Shown here: positions 1 to 37,153 of the stretch, piece by piece
Numbering within the stretch: the stretch's first letter is position 1
Layout: each line of letters opens with the position of its first letter
Source of the DNA: a virus
Virus record (IMG/VR): IMGVR_UViG_3300031576_000185
Location: 1-37,153 of that record
Reading direction: 5' to 3' (one strand)
DNA length: 37,153 bases
Made by a program: the position numbers and the translations under genes
Notes under the pieces: model-generated
What the model was told of the DNA's origin: nothing
Databases searched by the model: none
The model's input: only the letters and a program-made list of their open reading frames with translations

Positions 1-569
1 CGCCAGCATGCGACGGCTCGCAGGCCGAACCCGGCGATGTCGAGGTCGCGGAGGGTCACGTCCTCGGAGCCGGTCGTGGCGCCGTCCGCACGGAGCAGGA
101 AGGCCACGTCGGCGGTGCCGCGGATGACGGCGGGGCCAGTGAAGCTTTGTCCGTCCTTCGGCACCACCGGAGCCGCGAGCTGGTAGGACCCGGTGAGGCA
201 GAATGCCGTGCCTGGTGGGTTCGCGGCGACGGCTTGTGAGATGGAGGCGCCCGAGGAGACGGGCACCCCGACGCACGTACCGGGCGACGGGGGCGGCGTG
301 GTCGCAGGAGGGGTCGTGGTCGCAGGAGGGGTCGTCGTGGTGGGAGGCGGAGGCGTCGGTGACAGCGACGCTTCCAGCTCGGCGATCCGGGCCTGAAGCG
401 CAGCGAGCTCGGCGTCGGTCGCGGTGCGTTCTGCGCCGAGCGCGGCATCGGTCGCGCTCCGTGCATCACCGATGGGCTGCGGCGTGATGACCGCCAGGGC
501 GAACACCGCCGATGCCACGACGACGGTGGCAAGCGCTGCTGCCCCCAAGAGCTTGCGGTTCGTTGTCAT
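1..569 (-). CDS. Membrane-anchored or secreted beta-helix protein, C-terminus cut by window edge
   Basis: The reading frame opens with ATG at 569 behind a strong GGAGGAG ribosome site and stays open to the window edge (189 codons seen). A short basic start and hydrophobic residues 9-29 form a signal peptide or anchor. Residues 38-68 look like a coiled coil. Residues 70-96 are a Pro/Thr linker, in part an 18-base direct repeat near 301-335. From about residue 105 the text resembles the start of a right-handed parallel beta-helix: an SISQAV helix, then GTAFCLTGSYQL and a VTLRDLDI rung. Such domains bind or cleave polysaccharides in tail spikes and surface proteins; which applies here is unknown. 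ATGA overlap with the upstream gene puts it last in the early operon. A virion spike would be unexpected so far from the tail genes. Confidence 0.75.
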   Translation of the reverse strand, partial: MTTNRKLLGAAALATVVVASAVFALAVITPQPIGDARSATDAALGAERTATDAELAALQARIAELEASLSPTPPPPTTTTPPATTTPPATTPPPSPGTCVGVPVSSGASISQAVAANPPGTAFCLTGSYQLAAPVVPKDGQSFTGPAVIRGTADVAFLLRADGATTGSEDVTLRDLDIAGFGLRAVACW

Positions 570-919
570 GATGTCTCCTCCGTGTCCCACCACATGTCGC
601 CGTAGACCTCGGCCGGGTGGAAGCCGAAGGCGCAGCACACCTCATCAACCGCCCAGCCGGTCGCCCAGCCGTCATGGACCGCGCGATGGAACCGGCGCTC
701 GACCACCCTGGGGACCGCCGAGACCACCCCCCCGAGCGAGGCATAGCCATCGTCCATGCGGGTCGGCTCCCACCGCGGGCGGAGCGCTTCCAGCGGAGCC
801 GCCGGGAACCGTTTCGCGCTCATCTCAGAGCCCGTGCGGTGCTCCAAGCACTCAGCGCAGCAACAGCCCCGCGTTGACTGATACCGCGCGTGAGGTGACC
901 AGCGGCGCACCCGGGTCAT
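566..919 (-). CDS. Cys-rich 117-aa protein of unknown function
   Basis: I do not recognise this protein. The start ATG at 919 overlaps the preceding stop as ATGA, and its own stop overlaps the beta-helix start in the same way, so it is translationally coupled on both sides. Near the N-terminus Cys19, 20, 21 and 24 form a tight CCCxxC cluster that could bind zinc. The C-terminal half (about residues 85-107) has a short helix-turn-helix look, around WAVDEVCCAFGFHPAEVYG, so a small DNA-binding protein is possible but unproven. An internal Met at residue 55 could be a second start, but no ribosome site supports it. Confidence 0.68.
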   Translation of the reverse strand: MTRVRRWSPHARYQSTRGCCCAECLEHRTGSEMSAKRFPAAPLEALRPRWEPTRMDDGYASLGGVVSAVPRVVERRFHRAVHDGWATGWAVDEVCCAFGFHPAEVYGDMWWDTEETS

Positions 920-1299
920 AGGTCGGCCGCCAGTTCGTCGAGGGTGTCGTGCCACCAGCCGAGGCGGCGCACGCGATCATGCACACCGGGGTTGGCCGCC
1001 AGGAACTCGCTGAGACTCACCCCAGGAGGGCCGGGCAGCACCGGCTGCGACTCGGCCTCGCGCCGCAGCCGCTCTCGCTGCGCCGCGCGGACGGCCCGGA
1101 GCACCTCGATGAGCCGGGGGCAAAACACCTGCGACGAGGCGATCGCGCGGACGGCCTCGTAGCCGTCGGCCATCGTGGCGCTCGGCTCATAGGACACGAG
1201 ATCGGTAGCCCACTGCCGTTTCGTGTCGTCCGGGAGCTTGACGGTCGGCCACTCGACCTCGATCAGCTCGACGGTGGCGAGGGCCTCCACGCTGTTCAT
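916..1299 (-). CDS. Small replication-module protein, possible helicase loader
   Basis: A 127-residue, mostly helical acidic protein that starts at ATG 1299 overlapping the stop of the initiator-like gene (ATGA). Its arrangement is a helical N-terminal part with a W-x6-L core, the segment MADGYEAVRAIASSQVFCP, and an RAVRAAQRERLRRE helix. This resembles the small proteins that follow replication initiators in actinophages and other phages and act as helicase loaders or replisome organisers. The assignment rests on size, helical pattern and position, not on a diagnostic motif. The C-terminal tail from about residue 85 is Pro/Gly rich and then helical. Another replication accessory role is equally possible. 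Confidence 0.72.
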   Translation of the reverse strand: MNSVEALATVELIEVEWPTVKLPDDTKRQWATDLVSYEPSATMADGYEAVRAIASSQVFCPRLIEVLRAVRAAQRERLRREAESQPVLPGPPGVSLSEFLAANPGVHDRVRRLGWWHDTLDELAADL

Positions 1300-2054
1300 C
1301 GCCGGCCCTCGATGGCGCGGAGGTTGCGCTCGATGTTGCCCCGTCGGTCGGGTTGACGGATGCTCGGAGCGTTGGCGACGAGGCCCCAGTGCTTCGCCAG
1401 GGCCGAGGGCGTCAGCGCCGCATCGGCGAAGTGGCGACGGTAGTTCTCAGCGCGGCGGGTCACCTCCGCCGAGATGGCGAAGTCGTCGAGGTCGTCGGTG
1501 ACCCAGACGGCCTTGATCGCAGCGAGGGCGGCGTTGTACCCGCCGCGGGCCGGGCGGGGCACGGAATCGACGCCGCAGGCGGCAAGCATCGCCTCCCAGA
1601 CGGGATCTCGCGCCCGGCGACGCGGAAGCGTCGCAAGGTGTTGTTCTTTCCCTGTTCCCTTCCCTTCCACTTCCACTTCCACTTCCAGGCCGGAATCCTC
1701 CGGCATGCTTCCGGCTGGCTCGCCGGGAGGTTCCGGCAGCACCGACGGACGCGAGTGGGAAATCACCTGGTGTTCGTTCCACCCGTTCACCACGAGGTAG
1801 GACCGTCCCCCCACCTCGTAGATGGTGATAACCCCTGCGGCGCATAGCTGGTCGAGTAAAGCGCGTACCTTCCGGACCGTCATGTCGTCATCGAGCGGGA
1901 ACAGGGCTGCCTTCACGAGGCGCTCATCGTTGACCGCACGGCCTTCGTCGTCGGCGTAGTTCCAAAGGCCGATGAAGGCGAGACGCGCTACCGGAGGGAG
2001 TGAAGAAAGCGTGAAGGAGGTCCAAAACTCGGGCTTGATGGTCCGAATCCTCAT
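1296..2054 (-). CDS. Replication initiator-like winged-helix protein
   Basis: The 252-residue protein begins MRIRTIKPEFW, followed by a winged-helix-like segment: RLAFIGLWNYADDEG, an LFP turn, a helix with KVRALLDQLCAAGVI and a wing YEVGGRSYLVV, ending near WNEHQ. This is the pattern of phage replication initiator or replisome-organiser N-domains in Gram-positive phages. After a Pro/Glu linker (about 115-145) comes a helical C-domain. ATG 2054 was chosen because the MRIRTIKPEFW start is characteristic and AGGA precedes it; upstream in the same frame lie only repeats without a start codon. Three 18-base dyad repeats sit directly upstream, suggesting autoregulation or an origin. It overlaps the loader-like gene by ATGA. 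Confidence 0.85.
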   Translation of the reverse strand: MRIRTIKPEFWTSFTLSSLPPVARLAFIGLWNYADDEGRAVNDERLVKAALFPLDDDMTVRKVRALLDQLCAAGVITIYEVGGRSYLVVNGWNEHQVISHSRPSVLPEPPGEPAGSMPEDSGLEVEVEVEGKGTGKEQHLATLPRRRARDPVWEAMLAACGVDSVPRPARGGYNAALAAIKAVWVTDDLDDFAISAEVTRRAENYRRHFADAALTPSALAKHWGLVANAPSIRQPDRRGNIERNLRAIEGRR

Positions 2055-2056
2055 GG

Positions 2057-2117
2057 GTTGCGTCCTAAAAACGCCGCCGTTGCGTTGAAAAAACGCGAGG
2101 TTGCGTTGAAAAAACGC
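2057..2117 (-). repeat. Three iteron-like dyad repeats upstream of initiator gene
   Basis: On the minus strand GCGTTTTTTCAACGCAAC occurs exactly twice (2100-2117 and 2079-2096) and once with three changes (2057-2074, GCGTTTTTAGGACGCAAC). Spacings are 21 and 22 bases, two helical turns, so all copies face the same side of the helix. Each exact copy is itself a dyad, GCGTT-TTTTC-AACGC. The array fills the only sizeable gap in an operon of otherwise overlapping genes and ends 2 bases before the initiator ATG. It fits an operator for the initiator or an iteron origin. Confidence 0.75.
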
Positions 2118-2124
2118 CGGTTCG

Positions 2125-2292
2125 TCACGTCCGCACCACCGGCTCGTCGTCGGCCCAGAGCTGATGGCCGAGGGCGGCCTGGGTGTCGTCCAGACGCCGC
2201 GCGAGCGCTGTCTGACCGGCCTTGAGTTCTTCGAGCTCATCGTTCATCGAGTGGATGAGGGTCAAGATCGCGGCGACGTCGTCGTACTTCAT
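2125..2292 (-). CDS. 55-aa coiled-coil protein
   Basis: A short gene starting at ATG 2292, overlapping the stop of the annealing-type protein as ATGA. The product is almost wholly helical: residues 5-40 carry heptad-spaced hydrophobics (AAILTLIHSMNDELEELK) typical of a short coiled coil, followed by an acidic tail. I do not recognise a family. Its place between an annealing protein and the initiator suggests a replication or recombination accessory factor, or an oligomerising partner of one of them. It ends 70 bases before the initiator start, and that gap is filled by the iteron-like repeats. Confidence 0.72.
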   Translation of the reverse strand: MKYDDVAAILTLIHSMNDELEELKAGQTALARRLDDTQAALGHQLWADDEPVVRT

Positions 2293-2897
2293 CGGCGCTC
2301 GGCGATCTCGACGAGATGCCAGCCGAGCAGGTCGGCCTCGGAGCGGACCTTGGGGTCCAGCTTCCGCGCTGCCACCACGACCTTGTTGAGGTTCCCGAGT
2401 TTCGCCACGGCGACTTGCAGCGCCTCGACGAACAGGTCCCCCGTGAGAGGGTCCCCATCGGGGGGCAGAGCCACGCTTCCCCTCACGGCTCCACCCCCCT
2501 CAGGGGTGCCGCCCGCAGCCGAACGATGGCCCCCACCTCCTTCTGCTGGCGGCTGTGGCGCAGCCTTCGGTGCGCCACGCTTGGCAGAGACCTCCTGGAC
2601 CGAGGCGACGTGCTTGGATGGGATGCCTGCGAACACCAGGGCTCGCCCGACCGCGCTGGTCTCTGCGTTCTCCAGCTCGGAACCCTGCGTGTACGGGGTG
2701 GTGCCGGGGATGGCGAGCCAAGAGTGACCAGTGCCTGCCGGCTCATGCTCTCCGTCGCGGTAGACGACGGCTCGCACGGTGATGCGATCGGGCAGGTCAT
2801 CGACGATGAGGGTCTCGATGCGGCCCTCCGGATGGAGGCGGTACCATTCGGTGATCCGGTCGGCCACCTCGACGTAGTTGCTCAGGTCGAAAGGCAC
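2289..2897 (-). CDS. Erf/Rad52-like single-strand annealing protein (putative)
   Basis: The 202-residue product has an N-terminal domain to about residue 105 with the segment GTTPYTQGSELENAETSAVG then RALVFAG and an ASVQEVSAKRG end. The SELxNAETSAxGRAL signature is shared by phage annealing-type proteins of the Erf/Rad52/DdrA group, which coat single-stranded DNA and pair complementary strands during phage recombination and replication. A Gly/Pro-rich linker follows (about 112-150), then a helical C-terminal domain that may bind a partner. GTG 2897 was chosen because AGGGGG precedes it at good spacing. It sits directly upstream of the coiled-coil and initiator genes. Family membership is from memory of the motif, so moderately sure. 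Confidence 0.82.
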   Translation of the reverse strand: MPFDLSNYVEVADRITEWYRLHPEGRIETLIVDDLPDRITVRAVVYRDGEHEPAGTGHSWLAIPGTTPYTQGSELENAETSAVGRALVFAGIPSKHVASVQEVSAKRGAPKAAPQPPAEGGGGHRSAAGGTPEGGGAVRGSVALPPDGDPLTGDLFVEALQVAVAKLGNLNKVVVAARKLDPKVRSEADLLGWHLVEIAERR

Positions 2898-2898
2898 A

Positions 2899-3201
2899 TC
2901 AGACCCCCTCGGCCGCCGGGGCCGCATAGGTGTCGTCGAGATGGGCGTCCACGTAGCCGCAGGTCCAGCATGTGCACCAAGTGGTGTGTTCGCGCCATAG
3001 CGCCACCGCTATGGACTGGGTCGGTGTGAGCACTGGCTCGTACACGGTGTTGGTGGGATGGCGAATGCGCGAGCGCCACAGGGTGAACTCGTCTTCGCTC
3101 AGCCCCAGCTCGGGTGCGACCTCGCATGCGGGCGAATGGACGAGGTAAGACGAACCTGGCGCGTAAGCGGTCGGCCTACAGCAGCTCAGACGAGGCGTCA
3201 T
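2899..3201 (-). CDS. Cys-rich 100-aa protein of unknown function
   Basis: Not recognised. ATG 3201 gives 100 residues; the ribosome site is weak. Cys7 and Cys8 lie near the N-terminus, Cys26 follows, and near the C-terminus CTCWTC (Cys76, 78, 81) with a nearby His forms a compact possible metal site. The middle (residues 30-72) is helical. The stop is two bases from the start of the annealing protein gene, whose ribosome site lies inside this gene's last codons, so translation of the two is probably coupled. It may be a small zinc-binding accessory of the recombination module; this is a guess from position. Confidence 0.65.
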   Translation of the reverse strand: MTPRLSCCRPTAYAPGSSYLVHSPACEVAPELGLSEDEFTLWRSRIRHPTNTVYEPVLTPTQSIAVALWREHTTWCTCWTCGYVDAHLDDTYAAPAAEGV

Positions 3202-3208
3202 CCGGCGC

Positions 3209-3400
3209 TCATCGCGAACGCATCTCCTGATCGCACGGGAAGGGGTAGGTCTCACGCTCAAGCTCGCGGAGACGCCATCTGGCAGAACGCTCGGCCTCCT
3301 GAGCCTCGGTGGCCCGCCGGGCGACGAGCACCACGCCGAGGACGAAACCGGCTAGGCCGGCCAGCATGCAGGCGAGCACGATGAGCAGCGCCGTGATCAC
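3209..3400 (-). CDS. Small single-pass membrane protein
   Basis: About 63 residues. A hydrophobic stretch at roughly residues 2-27 (ITALLIVLACMLAGLAGFVL and following) forms one membrane segment, followed by a charged helix rich in Arg and Glu (about 28-50) ending YPFPCDQEMRSR. GTG 3400 overlaps the previous stop as GTGA, matching the style of this operon; GTG 3412 is an alternative four codons longer. The topology, one N-terminal membrane helix and a cytoplasmic coiled tail, fits several small phage membrane proteins, including superinfection-exclusion or holin-like ones. With another membrane peptide just upstream, the two may form a pair. Confidence 0.65.
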   Translation of the reverse strand: MITALLIVLACMLAGLAGFVLGVVLVARRATEAQEAERSARWRLRELERETYPFPCDQEMRSR

Positions 3401-3492
3401 CGAAGCGCCCACCTCTCTAGGCGTTCGAGCACGAGTAGCAGCAGGGCGGCAGCAGCGGGGGTGGCCAGGGCCGCGAAGCGCAGCGCCGTCAT
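3397..3492 (-). CDS. 31-aa hydrophobic membrane peptide
   Basis: A tiny gene with ATG 3492 overlapping the preceding stop (ATGA) and TGA 3399-3397 overlapping the next start (GTGA). The peptide is an Ala/Leu-rich membrane helix (FAALATPAAAALLLLVLERL) with a short charged tail ERLERWALR. Both junctions share the four-base overlaps used by undoubted genes here, which is the main support. No family can be named. It may act with the neighbouring single-pass protein. Confidence 0.5.
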   Translation of the reverse strand: MTALRFAALATPAAAALLLLVLERLERWALR

Positions 3493-4088
3493 GCGTCGGC
3501 CTCGATCAGCCGGTCGAGGAGCCTGAGGGCTTCGTCCAAGACGGGGGCGGCGGACCGGGCGGCCTCGGCGGCCCGGACCGCCTCGGTGGCGGACTCGGCG
3601 GACCGGGTGGCGGACTCGGCGGACCGGGCGGCGGCCCAGGTGGACCCGGCGGCGGCCCAGGCGGACCGGGCGGCGGACCGGGTGGACCCGGCGGCGGACT
3701 CAGCCGTTGCCTCGTCCACGATCTCTGGGAGCCCGGCGAGCAGGTCGGCCTGCTCGGTCATGCCCGCGGCCCGCAATCCCGCCGCCGCGAACACACGCAC
3801 CGCGGTGTCGGCGGCCATGTAGGCTCGGCGCTGCTCCACGTCACCCGATGCCGTGGTACCCACCAGCCGCGGGATGTAGGGGACCAAGCGCTGGCGCTCG
3901 GCGTCACCCATCTCGTCGTTGAGCCCCCGCACGTAGGCGGCGATGACCGGCGACGTGCAGGCCGGGTTGTCCGACCACGGCTCACCTGCGAAGGCCGAGA
4001 CCCATTCCATCGCGCAACCCCCAGCCTCGGGGCCTGCGTGTTTGCCAACATCGAGCGTGAGCGTCGCAAGGTCTGGCGTGTCCATCAT
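3489..4088 (-). CDS. Conserved actinophage-type protein with Ala-rich heptad tail
   Basis: A 199-residue protein from ATG 4088, with ATG 4085 as an equal alternative. Residues 20-60 read GGCAMEWVSAFAGEPWSDNP then CTSPVIAAYVRGLND, and PYIPRLVGTT follows, so the core resembles a protein family of unknown function that I recall from actinobacteria and their phages, with GC(A/L)ME, AGEPWSD and PYIPR motifs. After residue about 130 an Ala/Ser-rich helix of seven-residue repeats follows (AARSAWA, AAGSTWA and similar), encoded by a 21-base tandem array. The repeats predict a long amphipathic or coiled helix. The N-terminal MMDTPDL echoes other gene starts in this window. Function unknown; early operon. 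Confidence 0.85.
   Translation of the reverse strand: MMDTPDLATLTLDVGKHAGPEAGGCAMEWVSAFAGEPWSDNPACTSPVIAAYVRGLNDEMGDAERQRLVPYIPRLVGTTASGDVEQRRAYMAADTAVRVFAAAGLRAAGMTEQADLLAGLPEIVDEATAESAAGSTRSAARSAWAAAGSTWAAARSAESATRSAESATEAVRAAEAARSAAPVLDEALRLLDRLIEADA
3589..3702 (-). repeat. 21-base tandem repeat array inside a CDS
   Basis: Five full imperfect copies of a 21-base unit begin at 3589, 3610, 3631, 3652 and 3673, with a partial sixth at 3694; on the plus strand units start GCGGACTCGG, GCGGCCCAGG or GCGGACCGGG. Because 21 is seven codons the reading frame is kept and each unit adds one heptad to the Ala-rich helix. Such arrays change copy number easily by slippage. Confidence 0.8.
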
Positions 4089-4357
4089 GGGGTCGCCCCG
4101 TCGTCGGAGCCCTCGTCGTGTGACCCGATCTCGGCCCCACACGCGCCGCAGCGCCGCACCCACACATAGCCTCCGGTGTGCCAACAGCACTCGGGTTGGG
4201 CGTCCAAGGACCGCCGCCATGTGTCGTACTCGGTGTCGTCCTCACAGATAGGTACCGGGGGCGCGGCGCTTGCTCCGCCGAGGTGAGGAGCCCGGAGATG
4301 AGACGGGCTGCCCAACGGGGCCGCAGCCCCCGGCACGTTCAGGTCTCGAGTGTGCAT
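4085..4357 (-). CDS. Small zinc-finger-like protein, first gene behind early promoter
   Basis: A 90-residue protein whose first 37 residues are Pro/Ala rich and disordered-looking. The remainder holds Cys38, Cys57/58 with His60, and Cys70-x2-Cys73 (RRCGACGAEIG), a probable zinc-ribbon knuckle. ATG 4357 has AAAGGAC eight bases upstream and lies about 40 bases after the TTGACG/TAGTGT promoter, so this is the leading gene of the leftward early operon. Its stop overlaps the next start. A small first-expressed zinc protein could be a host takeover or regulatory factor; no specific activity can be claimed. Confidence 0.75.
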   Translation of the reverse strand: MHTRDLNVPGAAAPLGSPSHLRAPHLGGASAAPPVPICEDDTEYDTWRRSLDAQPECCWHTGGYVWVRRCGACGAEIGSHDEGSDDGATP

Positions 4358-4669
4358 CTCAGCCAGTCCTTTCCCTCACCTCGGAGGTCATGTAGGACAC
4401 TATGCCGGGGACGGCCGCACGTCAAGGGTATCCGCTTTACGGGTTTGCAAAGGCTAGGGGGAATCGGATCGCGAGCAGGCGGTGGCGGTCCTGTGAGGAG
4501 GCCACGGCTGGATCCTGGCGAGTGATGAGGATCATCCACCACGGCCCCGGCAGCCCTATCCATATCCCCGCGATGACCATCGTTGTGGGCGTGCCTGTCG
4601 GGGCCGCCGTAGGGGCGCTGTGGGTCGGAGGCACGGCCAACCAGCGCGAGCGCCGGGTCGAAGATATGG
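4358..4669 (-). other. 310-base intergenic gap with leftward promoter
   Basis: No gene is clear here. The part next to the early operon holds the TTGACG/TAGTGT promoter (4397-4425) and the leader of the 90-residue gene. The rest contains two mutually exclusive hydrophobic reading frames: plus strand ATG 4525 to 4716 (a membrane helix plus Arg/Glu tail) and minus strand ATG 4580 to 4437 (47 residues). Neither has a ribosome site and their GC at third positions is similar, so neither is called. I see no convincing intrinsic terminator. Confidence 0.5.
4397..4425 (-). promoter_or_regulatory. Sigma-70-type promoter of the leftward early operon
   Basis: On the minus strand TTGACG (4425-4420) is followed after exactly 17 bases by TAGTGT (4402-4397). 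This matches an actinobacterial vegetative promoter (TTGAC-N17-TANNNT). The predicted start is near 4390, about 33 bases before ATG 4357. The spacing and position make it the best promoter on this strand. Confidence 0.65.
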
Positions 4670-4903
4670 TCAAGGAGCGCGAGCGCCGGGCGCGTGAGGA
4701 CCCGAGGATGCTGTGACGTTGCCCGGATAGATTGCAGGCCTCCCGCAGAACCAGCACACCTTCTCCGACGTGACCCACGACACCTCGCACCGCTGGCACA
4801 GGTAGTGGTAGGTGTGAGGCCGAGACGGGTCAGGCTTGAACGGCGGAGTGTTGGCGACGACGAGCCGCCAACTTCCCATGGTGGCGGACTCACCCACATT
4901 CAT
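4670..4903 (-). CDS. Zinc-ribbon protein, 77 aa
   Basis: Starts at ATG 4903 overlapping the phosphoesterase stop. Cys36-x2-Cys39 (LCQRCEVSW) and Cys50-x2-Cys53 (VCWFCGRPA) form a treble-clef or zinc-ribbon fold of the kind found in many small phage proteins that contact DNA, RNA or proteins. The N-terminal 25 residues include a strand WRLVVANTPPF. The C-terminal 17 residues are Gly/Ala/Pro rich and probably unstructured. Coupling to the metallophosphoesterase suggests a shared process, perhaps nucleic-acid processing, but the sequence gives no direct proof. Confidence 0.8.
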   Translation of the reverse strand: MNVGESATMGSWRLVVANTPPFKPDPSRPHTYHYLCQRCEVSWVTSEKVCWFCGRPAIYPGNVTASSGPHAPGARAP

Positions 4904-5928
4904 AGTTTCACCAGATACTCGGCGGTGACACCACGCTCAGCCATGAACAGCAACCACTGCGACGGCTCGCCGGAGGCAGCCAGGTTCTCCGCAGCGTAGG
5001 TATTGTCCGACTCTATCGAGCCGTTGCCCCAATGGACGATGCCGTTGTAGTGGCCGCGTACAGGGGTGTGGAAGTGCCCCGAGATCGCGAAGTCGAACGG
5101 CCCATACATCTTGTGCCAGCCGAGCAGCTTCTTCCCGAACCCGTACCACGGGAAGCCCGCGAACCCACCCTTGACCTGATCGCCGTGGAAGGCGAACAGC
5201 GTGTTCCCCCTCACGTTGAGCAGCTCGTACCAGTGACGCTCGCCTGCGGTGAAGGTCGGTCGCCACGACAGGCGCGTCTCGCCCGCCAGTGCCAGGCGCG
5301 TGGTCTCGTACAAGACGGCGTCGGCGTTGGACTCGGGGTGCATCTCACGACGCGAGCGTCCCCCGAGCGCGCCGTGGTTGCCGATGACGCCCACGACGTT
5401 GACCACATCGAACGTCGCGAGCATCGTGCGGATGAAGCCACCCAGCACCGTGGGACCAACCATCATCATCTGCGCGAACAGCGAGGCGTCGATGCGGTGG
5501 GCCTGGCCAGGGAATATCAGCTCCCCTTCGACGATGTCGCCTCCGAGGATGACCCAGCACTCATCGACGGTGTGGCGTGCCCTTTGTATCTCGGTGAGCG
5601 ACACGACCGTCTCACCGAGGGTTGCGATGCGCTCGGCGCATAACGCCGAGTCGTAGGTGGCGGTGACCTTGCCGAGCTGCCAGTCCGACAGCACGACGAT
5701 CGCGGACTCAGCCTTGCGGTCCGAGGCCCGCTTGGTCTTCTTCGGTGCCGTGACCGGCGTGAGGTCGATACCAGATGCGGCATCACGCGCAGCCTGGTAG
5801 ACCGCCTCGACGAGGGCCACCTTCTTGGACTTCGCCTCGTCGAGCTGGCGGAGTGCCCGCTGCAATGCTTTGCGCGCATCGTCCTCCTGCGTCTCAGCCA
5901 GGAAGTCATCAACGCTAGGAGTGTCCAT
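4900..5928 (-). CDS. Calcineurin-like metallophosphoesterase
   Basis: A 342-residue protein with the ordered metal-binding motifs of the family: SDWQLG (Asp82), GGDIVEGE (Asp131), GNHG (Asn184-His185), FHGD (His248) and SGHFHTP (His285, His287). Residues 8-55 form a helical N-terminal extension with a Lys/Arg-rich linker before the catalytic domain. Family members hydrolyse phosphodiesters or phosphomonoesters with two metals; phage versions include DNA repair nucleases and phosphatases, and the substrate here is unknown. The first motif has Gln84 where many relatives have His, a variant known in the superfamily. ATG 5928 was chosen over GTG 5943 because the DTP-x3-DFLA start matches the neighbouring gene. 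Overlaps flank both ends. Confidence 0.9.
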   Translation of the reverse strand: MDTPSVDDFLAETQEDDARKALQRALRQLDEAKSKKVALVEAVYQAARDAASGIDLTPVTAPKKTKRASDRKAESAIVVLSDWQLGKVTATYDSALCAERIATLGETVVSLTEIQRARHTVDECWVILGGDIVEGELIFPGQAHRIDASLFAQMMMVGPTVLGGFIRTMLATFDVVNVVGVIGNHGALGGRSRREMHPESNADAVLYETTRLALAGETRLSWRPTFTAGERHWYELLNVRGNTLFAFHGDQVKGGFAGFPWYGFGKKLLGWHKMYGPFDFAISGHFHTPVRGHYNGIVHWGNGSIESDNTYAAENLAASGEPSQWLLFMAERGVTAEYLVKL

Positions 5929-6172
5929 CTTGCACCACCCCACCCGTGAAGTGCTTCGCTACGTCGGTCTCGGAGAACTCGTGGTCGATCCCGCGCTTCG
6001 CGAAGTAGAGCCGGATGGTCCGTCGCCGGTAGCCGCGCTCGTAGAGCTGATCGACGAGCAGGCGGACCTCCGGCGGCATGTCGCAGATGCGGCAGCCCCG
6101 GTACCACTTCCTCACCCCGCCTTCGGCGGCGTAGGCCAGGAAGTCTTCGAGGTCGGGCGTGTCCCCGGACAC
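5915..6172 (-). CDS. Small helix-turn-helix-like protein with CxxC
   Basis: An 85-residue protein begun at GTG 6172, five bases after GGGAGG; an upstream TTG 6187 is less likely. The N-terminus (GDTPDLEDFLAYAAEGG) resembles the start of the next gene's product. Cys27-x2-Cys30 is followed by a helical segment EVRLLVDQLYERGYRRRTIR and an AKHF end, a layout like small DNA-binding proteins with a recognition helix. It may be a terminase-small-like or regulatory protein, but it is far from the terminase and in the post-lysis stretch. No family is assigned. It overlaps the phosphoesterase gene by 14 bases. Confidence 0.78.
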   Translation of the reverse strand: MSGDTPDLEDFLAYAAEGGVRKWYRGCRICDMPPEVRLLVDQLYERGYRRRTIRLYFAKRGIDHEFSETDVAKHFTGGVVQDGHS

Positions 6173-6200
6173 GGTGCCTCCCTTCAACGGTAGAGGCGAG

Positions 6201-6305
6201 CTATCGCTTCGGTCGCTTCATATCGCTCCCACAGCACCGCCAACAGGCGTCGTCGGTCACGTTGAGCACCGCGTGGCAGAAAGGACAGTCGATGCCCGGG
6301 GTCAC
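6201..6305 (-). CDS. 34-aa zinc-ribbon peptide
   Basis: A very small gene starting at GTG 6305, overlapping the holin-like gene's stop as GTGA. The peptide has Cys7-x2-Cys10 (DCPFCH) and Cys21-x2-Cys24 (CWRCCG), exactly one zinc ribbon with a basic tail (MKRPKR). The four Cys in proper spacing and the operon-style overlap support coding despite the length. Function unknown. Confidence 0.62.
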   Translation of the reverse strand: MTPGIDCPFCHAVLNVTDDACWRCCGSDMKRPKR

Positions 6306-6484
6306 GCATCCACCGGGACCGCATGGTTGAAGGCATCGGCGAGGTAGCCGACGATGGCTCGTACGGCGACCGCACCCGCCGCCCACAGCGCCGCTTCGGA
6401 GAGCTCACCTGAGACCTGCAACGCGGCCAGGCCCGCCCAGAATCCGGCCAGCAGGGCGTTCAGCACCAGCTTCTTGATGTTCAC
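6302..6484 (-). CDS. Probable holin (two-helix membrane protein)
   Basis: A 60-residue protein from GTG 6484. It starts NIKKLVLNALLAGFWAGLAA, a basic end followed by a first membrane segment. After SGELSEA comes a second hydrophobic stretch (LWAAGAVAVRAIVGYL) and a short polar tail. A small protein with two membrane helices and a polar turn, in a lysis region with a peptidase and a second membrane protein, fits a class II-type phage holin, which makes membrane holes to time lysis. The preceding poly-Glu codons (GAAGAGGAGGAAGAG) provide a dense purine ribosome site right at the start. Confidence 0.72.
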   Translation of the reverse strand: MNIKKLVLNALLAGFWAGLAALQVSGELSEAALWAAGAVAVRAIVGYLADAFNHAVPVDA

Positions 6485-6693
6485 TCTTCCTCCTCTTCCT
6501 CCTCTTCTTCTGGCTCCTCGAGGGAACCTTCGTCGATGAGTTCGTAGGCTCGCGCCAGCGCCTGGGCGACGAGCCACGGAGCCAGCCCTTCGTGCAGCAC
6601 GTCAGGGTCGCGGTCGAGCCACAGCCGGATGACGATGTCCACCGGCGCTATCAGCGCGCTGTCGGCCACAGCGTCGTTCGCAGGACCTTCCAT
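6481..6693 (-). CDS. Acidic 70-aa protein with poly-Glu tail
   Basis: Starts at ATG 6693 (GTG 6669 is an alternative) and stops overlapping the holin-like GTG. Residues 11-50 form amphipathic helices (VDIVIRLWLDRDPDVLHEGL, PWLVAQALARAYELI) followed by EEPEEEEEEEEE. The frame is open upstream to 6804, but there it crosses a clear zinc-ribbon gene in another frame, so the longer form is unlikely. The Glu run also serves, at the RNA level, as a purine-rich ribosome site for the next gene. Function not recognised; possibly an antiholin-like or lysis accessory partner, from position only. Confidence 0.58.
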   Translation of the reverse strand: MEGPANDAVADSALIAPVDIVIRLWLDRDPDVLHEGLAPWLVAQALARAYELIDEGSLEEPEEEEEEEEE

Positions 6694-6836
6694 CGCCTGA
6701 GCCCGGTGCGCTTGCCGATGGCCGTCAGGTGCTGGCATGTCACGCAGTAGAACCATGAGCATCGCGCCGAGCGCGGGCAGTGTCTCTTGGACGACCCGCT
6801 GCATGACGGGCAGACGATCGACGCGGGGTACTCAAT
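6651..6836 (-). CDS. Zinc-ribbon protein with apparent ATT start
   Basis: A 61-residue frame ends at TGA 6653-6651 and carries Cys9-x2-Cys12 and Cys31-x2-Cys34 (VCPSCSG, FYCVTCQHL), with His19, Cys20 and Cys26 between and a basic tail. This is a strong zinc-ribbon pattern. No ATG, GTG or TTG is available in frame: the frame runs back into the previous gene. The only initiation-like site is ATT 6836-6834, six bases after a perfect AGGAGG and overlapping the upstream stop (GATTGAG). ATT initiation is rare but known (infC, pcnB). Alternatively it is reached by +1 frameshift from the 54-residue gene. A 107-residue frame on the same strand overlaps and can mask it. Confidence 0.6.
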   Translation of the reverse strand: MEYPASIVCPSCSGSSKRHCPRSARCSWFYCVTCQHLTAIGKRTGLRRWKVLRTTLWPTAR

Positions 6837-6996
6837 CGTCGTCCTCCTCGGCCAGACGCGCGCGGATGAGACGTTTGAGCTGATCCATCTGCCAGGAGTG
6901 GATGGCGAGCTCGATGCGCGTGAAGTCCTGGGGCTTCCCGTGGTAGGCGAGCCAGATCGCGACCGTGCCGATGGGATGGCGAGCGGTGTAGATCAT
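6832..6996 (-). CDS. 54-aa protein of unknown function in lysis cluster
   Basis: Starts at ATG 6996 overlapping the preceding stop (ATGA). The sequence has two parts: a strand-like N-terminus (MIYTARHPIGTVAIWLAYHG) and a helix around HSWQMDQLKRLIRARLAEE with an acidic end EEDDD. The GAG GAG codons near its end double as the AGGAGG ribosome site for the following zinc-ribbon frame, so translation of the two is linked. No family recognised. Confidence 0.65.
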   Translation of the reverse strand: MIYTARHPIGTVAIWLAYHGKPQDFTRIELAIHSWQMDQLKRLIRARLAEEDDD

Positions 6997-7220
6997 CGCC
7001 GCTCCCCGTGATGGGCGTGGTCGCGGAGGTGCTCGACCATCCAGACCTCCATACGGGCGAGGCGTTCGGCCATGTCCTCCACGAGCGAGCCCAGACTGTG
7101 GCCGTTGTTCGTCTTGGTCTGGCGCGAGGCGCGGAAGGCGTAGAAGCTCCCGAACGCCCCGATCGCAGCGACACCGAGGGCGATGACCGCGGCTTCGGAG
7201 ATGACGGCTACGAGACCCAC
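6993..7220 (-). CDS. Single-pass membrane protein with coiled tail, holin-like
   Basis: A 75-residue protein from GTG 7220 with GGAGGA eight bases upstream. Residues 3-28 are a hydrophobic membrane segment (VAVISEAAVIALGVAAIGAF). The tail contains NNGHSLGSLVEDMAERLARM and ends HLRDHAHHGERR, recalling the small phage membrane proteins of the DUF2746 type that accompany endolysins in actinophages. It follows and overlaps the M15-like peptidase gene. It could be a holin, pinholin or spanin-like partner; the two-helix protein downstream is the other candidate. Confidence 0.78.
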   Translation of the reverse strand: MGLVAVISEAAVIALGVAAIGAFGSFYAFRASRQTKTNNGHSLGSLVEDMAERLARMEVWMVEHLRDHAHHGERR

Positions 7221-7933
7221 GGTGGCTTCCTCCCCCCGTGGTCAGCGAACTGTGTATGCGTGTGCGTTTCGTGTTGGTCAGAACCTAAGTAGCGGTCGCG
7301 GTCGAGCCGACCCTCGTTCGCCCACCACACATGGCCGTCGTAGATGTGCCGCTCAACGCCGAGCCGTTCGGAGTTGGCCAAGACGTAGAGATGAACGTCG
7401 TCGAGCACCAGCGCGATGCGGGTCGGGTTGGTCTCGTAGCCGTCGCCCTTGGCTACGCCCCAGTCCTCCGCAGCAGCCCAGGCGTGCTCGGACCATGACG
7501 ACGTACCCGCGACCACGCGAGGGACGAACACACCGAGCGTCTTGGCACCACCGAACACGAGCGAGACTTCCTCGTGGAACGCCAGCGTGGCCTTCGTCGC
7601 TGCGGTCTTGGCTGCCGCCGCCGGAACGACCATCTCCCGGACCTCTCCCGAGCGCACCGCGAGCTGCACCCTGACCGTGGTGTGCCAGATGGTCGGCTTC
7701 GCTTCCTTGGCGGCGGCGAGCATCGCCCTTGCCATCGCCCAGGCCCCAGCGAAGGGGCCAGCGGAGTCAGCGAACTCCTGGCCCTCGGCCCGGAACCGCA
7801 GCGCTCGGTCGGGGTCGGTCCGAGCCTTGCGGATGGCGTTGGTCAGCTCGAACACCGCAGAGAGGTAGCCACGCCGGAGGGGCCCCCAGCGGTGCCGCCC
7901 GTAGCCGACCTGATAAACACCGAACCGGGCCAT
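7208..7933 (-). CDS. Peptidoglycan peptidase, M15/LAS-like (putative endolysin)
   Basis: A 241-residue protein. The first 110 residues are helical and Ala rich. The C-terminal domain carries SWSEHAWAAAEDWGV (His150, Asp157) and HETHTHTQF (His221, 224, 226), the SxHxxxxAxD plus HxxHxH zinc-ligand pattern of D-Ala-D-Ala peptidase-like (LAS/M15) enzymes, with a YDGHVWW segment between. Such enzymes cut stem-peptide bonds of the cell wall. Its place beside small membrane proteins supports an endolysin; its place directly after tail genes leaves open a virion-bound role in entry. ATG 7933 has a weak AGGG upstream. The family call rests on motif pattern only. Confidence 0.82.
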   Translation of the reverse strand: MARFGVYQVGYGRHRWGPLRRGYLSAVFELTNAIRKARTDPDRALRFRAEGQEFADSAGPFAGAWAMARAMLAAAKEAKPTIWHTTVRVQLAVRSGEVREMVVPAAAAKTAATKATLAFHEEVSLVFGGAKTLGVFVPRVVAGTSSWSEHAWAAAEDWGVAKGDGYETNPTRIALVLDDVHLYVLANSERLGVERHIYDGHVWWANEGRLDRDRYLGSDQHETHTHTQFADHGGRKPPWVS

Positions 7934-7961
7934 ATCTGCACCCTGCCCCGCCTGTCTAGGG

Positions 7962-8534
7962 TCAGATCTCGAACATGAACAGGATGGTCAGGCCGTTGTC
8001 GTCCTCACCCCCGGACAGGTTCAGGGCCGCCCCGGCCGTGTGGCGCACGAGGGTCCCGATGGTCTGGCCCGCCGTCATCCGCCGCACCGTGACCGTTGAG
8101 TTCCGCCACACCCCGCCTGAGGTCGCGTCGAGGCGGCACCCGTCGTAGAAGATGGCCCCGCCCGCGTCGATGTCCAGCCCCACGTCTCTCGTGCCGTCGG
8201 GGTCGGTGGCGAACTGGGTCAACTGTGTGATGGTGTAGACCCCGGTGTAGGGAAGCGTGATGGCGGTGAACGTGGCCCCGGTCGGTGTGGGGAACCCCTC
8301 GTTGAACGAGGTCGTGTCGAAAGCGACCGCGGTGATGGTGTTGTCCGAGATGGACTGCGTGCTCGCGCGGTAGACCTTGATCCCGATGCCCGTGATCTTC
8401 CGGACCGACACGTCGGAGACCTTGGAGTCGGAGATGGAGGACTCGGGGGTATAGGTGGAGATGCGAGGGTCGAACGGCGTGGGGTTGACCTCGGGCCAAC
8501 GTCCGTAGGGTCTGAGCGGTCGCCACTGGGTCAT
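7962..8534 (-). CDS. Tail fibre or receptor-binding protein, C1q-like head
   Basis: A 190-residue protein starting at ATG 8534 that overlaps the 911-residue gene's stop (ATGA). After a Pro-rich N-terminus and a short repetitive segment (SSISDSKVSDVSVRKI), residues from about 70 read as a jelly-roll: FTAITLPYTGVYTITQLTQF, then IFYDGCRLDAT, RMTAGQTIGTLV and a final GLTILFMFEI strand. That order and the terminal hydrophobic strand resemble C1q/TNF-like domains found at tips of phage fibres. Such domains usually trimerise and bind host surface sugars or protein. It is the last of the tail genes before lysis, a usual place for a receptor-binding protein. Confidence 0.82.
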   Translation of the reverse strand: MTQWRPLRPYGRWPEVNPTPFDPRISTYTPESSISDSKVSDVSVRKITGIGIKVYRASTQSISDNTITAVAFDTTSFNEGFPTPTGATFTAITLPYTGVYTITQLTQFATDPDGTRDVGLDIDAGGAIFYDGCRLDATSGGVWRNSTVTVRRMTAGQTIGTLVRHTAGAALNLSGGEDDNGLTILFMFEI

Positions 8535-11266
8535 AGCACCCTCAAGGTGACGACGGCTCGCCCCTCGTCGGGCTGGATGAACTCGACACGGATGTCCTCG
8601 ATCGTGACCCGGTAGTCACCACCTGACCCGGAATAGCCATCAGCGAACGACACCGGGGTTCCGGCCCTCCACAGCCCCACGAGCGCTGCCGCCTTTTGCG
8701 CCCCGGTCTGCGTGTCCCCTGCGATCTCCTGGTCCTCCACGGCGTCGGAGCACCGAAGCACGAGGTCGAAGTATTCGTCGCGCTCCGACGCCACGGCCTT
8801 GGTGATGATCCCGCGAACCGTTGGGGTCACGGTCCCTGTGAGCGAGGCGGGCGATAGGCGTGTCTGGATGGATGTGAACGTCGTGGCCTCGCTCGGGGTG
8901 AACGAGTGCCTGGCTCCCCGCCCCGTCGTGCCGAGTTGGACCCATGTGCCGTCGGAGTCCGCCTGGTATTCGACCGACACCTGTTGGAGCGCAGGATCCA
9001 GCTCGTCGGTGAGGACCTGTATGGAAGTGAGTGCCTTGTCCGTTCCGGGCAGGCCGTAGTCGTAGACCGAAGACGTGTGCTTGTTCGCTCCCGCCGCCCC
9101 GGCCTGGCGGTAGGTGGCCTCTGACCCGGTGACCCACACCTCCTCGTCGTACTGAGCGAAGGTCCGCCCCTGGGTGACGGCGAAAGCGCGGGCGTTGGCC
9201 GGCGTCGGCGGGGAGAGTTCGTATTCCAGGTACAGCCCACCTTCGACGGTGTCGAAGCGCCACACACGCGCGCCTTGCAAGATGTAGAGATCGGTCTGGT
9301 AGGCGACCATCGAGACCGGGGCGGCGGCGGTGGGTGAGGTGAAGCGGAAGAACCCGACCCGCTCGGGGATGCCGTTGGCGTCGATGTACCAAAGGACCGA
9401 CTGGGCCGTCTGATCGGACTCCGCCTGGTACTGGCCTGCGATGAACGTCAGGCCGCCGGAGTAGGCGATGGCCGTGGCCTTCATCGCGTTGTCGAGCGAA
9501 GGGAGCTCACGAGGCTGGAGTACCGAGCCCGACGAGTCGACCTCGAACAGCTTGACCGTCGCGTCGCCGTAGTTGAGGAAGAATCGCGCGCCCGAGTTGG
9601 AGCCCGTCATCCGCTGCCGAGCCCCGGTATCGGGAGATTTCGACCCGGCCGGGATGTCGACGAACTGACCAGCGGTGGTGAAGGAGGCGCTGTTGAGATC
9701 GTAGGGGGTGGCCGTGCCGTCCAGCGGCAGCGAGTAGATGCGGACCCCCGAGGCGTCCTCGGCCATCAGGAACACGCGATTCTGGGCGATGCACATGCCG
9801 ACGAGGTCGCGCCCGTTGGCGGAGAAGTGGGCGTAGCGGTCATCGACCCCGGCCGCCGTGAGGGTGTAGACCTCGTCGTTGGACAGCAGGAAATACTGGA
9901 GCGAGTCGGAGTGCGCCATAGCCCGCGTGACCGCCGCGGTCGTGGCGGCCGCGTCGTTGAACGTCCCTTCTTCGTCCCAGTCGTCGTTGGTCGGGTCGTA
10001 GACCCACGCCTTGCCGTCCGCAGCCGCCTGCGAAGCCGCGAGGTAGACGATTCCGTCCAGCCCGAGCTCGACGCAGTTCATGGTGTAGACGGTCGTGGCC
10101 TGGATCGACGCGGCGACCTTGTCCACCCATATCCGCTGCGACCCGCTCGCCCGCTTGACACGGTAGCGGTAGTTCGTAACGGCGGCGGCGCTGAAGACGA
10201 TGGAGCCGACCTTGTTCCCCGCCGCGGTGGCGGTGATCGAGATGGTACGGGTCTGCACCGTGACCGAGCCCGTCTGGTTGAACACCTCGATGACGGCGGT
10301 GTTCACCGACGAGACCTCGGGACCGTACTTGATGAAGTCGATGAGCAAGGAGGCCGACGCGCCGGGGCCGGCAGGTGTCTGGCGGACCCGGAAGTCGTAG
10401 GAGCGACCCGCCGAGGGAGTGAACGACAGGGTCGCGGTAGGCGTCGAGGGTTCGACCACATGGGTGAACCTGACGCTCCGCGATGCGACGACCTGCGCGT
10501 TGTTGATGCCGTTGGTCACATCCAGGATGGAGACGATGGTGTCACCGATGAAGCCGAACCCGAGGAAGATGCTCCAGTGCAGGAAGAACTCCACCCGCTG
10601 GACCTCTGCGGCGGTGAAGTGGGTCCCCGTCACGAGCTTGGTGGTGCGTACGGCCCCGGACCTGAGTGAGAAATCCGCGCCGATGACCTGGCCGTCGCCG
10701 CGGTCGAGCTTGAGCGCGGAGCCTGCGATCTCGGTGTCGTTGTCGGCCGAGCCCTCGCGGTACAAGAAGAAGTCCACCTGCACCGCGGAAGCTCCCGGCG
10801 TGTGGTTTGCGTTGGTACCGACCTGGTCGTTGATGAGGGTGATGCGGCGGTCGGTCCCCGACGTCGTCGAGGTCCCCACCACGTTGGTGAAGTCGGCTGC
10901 ACCCTCGAACGTCGTGGTCGCCGCGCCCGCGACTGCGGGGGTCTGAGCGAGCGAGGAGCGGTTCAGCTTGAACTCCCCCGGGGTGCGGAAGTCCAGACCC
11001 TCAGAGAACAGGAACCGCCGCGCAGAGGAGGGATCGTCGTTGTCTAACACGACCTGGCCTTCCCCGGAGAAGTTGGACTGTATCCAGGTCATCACATCTT
11101 GACGCAGGTTCCGGGAGCCCGGTGCCCCGGTGATGTTGAGCTGGTCGGCGAACAGCGAGCGCCCACCGTGGAGGTAGCACCGCCGCCCTGTGCGCTCCTC
11201 GTAGGACTCGTCCAGCAAGAACTCGGACTCTCCGATACGGACGTGAGCACCAGATGGCAGCGGCAC
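8531..11266 (-). CDS. Large tail protein with beta-propeller-like middle (tail hub/nozzle candidate)
   Basis: A 911-residue protein starting at GTG 11266, right after the previous stop and seven bases after GGAG. Residues 1-110 form a distinct N-domain. Residues 110-390 read as two beta-sandwich or carbohydrate-binding-like domains. Residues about 395-720 carry repeated blades: TMNCVELGLDGIVYLAAS, ... KAWVYDP, MCIAQNRVFLMAEDASGVRI, TDLYILQGARVWRFD. About 720-911 is a beta-rich end (VEFIQPDEGRAVVTLRVL). Propeller-containing tail nozzle or hub proteins close the tail tip in short-tailed phages. Without a visible tape measure, that role is favoured; a long-tailed baseplate or sugar-binding protein is the alternative. 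It is followed by a C1q-like fibre gene. Confidence 0.88.
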   Translation of the reverse strand: MPLPSGAHVRIGESEFLLDESYEERTGRRCYLHGGRSLFADQLNITGAPGSRNLRQDVMTWIQSNFSGEGQVVLDNDDPSSARRFLFSEGLDFRTPGEFKLNRSSLAQTPAVAGAATTTFEGAADFTNVVGTSTTSGTDRRITLINDQVGTNANHTPGASAVQVDFFLYREGSADNDTEIAGSALKLDRGDGQVIGADFSLRSGAVRTTKLVTGTHFTAAEVQRVEFFLHWSIFLGFGFIGDTIVSILDVTNGINNAQVVASRSVRFTHVVEPSTPTATLSFTPSAGRSYDFRVRQTPAGPGASASLLIDFIKYGPEVSSVNTAVIEVFNQTGSVTVQTRTISITATAAGNKVGSIVFSAAAVTNYRYRVKRASGSQRIWVDKVAASIQATTVYTMNCVELGLDGIVYLAASQAAADGKAWVYDPTNDDWDEEGTFNDAAATTAAVTRAMAHSDSLQYFLLSNDEVYTLTAAGVDDRYAHFSANGRDLVGMCIAQNRVFLMAEDASGVRIYSLPLDGTATPYDLNSASFTTAGQFVDIPAGSKSPDTGARQRMTGSNSGARFFLNYGDATVKLFEVDSSGSVLQPRELPSLDNAMKATAIAYSGGLTFIAGQYQAESDQTAQSVLWYIDANGIPERVGFFRFTSPTAAAPVSMVAYQTDLYILQGARVWRFDTVEGGLYLEYELSPPTPANARAFAVTQGRTFAQYDEEVWVTGSEATYRQAGAAGANKHTSSVYDYGLPGTDKALTSIQVLTDELDPALQQVSVEYQADSDGTWVQLGTTGRGARHSFTPSEATTFTSIQTRLSPASLTGTVTPTVRGIITKAVASERDEYFDLVLRCSDAVEDQEIAGDTQTGAQKAAALVGLWRAGTPVSFADGYSGSGGDYRVTIEDIRVEFIQPDEGRAVVTLRVL

Positions 11267-12172
11267 CTAGAATCTCCGGCCGTCACGCGAGCGCCATACC
11301 CGCTGCGGAGGCACCAGCTTCTTCACCTCGGCCCGCTCGCTGGTGATGGCCTCGTTGGCGAGCTGGCGGTAGTAGGCGCTGGTATTGATCCGCTGGCCCG
11401 GCCGGACGCTCCGGTCGCCCTGTGTGGTGTCCTGGCCGTGGCGGCGCGGCTCCTCCCACTCCAACAGGTAGGCGCAGGCGAGCCACTGGACGATGCGTTC
11501 GTGGCGGATGTTGAGGGTCCCGATCACGAGCCGGTGACCGCAGGTGACGTAGAAGTTCTCGGTACCCGGCACGCCGAAGTTCTTGCGGATGACGAACATC
11601 TTCCCGGTGGCGTAGTGGGTGGTGTCGGTGTTGCGGGGGTAGCGGGAAAACTCCCCGGCCTTGAGGAAAAGCGGCTCGGTCATCGTGGCGGTGAACTGGT
11701 AGACCGTGAGGAACTGTTCACACGACGATGTCGGGGCGTTGTAGTCCCGCGAGCCGTCGGCGTTCGAAACGACCGTGTGCTCGTTCAAGTCGTAGAGACC
11801 TTCGTTGAACAGGTTGGTCTCGAGCACCGTGTTCGTGGCCTGGGCCACGGCGTCGTAGGCGTAGCGGGGCTTCACGAGCATGAAGCTGTTGTCTGCGTGC
11901 GTCGACTCGGCGGTAGAGCCGTTGAACCCTCGGTATGCCTCGAAACTCGCGGCGTCGGCGTTGACGGAGATGACCAGCCGTTGCTCTGCGCCGGAGGCTC
12001 CGCCATCGTCGTGTTCGAGCACCTGCCCTATCGCGATCTTGCCGATGTCGGTCGTGTCGAGCACGACCGTCTCCACCGTCGCGTTGGCGATGGCCCCGTT
12101 GAGGTGGACGCGCTCGGGTACATCGGCGAGGATGCGGCGTATCGAGGTGACGGTCGCTGCCATCGTTGCCAT
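11267..12172 (-). CDS. Virion protein, probable tail adaptor or connector
   Basis: A 301-residue protein from ATG 12172. The N-terminal half is beta-rich and includes KIAIGQVLEHDD, RLVISVNADAASFEAYRGFN and a STAESTHADNSFMLV turn: the pattern of a phage-wide structural family in which a beta-barrel with an RGxxGTxAxxH-like loop precedes PRYxYDAVAQATN and a helix. In other phages proteins of this look serve as tail adaptor or neck components. The C-terminal half contains ACAYLLEWEEPRR and a helical, basic end. It sits directly before the 911-residue tail protein. The role is inferred from this resemblance and order. Confidence 0.85.
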   Translation of the reverse strand: MATMAATVTSIRRILADVPERVHLNGAIANATVETVVLDTTDIGKIAIGQVLEHDDGGASGAEQRLVISVNADAASFEAYRGFNGSTAESTHADNSFMLVKPRYAYDAVAQATNTVLETNLFNEGLYDLNEHTVVSNADGSRDYNAPTSSCEQFLTVYQFTATMTEPLFLKAGEFSRYPRNTDTTHYATGKMFVIRKNFGVPGTENFYVTCGHRLVIGTLNIRHERIVQWLACAYLLEWEEPRRHGQDTTQGDRSVRPGQRINTSAYYRQLANEAITSERAEVKKLVPPQRVWRSRDGRRF

Positions 12173-12175
12173 GGC

Positions 12176-12961
12176 TCATCCCTCCGTTGGGTAGTAGCCA
12201 CCACCGATGTACGGGTAGGGGGCTTCGGTCGCGCCACCCGGCACTACCTCCCGGAAGGCCACCAGCAGCGTCACGCGGTCGGCCGATGCCTGCGCGGTGA
12301 GGTCGTAGGTCTGGGTGGTCGAGGTCTCGATGAGGTAGCCCGCTCGGCCGCCGACGTTGGTCGCCGCGGCGCCACCGGTCGTGCCGTAGTAGGCGAGGGC
12401 AGCGAAGTTGAACCCTGAGTAACCCGCGTCGATGGCGTTGACGCCCGAAGCGCCCGACTCCATCGTGTTGGTGCCGATCCACAGGTGTTGCTCGTTCGTG
12501 AGCGAGCCGACCGTGACGGTGTAGGCAGCCGATGCTGCGATCCGCTCGGAGCCCGCGCCTGCGACCGCGATCGTGTTACCCGCGCCGAAGGACCACTCAC
12601 CCAAGATGCCCAGCCCCTTGGCCGTACGGGCGGTGCCTAGGGTCAGGGTGATGACATCTGAAGTCGCGATGCCGGTGGTCAGGACCGACCACCACAGCGA
12701 CGCGACGATGCCGTCGGCGGCGGCGCCGGCGGAGTAGCGGGCCTCCTTCGCCTTCGTCCAGGTGTTGCCCAAGGCGTCGGCGACGCTGTGCTCGGTCGTG
12801 TCGTCGGCCGACGTAGTGCCGGTGTTGTCGGTGATCGCGGCGAGACAGACGAGATTGCCAGTCGTGAGCGCCGAGGTCGGCGAGACCCCCAACGTCGTGT
12901 CGGAAACCTTCTCGTTCGCCGTCCCGAGATCGTTGTCGGCGCCGACGAGTGCGAATGCCAT
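12176..12961 (-). CDS. Beta-rich virion protein, probable tail fibre
   Basis: A 261-residue protein from ATG 12961. It is rich in Ala, Gly, Ser and Thr with alternating hydrophobics, the composition of beta-sandwich virion proteins: an N-terminal LTTGNLVCLAAITDN, VADALGNTWTKAKEARYS, ASLWWSVLTTG, TLTLGTARTAKGLGILGEWS and a C-terminal DRVTLLVAFREVV. This layout is common among phage and actinobacterial surface proteins of unknown function. The last 20 residues are Gly/Tyr/Pro rich (YPYIGGGYYPTEG). Part of the tail and fibre block, it may decorate the capsid or form a fibre; the exact site is unknown. Confidence 0.83.
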   Translation of the reverse strand: MAFALVGADNDLGTANEKVSDTTLGVSPTSALTTGNLVCLAAITDNTGTTSADDTTEHSVADALGNTWTKAKEARYSAGAAADGIVASLWWSVLTTGIATSDVITLTLGTARTAKGLGILGEWSFGAGNTIAVAGAGSERIAASAAYTVTVGSLTNEQHLWIGTNTMESGASGVNAIDAGYSGFNFAALAYYGTTGGAAATNVGGRAGYLIETSTTQTYDLTAQASADRVTLLVAFREVVPGGATEAPYPYIGGGYYPTEG

Positions 12962-12971
12962 CAGCGCCTCA

Positions 12972-14132
12972 TCATATGATGACGTAGTACCACACGGAGA
13001 TGGTCAATGGGTTGATCGCGGCCGATGTGGTCACCAGCAGGTCGTCGCCGTTGGTACCGGCGATGAACGGGCCGTCCATGACGACGCCGGGCTTGAGTGT
13101 CGCCGACGGCGCGAACTCGCCGTCGAAGATCGCGCGAGAGGTGCCCCGCGAGTAGGCCGCCGTCCCGAAGAATAGTTGCAACGTCCCGGCGGTCGTCCCG
13201 CCCACCTGTATCTGGACCTTGGTGACGACGAGCTTCTCTGACGCGCCGCCGGCGATTAGTACGGTCGTCGTCTGCGTAGTCGTGTACTGCGCCGCCTCGT
13301 GGACGAGGCTCCAGGGGTCTCCGTTGAGGCCGACGTGCGGCGCGGTAGAGACCATCTGCGCGCCGTTGCGGTTCGTCCACAGCGACGCGGCGTCGCCGTC
13401 CGCGCCGACGTCGGTCGGGACGGCGGTCGACGCCCGGCCTGCGACGAGGTTCGGGTTGCCCGACACCGGCGACGCGTGGGCTGCTCCGCCGACCGCCGTG
13501 ACCGAGCCGGAGGTCACAGTGACATCGTTGTTCGCACCGAGGTTGACGAGGGCACCGTCTACCGACGTACCGGCGGCGCGGTCCCACGTCGCGCCGTCCC
13601 AGACCAGACCGAACGCACCGACCGCCGGGGCCGTGGGGTTGGCTGCGTTGTCACCCAGGGCGGCGGCGGCAGGGAGTTCGGAATCGACCGTCACCGTGCC
13701 GGTCACGGTGACGTCGTTGTTGGCCCCGAGGTTGACCAAGGCTCCGTCCGCCGAGGTGCCCGCAGCTCGGTCCCAGGTGACCCCGTCGAAGACCATCTGG
13801 AAGGCACCGACCGCCGGGACGGTCGGGTTAGCTGCGTTCTCTGCGAGCGCCACTGCCGCAGGAAGCTCGGTGTCGACGGCGGGCATCGTCACGATGTCCA
13901 CGTTGCCGATGTTGTTGTCCCCGGCTGCGATGGTCAGGACGTCGACGTCTCCGATGTTGTTCACGCCCGCCGCGAGGTTGGCGGTGATGGTGCCCGATAC
14001 CGGCTGCGTGGTGGTTCCGGTGGGGTCTATCCGAACCGGCGTCCCCACAGGGGCGTCGACGGTGAGCGAGCCGGAGTTGTCATCGACGGAGACGGGTTCT
14101 TGGATGGGCTCGGGACTAACCGTCGTACCCAT
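12972..14132 (-). CDS. Virion fibre or collar protein with 63-residue tandem repeat
   Basis: A 386-residue protein starting at ATG 14132, which shares one base with the previous stop (TGATG). After a PVGTPVRID and NNIGNVDIVTMP region (a short repeat, NNIGDVDVLTIA and NNIGNVDIVTMP), two nearly identical 63-residue units follow, each with NAANPT, PAVGAF, DGxTWDRAAGTSxDGALV and NLGANNDVTVT. Similar units occur in collar, fibre or decoration proteins of many environmental phages. The C-terminal 150 residues form a compact beta domain (SEKLVVTKVQIQVGG, LQLFFGTAAYS, LTISVWYYVII). Probably assembled as an elongated trimer. Function beyond structure is unknown. Confidence 0.88.
   Translation of the reverse strand: MGTTVSPEPIQEPVSVDDNSGSLTVDAPVGTPVRIDPTGTTTQPVSGTITANLAAGVNNIGDVDVLTIAAGDNNIGNVDIVTMPAVDTELPAAVALAENAANPTVPAVGAFQMVFDGVTWDRAAGTSADGALVNLGANNDVTVTGTVTVDSELPAAAALGDNAANPTAPAVGAFGLVWDGATWDRAAGTSVDGALVNLGANNDVTVTSGSVTAVGGAAHASPVSGNPNLVAGRASTAVPTDVGADGDAASLWTNRNGAQMVSTAPHVGLNGDPWSLVHEAAQYTTTQTTTVLIAGGASEKLVVTKVQIQVGGTTAGTLQLFFGTAAYSRGTSRAIFDGEFAPSATLKPGVVMDGPFIAGTNGDDLLVTTSAAINPLTISVWYYVII
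13519..13878 (-). repeat. 189-base tandem duplication in fibre gene
   Basis: Two copies start at 13519 and 13708 (plus-strand marker GTGACATCGTTG and GTGACGTCGTTG), a period of 189 bases or 63 codons. Nucleotide identity is high but most changes are synonymous or conservative, so the duplication is old enough to have drifted but is kept in frame. Confidence 0.8.
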
Positions 14133-14461
14133 CAGGTCACCAGCACCGCGGAGATGGTCACCGTGAGCGCCGTTGAGGTCCCCTGCTTGCCTTGGATCGT
14201 GTCGGCGGCCGCCAAGATGTCCCAGCACGGGATGTGGACGAAGCCGCTGGCGGGAACGGAGTAGGCCGACAAGAGCCAGTGGTTCGCCGCGGTGTCGGAG
14301 GTCCCGTTGAGCGCGAGCGTGATGGTCGCCGCCGTCCCGGTCGTGTTGGTGACGGTGACCGACTGCACGGTGGCGGTCGTGGCGCCCGGCACCGTGTAGA
14401 GGGTCGCGTTCGTCGTCGCGGGCTGTGCCGGACCGTAGACGCGGCTCACTGCATCAACCAC
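14132..14461 (-). CDS. Small beta-sandwich virion protein
   Basis: A 109-residue protein from ATG 14461. It is a single beta domain: TLYTVPGATTATVQSVTVTN, TITLALNG, HWLLSAYSVPASGFVHI and a final TALTVTISAVLVT. This matches small phage decoration or fibre-associated proteins in which a VPAGxTATVxSVxVTNT start is common. It overlaps the upstream fibre gene by 8 bases and the next by one, so the three are translated together. Likely a minor virion subunit. Confidence 0.8.
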   Translation of the reverse strand: MVDAVSRVYGPAQPATTNATLYTVPGATTATVQSVTVTNTTGTAATITLALNGTSDTAANHWLLSAYSVPASGFVHIPCWDILAAADTIQGKQGTSTALTVTISAVLVT

Positions 14462-14981
14462 GCCGGCCCCACTTCACGATCGAGTAGTAGGTCGGGCTGG
14501 CGGCAGATGAGGACAGCTCGGTCCCGGACAGCGAGAGTCCCGCCCCCACGGTGATGTGCTGCATATCGCCACTGCCGGCGGCCGAGCCGCGCCCGAGCAG
14601 CCGCGAGGCGGTGATGTTCTGGAACTTCGCGAACGTGACGGCGTCGGCTGCGATGGTCGGGGCGTTCACGACCCACGTTAGGTCGCCGCCGGTCGCAGCT
14701 TCGGACAGGTCCAGCGTCACGTCGGCCTCGCCCCCGCCCCCATCGGCCACGTCGAAGCCCGAGGCGAAGTCCAGCACCGTGGCCGAGGAGACGACCGTTG
14801 CCCCATCGGCCTTGACCGTGGAGATACCCGAGCCTCCCGACGTGGCGACGGTGACGTTGGCTTCCTGGTCGTCCACCGTGACGGTGAGGTCAACGTTCGC
14901 GCCCTCGATGAAGTCGAGGGTCCGCCCGCGACCGACCGCGACACCGTTGAGCTTGACGAGGGGAGTGGTGCGCTCAGCCAT
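14454..14981 (-). CDS. Tail-fibre-type protein
   Basis: A 175-residue protein from ATG 14981. The start MAERTTPLVKLNG and the segment LDFIEGANVDLTVTVDDQEA are typical of phage fibre shafts (LNFIxGxGxTLTV). Later come TFAKFQNITASRLLGRGSAA and GDMQHITVGAGLSLSGTELS, a unit shared by many tail-fibre or knob-attachment regions. It ends YYSIVKWGRRG. Starting inside the previous gene's last codons (8-base overlap) it is coupled to the adapter-like 175-residue protein upstream. The combination suggests one half of a fibre assembled with neighbours; there is no enzymatic motif. Confidence 0.85.
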   Translation of the reverse strand: MAERTTPLVKLNGVAVGRGRTLDFIEGANVDLTVTVDDQEANVTVATSGGSGISTVKADGATVVSSATVLDFASGFDVADGGGGEADVTLDLSEAATGGDLTWVVNAPTIAADAVTFAKFQNITASRLLGRGSAAGSGDMQHITVGAGLSLSGTELSSSAASPTYYSIVKWGRRG

Positions 14982-15501
14982 CCCATGCCTTCTTCCAGCG
15001 CTTGCGCCGGGTGACGAAGGCTTCGAGACGGTCAACGGCGTCTCGGAGGCCCCGGTCGGCGTGGGCACGCTCCAGGCGTTCGTCGCCGACGGCGTGCCAC
15101 GAGTCCCCGACCTGGTCGGCCAGGCGTGAGGTCGTCGCCTCCTCCTCGGCCATACGGGCGTTGAGCGCTGCGAGCTTCGCGGTGAGGTCTGCCACCGTCG
15201 TCACGTCGGCGTCGTGGGCGGCTTCGAGCCGTTCGGCCCGGCGCTCCAGCCAGTTGATGCGGCCCTCGGCCGTCGCAGGCATCACGATCAGCTCGCCCAG
15301 GAGCAGCCGCGAGGGTGCGTCGGCGCTCGAGGTGTGACGCATCTCCCGGACGGCGTCACCGGGGCGCGCCACCATGAACTCCGTCAGCCACGCCTTGTGC
15401 GCCAGGGGCGCGTCGACCTCACCGCGTGGCGCGGTGACGACCTGCAAGACGCACCCGGAGCCGTGCTCCGGGCAGCTCAACGCGGTGACGGCGTCGGCCA
15501 T
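14974..15501 (-). CDS. Virion-associated protein with long coiled coil
   Basis: A 175-residue protein starting at ATG 15501, which shares one base with the preceding stop (TGATG). The N-terminal third contains CPEHGSGCVLQVVTAP, with two Cys. The rest, from about residue 80, is helical with heptad spacing (INWLERRAERLEAAHDADVT, LTAKLAALNARMAEEEATTS and a basic RRKRWKKAWDG end). A coiled-coil stalk in a fibre operon fits a linker or chaperone for fibre trimerisation. No family recognised. Confidence 0.8.
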   Translation of the reverse strand: MADAVTALSCPEHGSGCVLQVVTAPRGEVDAPLAHKAWLTEFMVARPGDAVREMRHTSSADAPSRLLLGELIVMPATAEGRINWLERRAERLEAAHDADVTTVADLTAKLAALNARMAEEEATTSRLADQVGDSWHAVGDERLERAHADRGLRDAVDRLEAFVTRRKRWKKAWDG

Positions 15502-15782
15502 CAGATCGAGAAGACGGCCACCGTGTAGATGTTCCCGTTCCCGACCACCCCACACGCCGCTGCCCGGAACGGCAGCTCCAACGACTGCGTCGCCAAACAG
15601 ATGTAGTTCTCATCGGCCTCAGCGACGGGCGTGGTGGCATCGAGCCTCACATACAGCTTCTCCGTGGCGTGGTGGTTGGTCACCCGGAGCCGGTTATGGG
15701 CTCCGTCGGAGAACGTGATGCCGTCGGCCGTCGTCGCCGTCAGCGTCGCGGTCTGTGCCCGGATGCAGGTCTGTGCTGCCAT
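15501..15782 (-). CDS. 93-aa beta-rich virion protein
   Basis: Starts at ATG 15782 just after the previous stop TAG. The short protein reads as one beta domain: TATLTATTADGITFSDG, NRLRVTNHHATEKLYVRLD, LATQSLELPFRAAACGVV and YTVAVFSI. A VTNxxATxxLYVRxD pattern is common in small neck or decoration proteins of phages. It is translationally coupled to the coiled-coil gene. Its position among tail genes implies a virion part. Two Cys occur but no zinc pattern. Confidence 0.8.
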   Translation of the reverse strand: MAAQTCIRAQTATLTATTADGITFSDGAHNRLRVTNHHATEKLYVRLDATTPVAEADENYICLATQSLELPFRAAACGVVGNGNIYTVAVFSI

Positions 15783-15785
15783 GGG

Positions 15786-15980
15786 CTACTCCTTGGTGGG
15801 CCAGCAGGCCCCGTCGTGGCCGTCCTTCCGCACGCAGAGCGGCCGAGGGCACAAACCCCCGACCGTCTGCGCGGACATCAGCACAGAGCCGTAGGCGGAC
15901 CGGCGTTGCTCCGAGCGCGGCGTCACCGGCTGCGCCAGGAACCTCCGTTCCTCCATCCGTTCCTTCTCCTGTGCGTTCAT
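15786..15980 (-). CDS. 64-aa zinc-knuckle protein
   Basis: Starts at ATG 15980, sharing one base with the preceding stop (TGATG). Residues 1-25 are a charged helix (AQEKERMEERRFLAQ). The C-terminal end holds Cys44, Cys49, His55 and Cys59 (LCPRPLCVRKDGHDGACW), a probable CCHC zinc knuckle of a type recurring in actinobacterial and actinophage small proteins. Its location within virion genes suggests an assembly or minor virion function. Unassigned family. Confidence 0.75.
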   Translation of the reverse strand: MNAQEKERMEERRFLAQPVTPRSEQRRSAYGSVLMSAQTVGGLCPRPLCVRKDGHDGACWPTKE

Positions 15981-16798
15981 CACACGGCGTGGGATGCCGA
16001 GGCGAAGCAGTAGTCCAGCTCCCACGACACCGCGGCCGTGGTCGTCGGGGCGGCTGTGAACAGCGGCACCAACAACACATCGGGGGACGTACCCACGTCC
16101 GTCTTGCCGTAGAACGTGACGTTGCCTCCGCGCACGGAACGGTCGGAGAAGTAGCAATCCCCGTTGACGTCGATCTCCGTGCGGAGCCCGATCCAGGTGT
16201 TGGCCACCTGGGTACGGCCCTCGGTCGTGGCCGACACCGCCGATCCGACCTGCGAGTCGGTGGAGGCATACTTCCAGACCGTCGGCGCGGTCGCGAGCGA
16301 GCTGAATATCCAGCCGGCCGCGTCGTCTGCGACGTCGACCAGCGTGTAGGCGGTCTGGATGTTCAGCGCGCCGTTGGTGGTCGTGCCCTCGGTCGGGTCA
16401 TCCGACAACCCGGCGAAATACTGCCTGGTGGTCAAGGCCCCCGGAACCGAGATGCCCCACTCGCAGACGATGAAGCCCTTGCCGACCTGCGAGGCGCGGA
16501 GCCATGAAGCCGTCGCGGCGAGCCCACCTACGGCGATCTCGTCGATCTCGGCGTCAACGTCGTCCGTCGCGCCCGCGAGCCATCCGCCGTAGCCGGGGAC
16601 GGGGTCCCCCGCCGTGGCCGAGATGGCAGCTGCGCCGGTCGGTATACCCGACGCTGCGACCGAGACGTAGGGCGTGTCGGCCAGAACATCGACCAGGAAG
16701 TCCTCCATGAGGAACGGCGGCGGCGGCGCGGCTTGACGCAGCGCCCAGTTCGCCGTGACGGTCCGTACGCCGTCGTACTGCAATGCACCGGAACCCAT
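15980..16798 (-). CDS. Virion protein with lectin-like beta-sandwich
   Basis: A 272-residue protein from ATG 16798 behind a strong AAAGGAG. After a short N-terminus it reads as a jelly-roll like those of concanavalin-type lectins or phage head-fibre proteins: TASWLRASQVGKGFIVCEWG, TRQYFAGLSDDPTEG, WKYASTDSQVG, WIGLRTEIDVNGDCYFSD, RGGNVTFYGK and SWELDYCFASAS. The FxGLSDD and LRxEIDxNGxxxFS elements recur in environmental phage decoration or fibre proteins. It is the first gene after an inverted repeat at 16819-16838, so it may begin a separately regulated transcript. Binding target unknown. Confidence 0.87.
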   Translation of the reverse strand: MGSGALQYDGVRTVTANWALRQAAPPPPFLMEDFLVDVLADTPYVSVAASGIPTGAAAISATAGDPVPGYGGWLAGATDDVDAEIDEIAVGGLAATASWLRASQVGKGFIVCEWGISVPGALTTRQYFAGLSDDPTEGTTTNGALNIQTAYTLVDVADDAAGWIFSSLATAPTVWKYASTDSQVGSAVSATTEGRTQVANTWIGLRTEIDVNGDCYFSDRSVRGGNVTFYGKTDVGTSPDVLLVPLFTAAPTTTAAVSWELDYCFASASHAV

Positions 16799-16818
16799 CG
16801 CGGTTCTCCTTTCAGGTT

Positions 16819-16838
16819 CCGTCTCTTATGTGAGACGG
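16819..16838 (-). terminator. Hairpin between connector genes and lectin-like gene
   Basis: CCGTCTC (7 bases), loop ACATAA on the minus strand, GAGACGG: a perfect 7-bp stem in the 43-base gap after the 168-residue gene. There is no U-run, as is usual in actinobacteria, so it may be a partial terminator or RNA-processing site that lowers expression of tail genes relative to capsid genes. Confidence 0.58.
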
Positions 16839-16841
16839 TGC

Positions 16842-17348
16842 TTACGCGTTCAGATGGCCATGCCAGTCAAGGGTGGATCTGCGTTGGTCTTTCTCCTTCT
16901 GGACGTGGGACCACTTCTCGATGTAGTGAGAAGCCAGGGCCTCTGCCTGGGCGAGGAAGCCGGGGTCACCGTCTTTCCACCCGAGCGCCCGTAGGTCGTC
17001 TTGGACGGAGCGCGGCCACACGGCGTAGCCGTGGAGCTTGTAGGTGGCGAGCCCCTGGTCGATGAGCTGTTTCAACAGCACCTCGTAGCGTTGGCGCGCG
17101 CTGCGCCGCACGACGACCGGGAGCCCTTCGTGCAGGCGGTCGATCATGCGTGCGACCGTGCGGTTCTCCTGGGAGATGAGCGCGGCGTTCGGTGCCTGTG
17201 GCTCACCTGTGCGCCCTCGCCGAGACGCCTGCGTGAAATGGCCGACGTGTGCGCCAGTCGCGGTCCCGATGGCCACAGTGCCGGGCTTGCCACTCCGGGT
17301 GGCTTCGCGGCGGAGGTCGGCGACCGTGGTGGTGTGCACGTCGATCAT
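16842..17348 (-). CDS. 168-aa protein after capsid genes, possible head or neck protein
   Basis: A 168-residue basic protein from ATG 17348, overlapping the preceding stop (ATGA). It opens MIDVHTTTVADLRREATRSG, then HVGHFTQASRRGRTGE and the helices LISQENRTVARMIDRLHEGL, YEVLLKQLIDQGLATYKLHG, ending at SHYIEKWSHVQ. I do not recognise it. The gene is the last before a hairpin that divides the head and tail transcripts. An adaptor or head-completion function is only suggested by this location. Confidence 0.8.
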   Translation of the reverse strand: MIDVHTTTVADLRREATRSGKPGTVAIGTATGAHVGHFTQASRRGRTGEPQAPNAALISQENRTVARMIDRLHEGLPVVVRRSARQRYEVLLKQLIDQGLATYKLHGYAVWPRSVQDDLRALGWKDGDPGFLAQAEALASHYIEKWSHVQKEKDQRRSTLDWHGHLNA

Positions 17349-17956
17349 GTACGCACCTGGACCGTGTCGAGCTGGCCCTTCTGGATCTTGTCCGAGCGGG
17401 CGTCGAAGCTCACTTGATAGGTGGTCTCGCTGTCCGAGACGGCGACCAGCTTGGCCTCCTCCTCGCGGCAGAACCAGCCGTTGGTGAACCGCTTGACGTC
17501 TTCGGCCAGGCAGTCACGGAACTGACAGCGCCGCTTGATCCCACCCGGGTAGGTAGGCGAACGGAGGCTCTGCGGGTAGATGAACCCCTTCCACAACGCC
17601 CGCTCCACGCCCCTGCCCTTGTTCAGACCGCCAGCGAGCGAGGTGGAGACCCAGTTGGGCCGCGGTTCGATCGTGACGATGTCCTCGACCCGAACGACCT
17701 TCTTGGCCCCGTTCGGGACCTCGGGGTCCACCGGCTCATAGGTAGGGGTCGGTGTGGTGACCTCCCGGTAGGTGACGTACGGGTCGTGCTGACAGGTCTC
17801 GAACCACAACGACGGGAGGTACTTCTTGCCCCCCGAGGCGGCGGCGCAGACCCCGCAGATGGGCCGGAGCATCTTGATCTCACGCGAGCAGGGCTGCATC
17901 CGGTAGGCGCGCGGCCCCTTCCACGAGGCGAGCTCGGCGACCACGGTCTCGTTCAT
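17345..17956 (-). CDS. Cys-rich 203-aa virion-region protein
   Basis: A 203-residue protein from ATG 17956 (ATGA overlap). It has seven Cys: 23, 34, 37 and 55 around PICGVCAAA, and 144, 149, 163 in KRRCQFRDCLAED and NGWFCREEEA, so two metal-binding clusters look possible, separated by a beta-rich centre (KKVVRVEDIVTIEPRPNWVS). A zinc-holding protein at the position after capsid protein, where connector or head-tail adaptor genes usually lie, is unusual. No known family is recognised. The C-terminus (TYQVSFDARSDKIQKGQLDT) is strand rich. Confidence 0.82.
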   Translation of the reverse strand: MNETVVAELASWKGPRAYRMQPCSREIKMLRPICGVCAAASGGKKYLPSLWFETCQHDPYVTYREVTTPTPTYEPVDPEVPNGAKKVVRVEDIVTIEPRPNWVSTSLAGGLNKGRGVERALWKGFIYPQSLRSPTYPGGIKRRCQFRDCLAEDVKRFTNGWFCREEEAKLVAVSDSETTYQVSFDARSDKIQKGQLDTVQVRT

Positions 17957-18198
17957 CGTGCCAACCTCGCCACCTGGTCGAGCGCCTTACGGATATGTGC
18001 GATGCCGTGTGCGGCGTTGGTGAGGCCCGCCTTCACCGCGTCGGAGTTGTCCCCGGCCGGATGATCGCGGGCGGCTTCGGTCGCGTCGGCTTCGAGCGCG
18101 AGCAGTTGCTCGATGACGTCGTCGTGGGTCTTGGCCACGGGTTCCTCCTTGGGGGCGGGGGTCTTAGCCCCGCCCTCGGTCGTCTGCTTCTTCGCCAT
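17953..18198 (-). CDS. 81-aa helical protein downstream of capsid gene
   Basis: Starts at ATG 18198, five bases after the capsid stop. Residues 1-22 are Lys/Pro rich and probably disordered; the rest is one helical domain (DDVIEQLLALEADATEAARD, KAGLTNAAHGIAHIRKAL). A small helical protein right after the capsid gene could be a head decoration or head-completion protein. No motif decides between these. It overlaps the next gene as ATGA. Confidence 0.78.
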   Translation of the reverse strand: MAKKQTTEGGAKTPAPKEEPVAKTHDDVIEQLLALEADATEAARDHPAGDNSDAVKAGLTNAAHGIAHIRKALDQVARLAR

Positions 18199-18203
18199 GT
18201 CGC

Positions 18204-19043
18204 TTACGCCGAGATGATGGTCTCGCCGGCGACGTCGCGGATCTCCACCATGCCGTAGCGCTCGGTCACGACGATCTCCGTACCCGGCAGCGAGGCATCG
18301 CGCTCCAGCTCCGTCCGCATCGGGCGGATCTCGTAGTGTCCGAGAGCCACCCCCCGCAAGAACACGGCCCCACCCGTCGCGGTGACGAGCGAGGTCTGGA
18401 AGATCGGCGCACCGGGACCGTTGAACGCGAACCCACCGAGGGAGGCGTTCTGCGAACCCGAGGTGTCGATGGCCCCGGATGCCACGGCGGTCGCGCCCGT
18501 GGTCCCGAGGTCGTTGCGGACGTTGCCGACCTGAGCCGGGTCCAGGACGAACACGGCCATGCCGACCTGGTCACGCTGCTCGAGCTGGTTGATGGCTTCG
18601 AGCAAGGTGGCCCACGACGATGCCACGCCGGCCGTGCCGGTCTGGTTGGCGAAGTCGTCGATGAGCGCGGTCGCGTCGGTCTCGAACCGTTCCATGACGG
18701 AACGCCCGAGCACGCCCCCGAAGTGGCTGTAGGAGTCGAACAGCGAGATCTCGGCCAGCTCGTCCGTGACGGTCGCCATCTGGCCCTTCGAGGTCGCCGT
18801 GGCGGTCTCGTCGGTGGCGGTCAACTCGGTGTTGGCAAGCCCCGTGCCTTCGGTGTAGGACGCGCCAGCGGCACCGGGGTCTGTTTGGATCGAGAAGTCG
18901 AAGGCGGCGGACTTCTCTGGTCCCGCGTAGCGGAAGAACGGCCGCATCACGTTGTATGGGCGGTTCTCGTCCAGGATCTGTGCCGACACCCACGACGTGA
19001 ACAGGGTGTCTGCCTGTGATGTGGTGGTGGTCTCGTTCGCCAA
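18204..19043 (-). CDS. Major capsid protein, HK97-fold type
   Basis: A 279-residue protein beginning at TTG 19043 with GGAG seven bases upstream. It contains the elements expected of a small HK97-type shell protein: an N-arm (QADTLFTSWVSAQILDENRP, RPFFRYAGPEKSAAFDFSIQ), a central helix-rich area with LFDSYSHFGGVLGRSVMERF, a long A-domain and a C-terminal RGVALGHYEIRPMRTELERD, TEIVVTERYGMVEIRDVAGE. It lies directly after a scaffold-like gene. The shell protein of such phages self-assembles to an icosahedral head. Length matches small phages of this type. Alternative initiation downstream has no support. Confidence 0.9.
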   Translation of the reverse strand: MANETTTTSQADTLFTSWVSAQILDENRPYNVMRPFFRYAGPEKSAAFDFSIQTDPGAAGASYTEGTGLANTELTATDETATATSKGQMATVTDELAEISLFDSYSHFGGVLGRSVMERFETDATALIDDFANQTGTAGVASSWATLLEAINQLEQRDQVGMAVFVLDPAQVGNVRNDLGTTGATAVASGAIDTSGSQNASLGGFAFNGPGAPIFQTSLVTATGGAVFLRGVALGHYEIRPMRTELERDASLPGTEIVVTERYGMVEIRDVAGETIISA

Positions 19044-19063
19044 GGTCTGCTCCGTTGTCAGGC

Positions 19064-19537
19064 TCAGGAGCGACGCATCGCCCCCTGAGCGATCAGGCGT
19101 AGAGCCTCGGCCTCGTTCTTCAACCCGATCTGCTGGATCTCAGCGGGGGTGTAGAACTTGGTCACGGCTCCAACGGGCGAGTCGACCTGGCTAGCGGCGG
19201 CGAGGTTGAGTTCCGTCGGCGTGGGAGCCACCTGGGGCTCCGCCGACGTCTCTGCCGCTGGCGACCCTTCTTGCGCTCGGAACCTCTCCTGGAGCTTCGC
19301 CGCGAGTTCCTTCTGCTTGTCCAGCGTCAGGTCGTCGGGTACGAACTCCAAGACATCGGATCCGAACTCCGTTTGCAGCTCCAGCCTGCGGACCTGCTTG
19401 CGGTATCTCTGCGCTTCCGCGCGAGCCTTCGTGAGCTGTGTGCGAGCCCAGTCCGGAAGGGCTTCCTCCCCACCTGCTGGGACCGCTTTGTCGGTGTCCT
19501 CGACGCCTGGGTCGAGATCATCGTCTGTTTCGTCCAC
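19064..19537 (-). CDS. Scaffolding protein
   Basis: A 157-residue, acidic, mostly helical protein from GTG 19537, chosen because AGGAGG lies five bases before it; an upstream TTG at 19615 lacks a ribosome site. After an acidic N-terminus (DETDDDLDPGVEDTD) comes a coiled coil ARAEAQRYRKQVRRLELQTE, then FVPDDLTLDKQKELAAKLQE. The C-terminus (FYTPAEIQQIGLKNEAEALR, then a basic end) is like scaffold C-termini that contact the capsid shell. Location immediately before the major capsid gene supports this. Scaffolds guide procapsid assembly and leave before or during packaging. Confidence 0.86.
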   Translation of the reverse strand: MDETDDDLDPGVEDTDKAVPAGGEEALPDWARTQLTKARAEAQRYRKQVRRLELQTEFGSDVLEFVPDDLTLDKQKELAAKLQERFRAQEGSPAAETSAEPQVAPTPTELNLAAASQVDSPVGAVTKFYTPAEIQQIGLKNEAEALRLIAQGAMRRS

Positions 19538-19558
19538 GCAAGCCTCCTGGGCGCGTTG

Positions 19559-19603
19559 GTCCGATGAACCGTTGAACTTCCATCCAGGGCGCGCCCATCG
19601 GAC
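19559..19603 (-). repeat. Inverted repeat upstream of scaffold and capsid genes
   Basis: GTCCGATG (19596-19603 read on the minus strand) and CATCGGAC (19559-19566) are perfect 8-base inverted arms separated by 29 bases that contain the palindrome GGGCGCGCCC. Just upstream the minus strand has TTGACA (19615-19610), a perfect -35 hexamer, but no matching TANNNT at 16-18 bases. The element lies in an 88-base gap before the scaffold start, one of the few in this operon, and may form an RNA structure or be part of a promoter. Confidence 0.48.
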
Positions 19604-19624
19604 ACCGCTTGTCAAGGGTGGATT

Positions 19625-19750
19625 TCAGCGTGTGATGTGGCCGTAGTAGATGCGGTCGTCGTCGAGGCCGAGGATGTAGCGGCGGTATTTGACGTACTTG
19701 GGCAGGCGTCCGCGCAACAGGCGTGGCCGGAACAGCATCAGCATGCTCAT
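19625..19750 (-). CDS. 41-aa basic peptide
   Basis: Starts at ATG 19750 overlapping the previous stop by four bases (ATGA). The peptide begins with a short hydrophobic segment (MSMLMLFRPRLLRGRL) and continues basic and aromatic (KYVKYRRYILGLDDD), ending IYYGHITR. The overlap and an abrupt end near the scaffold leader support coding. Too short to name; a small virion or chaperone peptide is possible. Confidence 0.58.
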   Translation of the reverse strand: MSMLMLFRPRLLRGRLPKYVKYRRYILGLDDDRIYYGHITR

Positions 19751-20277
19751 AGCGTCGCCGACTGGGTGAACCCGAACACCGGGACGTACGCCTGCGTGAC
19801 GGTCACGCCCGTCATCGTGGCCGGCAGCGTGGTGGCCCCAAGGTCTTCGGCCAAGACCCCCTCGATGCGGTTGATGGCCACCGTGGTCACGATCGCGTTG
19901 AACGTCCCCACCGTGGAGGAGGCCACGATGCCCAGGTAGTAGACGCCGGGACCTATCTGCACGTGGGTGACATCGAGGTACTGCACGGTGTTGACTCCCG
20001 AGCGCGCAGTCGAGCCTGCCGAGGTCAGCCGTGTCCCTGCCTCGTCGTACACGCCCAGATCGACGTTCCCGGTTATGTTGCCCGCGTTGGCCAAGAGCAT
20101 CCGGGCGACGAGCGCGGCCATCGGCAGACGCACGGGGACGTAGAGCGCGCGGTTGTTCGCGGGCCACGCGGCACCGTTGACCAGATCCCCGTGGAACATA
20201 TTCACCACCGCCCCGTAGCGGCTGGTGGACACGATGTGCAGCGGCAGCGGCGCGGCGGCTGCGTCGATGTAGGTCAT
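19747..20277 (-). CDS. Beta-rich virion protein, paralog A of a tandem pair
   Basis: A 176-residue protein from ATG 20277 (ATGA overlap). Its core, NRALYVPVRLPMAALVARML, GNVDLGVYDEAGTRLTSAGS, HVQIGPGVYYLGIVASSTVG, aligns along its length with the upstream 183-residue protein (YIPFS, GNTDVGVYDEAGTSKLVSTG, LSPGARYWLAIASDSG). The DVGVYDEAGTxLxSTGS-like strand unit is typical of phage fibre or decoration jelly-rolls. Being next to scaffold and capsid genes suggests a capsid fibre or decoration subunit, but a receptor-binding function is not excluded. The pair may have arisen by duplication. Confidence 0.84.
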   Translation of the reverse strand: MTYIDAAAAPLPLHIVSTSRYGAVVNMFHGDLVNGAAWPANNRALYVPVRLPMAALVARMLLANAGNITGNVDLGVYDEAGTRLTSAGSTARSGVNTVQYLDVTHVQIGPGVYYLGIVASSTVGTFNAIVTTVAINRIEGVLAEDLGATTLPATMTGVTVTQAYVPVFGFTQSATL

Positions 20278-20825
20278 ATCGTCGCCAGCGACGCGAACCC
20301 GAACAGCGGGAGCTGCTCATGGCCCGCGGCGAACGTCGCCGAGGCGGGGAGTCCGGATGACCAGGCGGAGGTCTGGGACTTGCATCCGAGCGCGTCCGTC
20401 GTACGGGCGATGGTCACGGCATTGACTTCGCCGTAGTAGGTGTGGGTCCCCGAGTCCGACGCGATCGCCAACCAGTAGCGCGCGCCTGGGGACAAGATGT
20501 AGTCCGTCACGTTCACGATCTGGATCGCGCTGGCCCCCGAGTTGGCGGTCGAACCCGTTGAGACGAGCTTGCTGGTGCCTGCCTCGTCGTACACGCCCAC
20601 ATCGGTGTTGCCCGCCACCGTGGCCGCGTTCACCCAGAATATCTGGGCGACCCGGCGAGGCCGCGACAAGGAGAAGGGGATGTAGACCGCGCGGTTCGCC
20701 GTCCACGTCATGCTGTTAGAGAACTGGAACTCCCCTCCACACATCAGGTCGTACATGATCGACTCGGGCGAGAACGGCGTGAGGGCGTTGGCGTCGGGGA
20801 ACGTGACGGGACCGGAATAGCTCAC
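20274..20825 (-). CDS. Beta-rich virion protein, paralog B of a tandem pair
   Basis: A 183-residue protein from GTG 20825, overlapping the previous stop as GTGA. It shares with the next gene the order N-terminal polar segment, TANRAVYIPFSLSRPRRVAQ, GNTDVGVYDEAGTSKLVSTG, a GASAIQIVNVTDYILSPGAR strand pair and a final LPLFGFASLATI. Paralog A ends VPVFGFTQSATL, so even the C-terminal strand is conserved. The N-terminal 45 residues differ most, which may allow different attachment sites. It is probably a paired head-fibre or decoration protein; no enzymatic motif. Confidence 0.84.
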   Translation of the reverse strand: MSYSGPVTFPDANALTPFSPESIMYDLMCGGEFQFSNSMTWTANRAVYIPFSLSRPRRVAQIFWVNAATVAGNTDVGVYDEAGTSKLVSTGSTANSGASAIQIVNVTDYILSPGARYWLAIASDSGTHTYYGEVNAVTIARTTDALGCKSQTSAWSSGLPASATFAAGHEQLPLFGFASLATI

Positions 20826-21292
20826 GCGTACTCCTCAAGGGAGTGGATGGCCCCCGTACCGGACGCCGTGATGCCTTGGACCGCCGAGGTGACGACGACC
20901 GCCAGCGATGCACCGGGGGAGATCTTCAACCCGTTGGCCGTCGTGACGGTAGCCGGACCGACGTAGACGTCGACCGTGCCGTGGTTCACCAAGATCAGGC
21001 GCGTGCGGGTCGCGCGCACCGCCACGATGTTCGCGGCCGTCGTCGTCGGTGCGGCCTGCGCGGTGGCGATGTTCGCCGCTCCGGGTGGGAGCACAGCGGC
21101 GGTGACGGTGGCCCCCGATACGGCCACCGTGCCCTGGACCGGTAGCGCGTTGGCCCCGGATGCCACCTTCGTGAAGGTGCCGTCCGCCCCGTATTCGAGC
21201 TTGACGTACTGATGCTGCGCCGTACCGTCGTCGTCGGTGGCGACGGTGTAGTCGGCGAGCGCGACGTTATCGACGATGACGTTGTCGGCCAT
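20822..21292 (-). CDS. Small beta-rich virion protein
   Basis: A 156-residue protein from ATG 21292 behind AGGAGTGAC. It opens ADYTVATDDDGTAQHQYVKL then EYGADGTFTKVASGANALPV, a beginning I recall in many environmental phage structural proteins. The second half (RTRLILVNHGTVDVYVGPAT, TANGLKISPGASLAVVVTSA, GITASGTGAIHSLEEYA) is a beta-sandwich like those of small decoration or head-fibre proteins. It directly precedes the paralogous pair and may bind with them. Exact site unknown. Confidence 0.83.
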   Translation of the reverse strand: MADNVIVDNVALADYTVATDDDGTAQHQYVKLEYGADGTFTKVASGANALPVQGTVAVSGATVTAAVLPPGAANIATAQAAPTTTAANIVAVRATRTRLILVNHGTVDVYVGPATVTTANGLKISPGASLAVVVTSAVQGITASGTGAIHSLEEYA

Positions 21293-21299
21293 GTCACTC

Positions 21300-22211
21300 C
21301 TATCCGTAGCTCACAGGCCCAGGTGAGGACGCGGTCTGGGGTCCGCCACCCGGACCCTGGGACACCTGGCGGCCCTGGACGAACCCACCCGTACCCCTGC
21401 GCGCCGCTATGACCCGCTGGATGGCGGAGCTGATGTTGTCGGGGTCGGAGTCGGGGTTGGCGAGGAACTTGGCGATCTGGACATCGGTGATACCCGCCGC
21501 CTTGAGCTCGGGTCCGATGTCAGCCATCTGCGAGCGCAGCTCGTTGACGAGCGCCCCAGGGTCCACGTAGCCGGTAGGCCGCCCCTGTGCGTTGAAGTTC
21601 GGGAGCCCCTTGGCGATGGCCTGAGCCTCCTGCGCGGAGAAACCGAACTGCTCACCGAGCTGGCGCAGGCGCGCCGCCTCGATGGTGTCGATGAACTTGC
21701 GATCGCGGCGGGCCACCGCGCGGAACAGCTCCTTGCGCTCCAGCGGCTTGAGCCCCATGGCCTTGCGCTGCTGGTTGTAGATGGCGAAAGCTTCGGCGTT
21801 CTGGGTCACCTGCCGCACGGCGTAGGCTCCGGCGGCGAACTCGTCGGGGGAGCGCTCGGAGCGGATGAGGGTCGCGATCTGGTTGCGGTTGAGCTTGCCG
21901 AACCCGAACGCCTGGCCGGCCGTCTCGTAGGCTTGCCAGAGCTGCTTGTAGTTGCCGATGGCCTTGGCGAGGTTGGACGCAGAAAGCGATGCGTTCTCCT
22001 GGCCGGTGAGGAAGTCCGACAGGTTCCCGCCTTCGAGGATGCCGGGGAACTGACGGCGGAACACCTTGGACTTCGTGACCGCGCGGATGAGCTGGGTCTC
22101 GGACCAGTCGAAGATGATGGCGTCGCGGAGGATCGACCCGTAGCCGGGGCCGATGTCGAAGCGGTTGCGGAGCCTCTTGAGCTTCGCCTTCTGCTTGGCG
22201 GTGAGCGCCAT
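21300..22211 (-). CDS. Helical internal or ejection protein, 303 aa
   Basis: Starts at ATG 22211, sharing a base with the previous stop (TGATG). A Lys-rich N-terminus (LTAKQKAKLKRLRNRFDIGP) leads into a helical segment FDWSETQLIRAVTKSKVFRR with FPGIL. Further segments of the same sort follow. The 116-residue protein upstream contains a similar W-N/S...AV..SK element. Such helix units occur in ejected or tape-measure-like proteins of several phages. Together with the giant protein this makes a coupled set: giant, 116 aa, 303 aa. The Gly/Pro-rich C-terminus (QGPGGGPQTASSPGPVSYG) is disordered. Confidence 0.82.
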   Translation of the reverse strand: MALTAKQKAKLKRLRNRFDIGPGYGSILRDAIIFDWSETQLIRAVTKSKVFRRQFPGILEGGNLSDFLTGQENASLSASNLAKAIGNYKQLWQAYETAGQAFGFGKLNRNQIATLIRSERSPDEFAAGAYAVRQVTQNAEAFAIYNQQRKAMGLKPLERKELFRAVARRDRKFIDTIEAARLRQLGEQFGFSAQEAQAIAKGLPNFNAQGRPTGYVDPGALVNELRSQMADIGPELKAAGITDVQIAKFLANPDSDPDNISSAIQRVIAARRGTGGFVQGRQVSQGPGGGPQTASSPGPVSYG

Positions 22212-22561
22212 CAGGTGAACACCCCCAGGTTGGCGAGGAACGACCCACGGGAGTCGAAAGACTCCTCGAAGTTGCGCGACATCAGGTAGGCGGGCTTGGA
22301 GCGCTCGTTGACCGCGAACTCGTAGCTGTTCCATCCGCGGTTCGCCGCCGAGCGCAGGTACGCATCGGTCGCGGGCTCGCCCCAGATGGACAGGTAGATG
22401 GAGCTGAACAGCGCCATCCTCTTGGCGACGATCGGGTCGATCGCAGGTGCCGAGCTGCCCGACGATGACGAGCTGCTCGACGACGAACCACCTGAACTGC
22501 CCCCGTCACCGGGGAGGTCGATGACGATGCCACCCTCGTCCGGTCGATCACCCATAGTCAT
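22211..22561 (-). CDS. Small helical protein coupled to giant gene
   Basis: A 116-residue protein from ATG 22561, overlapping the giant gene's end by 14 bases. Residues 10-42 are Gly/Ser rich with a run of Ser (GGSSGGSSSSSSSSSGSSAP), a flexible linker. The remainder is a helical domain (DPIVAKRMALFSSIYLSIWG, then GWNSYEFAVNERSKPAYLMS). Its AV.xSKxxY end matches a motif in the following 303-residue protein. It is probably a small internal-virion partner of the giant; nothing enzymatic is visible. Confidence 0.8.
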   Translation of the reverse strand: MTMGDRPDEGGIVIDLPGDGGSSGGSSSSSSSSSGSSAPAIDPIVAKRMALFSSIYLSIWGEPATDAYLRSAANRGWNSYEFAVNERSKPAYLMSRNFEESFDSRGSFLANLGVFT

Positions 22562-25500
22562 GCACCCCCAATGGTCCGAAGTAAGAATCCGGCATGAACA
22601 ACCCCGAGCCGCCGATGATGGGCTCCCCGGTCGCGGCCTTGAGCGCGTCCCAGGACTCGGTGAAGGCGGGCGACCACTCGCGGTACTCCTTCGCGCGCTC
22701 GGCCAGCGCCTTCGCGGCCAAAGCGTAGACGCGGCGTTCGTCGTCGGTCCCGAAGTCCTCGCCCTGCAGCTCGTATCGGTTGACCTGTTCTTGGAGGCCC
22801 CGCGCGGTCTCCAACAGGTTCCGCCATGCCCAGCCCGCCTTGCCCGGCAACTCGGGGTAGCCCGCCTGCTCCAGCGCCCAGCCCCACCTGTTGGTCGCCT
22901 TCACGACGGCATCGAAGCTCGCGTCTTCGCCGAGGTGGCCCCGGACGTAGGTGTTGATGGCCTTGAACCCGTCGGACTCGGAGTAACCGACCGGGTCGGC
23001 CTCCTCCGCCTGGGCGATGCGGACACGGGCGTCGGCTATCTCGGCGAGCCACCCCGCGGCCTTGGACGTGGTGTCGAGGCCCATGAGGTGGAAGTCCCAG
23101 CGGGAATAGAACACCAGGGGCTTGCCGACGAGCCCCTCCCGATACTGCTCGCGGTAGTAGTGGCCCTGGCCCTTCCACCAGCCCTCGAGGACCTTCGGGT
23201 GTTCCGCAAGCATCTTGTCCATCTGTGTCGCGAGCTGCAGGTAGGCACGGGAGCGCTGGGCCTCGGTCTCGAACCCGGTCACCGTCTGCTGGCGGAGATC
23301 CTCGATCCGGTTGTCGAGCCGCGTCACGTCACGCTGCAAGCCCGGGCCGAGGTCCGCGTAGTTCCAGTCCGCTTCGCCGATCGAGTAGACGAGGTCGTCG
23401 GTATAGGTCACCTTGCCCGCCTCGGAGAGGCCGACCCCGAAGTAGTTGACCAGGAAGGGGCGGATGTCGGGGGCCTCGGCCAAGGTGTCGGTGACGACCG
23501 CCTGGTAGCGCTTGAACAGGTCGGCGGCCCGGTCGTCGTTGATGTCGGTGAGACGCTTCCGGGTCATCTCCTCACGGATGGCCTCGGTGCCCTCAAGGTA
23601 GGTGCGAAGCGCCAACGGCCCGGGCATGTCGGAGATGCCGGGGGTGTTCACGATCGCCCAAGCGTCTTGGCGGATGTCATCGACCAACGCCTGTTTGCCG
23701 TTGACACCATAAGCGCGGACGTACTCGGTGGTTCCGTCCGGCGCGGTGTCGCGGGTGATGTTCAGCGCGCCCCACGCGGGGAACCGTGCAGCCAGCCCCT
23801 CGTAGAACTCCGAGCGCATCTGTTTGAGCTGCAGGTAGGCGTGGTCAGACTCGTCCAGCCCGCGCTCACCCAGGCGCGCGAGCCCGGGGTTCCACACCTC
23901 CTGGTAGAACCGGGTCACCTCCTGCTGGGCGGGCTGCGCCTGGGCAGCGGTGAGGTACTCGTTCGGTCCTCGGTAGCGCATCACGCCCGAGGCGATGAAC
24001 TGCGCGAAGACCGAGAAGTCCCGTTGTTCGGCGAGCGTCGGGTCGGTCCCGATCAGCATCAGCGCGGCCCATTGGGGGTTGGTCCGCATGAACTCGCCGA
24101 TGCCTTCGGTCGCGTAGAGCTGGCGGACCAGGTCCGAAGGGTTGATCCGGGGAGCCTTCTGTCCTTCGGAGTAGCCGCCCTCCATCTGCGTCCGCCCGGC
24201 GACCACGAAATACTTCTCCGGGTGGTCGGCCAAGAAAGCCTGCGTCGCGGCGAAGAAGTCGTCACCAGCCGCGGTGAGGTAGGTGTCGAACAGCTCTTGG
24301 TCCGCGGCCTGCTCGCGGTCGACGAGACGCGCCGAGGCCGGGGTGAACAGGCTCGTGACCGCGCGGACGAGCAACAGGTCATCGGCATAGGCCGCCGCGA
24401 GACGGTCTAACTCCTGCGGTGGCAGCGGCTTGCCGTCGTCATCGACGTCCAGACCCATGACGTGCATCGCTGCGGTGACCGTCAGCATCATCGAAGCGTG
24501 CTGCGAGTCGTGGAACAGCGCCGGGAACGCGGCGCGGATGGGCGCCTGCAAGATGGGCGGGACCAGGCGCATCGGCGACTGCGAGCCGAACTGGAACAGC
24601 CAGCCCGAGAGCCACTGCGACCGGGAGTTGGCGAACACCTTCTGCAACCCCTGGACCAGGACCGGGTCCATGCCGGGGACCGGGATCGGCACCCCGCCGG
24701 CTATCCGTCCGATGATCCCGCCACCCGGGAGCGTGAGCGTCGTGGAGGTCAACATATTGAGCGACGTGATAGGGGTCGACCAGTCCATGCGGTCAAGCAT
24801 CTTGCGGTCCCCGCCGAACAGCGCGTTCACGAGCAGCGCGACCGGGCGGTAGGCCGAGAGCGGGATCACGTATTCGCCCGACTGCGGGTCCTTCCGGATG
24901 AACCCCGAATCCAGCCCGAGCTGCCACAGCGCCCGCCCGCGCCCGATGGCCTCGGGGTTCCGCCACGCGATGTGACCCCATGCCTGGAAGCCCTCGAAGA
25001 ACGGCTGCGGGAACGGGAAGAAGGTCTGCAGCAGCTCCGTGAACCGCGACTGACGGGTGAAGTCGAACATCACCCGGCGGACCTGGCCGAGCGCGAAGTC
25101 CCGCGAGGCGTTGGAGATCGCGTCACGGATGGCGGAGAACGTCGCAAGTTCCTGTCGCGCCTTCGAGGAAAGGGACGCTACCTGGCCCGCGAGAGGGTTG
25201 GTCTTAGACAGGGAGGTCACTGGGGTCACGTCATAAGACGCTCCTGAGTAACTCGCGGACCGCCGTGCGACCTGCTCCATCTGCGCTCGCGGGAGACCCT
25301 CAGCCCACTCAACCATCCCAAGGTCAGAGTCCTGCCAGGCCGTATAGGCGCCGGAGCGCGGCGACTCGGCTTCCGCCATCGTGATCTCTCGGCCGCCGAC
25401 CGCGAGGACATCCTCGTCGGCCACATCATCGCCGATGTCCAACGACGACCGTGTCTCCGCGATCATCCCCTGTTCGTCGAGTGCTCGCACCTTCACGCGG

Positions 25501-28500
25501 TAAGCGCCCACCACTATTTCGAGTGGAACCGCCTCCGTCGTGCTCGGTCCCCGCCCGAAGTTGTCGGACAAGGACTCGGGCTTACGGAACACGACCACGA
25601 CACGCTCCTCGGAAGACCCGAAGCCTGGCCGCTTGCCGAACGCCTGGCCGTAGCTCCGGTTGACGTAGCCGGCGGCACCTGACATCTCATGCGCGAAGAA
25701 GGTCTCGCCCTGACGTGCTTTCTGCACACCGCCCGCCCGGAAGAACCCTTCCGCCTGGGCCCGAGCGAACTCATCGAGGGACATGCCCCGGTAGACGACG
25801 TCCTGGCCGTACACCTGCTGGGCAACGGGGTCGAGGGCATTGCCGAAACGCTGATGTTCGTTGTCAGCCGAGGAGAAGGGAAGCTCCTTCCGCAGCGCCT
25901 CCGCAACCTCATCGGTGGAGTTCAGAGGCACAGCGCCCGAGGCCGTAGTGCGGACTGCATCGTCCAGCGAGGCGAACCCGAGCGCTCTCACCTCCGCCTG
26001 CGCGGTTGGCGCCAGGGGGGTGTCTCTGAGCGCCCGGTAGGCGCCCTTCTCGTAGCGCGCCTTCCAGGTCTTGTAGTAGGGCTGGCGGTTGAGCGCGTCT
26101 TCGGGCAGCCGCACGAACCATTCGTAGAGGTGGTCGGTGACGCGGGTGACGGCGTTGCCATCGAGCAGCGTCTCCAGCTGCGCCCCGTGGACCGGTGGCC
26201 GGTCAGCGGTCTTCGTACCCTGCAGCACTCGATGAAGCGCCTTGCGGTCACCGTCGAGGACCACCTGCGCGATGGTCTTATCGCCGAGCGTGTAGCCGTG
26301 AGCGAACCCCGCGACGTCGGTTGCCCACAGCTCGACGTCGGTGGGGTCGATCCCGATGCGCGAGCGAAGGGTGGTGAAGTTGTCGGTGCGCGCCCATGCC
26401 ACGAGCGCCCGCTCGGTGGCGTCGATGGTGTCGCCGGCCTTCACCGACTCCAGCGCCAGGCGGCCCGGCTCGGAGCGGCGGAGCTGGTTGTGGAGCGCAT
26501 GGCCCCAGAAGTTGAGGTGCTGGGTCTCGCCGGGGGCGATCTTCCCCCACTTGCCGCCGACCGCGAGCGTCTTGTTGTAAAGCGTCGCGCCGCGCATCAC
26601 TTCCTCGATCAGCTCGTTCTCACGGATGCGTGCCACCGCGAGCGGCTCGTAGTCATACGCCCCAGGCCGCGGGATCCGGACCGGCGTGTCGCCGACCTGG
26701 ATGACCTCGTCGAACCAGTCATCGAGCTTGCGGCTCAAGAAGTTGGCTTTGCCCTGGCGCGTGAGGGCGAGCGAGATGAGCCGTTCGGTGAGCGAGCCCG
26801 CCGTCGCCAGGAACCGCGCGTTCTCGTCGATGCCGATGACCCTGATGACGTAGGCGGGCCGCGCCACGGTGTACGCACGCCAGGCTTTCCGGTAGCCGCG
26901 GTGCCAGTCGCGGCTACGGTCCATGATCGCGACGAACGCCCGGTGCACGGCATCATCGGATGCGATCCCGAGCGGTTCGAGGTTCTGCCTGAGCAGCCGC
27001 GACGCGCGTGTGCGCGCGGATATGACCCGGCGGACATATTGCTGGACCTGGATCGGGTCGGTGACGTGAAGGAAGTTCGCGAGCTGGGTTTCGAGCAATG
27101 GTGTGTCCACCACCTGTCCGCCCCGGCGGACCATGAACGCCTGCTCGCGGGTGTTGAGCGTCCGGGTCCGGTTGAACACGTCGGCATGTATCTGCTTGCG
27201 GAAGTCATCGCTCAGGTTGTAGGGCGCGAGGTAGGTGTCGAGCCCGAGGGTGTCCATCTCGTCGATGAGCTTCCCGAGGCGCTTCTCGATGCCACGCCCG
27301 GAGTTGATGATCTCGACCGCCTTGGACTGGAACAGCCGCACCGAGTCTTCGTCGTAGTTCCCCCACCGCCGGGCGTGCAGCATCACGTATTCGGCGGCGC
27401 GGTCATGCACCGCGAGCCTGCGCCCGGGGTTGATGGAGATGATGCGCGAGCTGCGCCGGGCCAAGAACAGGTTCCGGGTCGCCAGCGGGGAAGTGACGGC
27501 GGTGCGGAGGAGACGGCGCGGTCCGTATTCGCCGAAGAACGACCGGCCCGGCAGCTCGACCGACAGTGGCGGGATATAGGCCAGCTCGTTCGCCCCGGCC
27601 CCCGTCTCGTCGGCGAGCCTGACGTAGCCACCGGATGGCCCGTCGTAGCGGTAGCCCGAGACGGTCTCCTCGAACAGCTTGGGCTGGTGGATGAAGTCAT
27701 CGGCGAGCTGCTCCGCGCGGAAGCCGAGCGCGGCCCGTGCGGCGACGACCTCCGCGGCGACCGTGCCAGCGGGGGCGGAACCGACGAAGTGCGCGACGAT
27801 GCCCTGCTGCCACGCCTCCCACGCCTCGTTCCCACCGTCTCCGAAGCGCTGGCGGACCTTGTCGCGGAGCGCCTTCATGTACGCGAGGTCCAGGGTGCCG
27901 CGGGCCTCGTAGGTCCCGCGCAGGCGCTCGATGCGGCGGAAGTAGCGGGTGACGTTCCCGCCGGCCATCGCATCGTTGAACAGCCGACGCGAGGTTCCCG
28001 AGCGGGCGAACGCGGGGATGGCCTTCGCCCACGCCGCCGCCTGACGTTCGGCTATCTCGTCGAACCGCTTGACGACGGTGAACTCGATGCCGCCGCGGAG
28101 CTGGATCTTGAGCCCCGGCAGCTTGTTCGCCACCAGCCCCGGGATCGTCACCTTCTGCAGCGTGCCCGGCAGCACCCGGCCCGAACGCATGGCCTTCGCC
28201 GCCGCGCCCGCGACGACGAACGGGTCCGCGACCCAGGAGGCCAGGAAGTCGAACGCCGTGCCGGACCACTCCGGGGCCTCGAAGGCGTAGATAGGGTTCT
28301 TCCCGATGCCTTCTTCGAAGAAGTCCCCGACCGTGTCGCCTTCTTCGATGCGCCGCCACAGGTAGGCGTGCATCCGCTGCATCGCTTTGACGTTGTCGAG
28401 GGCGGTCTCGCCCTGGGGGTCCAGCCCCATCGCGGCCATCGTCGCGGCGGTGGTGCCGACGATGCCGGTCCCGCCGCTGACGAGGCCCTTCTGGGTGACG

Positions 28501-29456
28501 TTCCACAGGCCGTTGAAGAAACCCCCCAGCGTGTTCAGGCGTTGTCCGAACCACGAGGTCTCGAACGCCTCGGCATCAGCGCGGAGCTGGGTCTGGATGG
28601 CTTCGACCTCGTCCCAATAGGCCGGGCCGAGCTCGGCTTGGAACAGCGCGCCTTCGCCGGTCGCGGGCCTCGGCAGACCGATGGTCCCGGATAGGAGGGG
28701 GGTGTCATCGGTGATGATGGCGTCGGTGCCCAACTGCTCGGACAGCTTCTCTTCGAGCTCGCGGGCCTCGACCACGTCGGTTGAGAACAGCTTCACTTGG
28801 AGTTCGCGGACGTCGGTGAGCGTCACACCCAACATCGACTGGCTGATGGCATGGCCGAGCACCGTCTGGGTGTCACTGGTCCCGTATGCCAGCGCCCAGT
28901 CCCGGACCACCTCGATGTTGCGCGCCAGGCGTGCGGGTCCGACGCCGTCTTTCGCCAGCTGCGCGGCCAGCGCCACCCCTTGGTCGAACGCGAGATCGTC
29001 ACCGAACGAGCGCGACAACACCAGCAAGAGACGCGATACACCGTTGGGGTCGATCTTGCGTTCCTTCCGCCCGGCCACATCGGCCGCGACGACGCCAGAG
29101 ATCATCGACGCCACCGCGACCGGCGCGAAGGAATCGGAGAACCGCTGGGCTTGGCGGAGGCTCAGCGGCTCGTCGGTGAACGGGTCGCGGTAGGACTTCG
29201 GGTCGATGTTGCCGAACAGGTAGTTGGGCGTGATGTCGAACCGCTTGGCGATGAGGCGCGAGATGCGGGCCAGGCGGCGCTCGTCTTCGTCGAGGTCGGC
29301 GAGGTACATGACCACCTCGGTCGGAAGCGTCGAGCGGGACTGGGTCTCGACGAGTGCGAGGCGCTGGTAGTTCTGGCCCACCAAGACGTCGTCTTTGGGC
29401 GCGCCCGAGGTGTGGCGCTCGTCATCGCCACCTTCGCCGATCGGGCGCAGCGGCAC
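22548..29456 (-). CDS. Giant virion/ejection protein with embedded ADP-ribosyltransferase-like domain
   Basis: A 2302-residue protein from GTG 29456 (AAGGGC eight bases upstream), about a fifth of the window. Most is helical. Recognised features: an N-terminal region (to about 330) with a GGTGIVGTTAATMAAMG membrane-like stretch; a middle that includes many Arg-rich helices; and at residues about 1219-1330 a compact alpha/beta domain with YRGMSLDEF (Arg1223), ETFFAHE (1251-1257), RVVVVFRKP and a TTEAVPLEIVVGAYRV segment (Glu1308, Glu1313), the R-S/T-E order of mono-ADP-ribosyltransferases. Around 1500-1560 FDFTRQSRF and FFPFPQPFFEGFQAW recall giant phage polyvalent or internal virion proteins. 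The protein is most likely packaged in the capsid and ejected. A tape-measure role is less likely because of its position between portal and capsid. Confidence 0.93.
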   Translation of the reverse strand: MPLRPIGEGGDDERHTSGAPKDDVLVGQNYQRLALVETQSRSTLPTEVVMYLADLDEDERRLARISRLIAKRFDITPNYLFGNIDPKSYRDPFTDEPLSLRQAQRFSDSFAPVAVASMISGVVAADVAGRKERKIDPNGVSRLLLVLSRSFGDDLAFDQGVALAAQLAKDGVGPARLARNIEVVRDWALAYGTSDTQTVLGHAISQSMLGVTLTDVRELQVKLFSTDVVEARELEEKLSEQLGTDAIITDDTPLLSGTIGLPRPATGEGALFQAELGPAYWDEVEAIQTQLRADAEAFETSWFGQRLNTLGGFFNGLWNVTQKGLVSGGTGIVGTTAATMAAMGLDPQGETALDNVKAMQRMHAYLWRRIEEGDTVGDFFEEGIGKNPIYAFEAPEWSGTAFDFLASWVADPFVVAGAAAKAMRSGRVLPGTLQKVTIPGLVANKLPGLKIQLRGGIEFTVVKRFDEIAERQAAAWAKAIPAFARSGTSRRLFNDAMAGGNVTRYFRRIERLRGTYEARGTLDLAYMKALRDKVRQRFGDGGNEAWEAWQQGIVAHFVGSAPAGTVAAEVVAARAALGFRAEQLADDFIHQPKLFEETVSGYRYDGPSGGYVRLADETGAGANELAYIPPLSVELPGRSFFGEYGPRRLLRTAVTSPLATRNLFLARRSSRIISINPGRRLAVHDRAAEYVMLHARRWGNYDEDSVRLFQSKAVEIINSGRGIEKRLGKLIDEMDTLGLDTYLAPYNLSDDFRKQIHADVFNRTRTLNTREQAFMVRRGGQVVDTPLLETQLANFLHVTDPIQVQQYVRRVISARTRASRLLRQNLEPLGIASDDAVHRAFVAIMDRSRDWHRGYRKAWRAYTVARPAYVIRVIGIDENARFLATAGSLTERLISLALTRQGKANFLSRKLDDWFDEVIQVGDTPVRIPRPGAYDYEPLAVARIRENELIEEVMRGATLYNKTLAVGGKWGKIAPGETQHLNFWGHALHNQLRRSEPGRLALESVKAGDTIDATERALVAWARTDNFTTLRSRIGIDPTDVELWATDVAGFAHGYTLGDKTIAQVVLDGDRKALHRVLQGTKTADRPPVHGAQLETLLDGNAVTRVTDHLYEWFVRLPEDALNRQPYYKTWKARYEKGAYRALRDTPLAPTAQAEVRALGFASLDDAVRTTASGAVPLNSTDEVAEALRKELPFSSADNEHQRFGNALDPVAQQVYGQDVVYRGMSLDEFARAQAEGFFRAGGVQKARQGETFFAHEMSGAAGYVNRSYGQAFGKRPGFGSSEERVVVVFRKPESLSDNFGRGPSTTEAVPLEIVVGAYRVKVRALDEQGMIAETRSSLDIGDDVADEDVLAVGGREITMAEAESPRSGAYTAWQDSDLGMVEWAEGLPRAQMEQVARRSASYSGASYDVTPVTSLSKTNPLAGQVASLSSKARQELATFSAIRDAISNASRDFALGQVRRVMFDFTRQSRFTELLQTFFPFPQPFFEGFQAWGHIAWRNPEAIGRGRALWQLGLDSGFIRKDPQSGEYVIPLSAYRPVALLVNALFGGDRKMLDRMDWSTPITSLNMLTSTTLTLPGGGIIGRIAGGVPIPVPGMDPVLVQGLQKVFANSRSQWLSGWLFQFGSQSPMRLVPPILQAPIRAAFPALFHDSQHASMMLTVTAAMHVMGLDVDDDGKPLPPQELDRLAAAYADDLLLVRAVTSLFTPASARLVDREQAADQELFDTYLTAAGDDFFAATQAFLADHPEKYFVVAGRTQMEGGYSEGQKAPRINPSDLVRQLYATEGIGEFMRTNPQWAALMLIGTDPTLAEQRDFSVFAQFIASGVMRYRGPNEYLTAAQAQPAQQEVTRFYQEVWNPGLARLGERGLDESDHAYLQLKQMRSEFYEGLAARFPAWGALNITRDTAPDGTTEYVRAYGVNGKQALVDDIRQDAWAIVNTPGISDMPGPLALRTYLEGTEAIREEMTRKRLTDINDDRAADLFKRYQAVVTDTLAEAPDIRPFLVNYFGVGLSEAGKVTYTDDLVYSIGEADWNYADLGPGLQRDVTRLDNRIEDLRQQTVTGFETEAQRSRAYLQLATQMDKMLAEHPKVLEGWWKGQGHYYREQYREGLVGKPLVFYSRWDFHLMGLDTTSKAAGWLAEIADARVRIAQAEEADPVGYSESDGFKAINTYVRGHLGEDASFDAVVKATNRWGWALEQAGYPELPGKAGWAWRNLLETARGLQEQVNRYELQGEDFGTDDERRVYALAAKALAERAKEYREWSPAFTESWDALKAATGEPIIGGSGLFMPDSYFGPLGVHDYG

Positions 29457-29459
29457 GGG

Positions 29460-29819
29460 CTACTGCCCTTCGAGCGCGCGGCGGGAGAAAGCCCTCAGCA
29501 CCTTCGGGGCGCGTGGGTCTGCGGCGATCCGCTCGGCCACCTGTGCGACGAGCTGATCGTCTGACTGGAAGGAACGGCGGACCACGTCGGCCCCAGGGCC
29601 GAACGGTGCTCCGGTGGTGATGGGCTCGGCCGGACGGTCCGATGGTCCGAACAGGAACTCCTCTTCCTCGCCCTCGGGTTGGAACAGCAGGTCGTCGTCA
29701 TCGACCTCGTCGCCTTCGGAAAGCGACACGAGCGCGTTGGCTGCCGCAGCCTCACCGTAGGCGAGCGAGTCCGCGCCGACCGATGACGAACCGCGTTGAA
29801 ACTCCGGGGTGTCGGCCAA
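29460..29819 (-). CDS. Acidic 119-aa protein between portal and giant gene
   Basis: From TTG 29819 the protein starts ADTPEFQRGSSSVGADS, continues acidic (EGDEVDDDDLLFQPEGEEEE) and ends in helices SDDQLVAQVAERIAADPRAP and KVLRAFSRRAL. No ATG or GTG start exists near the beginning and the frame is open back to an amber codon two codons upstream, which is the stop of the 40-residue gene; either TTG initiation or amber read-through is implied. An acidic protein next to the portal could be a scaffold-like or portal-plug partner. The family is not recognised. Confidence 0.75.
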   Translation of the reverse strand: MADTPEFQRGSSSVGADSLAYGEAAAANALVSLSEGDEVDDDDLLFQPEGEEEEFLFGPSDRPAEPITTGAPFGPGADVVRRSFQSDDQLVAQVAERIAADPRAPKVLRAFSRRALEGQ

Positions 29820-29822
29820 GAT

Positions 29823-29945
29823 CTAGTTCCGCTTCTTGGTCTTCCGATAGACCTTCTTCAAGGGCTTCGCGGCTGCCCTGACGACAGCGGTGCCCTTCTT
29901 CTTCCTACTGCCACCTCCACCGCCTGTCTGTGGTCGTGCTGGCAT
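29823..29945 (-). CDS. 40-aa highly basic Gly/Lys protein
   Basis: A short gene with ATG 29945 behind AAGGGGAAACGTG, ending TAG 29825-29823. The peptide MPARPQTGGGGGSRKKK, then AAAKPLKKVYRKTKKRN, carries about 14 Lys/Arg in 40. It fills the gap between portal and acidic gene exactly. Very basic short peptides in phage structural operons may neutralise DNA or bind acidic partners; the acidic gene directly downstream in the same frame is the obvious candidate. The length makes the call only moderately safe. Confidence 0.65.
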   Translation of the reverse strand: MPARPQTGGGGGSRKKKGTAVVRAAAKPLKKVYRKTKKRN

Positions 29946-29962
29946 CACGTTTCCCCTTTCAC

Positions 29963-31726
29963 TCAGAACGCCCCCACCAGTTCTTCACCGGGCGGGATGA
30001 GCGCCTGCTGAGGTTCTGCGGCCCCGGCGATGCCCGGCGCTTCGGCTGCGCCCGGGGTCGCGGTCGCCGGGGCCGTGAGCGGGGCAGCGGCCAGCGGCGC
30101 GTGCATCGCCACCGCATCTGCGAGCGAGACCCCGTCGGACTCCACCATCTTGATGATGTGCGCGAGGTCGCGGGCTGTGAGCGCACCGGCCGCGGCTTGC
30201 TGGATGAGCCCTGCCTTGAGCGCCTCGAGGAGCTGCTCTTGGAGCTGCTGCTTCTCCTCGCGCTGGGGGTCTTCGACGAAGGGCGACTGCTCCTGGGCGG
30301 TGCGCCGCGAGATGAGCCCGTTCCCGCCGCCCCACTGTTGCAGGACCATGACGTTGGTGTTGATCTCGTCGAGTCCCGCACCCATCCCGTAGCGGACCTC
30401 GACCCGCAGGTCTTCAGGCACGTCTTTCGATGGGGTGTAGGTCTCGGCGAAGGTCTGGCCGGTCGAGCCGATGGGCTTGCGCACGTCGCCGAACCTGTGA
30501 TCCCACCGGCCCCCGATGTAGATGGCTTCCTCGAACATCTGGGCCAAGATGTCGCGCTGGATCGCGCGGACATCCTCGACGAACTGGCTGTTGGCCGCGC
30601 CGATGCCTGCGGCGGAGATGATGGACTCGTTCGGGTCCCCGGACCTCGCGGGCGGCAAGATGACACCGGAGCGCAGCTCCCCCATGAGGTCGCGCTGTAT
30701 CTGGAGGTTGGAGAACGGCTGGTTGGGCTGCTGGACGTACTCGAACCTCGCATCGGGACTCTGCAGCTCCAGGTCCGCCCCCGGCCCGTCGTCGTGTGGG
30801 TTCTCGACGTTGTAGTGGAGCTTCTGCGGGTAGACCTTGTGGACCGCATCGTCGAGCATGAGCGTGCGCATCTGGTTGGCGAAGTTCAGCACCCCGAAGC
30901 TGCCGAAGAACTCGCCGCGGTAGAAGCCGTCCATCGTCGGGCGCGCCCCGAGCGCGAACGGGGTGCATCCGAGGCCGTGACGCTCCTGCACGAGCGTGGT
31001 GACCTGACGTTTGGTGGTGGTGGACATGTTCATCTTGGGGACCGTCTCGGCGACGATGATGACCCACTCGGGGTCGTAGAACTCGATGACCTGGGCGACC
31101 TCCGCCGACACGTTCGGATCTTCGCGCCAGTCGAAGGAGGCCTTGTAGCGGCGGGAAAGCACGCGCAGCTTCTCCTCGTAGGCGACGATCATCGAGTCCA
31201 CCTGTGGCCCGCGCGCGAACAGCGGGTCGGGGAAGCACTTGGCCGGGTCCACCTGCGCGAAGGTGGGGTAGCGCTCATCGCGGGGCTTGGAGGTGTCCAT
31301 CCACACCTTCGTGACCGCGACGCCGCCGGCCATCGCGTCGTGTGCCCACCGCTGGGTCTGCGCGCCCCACACCCGCGACCGGCGCAGCCAGTCGTTGGTG
31401 ATGCGTTCGACCTTGTCCGCCGCCGCACGGGCCGGGTCACCGGGCTTGGAGGGCCGGCGGATGATGGAGGGCCTGAGCGAGGCCACCGCGCGCGCCCGGT
31501 CATCGGCGGCGAGCTGGACGAGGTTCACGATCTTCGGCAGAGCCCGGGTGACGACGTCGTCGGGCCACACGACATCCCAGTCGCCGCGGTAGATGGAGTA
31601 GGTCGCCAGGAGCTGCTTGTGCCACTCGTTGTAGGACCCACGGATGGCCCCGTAGTGGTCCACGACGTATTGGGCTTGGCGACGCTCCTGTAAGGCTGCG
31701 GCGAGATCTTCAGGGTCTGGCGGCAC
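29963..31726 (-). CDS. Portal protein
   Basis: A 587-residue protein from GTG 31726 directly after the terminase gene. The N-terminus is helical (LLATYSIYRGDWDVVWPDDV), then the clip/wing-type elements RALPKIVNLVQLAADDRARA, WAHDAMAGGVAVTKVWMDTS and PTFAQVDPAKCFPDPL, a pattern known from head-tail connector portals. A long stem and crown are helical; the C-terminus has EEKQQLQEQLLEALKAGL and an Ala/Pro-rich tail. The dodecameric portal occupies one capsid vertex, takes up DNA from the terminase and holds the tail. The start lacks a clear ribosome site, so coupling to the terminase stop may matter. Order terminase-portal supports the call. Confidence 0.9.
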   Translation of the reverse strand: MPPDPEDLAAALQERRQAQYVVDHYGAIRGSYNEWHKQLLATYSIYRGDWDVVWPDDVVTRALPKIVNLVQLAADDRARAVASLRPSIIRRPSKPGDPARAAADKVERITNDWLRRSRVWGAQTQRWAHDAMAGGVAVTKVWMDTSKPRDERYPTFAQVDPAKCFPDPLFARGPQVDSMIVAYEEKLRVLSRRYKASFDWREDPNVSAEVAQVIEFYDPEWVIIVAETVPKMNMSTTTKRQVTTLVQERHGLGCTPFALGARPTMDGFYRGEFFGSFGVLNFANQMRTLMLDDAVHKVYPQKLHYNVENPHDDGPGADLELQSPDARFEYVQQPNQPFSNLQIQRDLMGELRSGVILPPARSGDPNESIISAAGIGAANSQFVEDVRAIQRDILAQMFEEAIYIGGRWDHRFGDVRKPIGSTGQTFAETYTPSKDVPEDLRVEVRYGMGAGLDEINTNVMVLQQWGGGNGLISRRTAQEQSPFVEDPQREEKQQLQEQLLEALKAGLIQQAAAGALTARDLAHIIKMVESDGVSLADAVAMHAPLAAAPLTAPATATPGAAEAPGIAGAAEPQQALIPPGEELVGAF

Positions 31727-31731
31727 GCTTG

Positions 31732-33609
31732 TTAGATAGCGTGGCTGTCTAGGGTGCGTTCACGCTGGTCGTCGCGCTGGGTGTGGTCCCACCGCCATCC
31801 ACCCCAGGGGTTGCGGGCGAAGCGCGGGACCTTCTTCGGTTTGGCGACGTACGGCACCCTCGGGCGGTTCGCGACCACGAACGCCTCGGACTCTGCGAAC
31901 AACGTGGCCATCACCATGTCGCGGACGAGGTGCTTGATCGAGTTCCCGTCGGAGTCGGTGCGCCAGTGGATCAGCTGCTCGGCGTAGGCGTCGACCTTCG
32001 CGCGGTCTTCGAACGGGCCGGAGTAGGGCAGCGTCACGAGCCCGGCGTCGAACAGCCCGCCGATCGTCGTGATGTCGAAGTTCGTCGACTCCGCCCGCGC
32101 CCCGGTCCCGGTGACGGTCTGGTAGGTGACGACCCGGCACCCCGCCGAGCGCATGGCTCGGATGAACTCCGGTGACAGTGCGAGCGCGCGCTGGATGTTG
32201 TTGGTCTCGATGACGCAGGTCCGCGGGCCGTAACGCCGCACCATCTCCTCGATCTGGGCGACCACGTTGGCCGCCGTCGCCATCCCGGCCTTGTTGAACA
32301 CGTCGATGAGGTAGCGCTGCTTTGTGTTGCGGTCCAGACCCCATACGACGATCGCGCAGAACCCCGACGCCGCGAACGCGGGGTCCACCCCGACGAAGAT
32401 GTCGGTCACGCCGTGGGGCACCTCGCCGAGTGCGTGGTCTTCGGAGCGGGCCGCCTCGACCCTTTCCCGCTTGAAGGTGTGCTCGGCGAAGGAGCCCTCC
32501 TCCTGCATCCATGTGTAGTACCAGACCTGCTCGCCCACCTCGCGCCGCTTCGCCTGGAGTGCGTCCCAGGTCCAGAACTCCGGACACAACACGCGCGATC
32601 GCTTGTGCTTGCACGCGGCGTCGCCGGGGCACGACGCTTGGCCACAGGCCCGGATCGCGGGGTAGGTGACGAGCGGCCAGTCGGGATGGGCGACGATCAG
32701 CTTGTGCGCGAAGTCATCGGGGGTCATGAAGTTCGCCAGGACCACCACCTGCTGCTCGTCGGTCACCCGCCCCAAGATGACCGCATGGAACCAGTTCAGG
32801 AGCTCGTCGGAGTCGCGCAGCGACTTCATCGCCTGCAGCGGGTCCTGCACGTCGTCCAGCACGATCGCATCTGCCCTGATGCCTTGGATCTGGCTGCCGG
32901 CCCCGAGCGCCTGGAACGTGTCGTCCTTCTCGCCGGAGGTCCGCCCCACCACCCGGAACCCATAGGCTCCCCACTTCGCCCCCGGGTCGTGCTTGGCCGC
33001 CTTGAACCCCTCCGAACCCCCGAACCGGCACACGGGGCAGGTGATCGGCTCCACGCCCTGACGTTCGAGCTCCGAGCCCATGAAGTGGTAGAACGAGCAC
33101 TGCAACCGCTCCTGCACCGCGGCGACCAGCTTCGTCGCCTCTTGCTGGTTCTTCTGCACCACCGCCCCTCGCCAGTTGCGGTCCTTCATGATCTGCCACA
33201 CCGACCGCTCCACCGCGAACAGGCTGGTCTTGACGTGGCCCGGCGGCATCACCATGAGCAGCCGCTTGTGCTCGGAGAGCTTCTGTTCTGCGTCGAGTTG
33301 GTAGAAGGAGTTCGTCGCCCTGACCACCCGCTTGGTCCGGTGGTCGAGGTAGGCGAAGTGGGATCGGCGGAAGCTCAAGAAATCGGGGAACGGCTCCCCG
33401 CGCGCATCGAGCGTCCCGGTGGAGACGAACCCACGGGCCACATCCATCTGGTGGTGGAACCCGGGCTCCCGTTTCCACATCTTCAACGTCGACAGCGGGG
33501 TGTCGGTCAGCTCGCGCGCCACCCGGACCCCTTCGTGCTGAGAAAGCGCAGCGAGGAAAGCCGCCTGCCGCCTGAGCTTGGCGGCGTTGCGCTCCCCCAC
33601 CGTGACCAT
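31732..33609 (-). CDS. Terminase large subunit with N-terminal HTH and Cys clusters
   Basis: A 625-residue DNA-packaging motor. Residues 1-60 form a helix-turn-helix-like region (RRQAAFLAALSQHEGVRVAR), as in small terminases. Walker A is PPGHVKTS (122-129), Walker B AIVLDD (248-253), then a coupling segment VVVLANFMT. The nuclease domain has FVGVDPAF (Asp409), VIETNN (Glu468) and HLVRDM (Asp564), the three-acid RNase H-like site. Two extra Cys elements stand out: Cys191-x2-Cys194 inside the ATPase domain and Cys322, 327, 333, 342 near the ATPase-nuclease junction. The start is not obvious: ATG 33609 has no ribosome site and may be leaderless. No separate small terminase gene is seen beside it. 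Confidence 0.94.
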   Translation of the reverse strand: MVTVGERNAAKLRRQAAFLAALSQHEGVRVARELTDTPLSTLKMWKREPGFHHQMDVARGFVSTGTLDARGEPFPDFLSFRRSHFAYLDHRTKRVVRATNSFYQLDAEQKLSEHKRLLMVMPPGHVKTSLFAVERSVWQIMKDRNWRGAVVQKNQQEATKLVAAVQERLQCSFYHFMGSELERQGVEPITCPVCRFGGSEGFKAAKHDPGAKWGAYGFRVVGRTSGEKDDTFQALGAGSQIQGIRADAIVLDDVQDPLQAMKSLRDSDELLNWFHAVILGRVTDEQQVVVLANFMTPDDFAHKLIVAHPDWPLVTYPAIRACGQASCPGDAACKHKRSRVLCPEFWTWDALQAKRREVGEQVWYYTWMQEEGSFAEHTFKRERVEAARSEDHALGEVPHGVTDIFVGVDPAFAASGFCAIVVWGLDRNTKQRYLIDVFNKAGMATAANVVAQIEEMVRRYGPRTCVIETNNIQRALALSPEFIRAMRSAGCRVVTYQTVTGTGARAESTNFDITTIGGLFDAGLVTLPYSGPFEDRAKVDAYAEQLIHWRTDSDGNSIKHLVRDMVMATLFAESEAFVVANRPRVPYVAKPKKVPRFARNPWGGWRWDHTQRDDQRERTLDSHAI

Positions 33610-33866
33610 GGATGAGAGCGTCTCTCGGGCGTCAAGGGTCGAACCACCCTAGACACGTCCCCTACCTTCGGTGCACAGGGCGTCCGCCCCGCACGGTCGG
33701 TGAACCGGCGCAGAGCCGTCAGAGGGCGTGCTCGAGCGATGCGAACCTCAACTCCCCAGCGCGGAGCTGAACCAACCGAGCCTCGCCGAGACAGTGGATG
33801 CTGCGGAGGGTCCCGGGGGGATCGTGGCGTATGGACAGCTGGCCGCAAAGTTGTGGGGGGGTTAGA

Positions 33867-33895
33867 TACATACACACTCACCCGCTCCTTACCAA
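33867..33895 (-). promoter_or_regulatory. Candidate leftward promoter for virion operon
   Basis: On the minus strand TTGGTA (33895-33890) is followed after 17 bases by TATGTA (33872-33867), within the only AT-rich patch upstream of the terminase. It lies 260 bases from ATG 33609. A second -35-like TTGACG at 33631-33626 has no matching -10. Weak hexamers make this tentative. Confidence 0.35.
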
Positions 33896-33962
33896 CCCCC
33901 ACCACCCGGCCCCCCCACCTGCGCGATCGTTGGGACCGATACCCCCCCGCCCCGGGCACAGA

Positions 33963-33991
33963 GGGGGGTAAAGGGTGAGGGTGCAGGGGGG
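33963..33991 (+). other. G-quadruplex motif
   Basis: Four G-runs of 6, 3, 3 and 6 bases are separated by loops TAAA, TGA and TGCA on the plus strand, fitting the G3+ with loops of 1-7 rule. The opposite strand has G-runs at 33896-33923 (CCCCC, CCC, CCCCCCC on plus), so quadruplex potential exists on both strands about 40 bases apart. Confidence 0.62.
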
Positions 33992-33995
33992 CGCA

Positions 33996-34009
33996 CTAAC
34001 AGACGTTAG
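33996..34009. repeat. Short dyad CTAAC-AGAC-GTTAG
   Basis: A five-base inverted repeat with a four-base centre, just right of the G-quadruplex motif. It may be an operator half-pair or hairpin. Alone it is weak evidence; it is listed because dyads cluster in this control region. Confidence 0.35.
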
Positions 34010-34039
34010 CTCTCGGGTCCTCGCTAGATGTGACCCAGA

Positions 34040-34064
34040 GTCATATGACCCGCGGTCATATACA
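34040..34064. promoter_or_regulatory. Palindrome and half-site pair, candidate operator
   Basis: GTCATATGAC (34040-34049) is a perfect 10-base palindrome. Fifteen bases on, GTCATATACA (34055-34064) repeats its left half and seven bases. A further TGTGACC lies at 34029-34036. AT-rich dyads spaced about 1.5 helical turns in a GC-rich control region suggest binding by a dimeric repressor. No cognate regulator can be assigned. Confidence 0.42.
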
Positions 34065-34240
34065 CCACTTCCACCCCCCCCAACCGCCACCATCTCACCT
34101 GCCGCACAACACTTCCACCTCCACGCCACCCCACAGCGCCGACGCACCCTCACTCCGTGTCCCTCCCTGACCATCCCTCATGCCCCGTCAAGCTCTCCCC
34201 CCAACCCCCTACGCTCCGCCCATAGCCCACCTCTCCCAGG
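34061..34240 (+). promoter_or_regulatory. C-rich, G-poor tract (rut-like)
   Basis: By hand count the plus strand has about 102 C and 19 G in these 180 bases. Such a C-over-G bubble is the hallmark of Rho-loading (rut) sites in RNA made rightward. It precedes the rightward promoter, so it could stop read-through from the control region into the clamp operon. A strand-biased replication element is the alternative. Prediction only. Confidence 0.5.
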
Positions 34241-34302
34241 ACTGCAGGTGGGGGGGGCCGGTCTCACGTCGACGTCATCACATCCTTCTACCGAAAACCC
34301 TC

Positions 34303-34331
34303 TTGACCGCAAGTCCAGAAAGGACTACGGT
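34303..34331 (+). promoter_or_regulatory. Sigma-70-type promoter of clamp operon
   Basis: TTGACC (34303-34308), a 17-base spacer and TACGGT (34326-34331) match TTGAC-N17-TANNNT. Transcription would start near 34338, about 40 bases before ATG 34377. It mirrors the leftward TTGACG/TAGTGT promoter. Confidence 0.6.
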
Positions 34332-34376
34332 GCCTCTCGAGGACCTCTCTTAGGTGAGGGGGGGAAGGACGGCGAG

Positions 34377-34604
34377 ATGATGGACGCCCAGTGGTGGAAA
34401 GCGAACGGCCCCGCAGTGAAGGGCCGCCTGACTCGCGCTGAGGAGCTGCTACACAGCGACCCCGGCAAGTCATGGCGCGAGGCCCTAGCGGTGTTCGAGA
34501 TCATGGACGAGCACGGCTACCCCGACTGGTGGTCACGGGTCGAGCGGCTAGGCAGTGACGCGCGCTGGTCGTTGAACCCGAGCTCGGACCGGAACGGAGG
34601 GTAA
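34377..34604 (+). CDS. 75-aa protein before clamp gene
   Basis: Begins at ATG 34377 (ATG 34380 possible), with GGAAGGA ten bases ahead. The frame is open upstream but that part is the C-rich tract and not coding. The protein is helical and Trp rich (MMDAQWWKANGPAVKGRLTR, WREALAVFEIMDEHG, WWSRVERL). No family is recognised. It lies four bases upstream of the clamp gene, so the two share a message; a clamp-binding or replication accessory protein is possible, but no QxxLF-type clamp motif is seen. Confidence 0.7.
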   Translation: MMDAQWWKANGPAVKGRLTRAEELLHSDPGKSWREALAVFEIMDEHGYPDWWSRVERLGSDARWSLNPSSDRNGG

Positions 34605-34608
34605 AGAC

Positions 34609-35655
34609 ATGGAGACCGACCGGAAGGAACTACTCCAGGCGTTGCGCCGGTTCGGCGCCGCGGTGCGAGCGCAGAAGACTCCCCGAGTCGAGCTGCTCGA
34701 GTCCACCGGCAACATGGTGACGGTGGACTCCACTATACGCATCTCGCCGTTGGTGCTGGATGACTTCCCGGCGCTTGACTTCGCTGCGAAGCCTCCGCAT
34801 GCACGGCTCGACGCGGGGGACTTCGCCGCGTTGGTGGGCGAGGTCGCGCCGGCCGCCAGCAAGGATGAGGCCCGGCCGATCCTGACCGGCTGCGCGCTCG
34901 AGCCGGGCACCGGTGAGATCACGCTCACGGCCACCGACTCATATCGGCTGCATACGGGGACGCGGCCGGCCAGCGTGGAACAAGGCTGGTCGGCCGTCGT
35001 GCCAGCGCGAGCGTTGGTTGCGGCTGCGAAGATGGCGGGGCGCGACCCTGGCGAGGTCACCATCACGGTGACCGACCATCATGTAGTCGTCGCATCGCTC
35101 GCGGGCCGTTGGTGGCTCGGGGTGCGGACGATCGCAGGGAGCTTCCCCAGCTGGCGCCAGCTGATGCCGGCAGGCGGGCTGGGTGTCACCGTGGATGCTC
35201 CGGCCGCCCTTGCCGATGCCGTGGCAGCTGCTAAGCCGTGGTGCCTCGAGAACGCGCCGGTCATCGTCCGGATGACGGCGCACGGTCTGACGGTCGAGGT
35301 CCACCCGGCCGGTATCGGGAACTATGGGCCGGTGGCGCTTGAAGCAGACGTGCCCGCCGACCAGGTCGGCGCGGCGATAGCCCTGAACAGGTCATACCTC
35401 GCCGACGCCCTCAAGGCAACGGGTGGCGCCGAGCTGCGCTGGCCGGTGGGTTCCATGGGCGCGCCGACCGCGCTCAGGCCCATGATGGCGGTCGGGAACG
35501 GCATACGGGCGCTCATCATGCCGGTGCGCCTCCCTGCTAGTTCGGAGCCACAACCAGAAGCCGTCGAGGCTGAGGCTCAGGCGGCTAGGGCTCCTCTGAG
35601 GCAGCGAGCATCCAGCTCTCACCATGGAGCTGGGTGCTGGTGGCCTCAACGCTGA
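34609..35655 (+). CDS. dnaN: DNA sliding clamp (beta subunit-like)
   Basis: A 348-residue protein with GGAGGG seven to eight bases before ATG 34609. It matches the C-terminal two domains of bacterial beta clamps: ARPILTGCALEPGTGEITLT then ATDSYRLH (domain II, residues 88-115), VDAPAALADAVAAA and LNRSYLADALKATGG (domain III) and PTALRPMMAVGNG, ALIMPVRL (304-308), which is the usual clamp end. The clamp encircles DNA and tethers polymerase. Two oddities: domain I before residue about 68 is roughly half the usual length, and about 40 residues (rich in Glu, Ala then Ser/His/Trp) follow the normal end. No polymerase gene is in the window, so the phage probably loads host polymerase or one lies outside. 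Confidence 0.88.
   Translation: METDRKELLQALRRFGAAVRAQKTPRVELLESTGNMVTVDSTIRISPLVLDDFPALDFAAKPPHARLDAGDFAALVGEVAPAASKDEARPILTGCALEPGTGEITLTATDSYRLHTGTRPASVEQGWSAVVPARALVAAAKMAGRDPGEVTITVTDHHVVVASLAGRWWLGVRTIAGSFPSWRQLMPAGGLGVTVDAPAALADAVAAAKPWCLENAPVIVRMTAHGLTVEVHPAGIGNYGPVALEADVPADQVGAAIALNRSYLADALKATGGAELRWPVGSMGAPTALRPMMAVGNGIRALIMPVRLPASSEPQPEAVEAEAQAARAPLRQRASSSHHGAGCWWPQR
35608..35637 (+). terminator. Hairpin at end of clamp gene
   Basis: GCATCCAGCTC, loop TCACCATG, GAGCTGGGTGC: an 11-bp stem with one G-T wobble, inside the clamp's C-terminal tail. A smaller hairpin CCTCA-ACGC-TGAGG follows at 35643-35656. Lying between convergent genes (35655 and 35706) they could terminate from either side. 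No U-run is present. Confidence 0.5.
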
Positions 35656-35705
35656 GGTCTCGAGGCGGTGCTCGCGCTGCTGGCCGACGTCTTCCCCAGT
35701 CGACG

Positions 35706-36005
35706 TCAGGTCGTCGAGGAAGTCGGTCCGCATCCGGGGGGTCCATCGCCGTTCCACTTATCTGGACTCGTTCCGCGAACAGCCAGCTCCACGCTCGTTA
35801 TCGCGATGGTGTACACCCAGCTCCGCCGTGAGTGATCGTAGTGGAACGCCGTCACCTCGCCCCTCAGCGTGCCTGTGACTTCTTGCCCGCAGCCCTTAAG
35901 CGGATCCTTGAACCACTCGGCGAACAGCTCGACGTCGACGGGCAGGTTCTTGACCGAGATCAGACTGACCATGCCGGACTCAGGCAACGGGAACGGGCTC
36001 GTCAC
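35706..36005 (-). CDS. 99-aa protein of unknown function
   Basis: GTG 36005 with AAGGAG nine bases upstream starts within the end of the WhiB-like gene; ATG 35972 is an alternative. The product contains a small beta-rich domain: MVSLISVKNLPVDVELFAEW, TGTLRGEVTAFHYDHSRRSW and VYTIAITSVELAVRG, with two Cys well apart. I do not recognise the family. It is the last gene before the convergent clamp operon. A possible partner of the WhiB-like protein by coupling. Confidence 0.68.
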   Translation of the reverse strand: MTSPFPLPESGMVSLISVKNLPVDVELFAEWFKDPLKGCGQEVTGTLRGEVTAFHYDHSRRSWVYTIAITSVELAVRGTSPDKWNGDGPPGCGPTSSTT

Positions 36006-36564
36006 AGGCGGGGACTCCTTCCGCGATCAGGCGGCGGACGCGCTCTGCGACACTGACGCATCCGCGACATCGGTAGCCGGCCACGCACCAGCCGCGATCG
36101 TTCAGCGCGTGGTGCTTGACCGAGGGATGGTGCCGCTCGGTGGGAGTGGTCCCGCCCCAGACGTGGTAGGCGGGCGTGTAACTCACCTTGAACCGGCGGC
36201 GGATGTAGAGCGGGCCGCACCCACCGCAGCCCGAACCCAGGATGCACCCACCTGTGCCGTTGAGGTGCAGATGCCCGCCCTTGACGCACACTCGGCAACC
36301 AGGCTCACGACAGCCGGGTCGGTGTGTGATCTTGAAGACCGGGTCATCAGCGGTGAAGCTCTTATGCGCGGACTCGACCGTCAGCGCCTCGGTGAGACAC
36401 TCCCGGCGCACCGGGCAGACGGAACACACCGCCTTCGCGCGGCCGATGCGGGCGAGGTAGCTCCGCTGGGTCGCCGAGCCGCGCTCGGTGAAGAAGTCCT
36501 GGGTCGTCGACAGCCTGGCGCACGCAGCCTCATCCCGCCAGGGTCGGCCAGTGGGCACCCTCAC
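35980..36564 (-). CDS. WhiB-family iron-sulfur regulator with Cys-rich insertion
   Basis: A 194-residue protein from GTG 36564, overlapping the previous stop as GTGA; GTG 36573 is an alternative. Residues 9-60 hold the WhiB signature: WRDEAACA (Cys15), KAVCSVCPVRREC (Cys47, Cys50, Cys56), four ligands of a [4Fe-4S] cluster. The usual GVWGG turn should follow closely, but HVWGGTTPTER stands at 134-144, about 79 residues on. Between lie Cys85, 90, 93, 107, 113, 116 in a Gly/His-rich segment. After the turn are Cys160, 166, 169, 187 and a helix VAERVRRL. Wbl proteins bind sigma factor or DNA and regulate transcription; phage ones have been implicated in host takeover or regulation. Interpretation as an insertion versus a fusion with an unrelated zinc protein is open. 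Confidence 0.86.
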   Translation of the reverse strand: MRVPTGRPWRDEAACARLSTTQDFFTERGSATQRSYLARIGRAKAVCSVCPVRRECLTEALTVESAHKSFTADDPVFKITHRPGCREPGCRVCVKGGHLHLNGTGGCILGSGCGGCGPLYIRRRFKVSYTPAYHVWGGTTPTERHHPSVKHHALNDRGWCVAGYRCRGCVSVAERVRRLIAEGVPACDEPVPVA

Positions 36565-37153
36565 AGGCTCCACGGTCCCCACCCTCCACCCTTGACCATC
36601 CTGGCCGCAGCCCACGCGTTAGCGCGGGCCTGCAACACGGCAACGATGGGTGCGTGCGGGAAGTACCGCTCGGGCAGATACGCCGCAGCTCGGCCCGGCC
36701 AGTAGCGGGCGAGATGCTGGAACAGCCCGCACGACCCGTGCGGGTCCGCGTCGTAGGGGCGGCACGCCGATGCGGTCCAAGGGTTGCGTGCCCAGGGGAT
36801 GTACCGCGACTCTCGATAGGCGACGACCAACGCGGTCGGCACCTCCTGCGCTACGCCGACAGCGGTGAAGACGCACCGGATCAGCGCCCGCATCCTGCGT
36901 TCACGAGTGATCACCGGGGTCTGGTGGTCGACCTCGAACCTCCTGGCGCTGCATGGGCCGCGCCCGGTAGCGGCCGCCGGGATAGCGCCCACCACGAGCG
37001 CCACGATGAGCACGGCGGTGGTTGGGAAGGTAAGGCCCTTGATATGCGAGCCCCGCGTGTCGTCTAGCTGGTCCATCACCCTCCGATGCTCGGTGCCCAT
37101 GGCGTCGAGGGCGGCGGCGAACCTCGGCACGTCCGGCCAGTGATGCGCCAGCA
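36561..37153 (-). CDS. Membrane-anchored transglycosylase/lysozyme-like lysin, start beyond window
   Basis: The frame is open to the right window edge; GTG 37130 is the first start in view, 189 codons from the stop, but no ribosome site precedes it, so the true start is probably outside. One membrane segment lies at residues about 35-54 (TFPTTAVLIVALVVGAIPAA). The catalytic-domain pattern is VVAYRESRYIPWARNP (Glu107 is the candidate acid), SCGLFQHLARYWPGRAAAY and KGGGWGPWSL, as in transglycosylase or lysozyme-like domains of actinophage. It would cut the glycan strand at the cell wall. It overlaps the WhiB-like gene as GTGA. A virion-bound role cannot be ruled out. Confidence 0.8.
   Translation of the reverse strand, partial: LAHHWPDVPRFAAALDAMGTEHRRVMDQLDDTRGSHIKGLTFPTTAVLIVALVVGAIPAAATGRGPCSARRFEVDHQTPVITRERRMRALIRCVFTAVGVAQEVPTALVVAYRESRYIPWARNPWTASACRPYDADPHGSCGLFQHLARYWPGRAAAYLPERYFPHAPIVAVLQARANAWAAARMVKGGGWGPWSL

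Follow-up and report, generated by a model that had tools for sequence, protein, structure and literature searches.

WhiB1 and WhiB3, which belong to classes I and III of the Wbl proteins, share four cysteines, a set of sigma-binding aromatic residues (a tryptophan and an FF pair) and a VWGG turn. In WhiB3, F31, F32 and W76 are each needed for binding region 4 of sigma-A (PMC10245118), while in WhiB1 the first glycine of the turn is required for DNA binding (PMC3390391). A short loop between the last cysteine and the turn is usual, though the review of the family does not state it as defining; it also allows larger members, namely WblM, WblO and WblP (PMC6282962). Wbls are also encoded by phages, and one of these, WhiBTM4, represses the host whiB2 (PMC6282962; PMC8612146).

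The window analyzed here is the whole of a 37,153-nucleotide stretch of viral DNA (IMG/VR record IMGVR_UViG_3300031576_000185) and belongs to a virus of actinobacteria. Matches to terminase, portal, head and scaffold genes, along with a sliding clamp and an exonuclease, mark it as a tailed phage; the terminase shares about 25% identity with those of Streptomyces phages. An ORF of 2302 residues (22548-29456, minus strand), lying between portal and head genes, shows no more than a weak match to phrog_10618, a family of unknown function. The Wbl gene (35980..36564, minus strand) codes for 194 amino acids, running from a GTG start at 36564 to a stop codon ending at 35980. The GTG and the stop codon of the upstream ORF overlap as GTGA, and a 99-residue ORF begins within the 3′ end of the gene. 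The upstream ORF (36561-37130, minus strand) has no Pfam match over the cut-off; its terminal stretch, CGLFQH...GGGWGPWSL, has the look of a phage lysozyme or transglycosylase. A DNA polymerase III β-clamp gene (34609-35655, plus strand; phrog_947, E=1e-32; Pfam DNA_pol3_beta_2, 5.2e-13) adjoins the terminase and is convergent to the Wbl gene.

The 194-residue protein matches the Pfam Whib profile with E=5.6e-12 in two stretches, of which the better extends to position 49 of the 65 in the profile, and PHROG and PDB searches likewise match it to WhiB. The Wbl core, delimited by the Pfam match, invariant alignment columns and model pLDDT, comprises residues 9-64 (36373..36540, minus strand) and contains W9, C15, F24-F25 and C47-x2-C50-x5-C56. 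It thus displays the family trait of C-x2-C-x5-C with an upstream cysteine, and all four of these cysteines fall in invariant columns of Wbl alignments. W9, F24, F25 and W136 align with W3, F17, F18 and W60 of WhiB1, and by this alignment the aromatic residues with which WhiB1 and WhiB3 bind sigma-A region 4 are all kept. The protein is longer than the 81–139 residues typical of Wbls, a size that is not defining for the family. In total it has 14 cysteines: the four of the core, six (85, 90, 93, 107, 113, 116) between C56 and a VWGG at residues 135-138, and four (160, 166, 169, 187) after it, with 78 residues separating C56 from V135. The ORF translation matches the cysteine positions and the VWGG location of the original prediction, which had been made by reading the sequence without database searches.

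That prediction had allowed that the VWGG match might be due to chance. We scored the segment against a 12-column profile of the Wbl turn built from 47 other Wbls: YHVWGGTTPTER, covering the β-turn and the start of helix 4 (residues 133-144; 36133..36168, minus strand), obtains 27.4 bits, within the 19.5–37.8 bits of true Wbls. None of 20,000 shuffles reaches this value, the best of them scoring 16.7 bits, and no other ORF in the window exceeds 11.0 bits. In phmmer comparisons with the WhiB1, WhiB2-type and WhiB3 proteins of the PDB, a second collinear stretch, weak by itself, covers VWGGTTPTER. The turn reads HVWGG, agreeing with G[V/I]WGG at four of five positions and carrying a histidine in place of the first glycine, and it is not directly followed by a strong basic patch. 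From these scores we reject chance and read the VWGG as the true Wbl turn.

Structure modeling gives a picture that varies with the alignment supplied. When this includes the turn, AlphaFold yields a block with pLDDT of 76-94 over residues 11-70 and a pLDDT of about 79 at the turn, and VIA-align superposes residues 7-149 of the model on 75 of the 75 residues of WhiB3 (Z 9.9, rmsd 2.4). When the relatives are cut before the turn, it is left unplaced (pLDDT 25-29 over residues 131-150) and residues 95-154 fall below a pLDDT of 50; the insert is folded with low confidence in both models. Packing of VWGG on the core, a check suggested at the outset, is hence obtained with the turn in the alignment and lost with the truncated relatives; because of this dependence on the alignment, the turn-containing model would indicate compatibility with the Wbl fold rather than independent proof. 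The unaided model's failure to place the turn, together with the occurrence of a repeated Cys module on both sides of it (see below), could be taken to mean that the turn match is fortuitous and that a truncated Wbl core is fused to a single unrelated C-terminal Cys-rich domain. Against this stand the profile score, which no shuffle attained, and its distance from the best other ORF of the window, and we regard such a fusion as very improbable.

Whether the protein is aligned with host Wbls or with a set of 48 Wbls from phages and hosts, MAFFT opens one main gap, about 66 residues long, in the loop leading from helix 3 to the turn; a few of the 48 aligned Wbls have small loop extensions of their own at the same place. 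The gap defines an inserted segment at residues 65-132 (36169..36372, minus strand), which on its own has no match in Pfam or PHROG, known zinc domains included. With a true turn preceded by this gap, the insertion originally proposed is well supported, and in our assessment a genuine Wbl domain has here been lengthened by about 66 residues in the loop between helix 3 and the turn. No match to a known domain was found. Inteins are larger than this segment, and one was set aside on account of its length.

The extra cysteines are arranged as three copies of C-x4/5-C-x2-C, each with an upstream histidine, two lying in the insert and one after the turn. As defined by Cys/His spacing, module 1 (H-x3-C-x4-C-x2-C) occupies residues 81-93 (36286..36324, minus strand). 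Modules 2 and 3 share the form H..LN..G.C-x5-C-x2-C and, recognized also by their likeness to each other, occupy residues 98-116 (36217..36273, minus strand) and 151-169 (36058..36114, minus strand), respectively. When the tail is shuffled 200,000 times, three such modules arise in 24 cases. Modules 2 and 3, comparing insert with C-terminus, align with a score of 51, matched in 12 of 20,000 shuffles, or in 86 of 20,000 with the cysteines held fixed; module 1 is related to both by spacing only. The structure models further predict a basic C-terminal helix at residues 167-181 (36022..36066, minus strand). The additional cysteines of the original prediction stand; it had overlooked the repeat and its copy beyond the turn.

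Since searches of IMG/VR, INPHARED, PLSDB and, with the tail, of genomes found no detectable relatives of the modules, it is their spacing that points to zinc. The pattern would suit three zinc sites of the CCCH type in addition to the [4Fe-4S] site, and it is in this form that we would infer the dual metal regulator originally proposed. Alternatively, the insert might bind no zinc, its cysteines instead forming disulfides or serving as extra Fe-S ligands for redox sensing over a wider range, or it might be a plain protein-interaction element. The sheer number of cysteines in a protein of this size and the low confidence with which the insert is modeled are in keeping with this, but the H..C-x4/5-C-x2-C spacing recurs regularly three times in a form fitting one tetrahedral zinc site each, and the reducing cytoplasm disfavors disulfides; we therefore deem a zinc-free insert unlikely.

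Across viral Wbls, both those fetched with the core alignment and those from long-gap scans, about 4–28 residues separate the fourth cysteine from the turn, as against 78 here. Split-signature scans turned up no further long-gap Wbl in IMG/VR, in 84,980 genomes or in 396 genomes of the phylum to which a Streptomyces genome belongs; as these scans require CPV, [V/I]WGG and particular gap ranges, and as records closely resembling the window may lie outside the set scanned, absence from them is not proof. With gap ranges of 217-247, 66-126 and 128-188 nt in viral contigs, and with an inner C-x2-C in genome contigs, the matches were either due to chance or ordinary Wbls whose gap is 23-28 residues. 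Matches at a gap of 42 (L150, L152, L156, L175) were discarded, their true turn (GVWAG) lying earlier; of two matches from two patterns in the 396 genomes of G001's phylum, the one in G299 has an in-frame stop and that in G001 is due to chance. Searches for relatives of the whole protein or its tail in IMG/VR, INPHARED and PLSDB recovered only Wbl-core matches, the search of the 396 genomes with the tail gave unrelated proteins among the matches examined, and the module pattern had a single chance match in viral contigs. No syntenic locus was reached through terminase relatives in IMG/VR, nor did the literature searched hold a paper on Wbls with inserted zinc modules. Relatives with the same insert, a search for which the original prediction had suggested, are thus lacking among the sequences examined: the split-signature layout is found in no other of them and is currently a singleton.

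A gene with no second copy in any collection searched invites suspicion of a sequencing or assembly artefact. This we hold to be improbable in the extreme, given an unbroken frame with overlapping neighbors and a core and insert alike in codon signal and GC. A codon test with other phage genes as its training set favors frame 0 over the core and insert; over the last third, from the turn to the C-terminus, it scores one reverse-complement frame marginally higher, and for this part we rely on protein-level evidence because of that marginal excess.

We propose, with a probability of roughly 55%, that the protein is a phage-encoded Wbl transcription factor whose core docks on sigma and whose zinc modules contact DNA or protein. 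The core would fold around a [4Fe-4S] cluster and dock on region 4 of the principal sigma factor of the host; the inserted and C-terminal modules, each presumably binding zinc to judge from their spacing, might replace the usual Arg-rich tail in contacting DNA or protein, and host RNA polymerase could thereby be directed toward phage promoters or kept from those of the host. We count against this proposal the alignment-dependent packing, the histidine at the first turn glycine, the lack of relatives of the modules and that of a strong basic patch directly after the turn. More tentatively, and well short of even odds, a zinc module in the loop leading to the sigma-contacting turn may place the sigma interface under the joint control of zinc binding and the [4Fe-4S] cluster. 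The retained sigma-binding aromatic residues, the Gly-to-His change and the precedent of WhiBTM4 (PMC6282962; PMC8612146) would also be consistent with a decoy that binds host sigma or displaces a host Wbl, with promoter specificity lost; we consider this rather unlikely, for it accounts neither for the repeated module nor for the basic helix at the C-terminus. Wbls are compact and the turn tryptophan helps bind sigma, and some 66 residues just before that turn in a natural member suggest that a large insertion is tolerated next to the working face of the domain. With this insertion one could test directly where the sigma interface depends on close spacing.

In comparison with known Wbls, the phage protein shares with WhiB1 and WhiB3 what is, in its model, the same arrangement of helices, but has 78 residues from the fourth cysteine to the turn as opposed to about 12, ten more cysteines and a histidine for the first turn glycine. 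Similar in architecture are phage Wbls that, as here, combine the core with a small metal-type Cys/His module, namely Microbacterium phage Pumpernickel gp105 (in L021) and those of L084, L087, L094, L107, L115, L117, L123 and L151, which the original prediction had not taken into account. Their modules all follow the turn and differ in sequence, only that of L087 being weakly similar (z about 3). Phage Wbls of L089 (2315-2914) and L151 have yet other Cys-rich modules C-terminal to the turn, and two different Wbl genes lie close together on each of the viral contigs L057, L082, L089, L090, L092, L098 and L115. Since a Cys module behind the turn is found in many phage Wbls, the novelty of the present protein would lie in the insertion within the domain, extending from the tail to the domain interior a trend among phages of adding small Cys modules to Wbls. 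WhiBTM4 of mycobacteriophage TM4 is, like the present protein, a phage Wbl (PMC8612146); it is described as highly similar to the host WhiB2, with no mention of such an insert in that description (PMC6282962).
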